From a virus: a stretch of DNA of 53,289 nt. The notes below the pieces were generated by a model. That model worked only from the letters and a program-made list of their open reading frames with translations, searched no databases and was not told where the DNA came from. The stretch is from positions 1-53,289 of the IMG/VR virus record IMGVR_UViG_3300030101_004884; one strand, 5' to 3'. The translations under genes were made by a program, and so were the position numbers. Shown piece after piece: positions 1 through 53,289 of this stretch (the first letter of the stretch is position 1; each line of letters starts with the position of its first letter).

Positions 1-66
1 TCCGCTACTAAATACGGTTTTTACGTTTTTACCCTTGTTTAATACGTTCTCCAGTGCCTTAATCAT
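1..66 (-). CDS. 5' fragment of the junction-spanning gene (same gene as 52966-53256)
   Basis: This is the first 22 codons of the leftward gene that is complete at 52966-53256, duplicated because of the 99-bp end repeat. The ATG is the complement of 64-66. The fragment runs off the left end. Its start overlaps the stop of the upstream 28-codon gene in an ATGA arrangement, showing that the leftward operon continues across the contig junction. It is not a separate gene. Confidence 0.9.
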   Translation of the reverse strand, partial: MIKALENVLNKGKNVKTVFSSG

Positions 67-99
67 GATGCTACCCCTTTAATGTTTTGAGCGATTTCT
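1..99. repeat. Left copy of the 99-bp terminal direct repeat
   Basis: Bases 1-99 are identical to 53191-53289. The copies sit exactly at the two ends of the contig, which is what a circular or circularly permuted genome looks like when an assembler leaves its overlap in place. It could also be a real short terminal redundancy, but the repeat cuts through a gene (52966-53256) with no packaging-site features, so an assembly overlap is more likely. Confidence 0.95.
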
Positions 100-149
100 A
101 TCGCTAGTTTTTTTGTTGTTTCGATGATTTCTCTAATAAGTTTTTTCAT
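63..149 (-). CDS. Small basic/amphipathic peptide, 28 residues
   Basis: A short leftward reading frame (begins MKKLIREIIETTKK, ends IKGVAS). Support is contextual. It has a good Shine-Dalgarno (GAGGTG, 7 bases before the ATG). Its ATG overlaps the stop of the upstream gene (ATGA at 146-149), and its own TGA overlaps the ATG of the next gene (63-66), so it fills the gap exactly. The sequence is Lys/Ile rich and could form one amphipathic helix. No family was recognised. The tight coupling suggests it is translated, probably as a small phage accessory peptide. Confidence 0.6.
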   Translation of the reverse strand: MKKLIREIIETTKKLAIEIAQNIKGVAS

Positions 150-334
150 GAATTCACCTCATCCAAGGGCGAGAAGAAACACTTCTGGCAGCGATGCATG
201 CCATTGAGGCTGTCAACGGTGCTGTGGGTACGAAAAGGTTTTTTACCCTTTGGTGTGCAATCCTCACACACCATAACCATATGGCCAATTTGGCCTGTTG
301 GGAGTTTTACTGCGATTTCATTAATTTTTTTCAT
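146..334 (-). CDS. Small zinc-finger-like protein of the leftward block
   Basis: A protein of 62 residues beginning MKKINEIAVKLPTG. It carries two CxxC pairs (CEDC near residues 23-26, CQKC near 51-54) that could form one zinc site. The reading frame is open further upstream, but the ATG at 334 is preferred because AGGGA lies just before it and the upstream extension is a hydrophobic low-complexity stretch. The stop overlaps the next start (ATGA). No known family was recognised; a small zinc-binding regulator or host-interaction protein is possible. Confidence 0.65.
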   Translation of the reverse strand: MKKINEIAVKLPTGQIGHMVMVCEDCTPKGKKPFRTHSTVDSLNGMHRCQKCFFSPLDEVNS

Positions 335-447
335 AACTGATCCCTGCCTTCCTCTATTTTGTAACACTAAACCCAAGGTATTTACAACACTAACAACACG
401 AAAAACACGAAAAAGATTAAAGACGATGATAACGTGTTGAAATTTAA

Positions 448-744
448 TCATCTTTTAAAGTTTAAATTTCGAGTATCTCTATATCTGGTCTTTTTATAAT
501 CAGGATCTTCGTTTTTTTTCTCGACTCTAAACCCCTTTAGCTCAAATATTTCAAAAAAATTCGTCCCACAATCCTCACATGTCGTAAATAACTCTATACA
601 AGTGTTAGATTTTCGCTTAACAAACCGACTTCCTGGTGCCACCACAAAACGATAAGAACCCTTGTTTTCTCGGCCACATACAGGACATTTTATCTCGTCT
701 CGTTTAGCGTTTTTTCTGTATTCCTTTTGTGATAATTTTTTCAT
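448..744 (-). CDS. Zinc-ribbon protein, paralogue of the gene at 51443-51706
   Basis: A 98-residue protein with CPVCGR near residues 18-22 and CEDCG near 56-60, a two-CxxC zinc ribbon, and a charged C-terminus. The N-terminus (MKKLSQKEYRK) and the second knuckle (CEDCGT-F-E-F-L-G) match the gene at 51443-51706, so the two are paralogues in one leftward operon. The ATG at 744 has a good GAGGGA Shine-Dalgarno; a frame extension to 765 does not. Its start overlaps the stop of the upstream gene (ATGA at 741-744). Function unknown; zinc binding is inferred. Confidence 0.75.
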   Translation of the reverse strand: MKKLSQKEYRKNAKRDEIKCPVCGRENKGSYRFVVAPGSRFVKRKSNTCIELFTTCEDCGTNFFEIFELKGFRVEKKNEDPDYKKTRYRDTRNLNFKR

Positions 745-1193
745 GATAATCCCTCTTTTCTGCATCCCTTCCTACATCCTTCCCACTGACAATTTTCACC
801 ACGCCACCGGAGCCACTTACAGCGAACCTTTAGGAAATGGGCGCTGTCCAGCTCCTGATAAAAAGCACATAGCTCTAAAAGGCCATAAACGTCCTCTTGA
901 TCTAGTGTAAAGTCGTAGCCCCTGGAATGGAGGTCACGGTTAAAACCCCTCACTTTAGCGTGCAAAATGCCGATGATTTGATGTGACTCTAGACCCCTAG
1001 TAGGTTTAAAAAACGCGCTATAGGCTTCTGAGGGGCCTCCTAGAAAGCGAACAGCGCCATTAAAGCATAGCGTGAATTCGAGCATGTCTCCCTTGAGTAG
1101 TTTTTCCTTAAGCCACTTTTCTACTTTTAAGCCCCTGGCGATGGATTCTTTTTTCAATTCTTTCTCTACTTCTATGATTGTTTCTTTTTCCAT
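741..1193 (-). CDS. Uncharacterised protein, first gene of the leftward operon
   Basis: A 150-residue protein starting MEKETIIEVEKELKK, with a charged helical N-terminus and four cysteines near the C-terminus (CKWLRW...C...C...C). The segment LLELCAF around residues 106-112 also occurs in the leftward gene at 8987-9313, suggesting a distant paralogue. The ribosome-binding region (GAAGGAAG then an A-run and CATCATG) nearly matches the leader of the gene at 51443-51706. It is the promoter-proximal gene, directly downstream of the four 60-bp tandem repeats. No function assigned. Confidence 0.75.
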   Translation of the reverse strand: MEKETIIEVEKELKKESIARGLKVEKWLKEKLLKGDMLEFTLCFNGAVRFLGGPSEAYSAFFKPTRGLESHQIIGILHAKVRGFNRDLHSRGYDFTLDQEDVYGLLELCAFYQELDSAHFLKVRCKWLRWRGENCQWEGCRKGCRKEGLS

Positions 1194-1440
1194 GATGTTT
1201 TTTCTTCCTTCTATTTGTTAAACCGTCTCAGTCTTTTAAAACTCGCAGTTCGTAATGATTTTTTTCTCTCACCTGTTAAACGATGCCAGTTATAGATTTC
1301 TCGCATTTGGTAGTCGTTTTTTTCACCTCTCATATACGAAACCAGCTCAAGTGTATTTTTCTGGCAGTTCGCAATGATTTTTTTTCGCTTCTACAAATAA
1401 AACGATTCTCACGTCATTTTCTGACAGTTTAATGTAAAAA
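1194..1440 (-). repeat. Four degenerate 60-bp tandem repeats upstream of the leftward operon
   Basis: Four units start at 1211, 1271, 1331 and 1391, a period of exactly 60 bp. Shared features on the top strand are a run of T, a purine-poor block, 'TTAAACG/AAAACGA' near the unit start and 'GCAGTTCG-AATGATTTTTTT' near the unit end. On the leftward strand each unit contains a purine-rich Shine-Dalgarno-like stretch followed by an A-run and ATCATT, like the real leader of the gene starting at 1193. They may be decayed tandem copies of that gene leader, or binding sites for a regulator. Confidence 0.7.
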
Positions 1441-1487
1441 AAAGCAATAAAGGATATGTAGGACTATAAGTAGCTGATTTTATTGAC

Positions 1488-1772
1488 GTTACAAAAGTAA
1501 CAAAACGAAAATAAAAATGTAACCGCTAAAAGTCTTTTGTTTTCAATACGTTAGGCTATAAATTGGGCCTGAGTTACAAAACACAAAAAATTTACCCTAC
1601 CTATATAGAGAATTGAATTATGGATGTGATCTGTGTTGGGTGGGAAATTTATTCTCAGTATATATGGTTTTGTTTGTAACTTTGTAACTCTATTATTTTT
1701 CTTAGTTAAGTGTCTCTAAATTAAAAGCTTTTTCGGTTACAACAAATTGTAACTCTTTTGTCGCCTTGTTAC
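1488..1772. repeat. Array of nine GTTAC/GTAAC motifs
   Basis: GTTAC or its complement GTAAC occurs at 1488, 1497, 1519, 1573, 1676, 1684, 1736, 1749 and 1768. About half a hit would be expected by chance in 285 bp. Several extend to GTTACAA. The pair at 1736-1753 forms a perfect inverted repeat with 7-bp arms (GTTACAA ... TTGTAAC), and 1488-1501 is also inverted. The surroundings are AT rich and have no convincing gene. They look like recognition sites for a phage replication or regulatory protein. Confidence 0.6.
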
Positions 1773-1886
1773 CCTATTGATTTATAAGGGTTTTCTATTA
1801 TCAACCACACGGTCAATATAGGGTTGAAATGGCGCTCTTGTATGTGTTTGATATATAAGAACTTTTTAGGGCCTATTTTTAGCGTT

Positions 1887-1903
1887 TTGGCACGATTCTT
1901 GCG
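1887..1903 (+). promoter_or_regulatory. Sigma-54 type promoter match
   Basis: TTGGCACGATTCTTGCG fits the sigma-54 consensus YTGGCACGRNNNTTGCW at every defined base except the last. The GG (-24) and GC (-12) spacing is right. Transcription would start near 1914 and run rightwards through the palindromes and iterons towards the gene at 2600. Sigma-54 promoters need an enhancer-binding activator; none is encoded here, so a host activator would be needed. The match is direct; its use is inferred. Confidence 0.5.
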
Positions 1904-1978
1904 ACACTGAACATGTTTTCAGCAATAACTGCGAAGATACGCGCCGATTTTTGCCATTTTGACAAACTTTTGCAGATG

Positions 1979-2018
1979 TATGGTATTTTTACCATATCGA
2001 TACGTGAATCCGGTTCAC
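1979..2018. promoter_or_regulatory. Two adjacent palindromes (operator or origin elements)
   Basis: TATGGTA-TTTT-TACCATA (1979-1996) is a perfect inverted repeat with 7-bp arms. It is followed by GTGAA-TCCGG-TTCAC (2004-2018) with 5-bp arms. Both sit between the sigma-54-like promoter and the iteron array, where operators or origin-binding sites would be expected. No hairpin-plus-T-run is present, so they are not terminators. Confidence 0.5.
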
Positions 2019-2019
2019 G

Positions 2020-2068
2020 AAAAAACTTTTAAAAGGGGGGGGTTGAAAAAAACTTTTAAAAGGGGGGG
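2020..2068 (-). repeat. Two copies of a C-run / CTTTTAAAAG / T-run element
   Basis: Two tandem copies (about 2020-2042 and 2045-2068) of a composite that reads, on the leftward strand, a C-run, the 10-bp palindrome CTTTTAAAAG, then a T-run. The second copy is preceded by GGGGGAC, so G-run and C-run could pair. Similar copies lie at 48294-48320, 51079-51106 and 52162-52185, with a degenerate one at 50553-50577. Confidence 0.7.
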
Positions 2069-2090
2069 TCCCCCTTCTCTGGCCTCGCTC

Positions 2091-2236
2091 GCCCGTCAGA
2101 ATTTTGACACGTCAGAATTTTGACACGTCAGATTTCTGGCGTCATTTTTCTGACACGTCAAATCACTGACGCGCCAGATTGTTGACACGTCAAATTTGTG
2201 GCGTCAAATCGATGACGCGCCAAAAAATTGGCGCTA
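2091..2236. repeat. Iteron array (14/16-bp direct repeats), candidate replication origin
   Basis: About nine head-to-tail units. Boundaries at 2105, 2121, 2137, 2151, 2167, 2183, 2199, 2213 and 2229 give spacings of 16,16,14,16,16,16,14,16. The 16-bp units resemble TGACACGTCAGATTTT or TGACGCGCCAGATTGT; the 14-bp units begin TGGCGTCA. Regular iterons beside AT-rich DNA (2237-2560) are typical of origins bound by an initiator protein. No known initiator gene was recognised next to it; the genes at 2600-4242 are possible partners only by position. Confidence 0.65.
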
Positions 2237-2522
2237 GAAATTGCGAAATTCAAATTCTACTTTTTATATGCAAATTTGGTGCCAATTATCGCTTCACCTC
2301 CCAATTATTTTTTCGCCTAATTCAATTATATATAGGGCAAAAAACAAGGTTTTAAGCCCCTTGAATTAGATCCTGGAATTAGATCCTAAATTGCCGCGTC
2401 AATCGGTGCAAATTGGGCAAAATTCAAAATATGATTTTTTATTTTTTACAATTATTTTTTAGCCTAAAATTAAAAGCCTTATTTTTCATCTGTTTATGCT
2501 TTTCTTTTTGTTGTTTTTTTTA
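2237..2522. other. AT-rich non-coding stretch after the iterons
   Basis: About 290 bp of AT-rich sequence with no supported gene, containing the repeated phrases 'TTGAATTAGATCCT / GGAATTAGATCCT' near 2360-2390 and long T-runs near 2430-2520. Its position after the iteron array fits a DNA-unwinding region. I see nothing else in it. Confidence 0.4.
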
Positions 2523-2551
2523 TTGTTTTCATTGTTTAAAATGTTTATAAA
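2523..2551 (+). promoter_or_regulatory. Sigma-70-like promoter for the 2600-4242 genes
   Basis: TTGTTT at 2523-2528 and TATAAA at 2546-2551 are separated by 17 bp, the ideal spacing. Initiation near 2558 would leave a leader of about 40 nt before the ATG at 2600. The match is read by eye in an AT-rich region, so a chance fit is possible. Confidence 0.45.
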
Positions 2552-2599
2552 GAGATCACTCTTTAAGAGAATGAACACTAAAAAAAGAAGGGATCAAAA

Positions 2600-2860
2600 A
2601 TGAAAATAGAAATCAACGAGGATTGCAATATCTGCACCGATTGTCTTTTGTATCTGGTCAATGGCGAGGAACCACACAACGAGGATCCGCAGCACCCTTT
2701 TGATGGTACAGGCAACAATACAAAATATTTTTCGTTTTCTTTGAAGAGCGAAGAAACATTTTTTAGCCATACAAGGTGTGATAACTGCCTAAGGCCTTTG
2801 GCTGGTGATCGACACAATGGTGATTTAATAGCTTACAAGACCGAAAAAAAAGAAGGATAA
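2600..2860 (+). CDS. Small cysteine-rich protein
   Basis: An 86-residue acidic protein (MKIEINEDCNICTDC...) with CNICTDC near residues 9-15 and CDNC near 56-59, which could hold a zinc ion. The start follows AAGAAGGG with suitable spacing. It is the first gene of a rightward four-gene unit directly after the iteron region and ends 6 bases before the next gene. No family was recognised. Confidence 0.7.
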   Translation: MKIEINEDCNICTDCLLYLVNGEEPHNEDPQHPFDGTGNNTKYFSFSLKSEETFFSHTRCDNCLRPLAGDRHNGDLIAYKTEKKEG

Positions 2861-2866
2861 AAAACA

Positions 2867-3202
2867 ATGAAAAAACTAAATAAAAAAGAAAAAGAGATAT
2901 TTGTAAAACTTGAGAGCCTTCACTTGATGAAGGCTGATCTTAAATCGTCTTTGGCGTCAATTGCGGCACAAATTGCAGCCTATGAATTGCAATTACAAAC
3001 CATTGATCAACGTAAGTTAATCAACGGTAAATTATGGCATAACGGAATTGAGTTATACACGTTTAAAAGAACAACGTGTAAACACAAGAGCGTAGCAATT
3101 GATCTTGTGGAACGTCACGGAATCCCACGGAAAGATCTTGAGGAAGCAATTGAAAAGCATTCAAAGACTAATCAATCATTAAAAACTAAATTAGCATTAT
3201 AG
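2867..3202 (+). CDS. Uncharacterised coiled-coil protein
   Basis: A 111-residue Lys/Glu/Leu-rich protein. Residues 1-50 are predicted by eye to be helical with heptad-like leucines (LESLHLMKADLKSS...IAAYELQLQ). The C-terminal half is basic. The Shine-Dalgarno (GAAGGA) precedes the ATG. It lies between two other small genes of the same unit. A structural or nucleic-acid-associated role is possible, but no family was recognised. Confidence 0.7.
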   Translation: MKKLNKKEKEIFVKLESLHLMKADLKSSLASIAAQIAAYELQLQTIDQRKLINGKLWHNGIELYTFKRTTCKHKSVAIDLVERHGIPRKDLEEAIEKHSKTNQSLKTKLAL

Positions 3203-3211
3203 GGGTTCAAA

Positions 3212-3445
3212 ATGAAAAAAACGTTAATTCATGTGACTAACGACGAAACGCAAGAAACCAAAACGTATAGGGTTGTAGGCATGACCCATAGCGGATCAAG
3301 GGGCTTGGAGTACCAATTAAGTCCTGATCAACCCTTCGACGGTTTGGTTCATAGCGTTTGCCATGCGCCACCGGATGGAGTTTTAAGGTTTAAGTCAAGT
3401 GGTAATACATACCGAATTGAACACGTTGAAAGGGGCATATCATGA
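3212..3445 (+). CDS. Uncharacterised small protein
   Basis: A 77-residue protein (MKKTLIHVTNDETQETKTYR) with beta-rich character and a central MTHSGSRGLEYQL motif. It follows AGGGG and its TGA overlaps the ATG of the next gene (ATGA at 3442-3445), so it is translationally coupled to the conserved protein downstream. No family was recognised. Confidence 0.7.
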   Translation: MKKTLIHVTNDETQETKTYRVVGMTHSGSRGLEYQLSPDQPFDGLVHSVCHAPPDGVLRFKSSGNTYRIEHVERGIS

Positions 3446-4242
3446 GACAGTCAGTAAGGATCGGCGCATATGGCGATCCTTTTGCAGTGCCTAAAAACAT
3501 ATGGGAAAAGCTTTTTAAGGGCAGATCAAAGATCAAGCATAGGAGAAAAGACCTACCCGATCTTGGTTGGATCTTATATCGTGGCCCGTCTATGTTTGAT
3601 CCTAAGACTGAGATCGTGTTGATAGCTACTCGCAATTCGAGAAACATTAAAACTGGTAACATGATCCAGTTATGGATCTTACTTGTGGACATAGCGCCAC
3701 ACGAAGCCACAAAGGAATTGAAAGCTATTTGTGGTGGCTGTTTATATCGGCACGATCTAGCCGACAAGGGCAAAGGTGGCTGTTATGTGTTAAGGCATAA
3801 CGCTCCCTTAAGCATCTGGCGATCTTTTCACTCTGGTAAATATTCAACCGATACCGATCAAGCTTTTGACTTCATAGCAGATCAGATCGATCGCTATGGA
3901 TACACGGGATATAGTGAAGGCTCAATTCGTTTCTTAAACAGTAGAATAAAAGAGAAAGCGCAAAACGCTGAATTTCTAGCGTCTAAAATTATGTTGTCGG
4001 CCAAGTCTCAAATTGAAGCCTTGGAATTACAGCGTAAAGGCTTTAAAACATTTCGACCCGTTGGTTCGCTTGACGAAATGATAGAAGGCGAAACGCTTTG
4101 CGAGTCGGACAAAAACGATCTTCAGTGTGAAGAGTGTCTTAAGTGTGACGCTAAAAACGGATCGATCGTTGTGCTTGCTCATGGGGCAAAAAAGAAAACT
4201 GTATTACATACTATTGGATCCCTAAAACGCGCAACCGCTTAA
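3442..4242 (+). CDS. Conserved phage/plasmid protein, DUF7227-like
   Basis: A 266-residue protein. It carries the motif pattern I associate with a family of phage and plasmid proteins: an N-terminal 'VRIGAYGDPFAVPKNIWEKL', a central 'KGGCYVLRHNAPLSIWRSF', 'YTGYSEGSIRF', and a C-terminal cysteine cluster (TLCESDKNDLQCEECLKCDAKNGSIVVLAHG) that may bind zinc. The family function is not known to me. It is the last gene of its unit, followed by a strong terminator at 4270. Position next to the iterons makes a replication role possible but unproven. The family label is from memory. Confidence 0.65.
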   Translation: MRQSVRIGAYGDPFAVPKNIWEKLFKGRSKIKHRRKDLPDLGWILYRGPSMFDPKTEIVLIATRNSRNIKTGNMIQLWILLVDIAPHEATKELKAICGGCLYRHDLADKGKGGCYVLRHNAPLSIWRSFHSGKYSTDTDQAFDFIADQIDRYGYTGYSEGSIRFLNSRIKEKAQNAEFLASKIMLSAKSQIEALELQRKGFKTFRPVGSLDEMIEGETLCESDKNDLQCEECLKCDAKNGSIVVLAHGAKKKTVLHTIGSLKRATA

Positions 4243-4269
4243 GCCCTATCGCCTAACCCTAACAAAACG

Positions 4270-4295
4270 AGCCCCCTTTAAAGGGGGCTTTTTTT
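4270..4295 (+). terminator. Strong intrinsic terminator after the 2600-4242 unit
   Basis: AGCCCCCTTT at 4270-4279 pairs perfectly with AAAGGGGGCT at 4280-4289 and is followed by a run of T to 4295. On the opposite strand the hairpin is followed by CGTTTTGTT, so it could also stop leftward transcripts arriving from the repeat region. Confidence 0.9.
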
Positions 4296-4303
4296 ATGCC
4301 TTG

Positions 4304-4411
4304 CGTTCGTCGTTCGTTCGTCGTTCGTCGTCCGTCGTTCGTTCGTCGTTCGTTCGTCGTCCGTCGTTCGTTCGTCGTTCGTCGTTCGTTCGTCGTTCGT
4401 CGTCCGTCGTT
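4304..4411. repeat. Low-complexity GTTCGTC-type tandem repeat
   Basis: About 108 bp made almost entirely of GTTC, GTC and GTCC words (for example GTTCGTTCGTCGTTCGTC), with variants containing GTCCGTC. Open frames on both strands are a by-product of the repeat: VRRSF-type on one strand, RTTNDE-type on the other. It starts just after the 4270 terminator and ends just before the sigma-54-like cluster, so a leftward transcript from that cluster would consist largely of this repeat. Confidence 0.85.
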
Positions 4412-4432
4412 GAAAAAATCGATACCTTTTTT

Positions 4433-4449
4433 TTGGTCCTATACTTGCA
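4433..4449 (+). promoter_or_regulatory. Weak sigma-54-like site
   Basis: TTGGTCCTATACTTGCA keeps the GG and GC dinucleotides at -24/-12 spacing and a perfect TTGCA, but lacks CACG. Taken alone it would not be convincing. It is listed because it belongs to a set of four evenly arranged sites. Confidence 0.25.
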
Positions 4450-4452
4450 TTA

Positions 4453-4469
4453 TGCAAGATCGGTGCCAC
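4453..4469 (-). promoter_or_regulatory. Sigma-54-like promoter, leftward
   Basis: On the leftward strand GTGGCACCGATCTTGCA matches YTGGCACGRNNNTTGCW with two mismatches and correct spacing. Initiation near 4442 would transcribe the GTTCGTC repeat and end at the 4270-4289 hairpin, giving an RNA of roughly 180 nt. It forms an imperfect inverted repeat with the rightward site at 4474-4490; their -24 elements are separated by 6 bp. Confidence 0.4.
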
Positions 4470-4473
4470 TTTT

Positions 4474-4490
4474 TTGGCATGAACCTTGCA
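4474..4490 (+). promoter_or_regulatory. Sigma-54-like promoter, rightward
   Basis: TTGGCATGAACCTTGCA matches the sigma-54 consensus with one mismatch and correct -24/-12 spacing. Initiation near 4500 would transcribe a stretch without genes up to the hairpins at 4929-5142. Confidence 0.45.
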
Positions 4491-4535
4491 ATAATGCAAT
4501 TACCATACCCGAACCAAATTCTGTTTTTGTTGGCA

Positions 4536-4552
4536 TGCAAGTTCCGTGCCAG
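4536..4552 (-). promoter_or_regulatory. Perfect sigma-54 consensus promoter, leftward
   Basis: On the leftward strand CTGGCACGGAACTTGCA fits YTGGCACGRNNNTTGCW at all defined positions. Initiation near 4525 would run leftwards through the other sites and the GTTCGTC repeat to the 4270-4289 hairpin, about 260 nt with no gene on that strand. Confidence 0.55.
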
Positions 4553-4928
4553 GCCCCCTACCACAACCCAGCGCCAAATTAAGCCCTGAAGGTATCCCAC
4601 CTTTGATTACATTAAAAAAGGCCGCCCTTTCAGACGACCCTAGTTGGCCCGACGTTTATGTGGTTTAATACAGGCTCCAAACAATAAAAGCACAATCGAC
4701 AAGCTAGGCCAAGTTTTATTTTCTAGAAATTGCGCTTGCCCAAAAACTGATCGGCCAATTTACAAAAAAACAAATTTTAAGCTGTTTTTGTCAAGGGACA
4801 TTTAGCATCCCCCCTTATTTGTCCCTAGTCATAATCGTTATGCAAACAATAAAGACAATGTAGCTTTTATCGCTAATATATGTTGCAAAAACAGCATTAT
4901 GGACATATTATCTGCACATCACAAAAAA
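4553..4928. other. Non-coding stretch between the sigma-54-like cluster and stacked hairpins
   Basis: About 375 bp with no supported gene on either strand. It is AT rich with scattered short inverted repeats. It could be the body of an untranslated RNA started at 4500 and ended at the 4929-4970 hairpin, but no known RNA family was recognised. Confidence 0.4.
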
Positions 4929-4970
4929 AGCAGCGGTTTTAACCCCTTCCTTTCCGCTGCTACTTCTTTT
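4929..4970 (+). terminator. Terminator-like hairpin 1 (bidirectional)
   Basis: AGCAGCGG (4929-4936) pairs with CCGCTGCT (4954-4961), followed by ACTTCTTTTTTG. An A-run precedes the stem, so it could also act leftwards. Confidence 0.75.
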
Positions 4971-4985
4971 TTGTTTGGTAGTTTT

Positions 4986-5017
4986 CCTCCCCTTGTTCGC
5001 GCAGGGGGAGGTTTTTT
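4986..5017 (+). terminator. Terminator-like hairpin 2
   Basis: CCTCCCC (4986-4992) pairs with GGGGAGG (5005-5011) and is followed by six T (5012-5017). It lies 16 bp after hairpin 1. Confidence 0.75.
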
Positions 5018-5087
5018 ATGGCTTAAGTGCTTGCGCCTAAAGATCCTGTGTGATCTTATACGTTTAACACAAGACCCATGTGTTGCG

Positions 5088-5142
5088 GCGACTCCAGGTG
5101 AACGCTCCCCCAAAAAACCATCATCTGGGGTCGCTTCTTTTA
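5088..5142 (+). terminator. Terminator-like hairpin 3 in the leader of the 5160 gene
   Basis: GCGACTCCAG (5088-5097) pairs with CTGGGGTCGC (5125-5134) through ten positions including one T-G wobble, then TTCTTTTA. It stands immediately upstream of the Shine-Dalgarno of the gene at 5160. A smaller hairpin, AAGATC...GATCTT (5040-5057), precedes it. This could be an attenuator. Confidence 0.55.
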
Positions 5143-5159
5143 TTGGGTAGGGAGTTTTT

Positions 5160-5372
5160 ATGAAGTTACTGGCTGGTGTCGTCGTGTTCGCATCAATTTT
5201 TGGCGCGATCCCTTTTTTGCTTTTCGCCCACCTTCCGGCTTATGCGGCGGTATCGATAAACCTTCTTGTATCAGGGTTGATATTGGGTTTGATGTCTAAT
5301 GCGTCGAAGGAACAAGAAAGACCAGCTAAGCCTCTCACCACCGAAGAACTTATTAGATTGATGAAGAGGTAG
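5160..5372 (+). CDS. Small two-helix membrane protein
   Basis: A 70-residue protein with two hydrophobic segments (about residues 3-25 and 29-46) and a basic C-terminal tail (TTEELIRLMKR). TAGGGAG precedes the ATG. It is the first gene after the stacked hairpins and ends 5 bases before the nuclease-like gene. A small inner-membrane phage protein (superinfection exclusion or holin-like) is possible but not shown. Confidence 0.6.
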   Translation: MKLLAGVVVFASIFGAIPFLLFAHLPAYAAVSINLLVSGLILGLMSNASKEQERPAKPLTTEELIRLMKR

Positions 5373-5377
5373 GCGTC

Positions 5378-5848
5378 ATGGAAAACCATGAAAGATTTTT
5401 AAGCCATCTTGATAAAAGCTCAGAGGCGGTTTTTGCAGCAGCAGCGTTTCTTCATAAAAAGGGATTGGATGTAAGGATAAACGCAACCCGACGTGCGTCT
5501 TCTCATTCTGAGTGGAAGAAATACAGAGATGATGGCGACATTTATGCATACGACAAAAAAGGCAATTCATACAGAGTTGAGGCCAAGGGTTTAAGTTGCG
5601 ATTTTACCTCCGTGCGGGATTGGAAATTTAAAGACTTCATGGTGTGTGCAAAGCATTCTTTTGACTCTGCATCCCCTAAGCCTTATGCGTATATTATCTT
5701 AAATAAAAACAAGACCCATGCGGCCATAGTCAGGTCGTCAACAAGTTCTTGCTGGGAGACTGTTTCAAGAAAAGACTCAAGGTATGATAATGTTGTGCAG
5801 GAATTTTACACATGCCCCATGGGAAGCATTGATTGGGTTAGTTTATAA
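5378..5848 (+). CDS. PD-(D/E)XK nuclease-like protein
   Basis: A 156-residue protein with a likely PD-(D/E)XK core: GD54-I followed 14 residues later by VE68-A-K70-G, with helices before and after. This is the layout of small restriction or repair nucleases. The next gene is a cytosine methyltransferase, and both genes share the leader AGAGGTAGGCGT directly before their start codons, so this could be the restriction half of a compact restriction-modification pair. The assignment rests on the D...ExK pattern alone; it could equally be a nuclease acting on host DNA. Confidence 0.5.
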   Translation: MENHERFLSHLDKSSEAVFAAAAFLHKKGLDVRINATRRASSHSEWKKYRDDGDIYAYDKKGNSYRVEAKGLSCDFTSVRDWKFKDFMVCAKHSFDSASPKPYAYIILNKNKTHAAIVRSSTSSCWETVSRKDSRYDNVVQEFYTCPMGSIDWVSL

Positions 5849-5862
5849 AAAAAGAGGTAGGC

Positions 5863-6573
5863 GTGAATGAGTTGGCACTTTTTGCAGGAGCAGGCGGAGG
5901 AATCCTGGGAGGGTCATTGCTTGGATGGCGCACCCTCGCGGCTGTTGAAATTAATCCCTTTTGCAGGCGAGTCCTGCTCGCAAGACAACGAGACGGATGC
6001 TTGCCCGAGTTCCCCATCTGGGATGACGTGTCCACCTTCGATGGTCGACCATGGCGTGGATACATCGACATCATCACCGGAGGGTTCCCGTGCCAGGACA
6101 TTAGCACAGCAGGAGCAGGCGCTGGCATTTCGGGCAAAAGGTCAGGGCTCTGGTCGGAAATGGCGCGGATATGCAGCGAGATTATGCCGAGATTCATATA
6201 TGTGGAAAATAGCCCAATGCTCACAGGACGTGGACTTGACCGAGTTCTCATGGATATGGCCGCAATGGGGTATGATGCGCGATGGGGTATGTTATCCGCA
6301 GCCGATACGGGCGCACTCCATAAGCGCAAGCGCATCTGGGTTTTGGCCAACACCAACGGTTTACGGAAACCACAACAGGAAGGGCGCGAGCAAGTATTCG
6401 GGCGACGGCTTGGCGACAGCGGTTCGGAAGAATGCGGAAGTCGGTGGCCCCCTGAACCCTCAGTGGGTCGAATGGCTCATGGGGTGGCCGATAGGGTGGA
6501 CAGACTTAAGGCCCTTGGAAATGGACAGGTTCCAAGAGTGGCGGCGTCAGCATTCTTAATGTTGAAAAAATAG
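5863..6573 (+). CDS. DNA cytosine-C5 methyltransferase
   Basis: A 236-residue m5C methyltransferase that transfers a methyl group from SAM to cytosine C5 in DNA. Visible motifs: motif I FAGAGGG (residues 7-13), motif IV GGFPCQDIS with catalytic C77, motif VI VENS with E115, motif VIII HKRKRIW (about 153-159) and motif X ALGNGQVP near the C-terminus. The target-recognition region between motifs VIII and X is only about 50 residues, so specificity is probably narrow. The start is GTG at 5863, 5 nt after AGAGG. The same DNA encodes a second protein in another frame (5867-6559). It may protect phage DNA or pair with the nuclease-like protein upstream. Confidence 0.85.
   Translation: MNELALFAGAGGGILGGSLLGWRTLAAVEINPFCRRVLLARQRDGCLPEFPIWDDVSTFDGRPWRGYIDIITGGFPCQDISTAGAGAGISGKRSGLWSEMARICSEIMPRFIYVENSPMLTGRGLDRVLMDMAAMGYDARWGMLSAADTGALHKRKRIWVLANTNGLRKPQQEGREQVFGRRLGDSGSEECGSRWPPEPSVGRMAHGVADRVDRLKALGNGQVPRVAASAFLMLKK
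5867..6559 (+). CDS. Overprinted protein within the cytosine methyltransferase gene
   Basis: A 230-residue open frame in the +1 frame of the methyltransferase, covering 693 of its 711 bp. It starts at ATG 5867, four bases after the methyltransferase GTG, and both starts lie at usable distance (9 and 5 nt) from one AGAGG. The N-terminus MSWHFLQEQAEESW, the phrase CSQDNETDACPSSPSG and the C-terminal NPQWVEWLMGWPIGWTDL resemble proteins I recall being annotated in other phages, so the frame appears to be kept by selection. Function unknown; possibly a partner of the methyltransferase. It might instead be a conserved shadow of the methyltransferase sequence. Confidence 0.5.
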   Translation: MSWHFLQEQAEESWEGHCLDGAPSRLLKLIPFAGESCSQDNETDACPSSPSGMTCPPSMVDHGVDTSTSSPEGSRARTLAQQEQALAFRAKGQGSGRKWRGYAARLCRDSYMWKIAQCSQDVDLTEFSWIWPQWGMMRDGVCYPQPIRAHSISASASGFWPTPTVYGNHNRKGASKYSGDGLATAVRKNAEVGGPLNPQWVEWLMGWPIGWTDLRPLEMDRFQEWRRQHS

Positions 6574-6673
6574 CCTGCTCCCATCACAGACCTGCTGCTC
6601 ACCATCGAGCAACCCACCCTCCATATGGCGGCTCGTCAGCCTACCGGATCACAACCAGGGACTTCATTTGGTA

Positions 6674-7843
6674 TTAATTACAGTTCGTCGAAAAGAAGTC
6701 GAGAAGATCGTCAATCATCCAGACCGAGTATCCTAGAAAAAATATGGTTCCTCCCGTTGGTATGCCTATTTGCTCATATTCAGCAACATAATTAGGCTTA
6801 ATAACTGAATGAACAATGATACCAGAAGCAATACATGCCGACGTGGCCTCTTCAAGCGCCATGCTTTGCGCTGACTGGGGCTCTTCGTCGGTGAAGACAA
6901 GGAGATGTCTTTCTGCGTCTTGTCTCCAGGTGATTTCTGACGAGGAACAGACTTCATGGATGGCATCAATACCTGGCTCAAGGCCTCCTCCAATATTCGT
7001 AGCATTTATAATTTCTCCTTGGAATGTCGTGCCATCCACAAGGTCGGTGATAATCCTCATGGTTGCGTATCCAAATATTCTTTGTTCGTGCCTGGGTCCT
7101 GGAAAGACCGCTGCGCCGAACCGAGTTTCAGTGTCATTCATGGCTCCGGCTACGGTATGCGTTGTTGTTATTGCTTCGTTGAAAAGCGAGTCCATAGAGC
7201 CGGAACCGTCTATGATAAAAAATATGTCAATTTTATCAAAAAGATCTTCATCGATAAGGCCATCGCAATCATTGTCAAGACCGTCGCATATCTCCGTCGT
7301 CGGCGTTTTTTCGTGCAAGCACATTTCTTGAGCATTAACACAGTCTATCACCCCTGCCCTGCATTCGCCGAAAGCCAGCGTTTCAGGATTTCCAGTATAG
7401 CAAAGCTCCAAAGAAAGATTGTTGTCAACCAGACCATCGCAATCATCGTCGAGCCCATTGCAAACTTCGTCCACGCCTTCTTCTCTTCCTCTACAAACTC
7501 TTTGTCCTTCATCGCACACCTCCGTGCCAGCGTTACAAATACCTAAATTGGAACCACAGGCTTGTCCGGCCCACTCCTCGGTAAGGTTGTTATCAATTTC
7601 TCCATCGCAATCATCGTCGATCTGGTTACACAGCTCAGGGACGGGCAGTGTTTGGCCTTGGCAATTCACTACGATGTCGTTTTCATCACAAATCGTTACG
7701 CCGACCCCACAAGGTCCATTGCCTGCCGTTCCAGGGGGGCCAGCGTAACAGGGGAGATTGCAAGCCTTTGAAACCATCGCGATGTCTTCATCACATCCAG
7801 CCAAAGACAATAAAACCAATAAAGACAACACGGCTTTGTTCAT
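6674..7843 (-). CDS. Surface lipoprotein with MopE-type repeats and a von Willebrand A domain
   Basis: A 389-residue lipoprotein: signal peptide with lipobox LSLAG-C17 (residues 13-17). Three metal-binding MopE-type repeats follow (ELCNQIDDDCDGEID, EVCNGLDDDCDGLVD, EICDGLDNDCDGLID, spread over about 68-200). The C-terminal vWA domain has a MIDAS motif (DGSGSMDS), a later Thr (TNIGG) and FTDEEP. This combination is common in Myxococcota and relatives and unusual in phages. It is transcribed against the flanking genes, as cargo ('moron') genes often are. Expected location is the cell envelope, perhaps altering adhesion or phage adsorption. +2 Asp would favour inner-membrane retention under the E. 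coli rule. Confidence 0.85.
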   Translation of the reverse strand: MNKAVLSLLVLLSLAGCDEDIAMVSKACNLPCYAGPPGTAGNGPCGVGVTICDENDIVVNCQGQTLPVPELCNQIDDDCDGEIDNNLTEEWAGQACGSNLGICNAGTEVCDEGQRVCRGREEGVDEVCNGLDDDCDGLVDNNLSLELCYTGNPETLAFGECRAGVIDCVNAQEMCLHEKTPTTEICDGLDNDCDGLIDEDLFDKIDIFFIIDGSGSMDSLFNEAITTTHTVAGAMNDTETRFGAAVFPGPRHEQRIFGYATMRIITDLVDGTTFQGEIINATNIGGGLEPGIDAIHEVCSSSEITWRQDAERHLLVFTDEEPQSAQSMALEEATSACIASGIIVHSVIKPNYVAEYEQIGIPTGGTIFFLGYSVWMIDDLLDFFSTNCN

Positions 7844-8094
7844 TAAACACCCATTCGATCCAGTAGGCTGTCCACAAGACCCCTTGTTGCGCCTGCCATG
7901 TTCGCCAGCTCGTAAAGCTCTTGTTTGCTAATAAATCCGCGTTGATACACGCCAATGGCGTAAAAGAAAAGCTTTGCGCGATCTTCATCACCGTTGAAAT
8001 ACATATCAACAACGTTCTGCATGGGTCTGTATGATTTAGCTTCAAGGTCTAAAATGCGCTCAAGCTCATATATTTTTTCTTTTATATCTATCAT
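7843..8094 (-). CDS. Uncharacterised protein upstream of the vWA lipoprotein
   Basis: An 83-residue protein beginning MIDIKEKIYELERIL, mostly helical, containing a PMQNVVDMYFNGDEDRAKLFF stretch. Its TAA overlaps the ATG of the lipoprotein (TAATG), so the two are coupled. The frame is open to a GTG at 8127, but that codon lies inside a terminator hairpin, so ATG 8094 is preferred. No clear Shine-Dalgarno is visible. No family was recognised. Confidence 0.6.
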   Translation of the reverse strand: MIDIKEKIYELERILDLEAKSYRPMQNVVDMYFNGDEDRAKLFFYAIGVYQRGFISKQELYELANMAGATRGLVDSLLDRMGV

Positions 8095-8102
8095 TTTGCG
8101 CC

Positions 8103-8144
8103 CATAAAAAAACCGACCCGTAGGCACACGCCAGTCAGGTCGGT
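8103..8144 (-). terminator. Intrinsic terminator for the leftward HTH gene
   Basis: On the leftward strand ACCGACC pairs with GGTCGGT (top-strand arms 8112-8118 and 8138-8144), followed by seven T. It lies 28 bp after the stop of the gene at 8172-8480 and directly before the start of the gene at 7843-8094, insulating the two. Confidence 0.8.
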
Positions 8145-8171
8145 CAAGACAAAAGGTTTTTAAAATTTATC

Positions 8172-8480
8172 TTATATCATGTAATCGGGCAAGCCTTTGC
8201 CGTCATGGGGCTCATAATATCTTTCACGCATACCCAAATCGGAGACAGCCCTGATGCGATCCTTTGAGACTGCCATTACTTTTCTTATGTGTTTTTGAGA
8301 CTTGCCTTTTCTGTTGTATTCGGCAATTCTGTTGCCCTCGGTAAGGTATCTTCTTATTTTTGCGGCAGGAATCTTTAGTCTAACGGCTATAGACAATATG
8401 CCAATGCCTTCGTTATATAGCTTAATAATGTCTTCGCATGGAAGTTCAAATGCGCTATCGAGTTGGCTTCCTAATTTCAA
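8172..8480 (-). CDS. Small helix-turn-helix DNA-binding protein
   Basis: A 102-residue basic protein with two HTH-like segments: EDIIKLYNEGIGILSIAVRL (about 16-35, a recognition-type helix pair resembling resolvase/terminase HTHs) and KGKSQKHIRKVMAVSKDRIR. The start is TTG at 8480, chosen because a perfect AGGAGG stands 6 bases before it. It is divergent from the small terminase gene (30 bp between starts), so it could regulate the late genes. Ends at its own terminator. It could also be a terminase-associated DNA-binding subunit. Confidence 0.6.
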   Translation of the reverse strand: MKLGSQLDSAFELPCEDIIKLYNEGIGILSIAVRLKIPAAKIRRYLTEGNRIAEYNRKGKSQKHIRKVMAVSKDRIRAVSDLGMRERYYEPHDGKGLPDYMI

Positions 8481-8510
8481 TTTGTCCTCCTTTTATGATA
8501 AGTAACCAGT

Positions 8511-8990
8511 ATGACTGATATTTTAAGTTTACGCAACGGTGTTGCTCAAAGAACGACCGCAAAAAATGTTTTAAAGCTGAGAAAGATGGGCTTAGACGCA
8601 CAGCAGATTTCTGGCGAGCTTGATATGCCGCTTGACCGCGTTAAGAACATCATTTCAAATGCATTGAAGGCTCTCGCAAAAGAGATGAAGGGTCAAGCAG
8701 AGCAGATTAGGTCTTTAGAGCTAACGCGCCTAGATGAGCTTCAGACCGCTATCTGGGCAGACTGTATGGATGGCAAACTTACCGCTATTGATCGCGTATT
8801 AAAGATCATGGAGCGCAGATCTAAGTTGGTTGGTCTGGATGCGCCTGATCGACTTGATATTAAGGCAGACATGAAGCTTGAGCATATGAAAGAGGCAAAA
8901 GAGCGTTTGATGTCTAAGATTTTGGATATGGTGCCACAGGAAGAAGAAGAGGTGGTGGCCGAACTCCCTGCGCCCGAGCTTGAGGACTAA
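8511..8990 (+). CDS. Terminase small subunit
   Basis: A 159-residue protein. N-terminal HTH (NVLKLRKMGLDAQQISGELDMP, about 19-40) would bind the packaging site. A central helical region contains IDRVLKIMERRSKLVGLDAP (about 97-116), a phrase typical of phage small terminases. The acidic C-terminus (EEEEVVAE) probably contacts the large subunit. It is followed by the large terminase after a short opposing gene. No clear Shine-Dalgarno precedes the ATG. Confidence 0.8.
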   Translation: MTDILSLRNGVAQRTTAKNVLKLRKMGLDAQQISGELDMPLDRVKNIISNALKALAKEMKGQAEQIRSLELTRLDELQTAIWADCMDGKLTAIDRVLKIMERRSKLVGLDAPDRLDIKADMKLEHMKEAKERLMSKILDMVPQEEEEVVAELPAPELED

Positions 8991-9313
8991 AAGCACTCCC
9001 ACCTTAAAACGCCAAACTCATCTCTGTGAAATTCGCCTTCTTCGTAAAATGTGTGATTAATCCCCTCAACGGTTACATCGAAGAATGCTTTTTGAAGCTC
9101 ATAGAACGAAGTTATCTGCACTTCCCTAAAAAACCCAAGTCCAAATTCGTCCTCAAAAGCGCAAAGCTCTAGAAGCAGGCACATGGGTTCGCCGTTAAGG
9201 TCTTCGTCTATTTTAACCAGTGAATATCGCCATTCCACCCTTGCGGCCTCCTGTTTTCTTGTTTTATCATATAATGCTTTGATTACGTTATTAAATGTTT
9301 TATATTTAGCCAT
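8987..9313 (-). CDS. Uncharacterised protein nested between the terminase genes
   Basis: A 108-residue protein on the strand opposite the terminases, beginning MAKYKTFNNVIKALYDK. Its stop overlaps the end of the small terminase gene. Its ATG shares the palindrome CATG with the start of the large terminase gene. It contains LLLELCAF, as does the leftward gene at 741-1193. Shine-Dalgarno is weak, so expression is uncertain, but the frame is long, acidic/aromatic in composition and fills the gap between TerS and TerL. Possibly a terminase-region cargo gene. Confidence 0.5.
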   Translation of the reverse strand: MAKYKTFNNVIKALYDKTRKQEAARVEWRYSLVKIDEDLNGEPMCLLLELCAFEDEFGLGFFREVQITSFYELQKAFFDVTVEGINHTFYEEGEFHRDEFGVLRWECF

Positions 9314-10664
9314 GGCAACAAGAGTAAAAAAACCTAAAAAAGAAATGCCTTCGACCATGGAGAAAATCCAGGCGCTACCAGAAAAAACCAAACAGGAAAT
9401 ACTCGCGTCCCTGAGCGTTGAGCAGTTGGCCGAAATGGATCATATGTGGGAAATGTGGGCACGCCCCAAGCAGCTTCCTCCAAAGGGAGACTGGTTTGTT
9501 TGGCTGATTTGCGCTGGCCGTGGTTTCGGCAAGACCCGAAGCGGCGCTGAGTTTGTTCGCATGATGGTGGAAAGCGGTCGCGCTAAAAGAGTTGCACTGG
9601 TTGGCCGTACCGCAGCTGATGTTCGTGATGTTATGATTGAGGGCGAATCTGGCATTTTAGCTTGTTGCCCAAAATGGAACAGGCCTGAGTATATTATTAC
9701 AAAACGCAGGCTCGTATGGCCAAACGGTGCGATTGCTACTACTTATTCTTCCCAGGAGCCTGATATGCTTCGTGGTCCCCAGCATGATCTTGCTTGGTGT
9801 GACGAACTTGCAGCATGGCAGTACGATGAAACCTTTGATCACTTAAAGCTAGGTCTGCGTTTGGGGCGTAAGCCAAGAATGTGTATCACCACAACACCTA
9901 AGCCTAACATGTTGATGCGACAGTTATTAAAGTCACAAGGGGTCCATGTAACCACTGGATCGACCTATGAGAACAAAAGCAACTTGTCTAACAACTTCTT
10001 TCAAGAGGTGGTTGGAAGGTATGAGGGTACGTCCCTGGGCCGTCAAGAGATTTACGGCGAACTTTTGGAGGACCTTCCTGGCTCCTTGTGGCGATTTTCT
10101 ACCATCGAGAGGTGTCGCGTTAGCAAGTCGCCCGAGTTCAAGCGCGTGGTGATTGGTGTTGACCCAGCCATTAAATCAGATAAGGATGAGACAGGCATTT
10201 CAGTCTGCGGCATTGGCGAAGATAACAAGGCGTATGTTATAGCAGATCTATCTTGTAGAGAAAGCCCTCAAAACTGGGCGAGAATTGCAATTAACGCTTT
10301 TTTTGAGTATGGTGCTGATCGTATAGTGGCGGAATCCAACCAGGGTGGTGAAATGGTGACTTCGGTTATAAAAACCGCAAACCCCAATGTGCCAGTTAAA
10401 GCTGTTTGGGCTACTAAATCAAAAGCGTCTCGCGCTGAACCCATTTCTGCTTTGTATGAGCAGGGTCGGGTTCACCATATCGGAATCTTTGAGGACCTTG
10501 AAGACCAAATGGTGACTTATCAGCCAGGACAACGAAAATCTCCAGATCGACTGGATGCTATGGTTCATGCGTTAACAGAGTTAATGCTGAAGCGAAAAGC
10601 ACCTTTGGATTTGGCAAAATTTAATTGGGGATTCGGTACTCGCGATAACCCCTGGAGACTGTAG
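9312..10664 (+). CDS. terL: Terminase large subunit (packaging ATPase-nuclease)
   Basis: A 450-residue protein that drives DNA into the prohead and cuts it. Walker A-type CAGRGFGKTRSG is at about 68-79, Walker B LAWCDE about 90 residues later, the coupling motif ITTTPKP follows, and the RNase-H-like nuclease begins at VIGVDPAI (first Asp) with later acidic residues in VAESNQGG and SPDRLDAMVHAL. ATG 9312 was chosen over an upstream frame extension that runs through the opposing gene; ATG 9345 is also possible. The portal gene follows immediately (ends 10664, next starts 10665). Confidence 0.93.
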   Translation: MATRVKKPKKEMPSTMEKIQALPEKTKQEILASLSVEQLAEMDHMWEMWARPKQLPPKGDWFVWLICAGRGFGKTRSGAEFVRMMVESGRAKRVALVGRTAADVRDVMIEGESGILACCPKWNRPEYIITKRRLVWPNGAIATTYSSQEPDMLRGPQHDLAWCDELAAWQYDETFDHLKLGLRLGRKPRMCITTTPKPNMLMRQLLKSQGVHVTTGSTYENKSNLSNNFFQEVVGRYEGTSLGRQEIYGELLEDLPGSLWRFSTIERCRVSKSPEFKRVVIGVDPAIKSDKDETGISVCGIGEDNKAYVIADLSCRESPQNWARIAINAFFEYGADRIVAESNQGGEMVTSVIKTANPNVPVKAVWATKSKASRAEPISALYEQGRVHHIGIFEDLEDQMVTYQPGQRKSPDRLDAMVHALTELMLKRKAPLDLAKFNWGFGTRDNPWRL

Positions 10665-12017
10665 ATGGCTCGCTACCCCAACTTAGATATTATCGGTCAT
10701 ACAGGTTTAAATTACACAGGCGGCAACATCAACGAGGAATGGCTGACTAAGCTTTCCGGCGACAGGGCGATTCGTGTCTATAAAGAGATGCGAGATAATG
10801 ACGCAATCGTTGGCTCCATTCTTTATGCTATCAAAGCCTTGGTAAGACAGGTGCCATGGGCAGTCGAGGAAAACCATTCTGGCCACCCACAGGCTGAACG
10901 TGCGGCAGAGTTTTTGCGCGAGTGTGCTTTCGATGACATGTCCCTAACATGGGAAGATCTTATATCGGAAATACTTAGCATGCTTGTTTTTGGTTTCTCC
11001 GCTTTTGAGATTGTCTACAAGATTAGACGTGGACCTGACTCACGCAGCCCAAAATACCGATCAAACTACACTGATGGCCTCATAGGGTGGCGCAAGATAG
11101 CAACACGCTCGCAAGACTCCATCACAGAATGGGCGCTAGATGAGGATGGCGGCATACGCGGCTTTTATCAAAACGCATCTCCAAACTACCAGACCGTGTT
11201 TATCCCCATCGAAAAGGCGCTGCTTTTCCGCACGGAAGTAAACAAGAACAATCCTGAAGGCCGCTCGCTGCTTCGCAACGCTTATCGGTCTTATTTTTTC
11301 TTAAAGCGCATCCAGGAACTTGAAGCCATCGGTATTGAGCGTGAACTGGCTGGGTTGCCCGTATTGCAGGTTCCACCTGAAATCATGATGCCAAACGCAA
11401 AGGCGGAGCAGAAAACCCTCCGCAACAACCTTGAGACGCTGATTCAGCAAATCCGCAGAGACGAACGAGAAGGCGTTCTAATGCCTTCCGAGGTTGACTC
11501 CGACAACAGGCCCACAGGGTTCAAGTTATCGCTTCTATCGACCGGAGGGCGGCGTCAAATCGATACCAACGAAACCATCAAGAGATACGAGTCTCGCATC
11601 GCGATGTCAGTACTTGCTGAGTTCATTTTGCTCGGTACTGATTCTCACGGGTCGTTCGCTCTGGCGTCATCCAAGACCGACCTTTTTGCATCAGCATTGG
11701 GCGGCATCCTAGACTCCATTGAGGCAGTGATGAATCGTTTTGCCGTTGCTCGACTGATGAAGCTCAATCCAGTGTTTCCCAGAGAGTCATGGCCGCGATT
11801 TAAGCATGGCGACATAGAGAAAGCCCCATTGGATGAGGTTGGAACATTTATCCAGCGAGTGGCGGGTGCGAACCTGTTAACACCAGATGTTGCAGTGGAG
11901 GCCAAGGTACGCGAGATGGCGGGTCTGCCCGAGGCGGGACCAGAGACTAAGCTTGTGGAAGATATTGAGGAAGAGGAAGTTGTTGAGGAGGAAGAAGATG
12001 CCCTACAAGACGACTGA
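10665..12017 (+). CDS. Portal protein
   Basis: A 450-residue portal protein forming the ring through which DNA enters and leaves the capsid. It has the typical features: an N-terminal DNDAIVGSILYAIKALVRQVPW segment, a central FGFSAFEIVYK and GWRKIATRSQDSI, RSLLRNAYRSYFFLKRIQELEAIGIER in the clip/stem region, and a very acidic C-terminal tail (EEEEVVEEEED). The pattern resembles the DUF935 / Mu gp29-like portal group. It overlaps the protease gene by 20 bp. Confidence 0.88.
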   Translation: MARYPNLDIIGHTGLNYTGGNINEEWLTKLSGDRAIRVYKEMRDNDAIVGSILYAIKALVRQVPWAVEENHSGHPQAERAAEFLRECAFDDMSLTWEDLISEILSMLVFGFSAFEIVYKIRRGPDSRSPKYRSNYTDGLIGWRKIATRSQDSITEWALDEDGGIRGFYQNASPNYQTVFIPIEKALLFRTEVNKNNPEGRSLLRNAYRSYFFLKRIQELEAIGIERELAGLPVLQVPPEIMMPNAKAEQKTLRNNLETLIQQIRRDEREGVLMPSEVDSDNRPTGFKLSLLSTGGRRQIDTNETIKRYESRIAMSVLAEFILLGTDSHGSFALASSKTDLFASALGGILDSIEAVMNRFAVARLMKLNPVFPRESWPRFKHGDIEKAPLDEVGTFIQRVAGANLLTPDVAVEAKVREMAGLPEAGPETKLVEDIEEEEVVEEEEDALQDD

Positions 12018-14367
12018 GCAAGCCTACGCCGTGGCTCGCTCTATGGGTTGCGACAAGATTCATAAAATGCCCGATGGGACATACATGCCTTGCGGTTCAC
12101 ACGCTGAGTATGACAGGATGAAAAAAGATGGACGTAATACAAAGAGTTATAAAGTATCGCTGCCTGTTGAGAATGCTTTGCGTAGAAAAATGCGATCCCA
12201 CAACAGCAGGTACGGAGATGATAAAAAGACTAGAGCAACTCTTGGTGCCCTTAAAAGAGTCTACTCGGACGGTCTTAAGTCATACAAGGAAAACCGAGCC
12301 CAGAGCAGAGAAAAGTGGGCCTACGGAAAAGTGAATGGATACCTTAACTCGCTCGCTAAAGAAATTGAAAAGGCCAAAGGCGATGCATCTTCCACCCCAG
12401 CTCCTCCAAGCGATAGGCGTTCCGGTTCCAGTAGAAACAAGCCAGGTTCGGCATCCGGCTCCAGAGGCGGAATAATTGTTACCGATTCTACCGAGAAAAC
12501 CCTCCGCAACAAGATTGATGCTCACAACGATAAGAACACAAAGTCATGGCAAAAAGCGACCATGGGCAAACTAAAGGCGGTTTATCGTCGCGGAGCAGGC
12601 GCTTTCTCCACATCCCATCGACCTGGTATGACCAGATCACAGTGGGCTTTTGCTAGGGTTAACGCTTTTCTTTATTTGCTGTCTAAGGGCAGGCCAAAAA
12701 ATTCTAAATACATTACCGACAACGATCTTTTGCCTAGCGGCCATCCGGCCCTTAAAAAGTCTGAGGGCTTAGAGAAGTCTAAATCGTTTCGCCCACCGCA
12801 GTCCGTTGCTGACGCAGCTCGACGCGCGTTAGAGGTTCGTGCAAAAAAGCCGCCATCTCAGCGAGGTATGACCCTCGTTGGCCTAGCAAGGGCCAGGGAT
12901 TTATCGAACCGAAAAAGCCTTTCTCTTGATACCGTTAAGAGAATGAAGGCTTATTTTGATCGTCACGAGGTAGATAAAAAAGGTTCTACATGGAGTGAAA
13001 AAGGCAAGGGCTGGCAAGCGTGGCACGGATGGGGTGGCGACGCCGGACGCTCGTGGGCCAATAAAATATTAAGAATGGAATCAAGGACAACAAGGAAGAT
13101 GAATAATATTTTTAAGCTTAAAGAATTATGCGACGGAATGTACCCCCTCATGGTTGCTAATGACTTGTATGAGAAAGTTGAGGTCGGTACTTGGCCTGAG
13201 CTTGCGATGCTCCTGAAAAAGTCTGAAGATTGTTCGTGGATTTACAGCAAGGAAGACGAAGAAATATGTCGTCTTGATAAGAGGCCATCAACTGTTTTAA
13301 AGGTTGAGGGCAAGAAAAGTCATTCCATGCTTTCTGGAAAGCATAAGTACACCCTCGTGGATGCACACGGCAAAACCGTGGAAACGGGATGGCTTGATGA
13401 TGATTTCAGGGTGGCAGACCATGTTACATCTGAAGACCAGGACCCAACCGAGTCAGCAAAAATCATTACTCTGACTGATGAAGACAGAGAGCTTGATGGT
13501 ATCGCAGAGACGATTGCGGATGGCGTTACTACCAAAGAGTTTTTTAAAACCCTGGTTGACAACAAGACCGAGAAGAACGCAAGCCTTGTTTTTCTTTCTT
13601 TGATGCCAACTCTTGATGAAATTGATGCCGGAGAATGTCTTTGCGGTAGCATTAAAAAGAACCTGGGGGAGCAGATAATTGATCCCATCGCAACCCACTT
13701 AGACCAGGTGAGCTTTGTCAACATTGTTCCTTTTGAGGTAACGGATGAGATAGGCAAGAGATCTGCGCCGGACAAAGAAACTGTTGATGAGTGGCGGCCA
13801 CTTGTTGACCTCGCGCTGGCCAAGGCGGATAAAAATGCGATTGTTGTCGCCCTTGGCAAGGATGTTGCCGCTCACTATTTAGATGTGGTTGATTTTGTTA
13901 TGCCGCATCCGTTTTCAAAGTCAAAATACAGCCTTCCACGCAAGGTCGAAGAGCTAAAGAAAGCGTATGAAAAGAAATTTGACCGTCAGGTTAAAATCAC
14001 CAAAAGCGACACCGATAGACGACTTGTTTATGGTGTTGTTTTGGAGCCAGAGGTTATTGATGCACATAATGATGTTGTTTCTGTTGACGAAATAGAAAAC
14101 GCAGCGCATAATTACCTCATAAAGTCTCGAATGATTGGCGATCAGCACAATAAGCCAGCCAAAGCAGACATAGTAGAAAGTTATATTGCACCCGCCGATC
14201 TGGATATAGGTGGTCAGCAAATCAAAAAGGGTTCCTGGGTTATGGTTACGAAAGTACACGATGACCGAATGTGGACAGGCATCAAAAAAGGCTCTTACAC
14301 AGGGTACTCTATTGGTGGCTACGCAGTAAAAGAACCCATTGAAGATGTCGGGCATTTATCACAGTAA
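11998..14367 (+). CDS. Multidomain prohead protease (XkdF-like) with extra N-terminal domains
   Basis: A 789-residue protein. In order: two copies of a helical repeat (LRRKMRSHN and LRNKIDAHN modules, about 55-210); a short domain with KPPSQRGMTLVGLARARD...MKAYFDRHEVDK...WQAWHGWGG (about 260-360); a middle domain (about 490-650) that resembles the uracil-DNA-glycosylase fold; and a C-terminal XkdF-like serine protease domain (RRLVYGVVLEPEVIDAHND...GDQHN...VESYIAP...GSWVMV...YTGYSIGG). The last would process scaffold and capsid. ATG 11998 follows GAGGAGG and overlaps the portal end. Usual proteases are 200-350 residues, so this is strongly expanded. Confidence 0.8.
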   Translation: MPYKTTEQAYAVARSMGCDKIHKMPDGTYMPCGSHAEYDRMKKDGRNTKSYKVSLPVENALRRKMRSHNSRYGDDKKTRATLGALKRVYSDGLKSYKENRAQSREKWAYGKVNGYLNSLAKEIEKAKGDASSTPAPPSDRRSGSSRNKPGSASGSRGGIIVTDSTEKTLRNKIDAHNDKNTKSWQKATMGKLKAVYRRGAGAFSTSHRPGMTRSQWAFARVNAFLYLLSKGRPKNSKYITDNDLLPSGHPALKKSEGLEKSKSFRPPQSVADAARRALEVRAKKPPSQRGMTLVGLARARDLSNRKSLSLDTVKRMKAYFDRHEVDKKGSTWSEKGKGWQAWHGWGGDAGRSWANKILRMESRTTRKMNNIFKLKELCDGMYPLMVANDLYEKVEVGTWPELAMLLKKSEDCSWIYSKEDEEICRLDKRPSTVLKVEGKKSHSMLSGKHKYTLVDAHGKTVETGWLDDDFRVADHVTSEDQDPTESAKIITLTDEDRELDGIAETIADGVTTKEFFKTLVDNKTEKNASLVFLSLMPTLDEIDAGECLCGSIKKNLGEQIIDPIATHLDQVSFVNIVPFEVTDEIGKRSAPDKETVDEWRPLVDLALAKADKNAIVVALGKDVAAHYLDVVDFVMPHPFSKSKYSLPRKVEELKKAYEKKFDRQVKITKSDTDRRLVYGVVLEPEVIDAHNDVVSVDEIENAAHNYLIKSRMIGDQHNKPAKADIVESYIAPADLDIGGQQIKKGSWVMVTKVHDDRMWTGIKKGSYTGYSIGGYAVKEPIEDVGHLSQ

Positions 14368-14424
14368 GCCTGGATATTATTCACTTGCTGCTTGTAATTC
14401 TGCAAGCAATGATAGGAGTCCGTC

Positions 14425-15276
14425 ATGAAAATTAAGCGATTGAAGGAACTTGAAACGCACGAGGTGAGCATTGTCGATAGACCTGCTAATCGCCGCACGT
14501 TTTTAGTTCTTAAAAATGAAACCTCTACAGGAGATAAAGACATGGAAGATAAAATTCTTAGTCTTCTGGATACGCCCTTTGAAAACGAAGAGCAGTATTT
14601 AGAAACTCTAAAGAAAAATGAAATGTCTGATGACGCCATCCAGGCCATCGCGGCTGCAATGCGACTTTTAAAACCACACCAGGAAATGCTTTCCGGTGAA
14701 GGTGTGAATGTCGTAAAGGAGTTATTAGGCATTGAAGAAGAAGAGACGACCTCCGATGATAACGAGGGAACTACTGATACCGAGTTGGATATTAACGAAG
14801 TACCAGAGGACGTTCGTGATCAGGTGGAAAGTCTTTTTAAGAGCCAATCTGAAGCCATTCAAAAGGCTGAGGAACTAGAGAAAGAAATCAATGTGATGAA
14901 AGCTGAAAAGTTGCGAAAGCAATTTATCACTAAAGCTGAGTCAGATTTTGGCAGCGTTCCTGGAACCACTGCTGTTGACCTTGGTGAATTGCTCCAAGAG
15001 TTAACTGCTGTAGCGCCAGAAGCAACGGCAAAAATTGAATCTATCTTAGAATCTGTAAACAAAGCTATGGAAACCTCTGAAGTATTAGAAGAAGCTGGTC
15101 AAGCGGCCAAAGAAGAAACTGGTACTGCATGGGACAAGGTAGAGGCTCGTGCTGCCGAGTTACGTAAAGACAATCCTGATCTTTCCGTATATCAGGCTCG
15201 CGCCAAGGTGTTGGAGAGCAATACCGAACTTTTTCAAGCTTATAATAACGAATTTGAATCCAATAAAAGGAGCTAA
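14425..15276 (+). CDS. Capsid scaffold / assembly protein
   Basis: A 283-residue acidic protein. The N-terminal KELETHEVSIVDRPANRRTF matches the segment normally found after XkdF-type proteases. The rest is highly charged and helical (ELEKEINVMKAEKLRKQF), as in phage scaffolds that line the prohead and are then degraded. A GGAGTCC Shine-Dalgarno precedes the ATG. It lies between the protease and decoration/capsid genes, the usual scaffold position. Confidence 0.78.
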   Translation: MKIKRLKELETHEVSIVDRPANRRTFLVLKNETSTGDKDMEDKILSLLDTPFENEEQYLETLKKNEMSDDAIQAIAAAMRLLKPHQEMLSGEGVNVVKELLGIEEEETTSDDNEGTTDTELDINEVPEDVRDQVESLFKSQSEAIQKAEELEKEINVMKAEKLRKQFITKAESDFGSVPGTTAVDLGELLQELTAVAPEATAKIESILESVNKAMETSEVLEEAGQAAKEETGTAWDKVEARAAELRKDNPDLSVYQARAKVLESNTELFQAYNNEFESNKRS

Positions 15277-15278
15277 TA

Positions 15279-15662
15279 ATGGCAACTCAACAAAGTTTGA
15301 CTTGTATTACGCTTGAAGCAGGCGCAGACCTCTCCAGCGATCAATACAAACTGGTAAAATTAAGTGCTGGCAAAGCAGTTCTCTGTGCAGCCGCAACCGA
15401 CGCCCCAGTTGGCGTTTTACAAAACAAGCCTGGTTCTGGCGAGGCTGCAACTGTTTGTGTTAGCGGAGCAACAAAATTGCTCGCAGGCGCAACCATTAAC
15501 TCTGGCGAACTTGTTGGCACAGATGCATCAGGCACTGCTGACTCCAAGACCCCAGGCACTGACACTGATGAATATGTCGTCGGTACTGCCTTAACTGGCG
15601 CTGCCTCTGGTGAAATTCTCACCGCTTTGATCAACACTGAAGCACCTCACCGTGCCTCATAA
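15279..15662 (+). CDS. Capsid decoration / stabilising protein (DUF2190-like)
   Basis: A 127-residue beta-rich protein with ATDAPVGVLQNKPGSGEAATVCVSGATKLLAGATINSG-type repeats, the pattern of DUF2190-like capsid-stabilising proteins. It starts after AAAGGAGC and precedes the major capsid gene by 17 bp, as decoration genes usually do. Low charge and many Ala/Gly/Thr fit an external capsid protein. Confidence 0.78.
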   Translation: MATQQSLTCITLEAGADLSSDQYKLVKLSAGKAVLCAAATDAPVGVLQNKPGSGEAATVCVSGATKLLAGATINSGELVGTDASGTADSKTPGTDTDEYVVGTALTGAASGEILTALINTEAPHRAS

Positions 15663-15679
15663 TTTAAGGAGTACATAAC

Positions 15680-16657
15680 ATGCCTTTACCTACTGCAAGT
15701 GATGTACATGTAAACGCGGCGCTGTCGAATATCAGTATCGCGTACATGCAAGAGGCCGCTGGTTTTGTGGCTGACAAAGTGTTTCCAATCGTTCCTGTTC
15801 AAAGACAGGGTGATCGGTATTTCGTATATAACCGTGGTGACCTGCTTCGTTCTGAAGCTGCTCTTCGCGCACCTGGCACAGAGTCTGCTGGTGGTGGTTT
15901 CCGTTTGGACAACTCCGCTTCATACTTCTGCGACGTTTACGCAATCCACAAGAACATTGACGATCAAGTTCGTGCAAACGCTGACGCTGCTGTCAATGTT
16001 GAAGCCGATGCCGCTCGTTACGTAACTCAACAGTTGATGATGAAGCGTGACCGAGTATGGGCTGACGGATTCTTCAAGACTGGTATCTGGGATATTGATC
16101 TTGACGGTGTTGCTGGCGTTCCTGCTGCTGGTCAGTTCAAGCGTTGGGATGAAACCGATGGCACTCCTATTGATAACATCATGGAACAATCAGAAGCTAT
16201 CATGGAAAAGACTGGCAAGCGTCCAAATACTTTGGTGCTGTCTGCTCCTGTTTACCGTGGTCTTCGTAACAACGAACAAGTTATTGAGCGCATCAAGTAC
16301 ACCCAGCGTGGCATCGTCACGACTGACATCTTGGCCTCACTCTTGGATCTGGATCGAGTTATCGTTGCTTCTGCTACCAACAATACCGCTGCTGAAGGTG
16401 CTGCTGTTTCGACAGAATTCATCTTAGGCAAGAGCGCGTTGTTGACCTACTCCGCTCCAAACCCAAGCTTGTTGACCCCTTCCGGTGGATACATGTTCTC
16501 TTGGAACGGATTGATGGGCGCAGGTCCTGAAGGTAATCGAATCAAGCGTTACCGCATGGAACACCTCGCTGCTGACCGTATTGAAGGCGAAATGTCTTTT
16601 GATGCCAAGTTAGTATCTAGCGAATGTGGCGCTTTCTTTGAAGATGCTGTAAGCTAA
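15680..16657 (+). CDS. Major capsid protein
   Basis: A 325-residue protein (MPLPTASDVHVNAALSNISIAYMQEAAGFVADKVFP...). N-terminal arm, long helix with VNVEADAARYVTQQLMMKRDRVW, RPNTLVLSAPVYRGLRNNEQVIERIKYTQRGIVT and the C-terminal IKRYRMEHLAADRIEGEMSFDAKLV are typical of an HK97-fold capsid protein of this group. Good Shine-Dalgarno (AAGGAG). A hairpin terminator follows. Position after decoration and scaffold supports the call. Confidence 0.88.
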   Translation: MPLPTASDVHVNAALSNISIAYMQEAAGFVADKVFPIVPVQRQGDRYFVYNRGDLLRSEAALRAPGTESAGGGFRLDNSASYFCDVYAIHKNIDDQVRANADAAVNVEADAARYVTQQLMMKRDRVWADGFFKTGIWDIDLDGVAGVPAAGQFKRWDETDGTPIDNIMEQSEAIMEKTGKRPNTLVLSAPVYRGLRNNEQVIERIKYTQRGIVTTDILASLLDLDRVIVASATNNTAAEGAAVSTEFILGKSALLTYSAPNPSLLTPSGGYMFSWNGLMGAGPEGNRIKRYRMEHLAADRIEGEMSFDAKLVSSECGAFFEDAVS

Positions 16658-16664
16658 TAAAAAC

Positions 16665-16692
16665 ACGGCCCTCGTTCGTGGGGGCCGTCTTC
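16665..16692 (+). terminator. Hairpin after the capsid gene
   Basis: ACGGCCC (16665-16671) pairs with GGGCCGT (16682-16688), followed by CTTCT. The tail is only weakly U rich, so it may allow partial read-through, keeping downstream connector genes at lower level than capsid. Confidence 0.6.
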
Positions 16693-16706
16693 TAATGGAG
16701 AAGATA

Positions 16707-17036
16707 ATGTATAAAGCTTTAAGAGTTTTAAAAGTCGGTGGTCAGATATTTTACATTGGCGACGTGTTGCCAGAAAACGCTTCTGAAATCATCAATGTTG
16801 ATGCCTTTATTAAAAAGGGCTGGATTGAGCTTATGGCGGTAGACGCTGTTGCCAAAAAACCTGTTGAGAATGTGAGCATAGTTGACGCTATGTCTAAAAA
16901 CCTTTCCAGCAAAAAGGGCAAGAAAAAAGCAAAGACAAAGAAAAAGATTGGTTCGATTTTGGCGTCAAAAAGCAAAGAGAAGCCTGTTGAGACAACCCTT
17001 GAGGCTGCTACTCTACCAAAGCCTGATATGGATTAA
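16707..17036 (+). CDS. Lysine-rich head-region protein
   Basis: A 109-residue protein with a folded N-terminal half (MYKALRVLKVGGQIFYIGDVLPENASEI) and a very basic Lys-rich centre (KKGKKKAKTKKK). ATG 16707 is preferred over 16695 because GGAGAAG lies within the upstream extension at the right distance. It sits between the capsid and connector genes, so it is probably a small head protein or DNA-contacting capsid accessory. No family was recognised. Confidence 0.65.
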   Translation: MYKALRVLKVGGQIFYIGDVLPENASEIINVDAFIKKGWIELMAVDAVAKKPVENVSIVDAMSKNLSSKKGKKKAKTKKKIGSILASKSKEKPVETTLEAATLPKPDMD

Positions 17037-17038
17037 AA

Positions 17039-17464
17039 ATGGCATTCACATATACGTCGGACCCTGAAAACTCTAAACGCGATGCCGTTAGACTTCTTAC
17101 GGGAGACACTATCAGCACTGATGCGCTTTTGCAGGACAGCGAGGTGGATTACTTCCTGTCTCTATACGCCGATTCCCCTTATCCGGCAGCGGCGGCAGCG
17201 TGTGATGCGATCTCGTCGAAGTATGCGCGTCAGGCAGATACAACCAACGGTCGCTTATCAGTTAAGGCGTCTCAGAGATCAGAGGCGTATGCGAAAAAAG
17301 CAAAAGAACTAAGGCGAGACAGCGTGAATGGTGCCGAAGTTTTCTTCGGTGGAATGACAATCTCTGGTAAAAACGATCTTGATGCAGATACCGACGCTGT
17401 TCAACCTGCTTTCAGTATAGGTATGGATGATTACGACTCTCCTGTGACTGACGAGGACTGTTAA
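17039..17464 (+). CDS. Head-tail connector / adaptor protein
   Basis: A 141-residue protein. DAVRLLTGDTISTDALLQDSEVDYFLS and AAAACDAISSKYARQADTTNG...YAKKAKELRRD are the pattern of head-completion adaptors that dock under the portal. It lies between capsid and tail-completion genes, each separated by a few bases. The acidic C-terminus (DDYDSPVTDEDC) is unexplained. Confidence 0.75.
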   Translation: MAFTYTSDPENSKRDAVRLLTGDTISTDALLQDSEVDYFLSLYADSPYPAAAAACDAISSKYARQADTTNGRLSVKASQRSEAYAKKAKELRRDSVNGAEVFFGGMTISGKNDLDADTDAVQPAFSIGMDDYDSPVTDEDC

Positions 17465-17465
17465 T

Positions 17466-17795
17466 ATGTTGGACCCGCAGCTCGCATCGCAATTCAAGCA
17501 AAAAATGAGCTATGCAGCGCCAACAGGCGTAGGCGTAGATGGCGATCTGTCTTACGGTTCAACTAGAACAATGATTGCTCGCGTTGAGCCTGTTGATCGA
17601 ACTCGTGAGCTTGGTCGCGGAACACGTCTTGACACAACACACCGAATTTACACCGAGACTGAAATCCAGATGGACTTTCGACTTTGGCTTCCTGGCGACA
17701 GCCCCTTGGACCGAACTCTTGCTCGCAGGCCCAAATTCATATTAGAACTGGTTGATGAAAACGGTGATTTAGACCATTACGAAATCGAGGTCTAA
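17466..17795 (+). CDS. Head closure (stopper) protein candidate
   Basis: A 109-residue beta-rich protein (MLDPQLASQFKQKMSYAAPTGVGVDGDLSYG). Its size and position (between adaptor and tail-completion gene) match head-closure proteins of siphoviruses; no diagnostic motif is visible, so the call is mainly synteny. The next ATG begins directly after its stop. Confidence 0.6.
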   Translation: MLDPQLASQFKQKMSYAAPTGVGVDGDLSYGSTRTMIARVEPVDRTRELGRGTRLDTTHRIYTETEIQMDFRLWLPGDSPLDRTLARRPKFILELVDENGDLDHYEIEV

Positions 17796-18266
17796 ATGAT
17801 TAAGTTTGACATCAGTGATTTTGTCGCCAAAACAAACAAGATCGCAGAGAATCTTGAGAAGTCATCAGAGGAAATAACGCACTTTGGGGCAATAGAGGTT
17901 TGGCGCAAGTCCCAACAGATAGTTCCTGTTGACACAAGGCTGTTAAAGTCAACTGGTTACCTCGCAACAAAATCAACAGGAATCCGAGCCACAGTTGAAA
18001 TAGGTTACGGTGGACCCATTGCTGGCTTTGAAGATGATTATGTTTTTTATGCGGCCACACAGGAGAGAAACCGGAAATATTTGGCCAACTCTGTAAGCAA
18101 TGAAATATTTAAAAAAGGGCTGGTTAGCGCAATAAAAACTTTTCTTCGCAAGCCATCGCAAGTGTTTTTTCACCGTCAAGAAAACCCTCCGTATGACTCT
18201 CAAAGCAATAATCGCTCTGAGATTTTGGTTGTAAAAAAGGCCCGTCAAGACGGTAGAGAGGTCTAA
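17796..18266 (+). CDS. Neck / tail-completion protein (HK97 gp10-like)
   Basis: A 156-residue protein. The segment WRKSQQIVPVDTRLLKSTGYLATK followed by VEIGYGGPIAGFEDDYVFYAATQE is typical of HK97 gp10-like tail-completion proteins ('vPVDTG.Lr.S' and 'YA..vE'). It begins immediately after the stopper candidate. Confidence 0.72.
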   Translation: MIKFDISDFVAKTNKIAENLEKSSEEITHFGAIEVWRKSQQIVPVDTRLLKSTGYLATKSTGIRATVEIGYGGPIAGFEDDYVFYAATQERNRKYLANSVSNEIFKKGLVSAIKTFLRKPSQVFFHRQENPPYDSQSNNRSEILVVKKARQDGREV

Positions 18267-18268
18267 AA

Positions 18269-19015
18269 ATGCCAACCCCTGATTTAGATTTAGCAAACCA
18301 CCTTGAAGCAGAGCTTGTCGGCACTGTTGGCACGGATGTTTTTCGCGGCCCAGTTCGCGCTCCGTCAAGGTACATTCCGCATCGAAGCATCTTCTGCTTC
18401 ACTCAGGGTGGCCCACCACCGATCCCTCTTTTTGGCGCAGACCGCACCGACGTTAGAGAGGCCCGTGTCAGCGTTTACATACGCGGCAACATCGGCACCT
18501 ATACGGCGACTGCAACTTTTGCAAGGATGGTTTATGACGCCGTAGAGAGAGCGCGAATCTCTGGTTACGCATCGGTTTTATCTGATGCATCTGAGCCTTT
18601 ATACATCGGACTTGATCCCACTGAGCATCCCGTCTTTAACCTCGATGTCATGATGATTTACTCAAGCGATGGAACATCTGGCGGTGGTGGTGGCGGATCG
18701 CCGATCTTGCCGCCTGCCCTTGAAACCGTAGACGTTACAAACGCAATGTCTCCATATACGGTTAAGGTTGCTGATAAAATTCTTAGCTGTAAAACATCCA
18801 CTGGTGACATCACCCTTCAGTTGCAGGCCGCGAATTTGGCTGGCGACGGAAAACTGTATATAATAAAAGATGAGGATGGTAACGCAGCGACGAACAACAT
18901 CACTATTTTGCCTGCTGCTGGTGAAACGATAGATGGAGAGTCAGAACTTGTTGTAAGCAATGATGACGGATCTGCTTCTATCTATTCTAATGGTGAGAAC
19001 TTCTTTATTTTCTAG
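18269..19015 (+). CDS. Tail terminator-like protein with a C-terminal beta domain
   Basis: A 248-residue protein in two parts. Residues 1-130 form a compact domain (DLDLANHLEAELVGTVGTDVF...AFARMVYDAVERARISGY) that by size and position fits a tail terminator. A Gly-rich linker (GTSGGGGGGS, about 134-143) connects it to a beta domain (residues 150-248: YTVKVADKILSCKTSTGDIT...IYSNGENFFIF) of the type often seen on phage tail and fibre proteins. The fusion is notable because tail terminators normally lack such a domain. Confidence 0.6.
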   Translation: MPTPDLDLANHLEAELVGTVGTDVFRGPVRAPSRYIPHRSIFCFTQGGPPPIPLFGADRTDVREARVSVYIRGNIGTYTATATFARMVYDAVERARISGYASVLSDASEPLYIGLDPTEHPVFNLDVMMIYSSDGTSGGGGGGSPILPPALETVDVTNAMSPYTVKVADKILSCKTSTGDITLQLQAANLAGDGKLYIIKDEDGNAATNNITILPAAGETIDGESELVVSNDDGSASIYSNGENFFIF

Positions 19016-19022
19016 GTGAAAA

Positions 19023-19268
19023 ATGTCTTACTTAATTGGAAAATCCATGGCCAAGCCTGTAGATGTACAGAGTGGTGATATTCCCGTATTTGATGATTCA
19101 GGCAACGTACAAAGCCTTTCTCCTACTGAAACCTATGTTGAACAAAAGCCCTCCCCAAACTCGCAAGGGATTAGGGGTCAGAGATATTACGACGGAGTTT
19201 ATATATATGAATGTGTCGCGGAAAACATGTGGCGAAGGTATTATGCGGAGGCAGAGTGGGATGATTGA
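19023..19268 (+). CDS. Small tail-associated protein
   Basis: An 81-residue protein ending YYDGVYIYECVAENMWRRY, a short aromatic motif found at the end of many phage tail/fibre proteins. The N-terminal part is unstructured and acidic. Its TGA overlaps the ATG of the next gene (TGATG at 19266-19270). Probably part of the fibre or decorating structure encoded downstream. Confidence 0.6.
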   Translation: MSYLIGKSMAKPVDVQSGDIPVFDDSGNVQSLSPTETYVEQKPSPNSQGIRGQRYYDGVYIYECVAENMWRRYYAEAEWDD

Positions 19269-21571
19269 TGACTCAGGCAACGAATAACACCATCCTCGTC
19301 GTCGGCGGTAAAATACTTACTACCGACGATTTTGTTTTTAAGGCGCGTCAAGAGTCTGTTGATGATGTTATTGACGACTTTGGGCCGCCGATCATTAATT
19401 TTATAAGCCCTTCTCTGTTGAAGGAGGGCGAAAGGATAGAAATAATTATGTCTGGAAACAGAAATTACAGCCCATTACAAGCGGCAATATCTGGAGATGG
19501 TGTTACCGTTGATACTGTCACTGTTAACGATAACGGACAAGTTACCATTGTTGCAACAACGGCGGAAGACGCAGTTTTGTCTGGTGACGGCAGCGAGCTT
19601 CGCGACGTAACCATTACGACCCTTGCAGCACCGGATGGCAGCGAGCTTACAGATGCAGATGGAAACATCTTAACTTCTAGCACAACTTTGCCTCAAGCTT
19701 TTCGAGTTTATTATGCGGAACCAAGTCTTAGTGGATCAAATGCCCCCAATTTGACGCAGGGCCAAACCTTAACTATCGCTCTTCAGGGTGATAAGATGTA
19801 TGACAAGTGGGACAACACTCAAGATATGCGTGTTGATCTTGGCGCGGGAATTAATACCGACAGCGTTACCGTTGTCAGTCGAACAAACGCCTCGATTACT
19901 TTAACCGTAGATGCTTTGGCTGGTCGCGGAAACAGGTCCGTGGATGTAACAACTTACTCAGGATCTGCAAGTGAAAACAATGAAAACTTAATTGATCATT
20001 TAGAGATTTTCTATAGTGCGCCCGAAGTAACCCGTATGCATTCCCTGTCGGGCGATGACACAATTGATTCACTCACCGACACCGTTCAGATGGAGGCCGG
20101 AGAAAGCTTTGATCTTCAATTGACAGGCTCAAGACTCGAAGGAATCTCCCAGCCAGGTCGAATTGTTTTTCTTGATGAATCAGATCAGCCCTATACCCAT
20201 ATTGCGGTTTCAAACCAAGCAGAAAACGCTCCAGCGGGAAGCGGTCTTGGTCACACAGCCACATTCACGGCGACAGTGGCTGAAGATGCTCCCGAGGCAA
20301 CGGGATTAAGGGTTCAATTTCAAACTCTCTCAGCAACAGGGACTCACACTGCTGATTTTATACCAGGAGAAGCTGGTCTTGAAGTCGTACCAGCAGACCC
20401 AACCATTTCGTCTTTTTCAATATCTTTGCGACCAGGACTTGTCGGCCAGGATGATAGGGTTATCGAGATTGATGATGCTGCGCGTGAGTGCGTTATCACT
20501 GGAAAGAATATCCGTGCAGGATACTCTCTAAAGGTAATGAAGGATGAGTCTGGAAATATCACTGATGCGACGAGTGAGTTTGAGATAACCAACGAAGTAT
20601 TAATCGATAATCTGGCGAATGCAGATGACACACTTACTTTTAATATCAGAGCTGATGGCGCAAGTGAGACAGATGCTGCTGGGCAGTTAGCTTACTTCTT
20701 TAAAATTGAAACCGCTTCTGGGTCTTCGGACAGCAGCCCAAATAAGAGCAAGAATCAGCTTGTTGTTCTTCCTGGCGACCTTGCCCTGGTAGAAAACCAC
20801 AACACCTTCAACCATGCTTCTGTTCGTAAATCTGGTGAAACTGGAACAACCCCAGTGTCTTTTTCCATCTTCGGAGCAAATATTTACAATACAGTTGCGG
20901 ATGATCCGAGCGCATTAGCCGATTTTGACAATGCTGGATACGTAGGTGATCTTGGCGTGCTTCCAGATGGCGCTGGCAACGGACAAATTAAGGTTAGCAT
21001 TAATAGCGCAGCCTTTTCTGAAGTAAAATGTGTTGCTCAGGACAAAAACAGGGCTGTTTTCTCCGCAGTCATGGACAATGAAGCTGTTGCGGAAGGACTG
21101 AAAGATGTTACGCTTACCACCAGATCTAGTCAGTTTTCAATATCGGGCATCCTAGACGTTCTCCCTCCGGCTCCAACAGTGTCCTCAATTGATCCGAACG
21201 AGCAAGAAGAAGGAACCCAGAAAACACTCATCATCAGTGGGGCTGACTTCTTCCCTCTTGGCGCGGGTCTTGCTGGGGCTTCTTATAATGAAGAGGCCAC
21301 CGAAGAACTTGTGGATCTAGCAAACGACCTTCTTAAGGAGTCACTAGAAGTGATGGGCACAATACCTTCGGACCCAAGCAATCCGACCATAGAAGAATTT
21401 GAACAGATGATAGCAGTGATGGAGCAAGGAAAAGCAGACCTTCTTCTTAGTGTCAATGAATTGATTGGAGCTGGCGCTAATCCTGCCACAGCGGATGAAT
21501 TCATTGCGGAGTTTGAAAAAATAATGGATGAGCTTAAAAAAGAAAAGGTCCAATTAGAAAACAACTCATAA
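19268..21571 (+). CDS. Large Ig-like repeat tail or head-fibre protein
   Basis: A 767-residue protein. Residues from about 40 to 680 consist of consecutive beta-sandwich units of IPT/TIG or Ig-like style. Each opens with a phrase such as PIINFISPSLLKEGERIEI, APNLTQGQTLTIAL, VRKSGETGTTPVSF, or VSSIDPNEQEEGTQKTL. The C-terminal 90 residues are acidic and helical (LVDLANDLLKESLEVMG, FEKIMDELKKEKVQLE), likely a trimeric coiled coil. The true start is ATG 19268; TTG 19265 precedes it in frame. Probably a surface adhesin of the virion. Confidence 0.7.
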   Translation: MTQATNNTILVVGGKILTTDDFVFKARQESVDDVIDDFGPPIINFISPSLLKEGERIEIIMSGNRNYSPLQAAISGDGVTVDTVTVNDNGQVTIVATTAEDAVLSGDGSELRDVTITTLAAPDGSELTDADGNILTSSTTLPQAFRVYYAEPSLSGSNAPNLTQGQTLTIALQGDKMYDKWDNTQDMRVDLGAGINTDSVTVVSRTNASITLTVDALAGRGNRSVDVTTYSGSASENNENLIDHLEIFYSAPEVTRMHSLSGDDTIDSLTDTVQMEAGESFDLQLTGSRLEGISQPGRIVFLDESDQPYTHIAVSNQAENAPAGSGLGHTATFTATVAEDAPEATGLRVQFQTLSATGTHTADFIPGEAGLEVVPADPTISSFSISLRPGLVGQDDRVIEIDDAARECVITGKNIRAGYSLKVMKDESGNITDATSEFEITNEVLIDNLANADDTLTFNIRADGASETDAAGQLAYFFKIETASGSSDSSPNKSKNQLVVLPGDLALVENHNTFNHASVRKSGETGTTPVSFSIFGANIYNTVADDPSALADFDNAGYVGDLGVLPDGAGNGQIKVSINSAAFSEVKCVAQDKNRAVFSAVMDNEAVAEGLKDVTLTTRSSQFSISGILDVLPPAPTVSSIDPNEQEEGTQKTLIISGADFFPLGAGLAGASYNEEATEELVDLANDLLKESLEVMGTIPSDPSNPTIEEFEQMIAVMEQGKADLLLSVNELIGAGANPATADEFIAEFEKIMDELKKEKVQLENNS

Positions 21572-21630
21572 TCGATTCTTATCGTTTATTCTCGCAAGCG
21601 TCCCTTCTTCGGAAGGGGCCTTGCCCTTAT
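21572..21630 (+). ncRNA. Hairpin with a UUCG tetraloop
   Basis: CCCTTC (21602-21607), loop TTCG, GAAGGG (21612-21617): an unusually stable hairpin directly before the tRNA-like element. It is not followed by a T-run, so a terminator role is doubtful; it may be an RNA processing or stabilising element. Confidence 0.45.
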
Positions 21631-21696
21631 GAAGAGGTTGGGATATACAGGTTTCCTCCCCTTTCCTGTAGCGCGGTTCGACTCCGCGCCCTTTTC
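21631..21696 (+). ncRNA. tRNA-like structure lacking a D-arm
   Basis: A T-arm-like hairpin, GCGCGG-TTCGACT-CCGCGC (21671-21689), has the canonical TTCGA loop. GAAGAGG (21631-21637) pairs with CCTTTTC (21690-21696) as a 7-bp acceptor-like stem with one G-T. A 6-bp hairpin, TACAGG ... CCTGTA (21646-21670), with a 13-nt loop occupies the anticodon-arm position. Only 8 nt stand where the D-arm should be, and no CCA is encoded. Probably a degenerate or specialised tRNA mimic rather than a working tRNA. Confidence 0.4.
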
Positions 21697-21806
21697 TCCC
21701 TTTTGGGATCTATAAATATGGGTGTTTTTAGCAGATCTATTTGTTATTTTGCTCTTTGATCTGTTAATTTACAGCCTGAAACAATGTCTATTTGGAGGAC
21801 ACTAAT
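21697..21806. other. Leader of the tail-tube genes
   Basis: About 110 bp without a gene between the tRNA-like element and the tail-tube start. AGATCT/GATCT words recur near 21709-21765, and a strong GGAGGA Shine-Dalgarno stands before ATG 21807. A promoter is possible here but no clear -35/-10 pair was found. Confidence 0.35.
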
Positions 21807-22265
21807 ATGGCTTTAGCAGCACATGAGATTATTTTACGGATCGACAATTCCGCTTTTACCACCTACAGCAGCGCGACCACTACTCCTGACGGAGCCGAGA
21901 TTACTGGCGCAAAAGACCTCACCCTGAGCAACAGTGCCGACATTCTCGACACCACGGCTTTCTCTGACGGTTCTTTCCGCACTAAGCTTTCAGGACTTAA
22001 AGACGCATCCATGTCTTTCAGTGCCAACTTTGAGACTGGCAGCACAAACGGAACTGTTGCAGATCTTTTTGACGCCCTTGCCAACGCAACAACAAAGCAT
22101 TTCTTTATGGGCCTAAGCGGCGCAGACGCAGGCGCTGGAAACAACGCAGGATTCAGAGCCGAAGGCATTATCGAGTCTGTAGAGATTTCCGGTTCGGTTG
22201 ACGGACTTGTGGAGGCTTCGGTTTCAGTACAGCTTACGGGCGCACCAACATTTCTCGACACATAG
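21807..22265 (+). CDS. Tail tube protein 1
   Basis: A 152-residue protein that would stack as rings to form the tail tube. Beta-rich, with AEITGAKDLTLSNSADILDTTAFSDGSFRTKLSGLKDASMSFSANFE, the typical tail-tube pattern, and C-terminal GIIESVEISGSVDGLVEASVSVQLTG. ATG 21807 is preceded by GGAGGA at good spacing; a TTG at 21792 is an in-frame extension only. A longer paralogue follows 9 bp downstream. Confidence 0.85.
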   Translation: MALAAHEIILRIDNSAFTTYSSATTTPDGAEITGAKDLTLSNSADILDTTAFSDGSFRTKLSGLKDASMSFSANFETGSTNGTVADLFDALANATTKHFFMGLSGADAGAGNNAGFRAEGIIESVEISGSVDGLVEASVSVQLTGAPTFLDT

Positions 22266-22274
22266 GAGGTCAAT

Positions 22275-22982
22275 ATGACCGCCATTGCTGCACATTTATG
22301 CCGTCTTTATATGACGGGCACATCTTCCAATGCAACATCTGGGGCTTTGAACGATTTAGGCGGTGGAACCTCCTGGCAGATACCGAAATCGGGAAATCGG
22401 CAGATCTTAGATCCGTCAACTGCTCAGGTGTTTGAAAACGGCACATCCACCGTCACTCCCGCCACCATCGACCATCTTTTTGGGATCGTAAACACGCCTG
22501 GAGCTGGTGAACCTGCCTTGAATATTCAGGACATCAACTACCTCCCCAAGTATGAAGTCGGGACGGTTACGGATTTCTCCATCAGCGTGTCCTCCGACAT
22601 CCTGGATTGCTCAACTATTGATGGTGAAGTTTTTAGGAATTATAAAAACGGACTGGTTGATCTTAGCGGCTCGTTGACGTTGCTTGAAACCCCTAATCAG
22701 GACTATGATACGACTCTCCCAGCATCAACCGATCCTCTCCCAGGCGAAATCAAGCTTTTTGACTTGCTATCGGACGGTACGCCGAAGGTACTTGAGATTA
22801 AGTTTGATCCCACCTCAAATCAGGTTTTCAGGGCTTTTATTGTTATTGAGAGCTATGAAAACACAGGCTCGGTTGACGGCCTTGTAGAAACCAGTATATC
22901 ATTCCAAGGCGCACCTCAGAGTGCGACAGAAACTGGAACATCTACTGGCTCCGCATACTCATTTGGAGACATCGGAAGCTGA
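22275..22982 (+). CDS. Tail tube protein 2 (paralogue)
   Basis: A 235-residue protein with the same tube signature (VGTVTDFSISVSSDILDCSTIDGEVFRNYKNGLVDLSGSLTLLE) and a C-terminus (VIESYENTGSVDGLVETSISFQGAP) clearly related to that of the preceding protein (VEISGSVDGLVEASVSVQLTGAP). It has an extra N-terminal segment of about 80 residues. Two tube paralogues could make a mixed tube, or one could form the outer or tip ring. Confidence 0.8.
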   Translation: MTAIAAHLCRLYMTGTSSNATSGALNDLGGGTSWQIPKSGNRQILDPSTAQVFENGTSTVTPATIDHLFGIVNTPGAGEPALNIQDINYLPKYEVGTVTDFSISVSSDILDCSTIDGEVFRNYKNGLVDLSGSLTLLETPNQDYDTTLPASTDPLPGEIKLFDLLSDGTPKVLEIKFDPTSNQVFRAFIVIESYENTGSVDGLVETSISFQGAPQSATETGTSTGSAYSFGDIGS

Positions 22983-22994
22983 TAAGGGGACAAT

Positions 22995-23357
22995 ATGTCA
23001 GAAAACATCCGTAATTTAATCCGTACAGCAACTTTAGGGACTGGTGCCGACAGAGCATCCACAATCATGCCTATTAATGGGCAGGACGTAGAAGTTCGGC
23101 AGCCCACCGTAGGCCAGCGCAGCAAGATTTTGACTGCAGCAGGTGGTGGCACCACAGGCGAAATCAAGGACTTCTCTAAGCTCCAGATTGCTGCCATTAT
23201 GCACTGCTGCTACGTGCCGAATACGGAAGAACACATTTTTGAGAAGGCTGATGAAGCCACGCTTATGAACATGCCGTCCGGTGGATGGGTTGATGAGCTT
23301 GCGGCAGAGGCCGTTCGGTTGATGAATACCGAAGCGGAGCAAGACGCAAAAAACTAA
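22995..23357 (+). CDS. Tail assembly chaperone, short form
   Basis: A 120-residue protein between tail tube and tape measure, the standard place of the lambda G-like chaperone that coats the tape measure during tail assembly. It ends with the codons GCA AAA AAC TAA, which contain the heptamer A AAA AAC at 23348-23354, a classic -1 slip site. A GGGGAC Shine-Dalgarno precedes the start. Confidence 0.85.
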   Translation: MSENIRNLIRTATLGTGADRASTIMPINGQDVEVRQPTVGQRSKILTAAGGGTTGEIKDFSKLQIAAIMHCCYVPNTEEHIFEKADEATLMNMPSGGWVDELAAEAVRLMNTEAEQDAKN

Positions 23358-23563
23358 AGAAAGACGGCGAACGCCAGTTTCTGTTCTTCTTAGCAGAGAC
23401 ACTAGGTTACACCGTCAACGATTTGGCCGAGCGTCTGTCCGTTTCAGAATTTTTGGAGTGGCACGAATACTTCAAAATAAAGAACGAGGCGGAAAAGAAG
23501 GCCATGGATAAAGCAAAAGCTAGAAACAATACACGCTCTCCTCGTTCCTTTAGGAGGCGTTAA
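23348..23563 (+). CDS. -1 frameshift extension of the tail chaperone (long form 22995-23563)
   Basis: After a -1 slip at A AAA AAC, the frame continues as KLKKDGERQFLFFLAETLGYTVNDLAERLSVSEFLEWHEYFKIKNEAEKK...SFRRR and stops at TAA 23561-23563, overlapping the tape-measure ATG (TAATG). It has no start codon of its own and cannot be made otherwise. The text 'LSVSEFLEWHEYFKIK' matches the gpT-type half of lambda-like GT chaperones. This extension binds the tape measure in known systems. Confidence 0.85.
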   Translation, partial: KKLKKDGERQFLFFLAETLGYTVNDLAERLSVSEFLEWHEYFKIKNEAEKKAMDKAKARNNTRSPRSFRRR

Positions 23564-26500
23564 TGGCTGAGGGTGCAGGACAAATAACCGCGTCGTTGAC
23601 GCTGGATGTAAGCGACTTTAAGGCGTCTATTGGTATGGCCCAAAAGTCCCTTAAGAGCATGGGTGTCGGCGCAGCAAAATCGGCATCTCAAACAGTTGAC
23701 AAGTTAACAAAGTCAACAAAGTCAGCAAATCAGGCACTAAGAGATGAGGTTAAGACTCTTAATAAGATAAGCAAAGAGTTTACCACTTACAACGAGGCCT
23801 TAAGACACGGCGTTGTAACCGTAGATCAGGCCAAAGCGGCCCATGTAAAATTAAATAAAGAAATAGTCTCTTTAAAATCTTCTGCCCTCGAAACGCGAGA
23901 GGGAATGAACGCCTTGTATGGGGCAATGTCTAAGTCGCAGGGCACTAAAAATGAGATTGTTAGGTTTGATCAATTGTCGAGCCAAATGGCGCGAGCAAAT
24001 CAGGCGGCAAGCGGTGCAAAAACATCATTAGGGGCAATGTTTGCCGTGATGGGAACTGGCGCAGCAGGAGCGTCGCGTTCTCTTGTTATGTCCATGACAA
24101 ACCTTACGGAATCTTTTCAAAAAGGTATGATGGGCGGAAGACAACTTAGAACATTTTTACTTGGCGACGTAATGGATGCTTTCATGATTGCGTCTTTCGC
24201 CGCCAGCTCTTTTGGGGCAATGGCGGAAAAGGCAACGGGTAAGGCCGCCAAAGCTTTTTCATTTCTTGCATCAAAATTTCCACCCATCATGGCCGCACTA
24301 ACCCTTGTTTCTGCTGCTTTGGGCTTCTTTTTGTTTAATACAGATAGTGCAAAAAAGAAAACAAAAGAGATGGGCGACGCGACAGATTCGGCATCGAAAT
24401 CATTCATTAGAGCCGCTCATGACCTGACCGTTTTAGAGGCGGAACTAGCGCAGGTAACAACAGCTTTTGATGGGTACATAGCCAGGGCCAATAAAGCAGA
24501 AGAAATAAAGCTGGACAAGGCCGTGAGGCCAAGTCAGTTGCTTGTAAAAACGCTTAACAAGATAAATGATATTGATGTAGGCCCTTTTGCTCAAGACATA
24601 GCTCAGGCAGAAAATTTCATAGAGGAAATGAGGCATGAGGTGGGGCTTCTTGACGACCGCATGGCAAGTCTTTCTGGAATGGAAGGTGTTTTGCATGACA
24701 ACAAAGAAGTAAACGAGGAGCTTGAGAAAAGAAACAGTATATTAACAAAGCTTTCGGCTCAAGAATCCAGGCTCGCGATGTTTCAACGTCAATACAATGA
24801 GAGAGGCCGCGCTAACGCTTCCGAGCTAGGCGGCAGACTGAGCCGTCAAAAGCGCGTTGTTGAAGAGCTAAGAAAGCAGTTGAGCGCCATAGAGTCCCTG
24901 GTGGGGGATACGTCTGAGCTTGAGAATATTGACGCCAAAAGAGCATCCTTGGCCAGGGACACCGTAAAAGAAGAGCAGGCACTCATTGAGCTTCGAGAAA
25001 AACAAAAAGAGCTTGCAGCAAAAGAAAGAGCAAGAAAAAGAGATAGCGCCGCTGCGAATCTCATTGAGGACTTTAAAAGGCTTGATAAGATGATGCGAGC
25101 CTTTGGCAAGTCTCCCTTCGAGGCAGACAGTCAGCAGGCCGTTAAATACATGAAACAGCTTGAGCAGGTTGAGAAAAAGCTTAAGAGGTTGGCAAAATCA
25201 TCCAAGACTGCCGCTAAATTTGTTCAGCAAACAGAAGATCAACAGGCGATAAAAAACTTAAAAGAGAGAACGGCTGAGTATGAAAAACAAATAGAGGCCG
25301 CAAAGAGACTGAGAAAAGTTGCCGAAGAAGGATTAAGAAAAACAGGTGTTGAAACGAAAGCCAGGCCGCTTCGTCTCGGAGGAGATCAGGTAGCGCCTAT
25401 GACGGGCGCACAGATTTTTGAGCAAAAAATTAAGGGTAAGGATCCGGCTGATGAGGCCATGCTGGCGAGAGTAAAGGCATTCAAGAAAGGACTAGAAGAC
25501 CTTGGTCTATCAACAGATCAGGCAGCACAGGCACTCAGATCCATGCCGTTTGCTATTAACGATGTCATGGTGGCGGCTGCACAGTTCGCCGACGATCTTG
25601 TCTCTGGCGTCGGCGAGATGACCAGGGGTAGCTTTAGCAACGTCTTAGCTATGACAGGCAAGGGTGCGGGAATGGGGATTGCCGCCGCTTTTGGTGCCGA
25701 CCCTGAAACAGGTGGAAAAATCGGCGAAGCCCTTGGCGCTTTTTCCGATATGATGGTTGGAAAAATAGAGGTAAAGACGAACGTCGTAGACCTTGACGGC
25801 AACGCAGTCAACGTAAACATGGGTGAACTTTTAGCGTTTGAGTTCAACGATCAACTAAAGCAAGGCGCAGACGCATTTAAACCTCTTGCGGATGTTGTTT
25901 TTCATTTAGCATCAAACCTCGGCGGTCTTTTAGCAATGCTTTCAAACGCTTTCGCGCCATTAATAGATATGGTTGCCAATGTTTTAAACATGGTCTTCAA
26001 TGTTATTTTTATGATTTTTGCCACTCTCGGGCCTGCGTTCGCACTTGTTACAGGTGCGCTGTTAATGCTTAGCCCAGTCGTCGAGGCCGCCGCCAATTTT
26101 GTTCATGGCCTAATCAGCGCGGTCTTTGGCCTGGTGACAATGGTTCTGGGCGCAGTTTCGGCGATTGCCTCAATGGCGATACAGTTGCTAACAGTTGTTC
26201 CAGTTCTCGAGATCTTCGCAACACTCTTAAATGGTTTTTCCGAGGGCTTTATTATCTTGGCCGATGCTTTTGGGCATGCCACTGTCGCAATCGGAGAGTT
26301 CGTAAGATGGGTTGGTCAGGTCACCAAGAACGAAGGCTTGGCTAACATGGGTCAAGACCTTATGGATCTAGCAGGTGATTTTTTGCAGGGCCTTGACAGA
26401 GAGCTTGGCCCATTTGGTCGAGAGCTTCAAGAGTCGGCAGACCTCATGGCTGAGTCAAACGAGCAGAGATCAAAAGCAAACAAGGAAGCCTCGAAGGTTC

Positions 26501-26718
26501 TCAACGCTCCGAAGGGCTTCAAGATTGAAAAGTACCGTTACGAAGCAATGAATCGCGAAGGCATGACAAACCCTTATACTGGTGCGCCGCTTAACCAAAA
26601 CAACGTAAACATATATGGAGCTGTTACCGTTATTGCTGATAGCCCTGAAGACTTTATGACCAGAATGCAAAACAATGCAAACAGGGTTGGAAGCATCAAC
26701 CCACAGTTCGGCGGGTAG
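23563..26718 (+). CDS. Tape measure protein
   Basis: A 1051-residue protein that sets tail length. N-terminal LTLDVSDFKASIGMAQKSLK, long coiled-coil stretches (about 80-110 and 320-600), a hydrophobic patch near 245-265 and a large hydrophobic domain near 780-900 (NLGGLLAMLSNAFAPLIDMV, VIFMIFATLGPAFALV), as in tape measures that insert into the host envelope. At about 1.5 Å per residue it predicts a tail of roughly 155-160 nm (inference). The start overlaps the frameshift product stop. Confidence 0.9.
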   Translation: MAEGAGQITASLTLDVSDFKASIGMAQKSLKSMGVGAAKSASQTVDKLTKSTKSANQALRDEVKTLNKISKEFTTYNEALRHGVVTVDQAKAAHVKLNKEIVSLKSSALETREGMNALYGAMSKSQGTKNEIVRFDQLSSQMARANQAASGAKTSLGAMFAVMGTGAAGASRSLVMSMTNLTESFQKGMMGGRQLRTFLLGDVMDAFMIASFAASSFGAMAEKATGKAAKAFSFLASKFPPIMAALTLVSAALGFFLFNTDSAKKKTKEMGDATDSASKSFIRAAHDLTVLEAELAQVTTAFDGYIARANKAEEIKLDKAVRPSQLLVKTLNKINDIDVGPFAQDIAQAENFIEEMRHEVGLLDDRMASLSGMEGVLHDNKEVNEELEKRNSILTKLSAQESRLAMFQRQYNERGRANASELGGRLSRQKRVVEELRKQLSAIESLVGDTSELENIDAKRASLARDTVKEEQALIELREKQKELAAKERARKRDSAAANLIEDFKRLDKMMRAFGKSPFEADSQQAVKYMKQLEQVEKKLKRLAKSSKTAAKFVQQTEDQQAIKNLKERTAEYEKQIEAAKRLRKVAEEGLRKTGVETKARPLRLGGDQVAPMTGAQIFEQKIKGKDPADEAMLARVKAFKKGLEDLGLSTDQAAQALRSMPFAINDVMVAAAQFADDLVSGVGEMTRGSFSNVLAMTGKGAGMGIAAAFGADPETGGKIGEALGAFSDMMVGKIEVKTNVVDLDGNAVNVNMGELLAFEFNDQLKQGADAFKPLADVVFHLASNLGGLLAMLSNAFAPLIDMVANVLNMVFNVIFMIFATLGPAFALVTGALLMLSPVVEAAANFVHGLISAVFGLVTMVLGAVSAIASMAIQLLTVVPVLEIFATLLNGFSEGFIILADAFGHATVAIGEFVRWVGQVTKNEGLANMGQDLMDLAGDFLQGLDRELGPFGRELQESADLMAESNEQRSKANKEASKVLNAPKGFKIEKYRYEAMNREGMTNPYTGAPLNQNNVNIYGAVTVIADSPEDFMTRMQNNANRVGSINPQFGG

Positions 26719-26723
26719 TCTAG

Positions 26724-27584
26724 ATGTCTTTTTGCACCATAAATGGCATCGATATACCAATAGCTGATGCGTCTGCTAAAAGAGATATTGACATCTACGG
26801 TCGATACGACAGAGGCCCGACCGGAGGAGCAAACCCATCTTTTTGTAAGACAAAACGAGCATGGACATTAACGACCCCACCGCTGCCTAAAGATGAGTAT
26901 CTTGTATACAGGGGGCTTGTTGATGGCGATGGGCTATCTATTCAGTGTCAAAACAATCTTTACGCCTCTGACGGCACTCCTGCCCGTGGAAACGCGACCG
27001 ACACTGTGTCGTTTAACCATATGATCAATTCAGAAGATACGTTACCCATGCAGTTTGATGGGGGTCTTTATTGGGCAGAGTTTGGCAGTATACTTGCAGA
27101 CTCTTGGTACTGGGAGACTGGCTATTCAGATGTTCAGCCCTGGACCATACTGTGGATTACAAACAATTCCTCTTATGAAGGCTCAGATCTTTTTTGCAAA
27201 ACAGGAAATGGCCCGTTTGCGGACGCTGTTGGCTACCGTAACGGCACCACCGTTTCTGGTGCAGCCTCCGGTCTTCTCAATGTCGGAATACTTCCTGGAG
27301 ATCAGGTTTTAAAGATATATAACAACATATCGTCATTTTCTTATCATAAAATGTATAAAGAGATTGTTTTGCTGCCATATAGGCTCACCGAAGAGCAGAG
27401 AATATCGGCCACCACAAGAACAAAGAGATGGAGCCTTGTGCCTCAGCTTAGGCTGTCAGGTGACATGGTTGAGGGAGAAACCGTTGATGTTTTCGGTGTT
27501 TCTGGCGACACAAGCTTTGTTCGAGTTGCCAACGCCTCTTCCCCAATATACAATACCCTGTCGTTTACATTGCAGGAGAAGTAA
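26724..27584 (+). CDS. Tail-tip protein A (paralogue pair)
   Basis: A 286-residue protein. It shares an N-terminal pattern with the next gene: a short 'NGxxxP' strand, an RxGR/RYDRG region, then KRAWTLTTPPLP-KDE and a Gly-rich DGxxS segment. Both end with a 'LPY+.T.E' segment and a 'P.LRLSGD' strand. The centre (about 100-210) resembles a lectin-like jelly roll (WTILWITNNSS). Position directly after the tape measure suggests distal tail or tip protein. Which known family it matches is not clear. Confidence 0.65.
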   Translation: MSFCTINGIDIPIADASAKRDIDIYGRYDRGPTGGANPSFCKTKRAWTLTTPPLPKDEYLVYRGLVDGDGLSIQCQNNLYASDGTPARGNATDTVSFNHMINSEDTLPMQFDGGLYWAEFGSILADSWYWETGYSDVQPWTILWITNNSSYEGSDLFCKTGNGPFADAVGYRNGTTVSGAASGLLNVGILPGDQVLKIYNNISSFSYHKMYKEIVLLPYRLTEEQRISATTRTKRWSLVPQLRLSGDMVEGETVDVFGVSGDTSFVRVANASSPIYNTLSFTLQEK

Positions 27585-27589
27585 AGAAC

Positions 27590-28888
27590 ATGAATTTTTT
27601 GAGGTTAAACAATTTCGAGGTTCCTGTTCAGGTTGATTCTGTGTCAAGCCAAATAAATAGGGTCGGCAGAACAAGCAGGTCTGCAAACAGTCAATACAGC
27701 TCCTCAACAACATACAAAAAAAGAACATTTTCTGCCACCACTGTTCCGCTGCCCATGGACGAGGCCTATGCGATAGAGCAGTTAATACTTGGTTCTGGCA
27801 CACACACAACATTATCTGACGGAATACACTCGTCAGGCGGAGTTTGCCCCTCCTTCTCTGTTCAGAACAACATACCTAAGCCGGATATAACAATCAAAAA
27901 CAATGGCGTTGCGCCTATCGGTGCGTACTGTAATTTTGGGACCAACACCGCAAACTGTGTCGCGGGAAAAATATTGCTGGACGTAGATCTTCGCGGCGAC
28001 TTCGATCAGACAGGTTCGGGTGAGTTTGCTCGACTTAGAGTTCAAGGTTACTCAATCCCTCTTACTGACGCGACATCGTTTCCAGACTCGGGATACGAAC
28101 ACATGACCGACAACGTCTCATCTTACTTTCCCGCCATACGGGATCTTGATGTTACGGCAATAATAGGCAGGCGTACAAGTTTTGATATATCCGCCTGGGG
28201 CAGTGCCTCTGCTGGAAGTTTTGCCACAACTGAGGCCAGATTCACCTTTAAAAGCCCCCTTTTAAATGGTGGTGCTGATCAGGTGTATACGCTCACAAAT
28301 TTTTACAACGACAACACCGTAACGCAATCTGTTTCGCTGACAGGAAGAAACGCTTCGGCGGTTTATTGCAATCAAACTCTTTTTGGAGAGAACGACTGGA
28401 CCATCTTGGCTTATCATTGGCCAGCGGCCCCTAGTGAGTGGTTTGGTGTTGCAGGTGTCGGCTCAGGACAAACCATAGATGCGTACTACAGATACGGAAC
28501 TGGATACTCGGGCTTGCAGCCAACAGCCACAGATTTTTATGATTTCTTCTCTGTTATGGGTGGACCATGGGGGGATATGATTGTGGGCAGCGGAGGTGCC
28601 GGATACAGGCTTTCGGATGTCACCTTTTTGCCCTACAAGGCAACACCTGAAATGATTGCGGTATGGAAAGACATAAGAACCCAGGGCACTCACATTTACC
28701 CCTTTTCTCCGCTTCCAAATTTATATCTGTCTGGAGACGTATTGCAGGAGGGCTCAACCCCATCAACTCCTCGACCTCAAATAGAGGTTTATGGAACAGT
28801 GGAAGATGCTGAGTACATTCAGGGGCATTACAATGGCACATGGCACGACAACCTGGTGACGCTTTCTTTTTCCCTTGATGAGGTTTAG
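27590..28888 (+). CDS. Tail-tip protein B (paralogue pair)
   Basis: A 432-residue protein related to the preceding one over its ends (LNNFEVPVQVDSVSSQINRVGR, KKRTFSATTVPLPMDE, then FLPYKATPEMIAV and PNLYLSGDV), with a central insertion of about 150 residues. The pair looks like a gene duplication with divergence. The role is probably in the tail tip between tape measure and hub. The neighbour starts 3 bp after its stop. Confidence 0.65.
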   Translation: MNFLRLNNFEVPVQVDSVSSQINRVGRTSRSANSQYSSSTTYKKRTFSATTVPLPMDEAYAIEQLILGSGTHTTLSDGIHSSGGVCPSFSVQNNIPKPDITIKNNGVAPIGAYCNFGTNTANCVAGKILLDVDLRGDFDQTGSGEFARLRVQGYSIPLTDATSFPDSGYEHMTDNVSSYFPAIRDLDVTAIIGRRTSFDISAWGSASAGSFATTEARFTFKSPLLNGGADQVYTLTNFYNDNTVTQSVSLTGRNASAVYCNQTLFGENDWTILAYHWPAAPSEWFGVAGVGSGQTIDAYYRYGTGYSGLQPTATDFYDFFSVMGGPWGDMIVGSGGAGYRLSDVTFLPYKATPEMIAVWKDIRTQGTHIYPFSPLPNLYLSGDVLQEGSTPSTPRPQIEVYGTVEDAEYIQGHYNGTWHDNLVTLSFSLDEV

Positions 28889-28890
28889 TC

Positions 28891-31800
28891 ATGAGAATAT
28901 TCACAAGAACATATGGGGCATACCCTAAAATATCTGAGAATACAGTAATGGCATTTACAGCAGATTTAACCAGGGCTGATGGTGACTCTGGAGATCTTAC
29001 GTCGCTAGTTAGATATAATGATGCTGCTATAGCACCTCTATCTATGACATCTGGAACTGCGCCGATTGTTGATTGTCCGGCAGGCGTCGCAAGGCACTTC
29101 AATGATCACAACAATTACTTGGCTCAAACAGCAGCGGGTGGGGATCATGCACAGTTAACAGGCGAGCTTACATGGCAATGCTGGATGTATGTTGACTCTA
29201 CCCAGTATGGCGGAACCGTAAATCAGGATCGTCACTACGCATGGATGTACGCAACTCACGTCAGCGATGCTCAGGTTGAAAATTGTCTTATGTCCGTACA
29301 AATTTCCGCACCTAAAAACGGCGGCATCACAACACCGTCAGACCCAGTAGAGTCCATCGGTGTATTCTGGGAAAAAGGCCCATCGGGCGGATCGCAAAAC
29401 ATATTTTGTGACAGTTCCCAACCCCCTCCTGTTGATCAATGGTTTCACTTCGCCGCTGTAAGAGCAGATGACCCCAACAACGCTGGAAAATGCACTCTTA
29501 AAATGTACATAAACGGATGCCAGATGCGCGACGCAAGCGGAGCCAATGAGGAATTTATAAACCTTGACTACCCTGATGGCGGCACTTCGTCGCGATGGGG
29601 ATTTGGCAACTTTAATGGTGTTCCCACTACCTCTGGTTACTGGTTTAAGGGAAGAGTCGGTCCTGCCTTGGTTAGCACGGACGTATACACCCAAGAACGC
29701 ATCGCCGAAGACTATAGACGTGGGTGCGGCACCGCAACAAACAACAGAGTTTACGCTGAGGTGATAACGACCGACCCTCTAGGCAACGATTATTATAACG
29801 CCATTTTAACAAGGTTTGTGACGCCATCCTCACCCAGGGTGGGCAGTATTGGCGAGGACATTGCCATTGATACAAGAGACACAGTTGATGTCCTGCAATC
29901 GGTTCGCATTGATGACAGTGTTGACAACAGAGTGGCTACGGCCTCTGTTAACGTATATAAGAACTACGGAAAAACAAACTTGTCTCCATACGCATCAAAC
30001 AGCTTCACTAACAGGAGAACGTCTCCGCTTGGTTCAACCTCTACTATGGCATCACGTCAAGCACCTTCGCTTGAGGACACTGTTTACTTTGAGCCAAATC
30101 AAAACACTCCTACTTCCTATTTCAAACTCGGCCAGAGAACTAAGATATATTTTGCAAGAATGCCGTATGGCAAGCTTCCGTACAGATCAACATTTGACGC
30201 ACCAGGCGAGGCCATATCGTCATCGGGATGGAGAAAAGACTTTGAAACATATTTTGACGGATATGTTGACGCCATAGACATAGGCGACGACATCATAACT
30301 TTAAAATTAAGAGACAAAGGGATGATTCTGGCCGACACGTTTATAGAGTCGGACGATCAGAGATCTTCAGAAAGATTTGTTGACGTAGGAGATACTCTTT
30401 ATACTGCAATCAACAACGTCATATTTGCCAACAACTGGGTTAACATGTTTGGCACAACGTCCTCACCAACGCTTTTTGAGCCTATATCTTCTGATTGGGA
30501 ATTTGGAATAGAGGGCACGATTGACAGAGAGGGCCTTCTGTCTGCCGCAAACAAGCTTTCTGCCCAGATAGGCTGGATGGTTAAATATAAATGGGCTAAA
30601 CATTTTGGCTCTGTTGAATCATCCCCAGGGTCTGGTGTGAGTGTTCTCGGTCAAAGCTTTTTGCCGACCTTAATGGACCCTGAGAGAGACAAGAAGGTGT
30701 GTGATTCTTATTTGTCCACAGAGGACTATACATCCATAACAAAGCTTTCTTTGGATTTATCAGGAGTCAGAAATGCAGTAAGAGTTTATTATTGGGAGCC
30801 TGGCTGGGGCTCAGATCTTTCATATCGTGTTGAAAACGTAGATGCCGTAACAATGGCTCCAAATCGCCTGGGTGTGACCGATGACGACACGACTTCGCAG
30901 TCAAAGTACGGAAGAAGATTCATGGAGGTCCAGGAAGATAAGTCCAGCCTCATAAACAGCCTTGGCGAAGCAGAGCGCATGGCAGAAGCAATTGTTAAAG
31001 ACCTGGCCGAACCATTAGCGCAAAGCTCTATTGCTGCCATGGACATGGTGGAGGTTGAGCTAAACGACATGATCATGGTTGAGCCAGACAACATACACTC
31101 GGATGTCCCCCTGTATATGGCTGCAACAACCATATCGACAGAATTCCGAGACGGCATGGCGAAGGTGGACTGCGGTTTAAGACAAAGACCCTCATCTGGC
31201 GGCTCCAGACACATAGCCAGCAGTAGAACCGGAAATTCTGGTGCGATGTTTCGCGCTGGGCTTAGAGACGGCAGATCCCCAACCTTGAGCGCGATAGCAA
31301 ACGCCATCGACAGGCTTCATAGCATAGCCCAGTACGGTGGCATATCTGCAAACCTGAATAATGCCAACTTTAACCAAAATGAAGCAGGCTCTCAGGTTCC
31401 TCCTATTGGGTGGACAATGAGCGGTGGAACATGGGGCAGCATTTCTTCTGGTGGAAATATGTACCTTAGAGGAAACATATCAGCAGGCGGCGGCGCAAAC
31501 ACAATTGATGGTGTGACGGGAAATTTTGTTCTTCAAATACCGGACACTGCTGGTGAGATAACGTCGCCACAGTTTCCGGTTTCGGGAGGAAAGGGGTATA
31601 TCTTAAACCTCAGATATGGATGGGATGCGGCTCCAGGGACCGCAACGATACAAGTTGATATAGGCTATCAATGCAGGTATGGCGGATCAACGGTGACCAA
31701 CGTCTCGCCCTTGGCCTTGGTGCAACAAACATCTTCAACGTCAGCAACGAAAGAGATATTCTCTAAGCAGATAGCAATAAGTTCCGTACCGACAACTCTT

Positions 31801-32466
31801 CACGCAGACGCAGAGATAGGAGCGGGAACATATCCGATAACTCACCTTTGTGCGGTTTTAAGGGCGAACAACATGGGTACTGCGTCTAAGATATATATCG
31901 ACTCCATAGAGCTGACGCCTGCCGAGCCAACATGTCGAAGAAGACCTGCTGCTGACGTGGCAATAAGTAAAATAACGTATACGGCAGCCGAGGTGGCAAC
32001 AACAACATCTGATTTTGATGTTGGGGATATGGCAGATACGAATGGTGTGCTAATAAAAGAGGCAGGGTTTTATGATGTTAAATTTAACCTATCAATTCTT
32101 CTTGTGTCGAATAATGCAAACATAAACGTCATGGAGGGTCCAGGAGCCACCAATGATACGAGATTATGCAAGGGCGAGGTCGGTATGTATGGCGGTGTTT
32201 GGATAAATTACTCATCTGCAACTCCTGAACCTGCTGCAAAGATCACTGGCGCAATCGGGCAGTTCGTCAAACAAAGCAGCTCTTCTCCGTATTATTACAG
32301 AGCCGTTTCTTCAGGTTCGGGAAGACTCTATCTTGAAAAGGGAGACTACTTAACTCTTAGGCACTTTGGGACACTTTTTCACAATGACAACACTGCGAAC
32401 GCCCAAATAAAATCAGAAAACACTTTCCTGGAGGTGTCAAAAGCCTCCTTGTTTGAAACGTCCTAA
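28891..32466 (+). CDS. Tail hub / receptor-binding protein with N-terminal LamG-like domain
   Basis: A 1191-residue protein. Residues 20-280 look like a LamG/concanavalin fold (GELTWQCWMYVDS, VDQWFHFAAVRAD, LKMYINGCQ, GPALVSTDVYTQERIAEDY). Residues 300-770 resemble a tail hub with DGYVDAIDIGDDIITLKLRDKGMILADTFIE, ISTEFRDGMAKVDCGLRQRP. The C-terminal 350 residues are beta-rich (NLNNANFNQN..., and a terminal C1q-like segment ending NTFLEVSKASLFE), probably the receptor-binding head. Gene position and size fit the tail tip protein of siphoviruses. Confidence 0.75.
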   Translation: MRIFTRTYGAYPKISENTVMAFTADLTRADGDSGDLTSLVRYNDAAIAPLSMTSGTAPIVDCPAGVARHFNDHNNYLAQTAAGGDHAQLTGELTWQCWMYVDSTQYGGTVNQDRHYAWMYATHVSDAQVENCLMSVQISAPKNGGITTPSDPVESIGVFWEKGPSGGSQNIFCDSSQPPPVDQWFHFAAVRADDPNNAGKCTLKMYINGCQMRDASGANEEFINLDYPDGGTSSRWGFGNFNGVPTTSGYWFKGRVGPALVSTDVYTQERIAEDYRRGCGTATNNRVYAEVITTDPLGNDYYNAILTRFVTPSSPRVGSIGEDIAIDTRDTVDVLQSVRIDDSVDNRVATASVNVYKNYGKTNLSPYASNSFTNRRTSPLGSTSTMASRQAPSLEDTVYFEPNQNTPTSYFKLGQRTKIYFARMPYGKLPYRSTFDAPGEAISSSGWRKDFETYFDGYVDAIDIGDDIITLKLRDKGMILADTFIESDDQRSSERFVDVGDTLYTAINNVIFANNWVNMFGTTSSPTLFEPISSDWEFGIEGTIDREGLLSAANKLSAQIGWMVKYKWAKHFGSVESSPGSGVSVLGQSFLPTLMDPERDKKVCDSYLSTEDYTSITKLSLDLSGVRNAVRVYYWEPGWGSDLSYRVENVDAVTMAPNRLGVTDDDTTSQSKYGRRFMEVQEDKSSLINSLGEAERMAEAIVKDLAEPLAQSSIAAMDMVEVELNDMIMVEPDNIHSDVPLYMAATTISTEFRDGMAKVDCGLRQRPSSGGSRHIASSRTGNSGAMFRAGLRDGRSPTLSAIANAIDRLHSIAQYGGISANLNNANFNQNEAGSQVPPIGWTMSGGTWGSISSGGNMYLRGNISAGGGANTIDGVTGNFVLQIPDTAGEITSPQFPVSGGKGYILNLRYGWDAAPGTATIQVDIGYQCRYGGSTVTNVSPLALVQQTSSTSATKEIFSKQIAISSVPTTLHADAEIGAGTYPITHLCAVLRANNMGTASKIYIDSIELTPAEPTCRRRPAADVAISKITYTAAEVATTTSDFDVGDMADTNGVLIKEAGFYDVKFNLSILLVSNNANINVMEGPGATNDTRLCKGEVGMYGGVWINYSSATPEPAAKITGAIGQFVKQSSSSPYYYRAVSSGSGRLYLEKGDYLTLRHFGTLFHNDNTANAQIKSENTFLEVSKASLFETS

Positions 32467-32470
32467 TACG

Positions 32471-33001
32471 ATGCGCCGCTTCTTCAGGGGTATCAAGAAA
32501 ACGGCCAAAGTCTTGCTGATTTTTGGTTTTGGGGTGTTTTTATGTGCTTTTTACTTCAAGCTGCAAAATGCGCCATTAAAACGAGTAACTGGGGATGACA
32601 TCTCATATATGGAAATTGAGGGATCAGAGATCTCTTATACGGTAGATCTCTACAGCTCTGTAACAGGCGCAAAAGTAGGTGAAATCTCCGATAAGGTTTA
32701 CTTCGATGAACGCTTAAACTTTGATCTTTTTTACGTGCCGTGCGACAAAGAGATTGGTGAGCTATGCGATGAGCCTGTGCTTCTTTTTTGGGCGAGATAT
32801 ATCAACAAGAAGCAACCTATAGCATTAAGGTCATCTGTTTACTTTACAGAGGATGGTCGTCGTCACATGCCGCCAGATCATCCATATTTTAACAAGCTCA
32901 AGAGAAAGGTCTTGGAGCGTTTTTGCAGGATTACAGAGTTCTGCTTAAAGGAAAAGTATGATGGATTTGGACTTAAAATTCCTTATTTCGATTTTGACTA
33001 G
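32471..33001 (+). CDS. Membrane-anchored protein at the start of the lysis region
   Basis: A 176-residue protein with a basic N-terminus, a single transmembrane helix (about 12-33, VLLIFGFGVFLCAFYF) and a soluble domain outside (VDLYSSVTGAKVGEISDKVYFDERLNFDLFYVP...CRITEFCLKEKY) with several cysteines. Start is uncertain: ATG 32471 has no clear Shine-Dalgarno; TTG 32453 in the preceding gene is an alternative. Overlaps the next gene by 44 bp. It may be a lysis accessory or superinfection-exclusion protein. Confidence 0.55.
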   Translation: MRRFFRGIKKTAKVLLIFGFGVFLCAFYFKLQNAPLKRVTGDDISYMEIEGSEISYTVDLYSSVTGAKVGEISDKVYFDERLNFDLFYVPCDKEIGELCDEPVLLFWARYINKKQPIALRSSVYFTEDGRRHMPPDHPYFNKLKRKVLERFCRITEFCLKEKYDGFGLKIPYFDFD

Positions 33002-33221
33002 CGGTGCTGGCATTGGTGCTGCATGGGGGCACTCTCAGTCCAAAATTCACACCCTTACAGAGCGTCTTGAAGAAATAAAAAAAGAAAAAGCTTCGATAGA
33101 GAAGGTTGAAATTGTGCTACAAAGACTTGTTGGAATAGAAGAGCGTCTCGCTGAGCGCATCGGATCTATTGATGACAAGTTGAAAGAAGTCAAAGAAGAC
33201 ATAAAAGCTTTAAGGAGTTAA
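32958..33221 (+). CDS. Small N-terminally anchored coiled-coil protein (spanin- or holin-associated candidate)
   Basis: An 87-residue protein: one membrane helix (about 7-24, FLISILTSGAGIGAAWGH) followed by a long charged coiled coil (LTERLEEIKKEKASIEKVEIVLQRLVGIEERLAERIGSIDDKL). This layout fits an inner-membrane spanin or holin-associated protein. Good AAAGGA Shine-Dalgarno. It directly precedes the holin candidate. Confidence 0.6.
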   Translation: MMDLDLKFLISILTSGAGIGAAWGHSQSKIHTLTERLEEIKKEKASIEKVEIVLQRLVGIEERLAERIGSIDDKLKEVKEDIKALRS

Positions 33222-33222
33222 T

Positions 33223-33516
33223 ATGGAACCCGCAACTCATTCACTTTTGGCTGCTGGCGCAATCGCAGCGTTCATCAGAGCATTTATACCTGTTTTAAAG
33301 TCAGAAAAGCTTGGAAATATGTGGTCAAAGGCCCCTAAATGGCTAAGGCCTGCTATTTTAATGGTGCTGACAGCCTCTCTCGCTCTCTGTGACGCGCTCG
33401 TGTCTGGCGGCTCTATCTCGGGCGCACTCTTGGCTGCTTTGGCTGCTCTCGGCGCTGCTACGGCCTCATACGAGACACAGAAATCCTTAAAGAAGGATAA
33501 AAAAGGTGACGGATAA
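33223..33516 (+). CDS. Holin candidate
   Basis: A 97-residue protein with three hydrophobic segments (about 7-27, 43-60, 64-82) and a charged C-terminal tail (KSLKKDKKGDG), the build of class I holins that permeabilise the inner membrane. It lies next to the amidase gene, whose GTG start is inside its last codons. AAGGAG precedes its start. Class-level assignment only. Confidence 0.65.
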   Translation: MEPATHSLLAAGAIAAFIRAFIPVLKSEKLGNMWSKAPKWLRPAILMVLTASLALCDALVSGGSISGALLAALAALGAATASYETQKSLKKDKKGDG

Positions 33517-34147
33517 CAAGCCAGTCAGCGCAGACCTTCAGTCGCAAATACTTGACGCAGAGTACAGGGTAAACATTAATGCCCTGCGGCCATGCAGACA
33601 AAGCACTAAATATGTTGTGCTTCACCGTATCGGCGTTGGCAGATGTGCCTCTGATGTTGAGCAGTTTTTTACCGAATCAGCAGAAGGGGTCGCAACCGTA
33701 ACTGTTCGGCCAGCGAAACTTGCCGAAACCATTAAAAAGTGGAAACTGTACGGTGTGCCAGAACGGTACAAGGCCCGTGCGTTTGTTCCATATCACTTCG
33801 TCATCGACCTTCACGGCGGCATTACGCAATTTCTTGATTATGACGCACGAGGCGCTCACTGCTACGGGTTCAATAGCCACAGCATAGGCGTTGCCTGCAT
33901 TGGTGATTTCCGCATCGAAAAAACCACGGATGCTCAAATGTATGCGTCCCAGGTTCTATGTAGAGATCTTTTGTTTAAGTACGGAGAAACTGTAAGAATA
34001 AAACGCCATGACGACCTCCGTCGCGCCAACAATCAGCGTATAAAGGGGTGCCCTGGACGCAACTACCCATTCGAGCGTGTAAAAAAATGGGCAGAAATCG
34101 CACTAAAAAACAAAATAGAGGTTGACGGCACTCGCCCGACCGAGTAG
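33506..34147 (+). CDS. Endolysin: N-acetylmuramoyl-L-alanine amidase (Amidase_2)
   Basis: A 213-residue amidase that cuts the bond between muramic acid and the peptide in peptidoglycan. The Amidase_2 layout is visible: KYVVLHRIGVG with the first zinc His, AFVPYHFVIDLHGGITQFLDYDARGAHCYGFNSHSIGVACIGDF, then RHDDL...IKGCPGRNYP with the last ligands (His and Cys). No signal peptide, so it needs the holin. The start is GTG overlapping the holin gene. Confidence 0.85.
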   Translation: MTDNKPVSADLQSQILDAEYRVNINALRPCRQSTKYVVLHRIGVGRCASDVEQFFTESAEGVATVTVRPAKLAETIKKWKLYGVPERYKARAFVPYHFVIDLHGGITQFLDYDARGAHCYGFNSHSIGVACIGDFRIEKTTDAQMYASQVLCRDLLFKYGETVRIKRHDDLRRANNQRIKGCPGRNYPFERVKKWAEIALKNKIEVDGTRPTE

Positions 34148-34180
34148 GTTCATAAGCAACCAACAAAAAAGGAGAGTTAA

Positions 34181-35245
34181 ATGGTTGATTTATCAGGTCA
34201 GTCTATTGGGGCTACCCGCATTACTGCAATCGCAGGCATTAACCCGTACACCAAACCTATTGATGTATGGAGTGAGATCATGGGCATTTCTGAGGGCTTC
34301 TCAGGGAACGAGGCCTCGCGTCTAGGGCTACAGTTAGAGCCCACTGTGGCGAAAGATTACGCCATAAAAAACAATTATGCTTTCAACGTAGACGACTATG
34401 TTTACGATGGTCTTGGCAACAACTCCTACGTCGGCTCGAAAGAGCTTTTGTCTCCTGATGGAAAACTGGCCCTTCAGCCAGGAAACAAGGTGTATCACCC
34501 TGATGTTCCATACTTTCACTGCACCCCTGACTTTCTCATTCCTAATGCCAAGGGCGACATCGTAAAAATACTAGAGATCAAAACGTTTGGCCTGCTGTCC
34601 GGTGGGCGTGGCGCGTCAGAGGTTTGGGGTCGCGAGTTTACCGATGAAGTGCCGAGCTGGTATTTCGCGCAGGTGCAGTGGCAAATGTACATCATAGGCC
34701 CACAGGTTAAAGAGGTTGATCTGCATGTCATGGTCCCAGGTTTTGGTGACAAGCTTTTTTACACATACACGATCAAAAGAGACGATGAGCTTATAGAGAT
34801 ACTTGCAGACAAGGCACATGAGTTCTGGCAGGAAAACGTTTTAAAAGAGGTAGCGCCACCGACTGATGGTAGCGACAGTTACAAAGAATATCTCGCAGAT
34901 CGCTTTCCCAAGAACAACGCAAACGTTTTAAGTGACGATGGCACGTCTTATGCCTTGGTGGAACAGTACCTTGAGGGCAAAAAAATGATGCAAGCAGGCA
35001 AAGACATTATGCAAGAAGCCCAAAACAAGCTCAAGGAAATCATCGGTGAAAACACAGGCGTCAAGGGCTCGTGGGGCAATGTTTCTTGGAAAAACATCAA
35101 AGATGGCGAGAAAAAAGATTTTGAAGCGGCCTTCTACGCATTGGCGAAAAAGACCAAAGCAGAAAAGGATGCACAAAAAATACTGGAACAAAACACAGTC
35201 GTAAAGAAGGGTTATCGGAGATTTACCGTTAGCTCTAAGAGGTAA
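34181..35245 (+). CDS. YqaJ-family viral recombinase exonuclease
   Basis: A 354-residue lambda-exonuclease-type nuclease that resects double-stranded DNA to give 3' single strands. Features: IGATRITAIAGINPYTKPIDVW, GLQLEPTVAKDY, FHCTPDFLIP (metal-binding Asp), VKILEIKTF (ExK), and WYFAQVQWQMYI. The C-terminal third is an extra Lys-rich helical region. GGAGAG Shine-Dalgarno. Paired with the RecT-like gene immediately downstream. Confidence 0.9.
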   Translation: MVDLSGQSIGATRITAIAGINPYTKPIDVWSEIMGISEGFSGNEASRLGLQLEPTVAKDYAIKNNYAFNVDDYVYDGLGNNSYVGSKELLSPDGKLALQPGNKVYHPDVPYFHCTPDFLIPNAKGDIVKILEIKTFGLLSGGRGASEVWGREFTDEVPSWYFAQVQWQMYIIGPQVKEVDLHVMVPGFGDKLFYTYTIKRDDELIEILADKAHEFWQENVLKEVAPPTDGSDSYKEYLADRFPKNNANVLSDDGTSYALVEQYLEGKKMMQAGKDIMQEAQNKLKEIIGENTGVKGSWGNVSWKNIKDGEKKDFEAAFYALAKKTKAEKDAQKILEQNTVVKKGYRRFTVSSKR

Positions 35246-35247
35246 AC

Positions 35248-35952
35248 ATGAACAATAGCAGCAAAAAAGGGAGCATGGCTATGGTACTAGCAAAACAACA
35301 GGAAGAAGTAGGGTCACGAGGGATTGTTCTTCATTCATTTGAAGACTTGAAGCGTTTTTGTAGCGCATCGGCAGCCTCGGGTTATTTTAAGGACGCGCAA
35401 GACGTGGCTAAGGCAATCGTCAAAGTGCAGGCAGGAATGGAGCTTGGTGTTCCACCGATTGCAAGCATGGCAGGCATTCACATCGTGGAAGGCAAGCCTA
35501 CGTTGTCATCAGGCCTTATTGCGTCACGCATCAAAGCCAGCGGCAAGTATCGGTTTGTTGTCAAAAAGCATACCGAAACCGAGTGCGAGCTTGAGTTCAA
35601 GGAAAAGCTTGATGGCTCTTGGGAGTCTGTTGGTGTTGCGTCGTTTACCATGGCGGATGCGGCGAAGGCAGGCATTGGTGGTCGCACCAACTGGAAGCGT
35701 TACCCTAAGAACATGTTATTCGCTCGCGCCATCAGCAATGGGGCCAGATGGTATTGTGCAGACATCTTTACTGGTGCCATCTACACCACCGAAGAGATTC
35801 AGGATGACATCTCTATCGTGTCTGACGACGTTCAAACAGAGGCGGTGAATGTCACGCCCGAAGTTGTTGCGCCGAAAGAAGAAAAGGTGGACCCAAAGAA
35901 GCTCAAGGGCGCAAAGGCAATCAAAGACGCGCTGAAGAAAGACTCAAAATAA
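35248..35952 (+). CDS. recT: RecT-like single-strand annealing protein
   Basis: A 234-residue annealase that coats single-stranded DNA and pairs homologous strands. Pattern: AKAIVKVQAGMELGVPPIASMAGIHIVEGKPTLSSGLIASRIKASG, then MADAAKAGIGGRTNWKRYPKNMLFARAISNGARWYCADIFTG, both typical of the RecT-type family in phages. The C-terminus is acidic then basic (KKLKGAKAIKDALKKDSK). It follows the exonuclease by 2 bp. Confidence 0.85.
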   Translation: MNNSSKKGSMAMVLAKQQEEVGSRGIVLHSFEDLKRFCSASAASGYFKDAQDVAKAIVKVQAGMELGVPPIASMAGIHIVEGKPTLSSGLIASRIKASGKYRFVVKKHTETECELEFKEKLDGSWESVGVASFTMADAAKAGIGGRTNWKRYPKNMLFARAISNGARWYCADIFTGAIYTTEEIQDDISIVSDDVQTEAVNVTPEVVAPKEEKVDPKKLKGAKAIKDALKKDSK

Positions 35953-35966
35953 AAAAGGGAGAGAGC

Positions 35967-36431
35967 ATGACAACAGCAAAGAATAACACAGCATGGAGAA
36001 GCACAAGCACTATGGGCAATGGCGTTAATGATGCCATGTTTGCAACCCTAGCAGGTCTTCGATACAGAATCCAAAAAGAAACAGGTGTCGATGAGGTAAA
36101 ATATGGGTTATATAGGCTCGCTAAAACTGGTTCCCGCAAGAAAGTTTGGCAGATTAGCGAGATTGCAAAATTTACCACGCTAACAGGGGCCACTGTTCGC
36201 AACTATATACAATCCGGCTTTTTAGATGCCACAAAAATAGGACACAAGTGGCTTGTCAGGCATGATGAGGTGGTTCGTGTTTTTGGTGGCCTGGGTATAC
36301 GCTTTGAGGACGGAGATCATTGTATTGAGGAGTGGAGCTTTCTCAGAGAGATGGAAACTGCTGAGGCGGCGCAACGGTTGGCGGAAGTGGACGCAGCAGA
36401 GTTTCACGCAAGAAAAGATGCAAAGTCGTAA
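35967..36431 (+). CDS. MerR/excisionase-like DNA-binding protein
   Basis: A 154-residue protein. The centre has a winged HTH of MerR/excisionase type: ISEIAKFTTLTGATVRNYIQSGFLDATKIGHKWLVRHDEVVRVF (about 62-105). The C-terminus is helical and charged. GGGAGAG precedes the start. In a replication operon, it could be a transcription regulator or an accessory replication factor. It overlaps the next gene by 14 bp. Confidence 0.7.
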   Translation: MTTAKNNTAWRSTSTMGNGVNDAMFATLAGLRYRIQKETGVDEVKYGLYRLAKTGSRKKVWQISEIAKFTTLTGATVRNYIQSGFLDATKIGHKWLVRHDEVVRVFGGLGIRFEDGDHCIEEWSFLREMETAEAAQRLAEVDAAEFHARKDAKS

Positions 36432-36684
36432 CGCAGGGCATTGCATGATGTGTGGTGCTGCATGTTTTATGCATGCAGGCCACGATCCCATATGCGTGGA
36501 TTGCTACGTGCCAGAAAATCCTACTTTTGGATGGAAGGTCCGAAAGTGGATGGAAACAAAAAACGGCAAATCGGCAGACCTGAAAAAATTCGCCACCACC
36601 TCACAAAAAGAATCTTTTTTGAACCGAGAACTCGGTCTTAAAATAAAGAAAAACAAGAAAAAAGAAACGGCAGACGATAGATGA
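36418..36684 (+). CDS. Small zinc-finger protein
   Basis: An 88-residue protein beginning MQSRNAGHCMMCGAAC, with CMMC...C...CVDC (residues 9-31) as a zinc-binding site and a basic C-terminus (KIKKNKKKETADDR). ATG 36418 is chosen because the longer open frame upstream runs through the HTH gene in another frame. Its TGA overlaps the ATG of the helicase (36681-36684). Confidence 0.6.
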   Translation: MQSRNAGHCMMCGAACFMHAGHDPICVDCYVPENPTFGWKVRKWMETKNGKSADLKKFATTSQKESFLNRELGLKIKKNKKKETADDR

Positions 36685-38165
36685 AGCAAACACTCCGACC
36701 CTACCAAGAAGAAGCGGTTTCAAGGTGTCGAGAGTCTGTCGCAAAGCATAAAAGAGTATTGCTGCAACTGCCAACAGGCGGCGGAAAAACCACTATCGCT
36801 GCCGAGGTGATAGACCTTGCAGTAAAGAAAAATAAAACAGTTTTATTTATAGCTCATCGTCGAGAACTTATACACCAGGCCTATGAGAGGTTTACGGGTT
36901 TCGGGCTAGACTGCTCGGTGGTGCTGTCCGGCGATAAAAGATGTGACTCTGAAAAACCTGTTCAGATTGGCTCGGTGCAGACATGTGTGCGCCGGAAGAA
37001 ATACATGGCATCCATTTCGCCCGATCTTATTATTGTTGACGAGGCGCACCATGCCGTGGCGAACAGCTACGTTACCATATTGAAAATGTATCCAGACGCA
37101 GCAGTTATGGGTTTATCCGCAACACCATATCGAACGGACGGAAAAGGGCTTGGGTCGATTGATGGCTACTCTGTTTTTCAGGCGCTGGTTGTTGTGGAGA
37201 CAACGGGCTCGCTGATAAATCAGGGATATCTATCCCCTTGCGAGGTATGGGTGCCGCAGGTGTTAAGCTTTTCTAAGGTAAAGCTAGATAAGGGCGATTT
37301 CGACAGAAAAGAAGTCGAAAAAATGTTTATCGATAGGGACCTTATGGAAAATGTTGCTGCTGACTGGAAGAAATACTGCAACGGACTTCAGACGCTTGTC
37401 TTTGCGTCATCGGTTCAGCATAGCGAGTCACTGGTGGCGGTATTTAACGAGCAAGGCATCCCAGCGGAACATATTGATGGCACAACGCCTAAGCCTCAAA
37501 GAGAAAAGATACTATCACAGCTCGCAGACGGCTCTACAAGGGTCGTATCAAACTTCGGTGTGCTGACAGAGGGGTTTGATTGCCCAGCGGTTTCTGCGCT
37601 CATTCTGGCGCGTCCTACGATGTCAATGGCTCTTTACAAGCAGATGGTGGGCCGTGGGCTCAGATCTCATGAGGGAAAAACATCTGCCGTGATCCTTGAT
37701 TATGGCAAAAACACCATGCGGCACACATGGCCAACCAATGATCCGCCTGCTGATCTTTCTGACGGCTTGACGGAGAATGCAAAAACCAAGAAAAAGAAGG
37801 ACGAAGAAATAGCCGCATGGATCTGCCCTAAGTGTTGTGCTGCTACGCCCATGTCTGATGATAAATGCACAAAATGTGGTGCCCCCAAGCCAGTCGCAAA
37901 GATAAAGCATAAAAAAAAGAACTATAAGCTTATCAGGTTGAATGAAAATGATATACAATCACCGCTCACGCACTCACAAGTGCTTAAGAGAAGACTGAAG
38001 TTTTTTGAGTTAGAGGAGAAGGATAAAGCAATGGGGAGAAGCATGTGGACATCTTCATACAAATACAAATCACTGTATGGGAACATGCCTCACGACGACG
38101 GCATACTTTCTTCAGGCGAGACATATCATTATTTTAAAAACAGACCAAGGAGGGCAAAGAAGTGA
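36681..38165 (+). CDS. SF2 helicase (DEAH type) with C-terminal zinc finger
   Basis: A 494-residue ATP-dependent helicase. Motifs: Q-like LRPYQEEAV, I LPTGGGKTT (about 30-38), Ia AHRRELI, II VDEAHHA, III SATPYR, IV VFASSVQHSESLV, V LTEGFDCPA, VI QMVGRGLRS. A C4 zinc finger (CPKCCAATPMSDDKCTKCG, about 375-393) follows. Its architecture resembles phage replication or recombination helicases. The next gene begins with GTG inside its last codons. Confidence 0.9.
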   Translation: MKQTLRPYQEEAVSRCRESVAKHKRVLLQLPTGGGKTTIAAEVIDLAVKKNKTVLFIAHRRELIHQAYERFTGFGLDCSVVLSGDKRCDSEKPVQIGSVQTCVRRKKYMASISPDLIIVDEAHHAVANSYVTILKMYPDAAVMGLSATPYRTDGKGLGSIDGYSVFQALVVVETTGSLINQGYLSPCEVWVPQVLSFSKVKLDKGDFDRKEVEKMFIDRDLMENVAADWKKYCNGLQTLVFASSVQHSESLVAVFNEQGIPAEHIDGTTPKPQREKILSQLADGSTRVVSNFGVLTEGFDCPAVSALILARPTMSMALYKQMVGRGLRSHEGKTSAVILDYGKNTMRHTWPTNDPPADLSDGLTENAKTKKKKDEEIAAWICPKCCAATPMSDDKCTKCGAPKPVAKIKHKKKNYKLIRLNENDIQSPLTHSQVLKRRLKFFELEEKDKAMGRSMWTSSYKYKSLYGNMPHDDGILSSGETYHYFKNRPRRAKK

Positions 38166-41143
38166 CAAAATTATTCAACTTTGACGAGCTAAGAGAAGGG
38201 CTATACAGAAGATTTAAAGATGATGATGTCTTTGAGCTTAGGCTTATGGGTGCTGTTACCGAAAACGACAGCACCAGAAGAAACTATAGCGGTTATTTTA
38301 GCGTTGTTGATTTTGATGCCATCCAAAAACACCTTTTAAGCATTAAGAACTACGAACATCTTTGGGGTTCAAACGCTCCAGTGAAAGAGGAGACAAGAAA
38401 GAGAGCCGATGGCTTGTTTAAGTCAGGGGCAGGAATACACTCCGGCAATAATGATGCAAAAAAAATAAAAAGTATCTTTATTGATTTCGATGTGGTGAAG
38501 CCAGAAAAACACAAAAACAACTGCTCTTCTGACGAGGAAAAAGCCCAGGCATGGCCATCCGTTGAGGAATGCAAATCTCTTCTTAAAAAATACAACTTTC
38601 CTGAGCCATCAGAAATCTCTGACTCCGGCAACGGCTATCACGTTCTCTACAAGTGCGACCTGCCCGTAAGCTACAGTGGCCTTATTAAGCGTTTTTTAAA
38701 GATCTTAAAATACCACCTTGCAAACGACCATGTTAAAATTGATGAGTCCGTTCATAATCCAGGTCGAATGATTCGCCTCCCTGGAACACTGAATCAAAAG
38801 GGCAAGGATTTGCCTGATAGACCTCATCGCATGACGGGCGTAATAGAAGAAAACCCACCGCAAGAGGTTACACTTGAAATGCTTGAGGCTTTCGTCGCTG
38901 CAAACTCTTGGGTGGAAAAAAGCGAATCGTCTCAGGTTTCAAACAAGTGCGATCTCTCCATAAAAGAAATTGCTGAAACTTCTGGCGCAGAAATAAGAAA
39001 TCTTGGCAACCCGATAAAAAGCGGCTCTAACCTTGTTTATAAATGCAAGTGCGTCATGTGCAACAGTGCCAATTATGATGCGTGGATCACCAAGTATAAA
39101 GATGGTTTTTCCTACGGCTGTTTTCATGACACTTGTGACGCCAAAAAGGGTGGGACCGCTAAGTTTGCGAAAAAATTTGGCATACCTCTAAAGCAGATCA
39201 GAGCCGAAGAGGGTGAAGAGATTTTGATTTCGGAGTCTTTCAGGAGCGAAAAGTACGATGGTCCCGCAACCCTTAAGATGCCACGAAACTACAAATACGA
39301 AGATGGCTTTATAAAAAGCATGGATGGAAAAAGCAGTAAAGACATTACGTCCCAGGCTGTTTACATATCCGCAACCCTTGAGGACGTTGAGACAGAGGAA
39401 GAGTATGTTCAGATTGCGTACACCAGAAACTCTAAATGGCGGTACAGGGTAGTCAAAAAAAGAAGCATTGTTGATAGACAAAAAATCATTGAGCTTGCAG
39501 ACAGGGGACTTTCAGTTGGTTCCGATAATGCAACGGCGTTGATTGGTTATCTTCGCAGTTTTCACATTGAAAACGAAAATAGGATGAAGCTGGCTCGCTC
39601 AAGCTCAAGAATGGGGTGGCAGGAAGTTGATGGGGAGATGGGGTTTCTTTGGGGGGAGAAATACATAGGTAAGGACAGCGTTATATCCAACGAGGTTATG
39701 TCAAATCAGTCAGCACGTCACTGGCCTGACAACAGCATCTTTTTTCAGGCGGCATCCAGCGGTGAAACACAGCTTGTTAAAACGTTGACCTCGAACGGTA
39801 CGCTTGACGGATGGCGGTCTACAATGCAGTGGTGTTGTGAGCATCCAAATCTGTTAAGTATGATTCTTGGTTCTTTCTGCTCTCCCTTACTGGAGGTTTT
39901 AAACCAAGACAACTTCGTCATGGATTACTGCAACCGCACTTCATCCGGTAAAACCACGGGACTTGTTTTTGCTTCATCGATATGGGGAAACCCTGATAAA
40001 TCAAAAGGTGGATCATTAATAAGGTCATGGGATATTACACCGACAAGTGCAGAGCGAGTAGCCCACGCAAGAAACCACATGCCTTTGTTTATGGATGACA
40101 CCAAAGCGGCTCGTGACCTTGCAGTGGTGGTGAACATTGTCTACAAACTGGCGAGTTCTCAAAACAGGGGTCGAGGAAATATCTCTGGCACTGATATGGA
40201 TAAAAACTTTAGAAACGTGATCATATCAACCGGAGAGGAAAGCCTAGCTGACTTTTCTAAGGATGGCGGTTCAATAGCTCGCGTCTTACAGGTGTCTGGC
40301 CCTATGTTTACAAAGATGGGCAAGGGCTTTTCTGTGGAGATGCAGGAAAGGGTGAACGAGGTATATCAGAACTACGGTATGGCTGGCCCAATGTTCGTTA
40401 AATATATAGCGGAAAATCGTAACAGATGGGATGAGTGGCGCACTTTGCATCGTGAAAAAATGCTTAGGGTTAACACCAGAAATGAAAACATCTTGAATCG
40501 TCTTGCTAAATGCATGGCAACGATTATGGTGTGTGCTGACATTTTAAGAGAGTCTGGAATACTTGAGCTTGATCAATCGCAAGTAGATGAAGCACTAGAC
40601 CTTATCTGGACGAAGTGTAGAGAAAATACTGACGACTCAGACAGAGAGGCCTCTGCTCTTATGTGCGTAGAGGAGGGTCTTTTGGAAAAGCGGGATTGCG
40701 TTGTTGTTGTTGAGTACAATAGTATTGGGGATGTAAACTATAGAAAAACGCTTGCAGATAATGACAACTCGGCGTTCGTAAGACCAGGATTTGAGCCCAT
40801 TGCTAAATGTCACACTAGCAAAGCAGGGCGGGTTACTATGCTCGCGGTTGCAATAAAGACGATAAAGGACATCTTGTCTAGAAACGGGTACAATCCTCGG
40901 GCTCTCATTTCTCAGTGGAGAGAGAAGGGCTGGCTTATTGAAGACCAGGGGTCTAAAACGCCAGTTGTTAATCTTGGTAAAAAGGCACGGTCGAGGTGTG
41001 TTGTTTTTAATGAAAAAGCATGTGAGAAGCTCAGCCTTTACGGAGAAGAAGAAAAAAGCTTAAGTGCCGCCATCACAGAGGCAAAAGAAGACATGCTTAT
41101 GGATGATTACGGCGACAGTTACAATGAATGGGATACGGTATGA
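38162..41143 (+). CDS. Primase-helicase with DUF927-like ATPase domain
   Basis: A 993-residue replication protein. The N-terminal 250 residues look like an archaeo-eukaryotic-type primase: IFIDFDVVKP (metal Asp pair), SGNGYHVLYK, VKIDESVHNPGRMIRLPGT. A zinc domain follows (CVMCNSANYDAW...CFHDTCDAKKGG, about 298-325). The second half is a DUF927-like ATPase with Walker A CNRTSSGKTTGL (about 597) and MPLFMDDTKAARDL (Walker B-like). Such proteins prime and unwind phage DNA. Start is GTG 38162, overlapping the helicase stop. Confidence 0.8.
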   Translation: MTKLFNFDELREGLYRRFKDDDVFELRLMGAVTENDSTRRNYSGYFSVVDFDAIQKHLLSIKNYEHLWGSNAPVKEETRKRADGLFKSGAGIHSGNNDAKKIKSIFIDFDVVKPEKHKNNCSSDEEKAQAWPSVEECKSLLKKYNFPEPSEISDSGNGYHVLYKCDLPVSYSGLIKRFLKILKYHLANDHVKIDESVHNPGRMIRLPGTLNQKGKDLPDRPHRMTGVIEENPPQEVTLEMLEAFVAANSWVEKSESSQVSNKCDLSIKEIAETSGAEIRNLGNPIKSGSNLVYKCKCVMCNSANYDAWITKYKDGFSYGCFHDTCDAKKGGTAKFAKKFGIPLKQIRAEEGEEILISESFRSEKYDGPATLKMPRNYKYEDGFIKSMDGKSSKDITSQAVYISATLEDVETEEEYVQIAYTRNSKWRYRVVKKRSIVDRQKIIELADRGLSVGSDNATALIGYLRSFHIENENRMKLARSSSRMGWQEVDGEMGFLWGEKYIGKDSVISNEVMSNQSARHWPDNSIFFQAASSGETQLVKTLTSNGTLDGWRSTMQWCCEHPNLLSMILGSFCSPLLEVLNQDNFVMDYCNRTSSGKTTGLVFASSIWGNPDKSKGGSLIRSWDITPTSAERVAHARNHMPLFMDDTKAARDLAVVVNIVYKLASSQNRGRGNISGTDMDKNFRNVIISTGEESLADFSKDGGSIARVLQVSGPMFTKMGKGFSVEMQERVNEVYQNYGMAGPMFVKYIAENRNRWDEWRTLHREKMLRVNTRNENILNRLAKCMATIMVCADILRESGILELDQSQVDEALDLIWTKCRENTDDSDREASALMCVEEGLLEKRDCVVVVEYNSIGDVNYRKTLADNDNSAFVRPGFEPIAKCHTSKAGRVTMLAVAIKTIKDILSRNGYNPRALISQWREKGWLIEDQGSKTPVVNLGKKARSRCVVFNEKACEKLSLYGEEEKSLSAAITEAKEDMLMDDYGDSYNEWDTV

Positions 41144-41556
41144 AAAGAATAAAACACGGTGACAGATACTATTTTATGGACGACTTTATTGCAGCGTTTT
41201 GCACCAACGGGCCTGATGGATTAATTGAAAAGATAGACCTGTGGCCTTGGGCGAAACAGAAAAGAGTTGTTGATGAGGTCTTAAGGCAGACCATAGAATT
41301 TGCCAACAAAAGCTTCTGGCAAGATCTTGATGTGTGGTATGAGAAAAAACAAATATTGCACGATAGACCGAAAAAGCTTCCAAAGATCAATGAAAGAAGG
41401 TATTACAAGTCAACAAACATAAATAACTCTAGATATACGTATCTTAGAATACCTGTAAATATATACTCAAAGGAGGGTGGGGACGTGTTTAAGGTTTCGT
41501 TTGGAAGTAAAAAAATAACTATAACAAAAGTAGAGGGAGAAAATAATGAGCAATAA
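41140..41556 (+). CDS. Uncharacterised replication-region protein
   Basis: A 138-residue basic protein (MKRIKHGDRYYFMDDF). ATG 41140 is chosen because it overlaps the primase-helicase stop (ATGA) and has GGGA upstream; ATG 41128 gives a 4-residue extension. No family was recognised. Tyr and Lys rich in the second half (RRYYKSTNINNSRYTY). Confidence 0.6.
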   Translation: MKRIKHGDRYYFMDDFIAAFCTNGPDGLIEKIDLWPWAKQKRVVDEVLRQTIEFANKSFWQDLDVWYEKKQILHDRPKKLPKINERRYYKSTNINNSRYTYLRIPVNIYSKEGGDVFKVSFGSKKITITKVEGENNEQ

Positions 41557-41857
41557 AAACTTTAAGCACGAGGCGTTAACATTTATGCATCTTTTGCGTT
41601 TTAACGCCATTGAGAGGTGTGAAACAGATGCTGAAAGAATAGAGTTTTTCTATGATTTCGCAGAGGCCATTGGGATGAATTTTTCAAAGCACTTTGAAGA
41701 CACAAAGGCGCAATATGGCCAGCAGATTGCAGATCACATGGTTTTATCTTTTGTTGAAACCGCGTGCGCTGTAAACCCAGATTTCGCAAAAACCATTAAA
41801 GGCATTGTAGATAGATGCTTTGGTGGTGTTGTGGAAAAACAGGAATACTTAAACTAA
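41546..41857 (+). CDS. Uncharacterised small helical protein
   Basis: A 103-residue helical protein (FKHEALTFMHLLRFNAIERCETDAERIEFFYDFAEAIGMNF). It overlaps the preceding gene by 11 bp and is 12 bp upstream of ssb. AGGGAG precedes the start. No family recognised; probably part of the replication operon. Confidence 0.65.
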   Translation: MSNKNFKHEALTFMHLLRFNAIERCETDAERIEFFYDFAEAIGMNFSKHFEDTKAQYGQQIADHMVLSFVETACAVNPDFAKTIKGIVDRCFGGVVEKQEYLN

Positions 41858-41869
41858 AAAGGAGAAAAT

Positions 41870-42223
41870 ATGTCTAGTATGAACGTAGTAACATTGGTTG
41901 GAAACATGGGTAAAGACCCTAAGATCTTTGATGGCAACACCAAGGTCGCCAAATTTAGCATTGCAACCAATGAGTTTGTTAAGCAGGAAAAAAAGACCGA
42001 ATGGCACAACATCGTGGCTTTCGGAAAAACTGCTGACATTATAGAGGCTTACGCAAAGAAGGGCACAAAGATCGGTGTTTTAGGCCGCTTAAGCAACGGT
42101 TCCTATGAAAAAGACGGTCAAACCGTGTATTATACTGAAGTTATTGCGAATAACGTTCAGCTTTTGTCTCCCAAGGGCACATCCGAGGGGAACAACTTCA
42201 GTAACGATCAAATACCATTCTAG
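41870..42223 (+). CDS. ssb: Single-stranded DNA-binding protein
   Basis: A 117-residue SSB. OB-fold pattern: MNVVTLVGNMGKDPKIFDGNTKVAKFSIATNEF, EWHNIVAFGKTADIIEAYAKKGTKIGVLGRLSNGSY, YYTEVIANNVQLL. The C-terminal tip SNDQIPF is the acidic/Phe partner-binding motif. AAGGAG before the start. It coats single strands during replication and recombination. An unusual pair of exclusive hairpins follows the stop (42227-42264). Confidence 0.93.
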   Translation: MSSMNVVTLVGNMGKDPKIFDGNTKVAKFSIATNEFVKQEKKTEWHNIVAFGKTADIIEAYAKKGTKIGVLGRLSNGSYEKDGQTVYYTEVIANNVQLLSPKGTSEGNNFSNDQIPF

Positions 42224-42226
42224 TGG

Positions 42227-42264
42227 GCCGTGCGTCACGGCTTACTATGGAGCAGTGAGCCGTG
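42227..42264 (+). promoter_or_regulatory. Two mutually exclusive hairpins over the start of the next gene
   Basis: Hairpin A: GCCGTG (42227-42232) pairs with CACGGC (42236-42241). Hairpin B: CACGGCTTACT (42236-42246) pairs with AGTGAGCCGTG (42254-42264), 10 of 11 paired. They compete for CACGGC. Hairpin B sequesters the GTG start codon at 42262 and leaves GGAG in the loop. Possible translational switch downstream of ssb; there is no T-run, so it is not a standard terminator. Confidence 0.45.
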
Positions 42265-42510
42265 GCCAACACCTTAAAAGACAGAGTAGAAGAACTAGAA
42301 GATAAAAACGAGAACCTGGAGCGCGAGATCGAAAACATGGAGATTCGTGTTCAAAGCCTCGAAGAGCAACAGCAGCCAATCCTTGAAAAGATAGCGTCCT
42401 ACAGAGAAGCTGAAGTTCGTATTGAGGGGGCCATAACAGGCCTTAAGTGGCTGGCTGGCTTATTAACGTTTTTAGCAACATTGGGTCATTGCATTCCTAT
42501 TGATTACTAA
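42262..42510 (+). CDS. Coiled-coil protein with C-terminal membrane segment
   Basis: An 82-residue protein: long acidic coiled coil (VEELEDKNENLEREIENMEIRVQSLEEQ) followed by one hydrophobic helix (LKWLAGLLTFLATLG). The start is GTG 42262, 9 nt after GGAG. It resembles the spanin-like protein at 32958 in reverse orientation (helix at the end). Its role in the replication block is unknown. Confidence 0.6.
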   Translation: MANTLKDRVEELEDKNENLEREIENMEIRVQSLEEQQQPILEKIASYREAEVRIEGAITGLKWLAGLLTFLATLGHCIPIDY

Positions 42511-42519
42511 GGAGTAAAA

Positions 42520-43221
42520 ATGACCTGGACCTTAAAGCAAGGCGACTGGCGAGATGAGCTGGCCGACATCGAAGAAGTTGACGCAATCATAACCGACCCG
42601 CCATTTGGCGCACGAACACACAAGGGCGATGCCGCAGCAGCGGTTCAACAAAAGTCAGCAACAGGTCAAAGCAAGCGGCGACCTATTACGTATAAAAACT
42701 TTCACCCTGCTGATGTTTATGAGTTTGTTTATTCGTGGCAACATCGCAACAAGGGATGGTGGATTTGCATTACATCGCACGATCTGATTCCCGCATGGGA
42801 GCAAGCCTTTAGAGAGATCGGGCTATACTCGTTTGCTCCGCTGCCGTTTATACGTAAAGTGCCGAGGCTTTTAGGCGACGGTCCCGCGTCATGGGCTGAC
42901 TATATCATGGCGGCGCGGCCAAGAAACATTAACTACAGTAGATGGGGATGCAGACCAGGCGCTTACGTGCTTGAGAAGGGCCATTACGAGCGTAAAAAGA
43001 TCGCGGTAGGCGGTAAGCCTATATGGTTAATGAAGAAGCTTGTAGAGGACTACACGAAGCCTGGTGACGTTGTATGCGACCCTTTTGCTGGTGGGGCCAC
43101 AACTCTAGCTGCTGCCACAATGCTTGGGCGCAAGTCTGTAGGGTGTGAGCTGCGCGAGGAGATATACCAAAAGGCGCTAGAGCGTTTATCGGGAATCACA
43201 ACAGAATCGGATGCTGCATGA
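42520..43221 (+). CDS. DNA N-methyltransferase (N4-cytosine/N6-adenine class)
   Basis: A 233-residue amino-methyltransferase. Catalytic motif DPPF at residues 26-29 is followed by the SAM-binding motif DPFAGGATT (about 186-194), i.e. beta-type order. CRPGAYVLEKGHYERKKIAVGGKPIWLMKKLV lies between. It would methylate phage DNA to avoid host restriction. AAGGAG Shine-Dalgarno. The stop overlaps the resolvase start (ATGA). Confidence 0.82.
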   Translation: MTWTLKQGDWRDELADIEEVDAIITDPPFGARTHKGDAAAAVQQKSATGQSKRRPITYKNFHPADVYEFVYSWQHRNKGWWICITSHDLIPAWEQAFREIGLYSFAPLPFIRKVPRLLGDGPASWADYIMAARPRNINYSRWGCRPGAYVLEKGHYERKKIAVGGKPIWLMKKLVEDYTKPGDVVCDPFAGGATTLAAATMLGRKSVGCELREEIYQKALERLSGITTESDAA

Positions 43222-43685
43222 TCATTGTAAGTTTTGACCCTGGCGCTAAAACAGGATTTTGTATCCGCGAAGACTCAGAGGTCTTGCTGTCGGGAACAGA
43301 GGACCGTGAAAAGGCTGTAGAGGTTGTAAAAAACTTTATTGAGCCTGGGGTGCCGGACATTGTTGTTATTGAGGGTGCCTACGTCCCTATGGCGTCGGCA
43401 GGATACATTAGCGGTATTCTCAAGCTGTGTAAGACATCAGGATTTATTGAGGGCGTTTGCTACGCTTATTGGCGCGATGCTCTCGTATGGAGGCCTCTGT
43501 CCACACAATGGCGTTCAGTGTTAGGGCTACGCCCAAAAAACAGAGACGAAGCCAAAGCGGTTGTTTTGGCCTGGGCTGAGGCTCATGTCGGTAGAAAAAT
43601 CGAGGGGCCGCGTGGTGGTGTGGCTCACGACGAGGCCGAGGCGATTGCGATGGGCGCTGCTGCATTTATTAAGTTCCTAAACTAG
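43218..43685 (+). CDS. RuvC-like Holliday-junction resolvase
   Basis: A 155-residue RNase-H-fold nuclease: SFDPGAKTGF (first Asp at residue 6), IVVIEGAYV (Glu), and C-terminal VAHDEAEAIAMGAAAF (two acidic residues). This pattern is that of RuvC-like crossover junction endonucleases that resolve branched DNA before packaging. It is coupled to the methyltransferase. It ends the rightward block and overlaps, by 9 bp, the first of the convergent leftward genes. Confidence 0.8.
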   Translation: MIIVSFDPGAKTGFCIREDSEVLLSGTEDREKAVEVVKNFIEPGVPDIVVIEGAYVPMASAGYISGILKLCKTSGFIEGVCYAYWRDALVWRPLSTQWRSVLGLRPKNRDEAKAVVLAWAEAHVGRKIEGPRGGVAHDEAEAIAMGAAAFIKFLN

Positions 43686-43856
43686 GTAGCCACACTCTAT
43701 AAGCTTTTCTTTGTACTGTGCGTTTTCTTCCATGATGGCCTTCATCACTTGCCTACACAGCACTGCTTCCGCCTGTGCAGCCTCTGCCTTCTCTTTTGTT
43801 TTGCGTGTTTCCTGTTCAATGGTTTGAAGTCGAAGTTCTAAATCTCTTTGGTTCAT
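43677..43856 (-). CDS. Small coiled-coil protein
   Basis: A 59-residue leftward protein (MNQRDLELRLQTIEQ) with a charged coiled coil. ATG 43856 has a good AGAGG upstream; the longer frame to 43919 overlaps the next gene. Starts with MNQRD, as does the gene at 47715-47963. Ends convergently with the resolvase gene. No function recognised. Confidence 0.55.
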   Translation of the reverse strand: MNQRDLELRLQTIEQETRKTKEKAEAAQAEAVLCRQVMKAIMEENAQYKEKLIECGYLV

Positions 43857-43864
43857 CTGGGCCT

Positions 43865-44365
43865 CTAATACTGATATGTTTCGGCCTCCAACTCTTGGTG
43901 AAAGCCACAATAGATACAACTGTAGTATCTTTCTTTATACCCCTTTGCGAGGTGTAAGCCCATGGATCTGCACTTAGGACACACTTTTTGAGATCCTCCC
44001 TTTCTCGGCGGCCCTCCGGCAACATAGCCGTAACTCACAGGCACCAAACTCTCTCTGTATGCGTTCATATAGACAACTTCGCATGCCTTTCTTGGCGATT
44101 TTTTATTTTTGGATGAGCATTTTTTAGATGATGACTGTATCCTGAAGGGATCAAGAATGTCTTTTATATTTAACCTGCTTTTATTGCGCCTACTGTCTCT
44201 TAAAGCAAAAAAAAGCTCTTCCCTGGCAGTTCTTCCCTGGGGTTTTTTTTCGCTTTTCTTCATTTGAACCCTGTAAGACTGAAGTATTTGTTTTACTTGG
44301 GTGTCAAAATCTAAAGCATTAAAGATGTCAATTATTTTTCTGGCGAGTTCTTCTCTTGCGGTCAT
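43865..44365 (-). CDS. Zinc-ribbon protein
   Basis: A 166-residue basic protein with two copies of a TAREEL motif (residues 2-7 and 46-51), a Lys/Ser-rich middle and a C-terminal zinc ribbon (CPKC...CIYC, about 130-155). The start overlaps the stop of the upstream gene (ATGA at 44362-44365). No family recognised; nucleic-acid binding likely. Confidence 0.65.
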   Translation of the reverse strand: MTAREELARKIIDIFNALDFDTQVKQILQSYRVQMKKSEKKPQGRTAREELFFALRDSRRNKSRLNIKDILDPFRIQSSSKKCSSKNKKSPRKACEVVYMNAYRESLVPVSYGYVAGGPPRKGGSQKVCPKCRSMGLHLAKGYKERYYSCIYCGFHQELEAETYQY

Positions 44366-44643
44366 TGTTCCTCCTGTGGCTTGTCAAAACACACATGCAT
44401 TTTTATCTCAACAAGACCACAGTGTTCACATTTTACCTTTATTCCGCACTTAGAGCAGTTATACTCAGGCTGCCCCCCAAACAGACCACAAGTAAAGCAT
44501 CTATCAACGCCATTCGCCATTTTTTTCTTCTTCAACTTTTCCTCGACAGACTTCCCCAGTCTCTCTTTTATCACACTTTTTTTATAACGTGTGGGTCTGC
44601 GAGGCTTGCGTATCGGAAAATCCGACGATCTGGTATCCGCCAT
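44362..44643 (-). CDS. Cysteine-rich zinc-binding protein
   Basis: A 93-residue protein. Its C-terminal half holds three CxxC pairs (CFTC, CSKC, CEHC) and more Cys/His, probably two zinc sites. Start is uncertain: ATG 44643 (used) overlaps the upstream gene by 62 bp and has no clear Shine-Dalgarno; ATG 44517 (MANGVDRCFTCG) has GAAGAAG and would give only the zinc part. Confidence 0.55.
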   Translation of the reverse strand: MADTRSSDFPIRKPRRPTRYKKSVIKERLGKSVEEKLKKKKMANGVDRCFTCGLFGGQPEYNCSKCGIKVKCEHCGLVEIKMHVCFDKPQEEQ

Positions 44644-44869
44644 CGGCGATATGAGCGTACTTGCATACCGTAACCATGTACTCAGAAAACGGCTCCAAAA
44701 GGCTGGATGCACAGCACCTCCTAACCCTTTGAAGCAATTCTTTAACACCAATTTTGTAAACAATTTCTTTTTTACCACTATACGGAATCCCTAGATCTTC
44801 ACAGGTTTCACGAGTGAAAAACAAAACCATTGAGGTCATCTGTTCATTACAAAATTTGAGTCGATCCAT
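44582..44869 (-). CDS. Uncharacterised protein
   Basis: A 95-residue protein beginning MDRLKFCNEQMTSM. ATG 44869 is chosen because GAGGTAGAG precedes it; ATG 44899 is open but lacks a Shine-Dalgarno. Contains several Cys (RRCCASSLLEPF) and a C-terminal YMVTVCKYAHIADGGYQIVGF. No family recognised. Confidence 0.55.
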   Translation of the reverse strand: MDRLKFCNEQMTSMVLFFTRETCEDLGIPYSGKKEIVYKIGVKELLQRVRRCCASSLLEPFSEYMVTVCKYAHIADGGYQIVGFSDTQASQTHTL

Positions 44870-45063
44870 TTCTCTACCTCTTCTTTTGTCGTCATCCATG
44901 GTGATGCGCCTCGACCAACACCGAGCCTCACTGCTCGCAATTTGCCAGCCTTCATCGCGGTGATAACCTGTCTTTTGTTTAAAAACGGATATGCTGATTC
45001 AATGTCTGTTGTTGACATACCGTTTTCATGTACTTCATGTAAAAAGTCTATTTTTTCTTTCAT
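44836..45063 (-). CDS. Excisionase/MerR-like HTH protein
   Basis: A 75-residue DNA-binding protein: STTDIESAYPFLNKRQVITAMKAGKLRAVRLGVGRGASPWMTTKEEVEKWIDS is the winged-HTH pattern of excisionase-like proteins. AGGAGAAAAAG precedes the start. It overlaps the next gene by 34 bp. Probably a transcription regulator of the leftward block. Confidence 0.7.
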   Translation of the reverse strand: MKEKIDFLHEVHENGMSTTDIESAYPFLNKRQVITAMKAGKLRAVRLGVGRGASPWMTTKEEVEKWIDSNFVMNR

Positions 45064-45072
45064 CTTTTTCTC

Positions 45073-45375
45073 CTAACATTCTTCGATCTGCAAAAGATCT
45101 ATCCACCAATAAGAAAGATCACCTTCCTCATTCTCTGTCACACTCACAACCTTGTCGCCATGATTCAAATTTATCCTGGACTTGTTAACGGTCGCATCAA
45201 GACCAGTTTCATCAACAAACTTTCTCGCCACAGAATCTTTCCTGAAACAAGAGATAAAATTCGATGAATCTCGAACAACTATTTTTACGTTTTCTGGATA
45301 TATAGGAATGAGCCGTATCTGGGTTTCTTTTTGTGGCACCATATCAACCCTAAAAGAGTCAGTTAAAAATAACAT
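45073..45375 (-). CDS. Possible DUF1874 / AcrIII-1-fold protein
   Basis: A 100-residue protein. Its pattern (LTDSFRVDMVP...IRLIPIYPENVK..., NFISCFRKDSVARKFVDETGL...NKSRINLNHGDKVVSV) resembles, strand by strand, the small alpha/beta DUF1874 family, which includes the AcrIII-1 ring nucleases that destroy CRISPR type III cyclic-oligoadenylate signals. The family histidine (in a 'GH' motif) appears to be replaced here by FRKD, so activity is doubtful. The assignment is from pattern memory only. Overlaps the upstream gene by 17 bp. Confidence 0.35.
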   Translation of the reverse strand: MLFLTDSFRVDMVPQKETQIRLIPIYPENVKIVVRDSSNFISCFRKDSVARKFVDETGLDATVNKSRINLNHGDKVVSVTENEEGDLSYWWIDLLQIEEC

Positions 45376-45703
45376 CTATCCTCTCCCCTTGAAAAAGCCA
45401 CTCTGTAGCCATCGCAGACCCTTCTGTCCACACCACGTCCACCGAGCGCCACCGAACACGAAACATGCCCAGTTCATTAGAATGCAGAACGAATTGATTG
45501 TTGGGCAGTCTCAACAAAACACCTCGCTGCATAAAATCTTCCCTGCAAAGATCGTGAACTTCAAACACGAACGCATACTTGCCGGAATCGTCTACAGAGA
45601 AAGACATTAGCTGCGCCTTCTCTGAGCCTTGAAAAAACGGCACTGGGTATTTCTCGCCCTCTGCCGCATCAGGATTTAGATAACAAAAAACCTCTGCTTG
45701 CAT
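45359..45703 (-). CDS. Uncharacterised protein
   Basis: A 114-residue beta-rich protein (MQAEVFCYLNPDAAEGEKYPVPFF) ending in WLFQGERIDVIFN. ATG 45703 lies inside the end of the upstream gene; a GTG at 45715 is an alternative start. No family recognised. Confidence 0.55.
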   Translation of the reverse strand: MQAEVFCYLNPDAAEGEKYPVPFFQGSEKAQLMSFSVDDSGKYAFVFEVHDLCREDFMQRGVLLRLPNNQFVLHSNELGMFRVRWRSVDVVWTEGSAMATEWLFQGERIDVIFN

Positions 45704-45704
45704 A

Positions 45705-46157
45705 TTACTTACCACAAACCCAAAGCATTAAAACGTGCTGCTCTTCACTCAGGGCAACTTTTAAATTGACACCGAAAGAAGTCTTAAGAATAGGGGGGTG
45801 CTGGTAGGCAGCACAAAGCTCTCTGTGTGTCACCAGGTTGTTGTCTTTAATATATTTTTTTGCAAACTTTTCTGTCTTCATTATCCGGTCTTTTTCTCTC
45901 CACAAAAACAGGGATGCCCCATACACCTTATTTTCTTCGTCTTGAAAAATGTCTGGCGAATAAGCCCTGCAACGCCAATCCCATGACTCCTGCTTAAGTT
46001 TGGTTCCAGTAACACGCTTGGGTATGCGAAAAGACTTTATGACGATGTTTCCATCTTCGTGGTCAACATTTGTCCTCAATGCTTTGGCGACAACGTCAAC
46101 AGGGAAATCACCATATCTTTCGGCAAAAGCCATTATCTCATCAAGCATCTTACTCAT
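45705..46157 (-). CDS. Uncharacterised protein
   Basis: A 150-residue protein beginning MSKMLDEIMAFAERYGDF, with a basic centre (KRVTGTKLKQESWDWRCRAY) and helical C-terminal half. AGGATGG precedes the start. Overlaps the upstream gene by 8 bp. No family recognised. Confidence 0.55.
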   Translation of the reverse strand: MSKMLDEIMAFAERYGDFPVDVVAKALRTNVDHEDGNIVIKSFRIPKRVTGTKLKQESWDWRCRAYSPDIFQDEENKVYGASLFLWREKDRIMKTEKFAKKYIKDNNLVTHRELCAAYQHPPILKTSFGVNLKVALSEEQHVLMLWVCGK

Positions 46158-46377
46158 TTGGAATCCATCCTGCCCAGTAGCCTTTTTCGTTTTTTGTAAA
46201 ATTAAATGTTTCGTACAAGGTCATCTCAACCATGCGACCACGATGGTGACGCAACCTTGTGACGATCGCCCTAAGAAGCATAATTCTTTTACCAGCGCCC
46301 ATACAAATCTCTTTTACTGTTAAATTCATGGACGGTATTCTCATCTCGTAAATATCCGTCTTCGTTTCCTCAATCAT
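46150..46377 (-). CDS. Uncharacterised small protein
   Basis: A 75-residue protein (MIEETKTDIYEMRIPS) with a basic centre (GAGKRIMLLRAIVTRLRHHRGRM). The GAGKR is not a full Walker A. Overlaps the neighbours by 8 bp at both ends, consistent with a compact operon. Confidence 0.55.
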   Translation of the reverse strand: MIEETKTDIYEMRIPSMNLTVKEICMGAGKRIMLLRAIVTRLRHHRGRMVEMTLYETFNFTKNEKGYWAGWIPNE

Positions 46378-46594
46378 TAAAGTCGCCCCTTCTTAAAAAT
46401 AATGTGTCGCCACCGTCATAAGACATTATAGCCCTATCGTTATCTATGAAATAATCACACTTGCCATTCTTGATGGGAGGTGGCGTAAGGTATTGTTGCA
46501 GGTATCGAGGCTCTGTTAAATATCTGTAGCACCTGTCTCTAAGATTGCAGTTGTAACCCTTGCAAAGAGGCGTGTTGAGGTCCACAAATGTCAC
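46370..46594 (-). CDS. Uncharacterised small cysteine-containing protein
   Basis: A 74-residue protein with CKGYNCNLRDRCYRYLTEP in the first third and CDYF later: four cysteines in a pattern that may bind metal. Start overlaps the stop of the upstream gene (ATGA at 46591-46594). Confidence 0.55.
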   Translation of the reverse strand: MTFVDLNTPLCKGYNCNLRDRCYRYLTEPRYLQQYLTPPPIKNGKCDYFIDNDRAIMSYDGGDTLFLRRGDFND

Positions 46595-46854
46595 AAGTAT
46601 CTCCTCTTAAAAGACTCCAATACCTCATCGTGTATCTGCTGGCAGTGGTGAGCGTCACGACCGTTGACGATGAAATTGCCATCAGGAAAAACTGTCACAG
46701 TTCCGCCTTTGTAGTCAACCGTCCTGGTTTCACCGACCTCTAAAGCAAATTTCTTTTTTATTTCGTCGATTCTTTCTTGTGCTTGGGTGTGCATAATATG
46801 ACAGCCAATCGCCACCATAAACATGAAGCCCGAAAACCAAAAGTACCATCCCAT
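46591..46854 (-). CDS. Small membrane protein
   Basis: An 87-residue protein with one N-terminal membrane helix (about 2-19, WYFWFSGFMFMVAIGC), then a soluble part with VGETRTVDYKGGTVTVFPDGNFIVNG, a short beta unit. AGGGAGAAG precedes the start. Possibly an inner-membrane phage protein. Confidence 0.6.
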   Translation of the reverse strand: MGWYFWFSGFMFMVAIGCHIMHTQAQERIDEIKKKFALEVGETRTVDYKGGTVTVFPDGNFIVNGRDAHHCQQIHDEVLESFKRRYL

Positions 46855-46869
46855 AGCTCTTCTCCCTTT

Positions 46870-47457
46870 TTATACTTCGTCATAAGTCATCGCCGCCCTC
46901 ATTTTTTCAAGCGCCTCTTTTTTTATTCTAGAAGCACCAGACTCGCTGATACGCATGTTTTTGCCGATGTCGGCAAGCGTATCTCCTCTGTAAAAGTGCA
47001 TCCAGATAACACTCAACTCCCTGCTCGTCAGACCAGAGAAACCAAAACTTAATAAAATTCTTGCATCCATTATGTTAAACCCTAAATCGTAAAACGGTAA
47101 ATCCTCATCAAGCTCAACAAAGGTCGTACTCATCACTCTCAGCCTCGTTTTTCCGACGCCAAGCTCTTCACATAGGCTTTCGTTGTTTACCTCAACACCT
47201 TTTTTTATCAGGTGTTCCTTTGCTTTCTTCAGCTCAATACTACCACGCGACAATGGATTTTCTTTTCTAAGGCCGTCTATAATAGCGTATTTAACTTTCC
47301 ACTCAGCATAATCATCAAAAGCCATTGTTGACTCATCCTTATATGTTTTAAGGGCTTTTTCGTAGCCCTGCCATCCGTATGAATACAGATCTTCCTTTGC
47401 TGTTTCACATGGCAGAGAAATTCTCTTTATGGCGTTGTTGATAATCTGCATCATCAT
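46870..47457 (-). CDS. Phage-encoded sigma factor (FliA / sigma-28-like)
   Basis: A 195-residue RNA-polymerase sigma factor. Region 2: EDLYSYGWQGYEKALKTYKDESTMAFDDYAEWKVKYAIIDGLRKENPLSRG (about 23-72), strongly like FliA ('DL...G..GL..A...YD...F..YA..RI.GA..D.LR'). Region 3 follows, and region 4 is LTSRELSVIWMHFYRGDTLADIGKNMRISESGASRIKKEALEKM (about 145-189). It would bind host core polymerase and direct it to phage promoters. Starts MMMQ at overlapping ATGs at 47457/47454/47451. No recognisable target promoters were found by eye. Confidence 0.75.
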   Translation of the reverse strand: MMMQIINNAIKRISLPCETAKEDLYSYGWQGYEKALKTYKDESTMAFDDYAEWKVKYAIIDGLRKENPLSRGSIELKKAKEHLIKKGVEVNNESLCEELGVGKTRLRVMSTTFVELDEDLPFYDLGFNIMDARILLSFGFSGLTSRELSVIWMHFYRGDTLADIGKNMRISESGASRIKKEALEKMRAAMTYDEV

Positions 47458-47654
47458 AGTTCAGATCTCTCTACGTATGACTTCGCAGAAGCAGATGAGT
47501 GAAAGCTTTGAACAACAAGCCAGTCCTTTCCTGTTTTGCGGTACAGGGTATGCCCGTTGCTGGTTTGATATATTCGGTAAAGCCCTTTTGTGCCGCAAGC
47601 CGCCAAACAAGGCATGTGGCCGGAAGAGCTTATATTGTACCAACTGATGCTCAT
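47454..47654 (-). CDS. Uncharacterised small protein
   Basis: A 66-residue protein (MSISWYNISSSGHMPCLAACG) whose TGA overlaps the sigma-factor start (47454-47457). GAG-AAAAAGC before ATG 47654 gives a plausible Shine-Dalgarno. Its C-terminal half (YRKTGKDWLVVQSFHSSASAKSYVERSEL) looks like a folded beta-alpha unit. Another frame (47461-47736) overlaps it and is less well placed. Confidence 0.45.
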   Translation of the reverse strand: MSISWYNISSSGHMPCLAACGTKGLYRIYQTSNGHTLYRKTGKDWLVVQSFHSSASAKSYVERSEL

Positions 47655-47714
47655 GCTTTTTCTCCTCTTTTTTTCTTTTTACACAGGTCAGGCAAAAATA
47701 CAAGAAAGACTTGC

Positions 47715-47963
47715 TTACCTTACGTGTTTTCCCCAACTCTCTATTGATGTTGCCAGGTATTCTATTTCATGAAGATAAATAACAGCCATCCTGTCATCAG
47801 AAATTTTCTGGGCTTTCTTGAGACAATTTCTCATCGCCCTGGCTAAGACCTCTTGGAAGTTTTGAAAGGCTATACGCACGTTTTGATCTTCGGTTACAAA
47901 CCCGCTGTATGACTCTACGCGGTCAATAAGGCGCTGCATGCGCTGAACGTCACGCTGGTTCAT
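47715..47963 (-). CDS. Small helical protein
   Basis: An 82-residue helical protein (MNQRDVQRMQRLIDRVES...QNFQEVLARAMRNCLKKAQ). The start MNQRD is shared with the gene at 43677-43856. Overlaps the upstream gene by 4 bp (ATGA). No family recognised. Confidence 0.6.
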   Translation of the reverse strand: MNQRDVQRMQRLIDRVESYSGFVTEDQNVRIAFQNFQEVLARAMRNCLKKAQKISDDRMAVIYLHEIEYLATSIESWGKHVR

Positions 47964-48232
47964 GCTTCCTCCAGTATCTCACCATCGACAACAATCTTCT
48001 GGCTCAAGGGGAAATCGCTTGTGACGTGATTTTCCCAAACCAAAGATGAACATTCGTTCAAAAAGAAATGCATCCGAAGATCGTTAAAAGCAATCTCAGG
48101 GTCTTGGTTGTAATGGTTCATAAAAGAAATATATGCCTGAAGTTCTTCTTTGGCGTTTTGCCAAGCATCATCCATCGTTCTGCCTGCGCCCCACACCGAA
48201 CCGTCTCTTGCGTCATAAACTGCGTAATACAT
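47960..48232 (-). CDS. Uncharacterised protein
   Basis: A 90-residue acidic protein beginning MYYAVYDARDGSVWGAGRTMDDAWQNAKEEL, which resembles the short 'HicB-like' beta-alpha pattern found in many small phage proteins. GGAGAGGGA precedes the start. No diagnostic residues; function unknown. Confidence 0.55.
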   Translation of the reverse strand: MYYAVYDARDGSVWGAGRTMDDAWQNAKEELQAYISFMNHYNQDPEIAFNDLRMHFFLNECSSLVWENHVTSDFPLSQKIVVDGEILEEA

Positions 48233-48293
48233 GATCCCTCTCCTTTTTTTGTTATCATGGCATTAAAGACAATAAAGTACAAACATGTTTATG

Positions 48294-48320
48294 AAAAAAC
48301 TTTTAAAAGAGGGGGGTGCC
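48294..48320 (-). repeat. C-run / CTTTTAAAAG / T-run element
   Basis: On the leftward strand: GGGCA, six C, TC, TTTTAAAAG, then T-run. It overlaps the last codons of the gene at 48303-48728. Compare with 2020-2068, 51079-51106 and 52162-52185. Confidence 0.7.
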
Positions 48321-48728
48321 CTCTATGCCGCGCTCAAGGCCTTCCAGAAATTGCTCCATCTCTTGTCCATTAAGGTCATACCAGCCCTTTCGCTCGGTCA
48401 GGTTGTAGATCCAGAAATTGTTGCAGCCCTGGGTGTAGCAAACAATCCATGCTTTGCACCCAAGCGCCTTGGCAACGTGACGCGCTGTGCGGCCCTGTAC
48501 GTCCTTTTTTTCATATCGGCATATGATGGCATCCAAATACGACTGAGACGGCTCACAGTCCGCGAGGGTGATTTCTAGGACCCCCACCGGAACCAGCTCG
48601 CCATCAATAAAACGCCACTCCACAAGATCGACATCTGAAGCCAGCAAGCGGCGACCGAGGGTACGATGCCACTGCTGAAATTCTTTAGCCCTATCTTTGG
48701 TTTCAGGTCTATTTATTTGCTTTTTCAT
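48303..48728 (-). CDS. Possible PD-(D/E)XK-like protein
   Basis: A 141-residue protein. AKEFQQWHRTLGRRLLASDVDLVEWRFIDGELVPVGVLEITLAD is the layout of PD-(D/E)XK-type proteins: helix, D-x-D-x-V-E-W strand, hairpin, then 'VLEIT'. The usual lysine is replaced, so activity is doubtful. The frame ends GTPLF inside a C-run/CTTTTAAAAG element; one base fewer in the C-run would extend the frame as in the gene at 51063, suggesting a slippage-prone end. Confidence 0.4.
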   Translation of the reverse strand: MKKQINRPETKDRAKEFQQWHRTLGRRLLASDVDLVEWRFIDGELVPVGVLEITLADCEPSQSYLDAIICRYEKKDVQGRTARHVAKALGCKAWIVCYTQGCNNFWIYNLTERKGWYDLNGQEMEQFLEGLERGIEGTPLF

Positions 48729-49292
48729 CTAAAACATTATCCATCTCAAAGAGCGGCTCTTACTGTATGTTGTGGGACTACAGAATTCACCTCTAACGAC
48801 TCCCGCATCACCCCACATTTTTTTTCCCCTATATAAAAACAGGCATCCATTAGGTATTTTTTTTCTAAAATTGTCTTTTACCATTTTAAATAACTCCCTA
48901 TTGGTGCAATCAACATACATGACAGTTGCATCTTCATAATTAAAATTAAAAAGATCGGCCTGGTGAAACTCTGGCGGAAAAGCAGACATATAATTATACT
49001 TTGGCACTTCTGCTATCGCCGACAAAACTCTGTCTTCATAGTATTCAATGCCGATAGATTTCTTTATTTCACAAGACACTGCAACATGTAAAACCATCTT
49101 TCCAGCTCCTGAGCCAAGATCGTAAAAAACACACTGTTTGTCCTCAAAAAATAGTTTAAATTCATCAATAATGCACTGAACGCCCTCTTTGGTGATTTCT
49201 CCGTACAGGGATGGTGCAACTGGGGATTCGTCGTTTTTGTGAATCTTTTTTTGCCATCGTTTATTTTTGTATATTTCATCAACTTGATTCAT
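48729..49292 (-). CDS. Dot1-like SAM-dependent methyltransferase
   Basis: A 187-residue protein. SLYGEITKEGVQCIIDEFKLF then CVFYDLGSGAGKMVLHVAV and KKSIGIEYYEDR match the core of Dot1-type lysine methyltransferases (YGE...; DLGSGxGxxVLxxA; GIE). TVMYVDCTNRELF lies where Dot1 has its NN-F motif. ATG 49292 (MNQVDEIYKNK) was chosen; longer frames read into the upstream gene. Dot1 in eukaryotes methylates nucleosomal H3; the target here would be a bacterial protein, perhaps RNA polymerase or a ribosomal protein (inference). Confidence 0.6.
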   Translation of the reverse strand: MNQVDEIYKNKRWQKKIHKNDESPVAPSLYGEITKEGVQCIIDEFKLFFEDKQCVFYDLGSGAGKMVLHVAVSCEIKKSIGIEYYEDRVLSAIAEVPKYNYMSAFPPEFHQADLFNFNYEDATVMYVDCTNRELFKMVKDNFRKKIPNGCLFLYRGKKMWGDAGVVRGEFCSPTTYSKSRSLRWIMF

Positions 49293-49467
49293 TTGTTTTA
49301 GCACTCCTAAAAACCTCTGCATCGGTTTTATATTTAAAGTCAGCCACAGGAACGTGGTAAACATCACCTGCGGTATCCTTTAAAACTTTGTAGACCGTAT
49401 ACCCGCCAGGACCAAATGTGGCGGCTGATATTTTCGATGGACGCTGAGCTATTTCGTACTTAATCAC
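49279..49467 (-). CDS. Uncharacterised small protein
   Basis: A 62-residue protein (MIKYEIAQRPSKISAATFGPGGYTVYKVLKDTAGDVYHV), short beta-rich unit. Its start overlaps the upstream stop (ATGA at 49464-49467) and its end overlaps the methyltransferase start by 14 bp. Confidence 0.6.
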   Translation of the reverse strand: MIKYEIAQRPSKISAATFGPGGYTVYKVLKDTAGDVYHVPVADFKYKTDAEVFRSAKTNESS

Positions 49468-49859
49468 AGCACACCCACCAACCCACGGTCCTCGGCCTCT
49501 TCTGACATCGATATTGCGTTAAACACGTCGTCAGCATCTTCGATGTCGTCAAACTCACCTAAAAGCTTAATGGAAAATTCTTCATAAAGGGGGGCTATGC
49601 GGTATGCCAGCCCGTAGCGAAAAAGACCGTAGAAAATTTTACCGTCGCCAAGGCATCCGCGTTGACGCCATGTTGAAAGCAAACCAAAAAGTTCTTCATC
49701 GTCACACGGCTCAAAGGCAAAAGTCGGGATACCGTGACATCCGTAAACGACAACCCACGACAAGTCACTTGGGTCATCAATGATGTCACCATCGGGCGCA
49801 AAAAAAACGCCGTTTCTTAACTCAGCAAAGTCTAACCCCATCTTTTTTTGTCCATACAT
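49464..49859 (-). CDS. Uncharacterised acidic protein
   Basis: A 131-residue acidic protein (LGEFDDIEDADDVFNAISMSEEAEDRG at the C-terminus) with an aromatic-rich centre. ATG 49859 lies inside the end of the protease gene; ATG 49841 (MGLDFAELRNG) is an alternative start with GGA upstream. No family recognised. Confidence 0.55.
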   Translation of the reverse strand: MYGQKKMGLDFAELRNGVFFAPDGDIIDDPSDLSWVVVYGCHGIPTFAFEPCDDEELFGLLSTWRQRGCLGDGKIFYGLFRYGLAYRIAPLYEEFSIKLLGEFDDIEDADDVFNAISMSEEAEDRGLVGVL

Positions 49860-50668
49860 TTTTTTATTTTATCTAATATGCCGTCCTTTTTTTCCGTCAT
49901 ACCTTCTACGTGGTCAACGGCAGACCACACCTCGTACTGCCTGCCCCATGCATCAAAGGGGAAGTTACAGTGCCCACGTCGGCCCCACTTGTCTCCCCAT
50001 GAATTTCTTATGATAAAGCCATGAAGGTCCCAGCCGATAACGGTCATCGCGTGACCGCCAATCTTAACGTAGTCATCTTTCTTTTGCCACATATCGTTAT
50101 CTACGCGATACGACGGTTTTCCAGAAGATGTGCGAGATACGATTTTCCCATAAACTGGCACCGAAATTAAGCATGGGCCATGAAGGTAAATTGCGTTTTT
50201 CAAATCATACACTGTTAACACTTGCGCGTAGTTTGCGATCCTGTAAACCTTCGCCTCATCCTTTATGAAACCTTTTATTTTTTTTAGCCCTCTTGGGGGG
50301 ATGTCATTTCCAGCCCTATAGGGATAAGTAGCTTCAAGGCATACGCCATGTTGATGTAAAAATTTCATGGCGTTTCGGCAATTCATGCCGCGCTTGTTCT
50401 TTGGCCTACAGTCATAAATAAACTGTGGTGAAAGATATCCATCAAGTAATACATCTTTTTGGTTATTATGTTCCTGGATGGCTGCCAAGGTTTGAGCCAC
50501 GCAAGACCCCTGTGGCCCCTGGTTACGCACAGGAAACATATCTTTTTTAAGAGAAAAAGTTTTTGGAAGAGGGGGGTGTGACGTACACACCTGATCGAAA
50601 AGTAAGTCCCGCTCATCATGAGGGGACTTCTCCATGCATAACGCATCGGAATTTGTTATTTGTGTCAT
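49832..50668 (-). CDS. Papain-like (C1-type) cysteine protease
   Basis: A 278-residue protease. Catalytic pattern: oxyanion Gln in RNQ50, nucleophile Cys in GPQGSC56, GGHAM with His206, and IRNSWG with Asn222, in the right order and spacing for a C1A peptidase. No signal peptide or membrane segment is visible; no obvious pro-domain. ATG 50668 has AGGTG at good spacing; a GTG at 50677 is an in-frame extension. Papain-type enzymes are rare in tailed phages. Located in the accessory leftward block; the target is unknown. A perfect inverted repeat lies just upstream (50678-50708). Confidence 0.8.
   Translation of the reverse strand: MTQITNSDALCMEKSPHDERDLLFDQVCTSHPPLPKTFSLKKDMFPVRNQGPQGSCVAQTLAAIQEHNNQKDVLLDGYLSPQFIYDCRPKNKRGMNCRNAMKFLHQHGVCLEATYPYRAGNDIPPRGLKKIKGFIKDEAKVYRIANYAQVLTVYDLKNAIYLHGPCLISVPVYGKIVSRTSSGKPSYRVDNDMWQKKDDYVKIGGHAMTVIGWDLHGFIIRNSWGDKWGRRGHCNFPFDAWGRQYEVWSAVDHVEGMTEKKDGILDKIKKCMDKKRWG
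50553..50577 (-). repeat. Degenerate C-run element within the protease gene
   Basis: A diverged version of the C-run / CTTTTAAAAG / T-run element, here inside the protease coding sequence (encodes HPPLPKTFS). The palindrome is broken. It may be a chance resemblance. Confidence 0.35.
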
Positions 50669-50677
50669 TTTTTGCAC

Positions 50678-50708
50678 CTAAAAACATGTTAATAAATAAT
50701 GTTTTTAG
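50678..50708. promoter_or_regulatory. Perfect inverted repeat upstream of the protease gene
   Basis: CTAAAAACAT (50678-50687) and ATGTTTTTAG (50699-50708) are perfect 10-bp arms around an 11-bp spacer, ending directly before the Shine-Dalgarno of the protease. It could be an operator or a leader hairpin. Another inverted pair, AAAACATG/CATGTTTT (about 50753-50799), flanks the end of the upstream gene and repeats part of the same sequence. Confidence 0.55.
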
Positions 50709-50772
50709 CATATTTTTGATCAAGCATCTATATGTAAGGCTTTATGCTTGGAAAACATGCCATCGCGAGTCG

Positions 50773-51066
50773 TTAAACGACCCTCGAAAGCCATGTTTTA
50801 AATTCATCCACAAGGTGACGTGAATGCATGTGACATCCGACACGCATAACTCCCCATCGGCGGTAGCAGTTAAAAACCTTGGACTCATCGCCATCTACGA
50901 CAAATGTCCAACTTTCATCATCATAGCCCTTGTCGATTTCCATCGGGAAGCCAGGGCCTGCCTCAAATGATTCGACGATTAATTTTTGGCTTTCGTCTAA
51001 AACCCCTGCAAGGCTTGTGTTGTCAATGCTCGCGCTGTTATCAAGTTTAAAATTGGTCATTTTCAT
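50773..51066 (-). CDS. Uncharacterised protein
   Basis: A 97-residue protein (MKMTNFKLDNSASIDNTSLAGVLDESQ) with a central WTFVVDGDESKVFNCYRRWGVMRVGCHMHSR. Overlaps the upstream gene by 4 bp. A hairpin (GTCGTTTAACGAC on the leftward strand) spans its stop and may act as a weak end-of-transcript signal. Confidence 0.6.
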   Translation of the reverse strand: MKMTNFKLDNSASIDNTSLAGVLDESQKLIVESFEAGPGFPMEIDKGYDDESWTFVVDGDESKVFNCYRRWGVMRVGCHMHSRHLVDEFKTWLSRVV

Positions 51067-51443
51067 ACCTTCCCATCTGAAAAACTTTTAAAAGAGGGGG
51101 TGCCCCTCATATCGTTAACAACATTATCAATAGCTTTTGTTATCTCTTTTTCATCCCTGTCAGACGCTTGGATAAATGGACCCAATACCTCTTGCACCGT
51201 AAGGCCCTCAAGCGCATCGCTAATTTCCTCAAGGTACATTTTCGCAATAAAAATTAATGCTTCATATTTTGCAAAAGATTTACCGTCACCATCAAAACGT
51301 CTAGAAAGTCTTTTCATATGCTCGCCACGTTCAGGCTTACTTACGATCACGCTAACCCTGTCAAGATTGCCAACGATGGCTGTAGAAACAATAAAACCCG
51401 CATGGGCGAAAGCTTTTTCGAGTACCTTAATTTCTTTTTTCAT
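51063..51443 (-). CDS. Uncharacterised protein
   Basis: A 126-residue protein (MKKEIKVLEKAFAHAGFIVSTAIVGNLDRVSVIVSKPERGEHMKRL) with an alpha/beta start and helical end. Its C-terminus GTPSFKSFSDGKV is encoded by a C-run/CTTTTAAAAG element read in a different frame from the one at 48303. Starts with ATGA/TAATG-type overlap with the upstream gene at 51443. Confidence 0.6.
   Translation of the reverse strand: MKKEIKVLEKAFAHAGFIVSTAIVGNLDRVSVIVSKPERGEHMKRLSRRFDGDGKSFAKYEALIFIAKMYLEEISDALEGLTVQEVLGPFIQASDRDEKEITKAIDNVVNDMRGTPSFKSFSDGKV
51079..51106 (-). repeat. C-run / CTTTTAAAAG / T-run element
   Basis: On the leftward strand: GGGGCA, five C, TC, TTTTAAAAG, T-run. It encodes the end of the gene at 51063-51443. 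It has one C fewer than the copy at 48294-48320. Confidence 0.7.
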
Positions 51444-51706
51444 TATAACTTCACCTCGTTTGATAGAGCGGTGATAAATTCACGCACTTCTTTTTTTGTT
51501 TTTTTGATTTCATAACCTGCAAGTCTAAACTTTTCTACAAAATGCGTCCCACAGTCCTCACAGTGAGCTTCATGCTCAATCCATGTGTCGCATGCCCTAT
51601 CGGGCTGCTGGGTGTTGTAAACGCAATCCTGGCCACCACACGCGGGACAGGTAAGCTTGCCTCTTAAGGCCATTTCTTTGTAGGTTTTTTGTGATAGTTT
51701 TTTCAT
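51443..51706 (-). CDS. Zinc-ribbon protein, paralogue of the gene at 448-744
   Basis: An 87-residue zinc ribbon: CPACGGQDC near 18-26 and CEDCGTHFVEKFRLAGYE near 49-66. The N-terminus MKKLSQKTYKE and second knuckle match the protein at 448-744. Its leader (AGAAGGAGG, A-run, CATCATG) is nearly identical to that of the gene at 741-1193. Function unknown. Confidence 0.75.
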   Translation of the reverse strand: MKKLSQKTYKEMALRGKLTCPACGGQDCVYNTQQPDRACDTWIEHEAHCEDCGTHFVEKFRLAGYEIKKTKKEVREFITALSNEVKL

Positions 51707-51724
51707 GATGTTTTTTTCCTCCTT

Positions 51725-52099
51725 CTATCCCCTTGTTTGCGCCTCTACGATGCCAGCAAATTGCCATTGCGCTTCATCTAAACTGCAAAGCTGAAGATCC
51801 CAAATTAAATCAGTCATGATTTCTTCGTCAAAATCTGGAAAGCATTCTTTTGCTTCTTTAAGGCGATTTTCCCGCATATTTTCAACACATAAAAGCCAGT
51901 TATCACCTAAAAATTCACCTTGTGAATCAAATGCCGCATCAAAGGCATCATCCTGTGTAAATGGTCTAAGCAATCCCTCTTGTTTAAGTAAAATAACTTC
52001 CCAAGCTTCTCCGAGTTTTTTCTTGTCTCCATTGTGGTGTAAAATCTCATCTGCATCGATTTCTGAAAAAATATCTAAAAGTTTTTTAATGTTAGTCAT
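51725..52099 (-). CDS. Uncharacterised acidic protein
   Basis: A 124-residue acidic helical protein (MTNIKKLLDIFSEIDADEIL...CFPDFDEEIMTDLIWDLQLCSLDEAQWQFAG). AAAGGGATC precedes the start. Strongly negative surface; DNA mimicry is conceivable but not shown. No family recognised. Confidence 0.6.
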   Translation of the reverse strand: MTNIKKLLDIFSEIDADEILHHNGDKKKLGEAWEVILLKQEGLLRPFTQDDAFDAAFDSQGEFLGDNWLLCVENMRENRLKEAKECFPDFDEEIMTDLIWDLQLCSLDEAQWQFAGIVEAQTRG

Positions 52100-52161
52100 G
52101 ATGTGATCCCTTTCTTTTTTTTAATCTTAAACCATAAAAACAATAAAAGCAACAATAGGTC

Positions 52162-52185
52162 AAAAAAATCTTTTAAAAGGGGGGG
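52162..52185 (-). repeat. C-run / CTTTTAAAAG / T-run element
   Basis: On the leftward strand: GGGTAG, seven C, TTTTAAAAG, then A and a T-run. It begins directly after the stop codon of the gene at 52186-52443, so this copy is untranslated. Confidence 0.7.
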
Positions 52186-52443
52186 CTACCCTGATTTTTC
52201 CATCATTAAAGTTATCTCTTTTCTTTCCTCGTCCGACACTGGCGCTGTCACACATGCTTCCTCACGGTAACCATTCCATATTTTTTCGGCCACAAAAACA
52301 ATCTCGCGAACCTCTTGGGCAGAAAATTTGACCCCTTCGTCACGCTGAAATTCAGCTAAAATTTTATTAGCGTTATAATCAGAGTTAAATAGACGTGCGT
52401 TAACAAGATAACTAGCAGCTTCGTTTTTAATCATCATTTTCAT
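52186..52443 (-). CDS. Uncharacterised small protein
   Basis: An 85-residue protein beginning MKMMIKNEAASYLVNARLFNSDYNANKILAEF, helical. ATG 52443 overlaps the end of the upstream gene by 17 bp and has AAGGA close by; a longer open frame to 52494 reads through that gene. No family recognised. Confidence 0.55.
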   Translation of the reverse strand: MKMMIKNEAASYLVNARLFNSDYNANKILAEFQRDEGVKFSAQEVREIVFVAEKIWNGYREEACVTAPVSDEERKEITLMMEKSG

Positions 52444-52594
52444 CATCCTTTTTTGCTTTTTCATTTTTCCAATTCTCAACAGCGTTTTTTTCACCGTTAA
52501 TAATACGCTCTAACAGCTCTTGACCACCCTGCTCCCATAAGATCAATGCGTCACCTAATGCTTTTCTCATTCGCTCATCTTCTTTTTTCTTCAT
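52427..52594 (-). CDS. Small charged protein, 55 residues
   Basis: A short leftward gene (MKKKEDERMRKALGDALILWEQGGQELLERIINGEKNAVENWKNEKAKKDDENDD). It has a good GGGAG Shine-Dalgarno and fits exactly between its neighbours. The composition (charged, helical, acidic tail) is typical of small phage proteins. No family recognised. Confidence 0.6.
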   Translation of the reverse strand: MKKKEDERMRKALGDALILWEQGGQELLERIINGEKNAVENWKNEKAKKDDENDD

Positions 52595-52603
52595 TGTTGC
52601 TCC

Positions 52604-52969
52604 CTACCTATAAAACGATTGTTTTTTATTTATCTGACACTTATTTTCATGTGATACCCCTTCCGTTAATTCCACATAACCCATGCCTTTTGATATATTT
52701 TCATACTCTAAATCGGGATATTCATCGAAAATTTCCCTGTAGGCTTTCTCGTGCTGAATCTTTCTATGTTGATCCAGCAAAGCAATGCGTTCTCGCGTAC
52801 CGTAAGGGTATTTTGCGGTACATAAATCTAAGCCTAGTGTGCCTACCCTGCCATAAGGTTTACCATCAATGTGCATGACTGTGCTGTGTTGTGGGCGCTG
52901 TGGCTCCCAAGCGGTAAAAACAATACGCCGTGTGCCGATAATGTATCTTCGAGTAATGATATTTTTCAT
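52604..52969 (-). CDS. Uncharacterised protein
   Basis: A 121-residue basic protein (MKNIITRRYIIGTRRIVFTAWEPQRPQHSTVMHIDGKPYGRVGTLG). Beta-rich first half, helical centre (RERIALLDQHRKIQHEKAYREIFDEYP). The ATG overlaps the stop of the upstream gene (ATGA at 52966-52969). No family recognised. Confidence 0.6.
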   Translation of the reverse strand: MKNIITRRYIIGTRRIVFTAWEPQRPQHSTVMHIDGKPYGRVGTLGLDLCTAKYPYGTRERIALLDQHRKIQHEKAYREIFDEYPDLEYENISKGMGYVELTEGVSHENKCQINKKQSFYR

Positions 52970-53256
52970 GATGCCACCTCATACCTTGTGAACCACACAT
53001 ATTTAACGTCTTGACCCTGGAATTTGCTGTCTTTGATTTCCTGGATAAATTCGACAAAATTTTCACCTTTTGAGAAAACCGCGCTTTTTTTCCAATAAGC
53101 CCCTTTTGCTTTTTTTATCGTTTCACTTTTTGTGCGTTTTTTTTCCAGATCTACTTTTGAGAATAAAACATTATTTTTAGCGTCAATATATCCGCTACTA
53201 AATACGGTTTTTACGTTTTTACCCTTGTTTAATACGTTCTCCAGTGCCTTAATCAT
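52966..53256 (-). CDS. Uncharacterised protein spanning the contig junction
   Basis: A 96-residue basic protein (MIKALENVLNKGKNVKTVFSSGYIDAKNNVLFSK) ending QDVKYVWFTRYEVAS. The 5' part lies in the 99-bp repeat and is duplicated at 1-66. Lys rich. The upstream neighbour in the operon is the 28-codon gene at 63-149. No family recognised. Confidence 0.7.
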   Translation of the reverse strand: MIKALENVLNKGKNVKTVFSSGYIDAKNNVLFSKVDLEKKRTKSETIKKAKGAYWKKSAVFSKGENFVEFIQEIKDSKFQGQDVKYVWFTRYEVAS

Positions 53257-53289
53257 GATGCTACCCCTTTAATGTTTTGAGCGATTTCT
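53191..53289. repeat. Right copy of the 99-bp terminal direct repeat
   Basis: Identical to 1-99. Removing one copy gives a circle of 53,190 bp in which the leftward operon is continuous. Confidence 0.95.

What the first reader, a model, noticed from the sequence alone, without database searches (positions are those of the whole stretch)
5863..6573. Two proteins overprinted in one cytosine methyltransferase gene
The m5C methyltransferase frame (5863-6573) holds all core motifs. A second open frame shifted by one base (5867-6559) covers 97% of it. Both starts (GTG 5863, ATG 5867) lie 5 and 9 nt after the same AGAGG, so one ribosome-binding site could serve both. The second frame's ends (MSWHFLQEQAEESW; NPQWVEWLMGWPIGWTDL) resemble proteins I recall from other phages, so it may be a conserved, functional overlapping gene of about 230 residues whose role is undescribed. 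That recollection needs a search.
Basis: partly seen in the sequence, partly recalled or inferred. Interest (0 to 1): 0.75.

Follow-up and report, generated by a model that had tools for sequence, protein, structure and literature searches.

The report
Two-frame overlapping viral DNA methyltransferase
One 0.7-kb phage gene encodes two proteins in different reading frames that look like the two halves of a single DNA-methylating enzyme, one catalytic and one that reads the DNA target; the same layout recurs in hundreds of viral sequences, where annotation records only one of the two.

Summary
The +1 frame (P2, 5867-6559) is a conserved, selected protein. In 78 distinct relatives fetched by the methyltransferase frame alone, synonymous shuffling predicts 348 +1-frame stops; 4 occur (75 genes have none, 0.4 expected). 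146 flanking genes and 13 single-chain methyltransferases show no such depletion. P2's start is kept even in relatives where the neighbouring Dcm start has moved upstream.

The interpretation needs correcting. P1 does not hold all core motifs: it has I-VIII and X but no target-recognition domain (TRD) or motif IX. P2 carries those. Against single-chain phage methyltransferases, P1's profile matches the catalytic core (7e-41) and motif X (6e-6), and P2's matches exactly the missing middle, TRD plus motif IX (5e-10). Codon periodicity switches accordingly: P1 frame over the core, P2 frame over TRD and motif IX, P1 frame over motif X.

Best reading: a two-subunit m5C methyltransferase with nearly complete gene overlap and, probably, one shared ribosome-binding site. 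The closest known enzyme is M.EcoHK31I (two polypeptides, motif IX on the smaller). Apparently new are the near-complete overlap, the TRD in the second frame, and the spread in phages. Translation, complex formation and methylation are inferred, not shown.

The parts
5853..5857 (+). AGAGG, putative shared Shine-Dalgarno, 5 nt before GTG 5863 and 9 nt before ATG 5867
   Evidence: sequence; function inferred
5863..6573 (+). P1 / alpha: C5-cytosine methyltransferase catalytic subunit, 236 aa, GTG start
   Evidence: PF00145 1.5e-29, phrog_363 3.7e-62; HhaI 1.3e-21 by sequence; AF2 pLDDT 85, Foldseek to HaeIII 1.9e-15
5863..6357 (+). P1 catalytic core, motifs I-VIII
   Evidence: profile match to single-chain MTases E 7e-41; pLDDT mostly 92-98; codon periodicity in P1 frame
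6376..6477 (+). P1-frame linker (P1 residues 172-205), predicted disordered, where a single-chain enzyme has TRD and motif IX
   Evidence: pLDDT about 42-57; no P1-frame codon periodicity over most of this stretch
6499..6567 (+). P1 motif X (DRLKALGNGQVPRVAASAFLMLK)
   Evidence: profile match to motif X of single-chain MTases E 6.4e-6; pLDDT 90-97 in last 16 residues; P1-frame periodicity
5867..6559 (+). P2 / beta: +1-frame protein, 230 aa, ATG start; proposed DNA-recognition subunit
   Evidence: stop depletion 4 vs 348, start codon kept, transversion test, phrog_1008 7.6e-20
5867..6166 (+). P2 N-terminal region (residues 1-100) overprinted on the catalytic core; predicted disordered alone, role unknown
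   Evidence: pLDDT about 44-52; P2-specific constraint at residues 2-59
6338..6439 (+). P2 TRD with one (W)PTPT module (residues 158-191)
   Evidence: third-position rate 0.569 vs 0.289 and 0.302 in P2 frame; match to TRD of single-chain MTases
6452..6508 (+). P2 motif IX, LNPQWVEWLMGWPIGWTDL (residues 196-214)
   Evidence: aligned to RLNAAFAEWMMMLPAGHV of single-chain MTases, E 4.7e-10 for TRD+IX; P2-frame periodicity; predicted helix 198-205

Best explanation
The locus encodes one m5C DNA methyltransferase as two polypeptides from overlapping frames. P1 (alpha) is the large catalytic domain (motifs I-VIII and X: SAM binding and catalysis). P2 (beta) carries the small domain (TRD and motif IX) that contacts the target sequence. 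Both are initiated separately, 4 nt apart, from one ribosome-binding site, which would couple their amounts. They would assemble into a heterodimer that methylates a specific site in phage DNA, most simply protecting it from host restriction. Shown: dual coding, where each frame is constrained, and complementary homology to single-chain enzymes. Inferred: translation of P2, heterodimer, activity, specificity, biological role.
For: 1) +1 stops 4 vs 348 expected in 78 Dcm-fetched genes; 75 of 78 stop-free vs 0.4 expected; +2 frame not depleted; flanking genes 0.99 of expected, single-chain MTases not depleted. 2) P2 start ATG or GTG in 81 of 83; Asn codon AAT 75 vs AAC 1; 14 relatives lack a Dcm start at codon 1 (nearest Dcm-frame start 6-27 nt upstream), 13 of them keep P2's ATG/GTG. 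3) Codon periodicity switches frame exactly at TRD and motif IX and back at motif X. 4) Transversions at P2 third positions are avoided in two-fold boxes: p 9e-27 in close pairs, control frame p 0.69 (pairs not independent). 5) P1 and P2 profiles match complementary, collinear parts of single-chain MTases. 6) P1 model: catalytic core and motif X confident, middle disordered. 7) Natural variants: in L216, L241 and L251 alpha ends after motif VIII and beta carries TRD, IX and X in the +1 frame; Shaka gp77/gp76 and Schuy gp6/gp5 are annotated as two DNA methylases in different frames. 8) Published precedent for motif IX on a second polypeptide, M.EcoHK31I (PMC3404938).
Against: No expression, proteomic or activity data. 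The AF2 model of P2 alone is poor (pLDDT 58) and gave no fold match. The selection signal on P2's N-terminal half is weaker and partly confounded by P1 conservation. The window's TRD is about 25 residues shorter than in its closest relative L081, so this copy may have altered or no activity. A few relatives have a broken frame (L056, L202, L085, E. coli PCP07014), so some copies decay.
Confidence: 0.88

Rival explanations
1. Programmed frameshifting joins the frames: the ribosome moves from P1 after motif VIII into the P2 frame for TRD and motif IX, and back for motif X, making one chain.
For: TRD and IX lie in the +1 frame directly after motif VIII; single-chain relatives exist, and arrangements switch repeatedly in the tree.
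Against: Needs two shifts in the window's layout. It does not explain why the +1 frame is kept stop-free over the whole catalytic core (2 stops vs 220 expected) or why P2's own start is kept.
Confidence: 0.06
2. P2 is a separate functional protein (for example anti-restriction or regulatory) that merely overlaps the methyltransferase.
For: P2 is under its own selection; its N-terminal half has no known relative.
Against: Its C-terminal half matches TRD and motif IX of single-chain MTases, and P1 lacks exactly those parts. No P2 relative without an overlapping or adjacent catalytic frame turned up.
Confidence: 0.04
3. The open +1 frame is a passive by-product of P1 conservation and base composition.
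For: Part of P2's similarity is forced by conserved P1 motifs (e.g. GGFPCQ); at similarity level both shifted frames rise above shuffles.
Against: Shuffles that hold P1 and its codons fixed predict 348 stops, 4 seen; flanking genes and single-chain MTases show no depletion; periodicity follows P2 over TRD and IX.
Confidence: 0.01

Closest known systems
M.EcoHK31I (YGGCCR), two-polypeptide C5 methyltransferase
   Same: Larger subunit has motifs I-VIII and X; smaller subunit carries motif IX (PMC3404938). From memory only (Lee, Kam and Shaw 1995, not held): the smaller ORF lies inside the larger gene in another frame.
   Different: The TRD was assigned to the larger subunit there; here selection and homology place it in the second frame. 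Here P2 spans almost the whole gene and starts 4 nt after P1. Sequence relation to M.EcoHK31I not tested.
M.AquI (CYCGRG)
   Same: Split C5 methyltransferase with part of the variable region and motif IX on the smaller subunit (PMC3404938).
   Different: Motif X is on the small subunit in M.AquI, on P1 here. Relatives L216, L241, L251 and Shaka/Schuy share that motif distribution.
Single-chain phage C5 methyltransferases (Jabberwocky gp4, Geralt gp64)
   Same: Same domains in the same order: core, PTP-rich TRD, motif IX, motif X.
   Different: All in one frame, and no depletion of +1 stops.
PHROG 1008 and PHROG 363
   Same: P2 belongs to phrog_1008, P1 to phrog_363; both are labelled DNA methyltransferase.
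   Different: The PHROG entries as returned say nothing of the two families lying in one stretch of DNA.
Bacteriophage Lily LILY_63 ('g62 internal gene')
   Same: An annotated internal +1 ORF in a cytosine methyltransferase gene, with a PTP module and a motif IX-like end.
   Different: Starts about 60 codons into the gene and is annotated hypothetical.

Membership tests
Two-polypeptide C5 methyltransferase of M.EcoHK31I type | Large subunit has motifs I-VIII and X but not IX | tested here: met
   P1 profile aligns to core (7e-41) and motif X (6e-6) of single-chain MTases, not to TRD/IX; AF2 middle disordered
Two-polypeptide C5 methyltransferase of M.EcoHK31I type | Motif IX on the small subunit | tested here: met
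   P2 aligns to TRD+IX, E 4.7e-10; P2-frame periodicity over residues 192-214
Two-polypeptide C5 methyltransferase of M.EcoHK31I type | TRD on the large subunit, as reported for M.EcoHK31I | tested here: not met
   TRD region evolves in the P2 frame; the P1 frame there is unconstrained and predicted disordered. So it is filed as a variant, not as the same enzyme type.
Two-polypeptide C5 methyltransferase of M.EcoHK31I type | Both polypeptides needed for methylation | not testable with these tools
   needs purified or co-expressed proteins
M.EcoHK31I itself | Sequence relation to M.EcoHK31I and YGGCCR specificity | not tested
   its sequence and the 1995 paper were not available
M.AquI-type split MTase | Motifs IX and X both on the small subunit | tested here: not met
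   motif X is in P1 in the window; met in L216, L241, L251 and Shaka, Schuy
Single-chain C5 methyltransferase (PF00145, TIGR00675) | All motifs I-X with the TRD in one chain | tested here: not met
   PF00145 match ends at P1 residue 170 of 236; TIGR00675 65 bits, below cut-off 100.65
phrog_1008 | Profile match of P2 | tested here: met
   7.6e-20 for P2; 81 of 81 relatives match

The most novel reading that the evidence does not exclude
Beyond the TRD and motif IX, P2's first 150 or so residues are a de novo overprinted segment that has become functional (for example wrapping or chaperoning the very core it is encoded on), so that one DNA stretch encodes both an enzyme core and a protein fitted to it.
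Probability: 0.3. Interest if true: 0.85.

Novelty: new variant of a known kind. Interest (0 to 1): 0.68.

Why it matters
Long same-strand gene overlaps with both products under demonstrable selection are rare in cellular and dsDNA phage genomes; this one is about 230 codons, recurs across hundreds of viral contigs and prophages, and comes with single-chain and partly overlapping relatives that show how a domain can change frame. It also means many phage methyltransferase annotations are half an enzyme: each public phage record checked from the window's clade lists one frame, as methyltransferase or as hypothetical protein, so activity tests of the annotated protein alone may wrongly read as inactive. 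It suggests re-examining where the TRD of M.EcoHK31I lies.

Tried and rejected
Similarity of P2 at P1-identical positions was set aside as a test of frame, because both shifted frames rise above shuffles. AF2 of P2 alone was poor and its PDB fold search gave nothing. P2 has no Pfam, NCBIfam or PDB sequence match. Direct profile comparison of P1 with P2 gave nothing, as expected. I first suspected that P2 might exist alone somewhere: the genome scan (133 hits, 80 kept) and the phage searches gave only overlapping or adjacent catalytic frames. I expected the 'internal stop' pseudogene call in E. coli PCP07014 to be an annotation artefact in the P1 linker; it is not, since both frames are broken in the core. 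Loci fetched with P2 (L001-L080) were not used for the stop statistic, to avoid selection bias.

Full report
What is in the sequence. P1 (GTG 5863 to 6573, 236 aa) and P2 (ATG 5867 to 6559, 230 aa) are open as described, with AGAGG at 5853-5857, 5 and 9 nt before the two starts. P1 is a C5-cytosine methyltransferase (PF00145 1.5e-29, phrog_363 3.7e-62). P2 has no Pfam or PDB sequence match but belongs to phrog_1008. The window is an IMG/VR virus record.

Relatives. In nearly all fetched loci both frames are open over the full gene and P2 starts 4 nt after P1. In the public phage records I opened from this clade only one frame is annotated: P2 as hypothetical protein (Pseudomonas phage phPA-G, Vibrio phage 1.236.O) or P1 as methyltransferase (Salmonella phage S9-5).

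Is the second frame selected? To avoid bias I used loci found only through P1 peptides. Permuting synonymous codons within each of 78 distinct genes predicts 348 +1 stops; 4 are seen, and 75 genes have none (0.4 expected). Over the catalytic region alone it is 2 vs 220. The +2 frame is not depleted (1253 vs 1040). The null is calibrated: 146 flanking genes give 0.99 of expectation, and 13 single-chain methyltransferases give no depletion. P2's first codon is ATG or GTG in 81 of 83, and the P1 asparagine codon that supplies it is AAT 75 times against AAC once. Fourteen relatives have no P1 start at codon 1, their P1 start lying upstream; 13 of these keep P2's start.

Where is each frame constrained? 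In 185 pairs drawn from 205 relatives, P1 residues up to about 157 evolve with P1 periodicity. Over P2 residues 158-191 the P2 third position changes at 0.569 against 0.289 and 0.302, and over 192-214 at 0.235 against 0.113 and 0.103. Over 215-230 the pattern returns to P1. The transversion test (third-position transversions avoided only where they would change P2) gives p 9e-27 in close pairs and 0.69 in the control frame; pairs share sequences, so these p values are optimistic. P2 residues 2-59 also show P2-specific constraint, more weakly.

What are the two proteins? P1 matches M.HhaI only up to motif VIII. Its AF2 model (pLDDT 85) is confident over residues 1-165 and motif X and disordered at 172-205; Foldseek aligns about 168 residues to M.HaeIII and M.HhaI. 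Against single-chain methyltransferases of the Jabberwocky and Geralt kind, P1's profile matches core 4-183 (7e-41) and motif X 417-455 (6e-6); P2's profile matches 292-432, the PTP-rich TRD and motif IX (4.7e-10). The parts are complementary and collinear. P2's LNPQWVEWLMGWPIGWTDL corresponds to RLNAAFAEWMMMLPAGHV there.

A range of arrangements. (i) Window type: motif X in P1, P2 over the whole gene. (ii) P2 starting about 60 codons in: Spikelee, a Porphyromonas phage, and Lily, whose annotators marked an internal gene. (iii) Alpha ending after motif VIII, beta with TRD, IX and X in +1: L216, L241, L251, Shaka gp77/76, Schuy gp6/5, Gmala1. (iv) Single chain. On a tree of the catalytic core these labels cluster but change at least ten times, and single-chain Geralt is nested with split Shaka and Schuy. 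So the frame of the TRD relative to the core has switched repeatedly; the direction is not established.

Mechanism. The best-supported reading is two separately initiated subunits of one m5C methyltransferase. Motif IX on a second polypeptide is published for M.EcoHK31I, and complementation between fragments is known for several enzymes (PMC3404938). That the M.EcoHK31I small ORF lies inside the large one in another frame is from my memory; the paper was not held. Frameshifting to one chain is the main rival but does not explain an open +1 frame and a kept start over the whole core.

Novelty. Searches of the open-access library found no description of this overlap in phages; most subscription papers are not in it, so this is weak evidence of absence. 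I rate it a new variant of a known kind.

Noticed in passing
window:6376-6450 vs L081:2505-3269: Compared with its closest relative (P1 96% identical where aligned), the window's gene lacks one 25-residue PTP module of the TRD. The number of TP modules in beta varies from 0 to 5 among 216 relatives, suggesting TRD evolution by module gain and loss.
   Followed up: partly
window:6674-7843 (-): A 389-aa protein with three MopE-type metal-binding motifs and a von Willebrand A domain (PF11617 3.1e-10, PF00092 4.7e-10), with a lipoprotein-like N terminus, in a virus record: an unusual cargo gene.
   Followed up: no
window:4304-4411: Tandem array of CGTTCGTCGTTCGTTCGT-like units upstream of the methyltransferase region.
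   Followed up: no
L263 (Leptospira plasmid pLiSL34):1958-2703: An indel inside motif IX has swapped the ends of the two frames: the P1 ORF ends with P2's C-terminus. Probably a broken copy.
   Followed up: partly
L216, L241, L251: Motif X has moved into the beta frame and alpha ends after motif VIII, in at least three scattered branches.
   Followed up: partly
L272 (Lactococcus phage 4268):1493-1999; L267 (Mycobacterium phage Porcelain):1598-2074: More distant C5 methyltransferases also have a long +1 ORF over the catalytic core ending in a TRD-like LSDILE..KYFLS segment; the phenomenon may be wider than this clade.
   Followed up: partly
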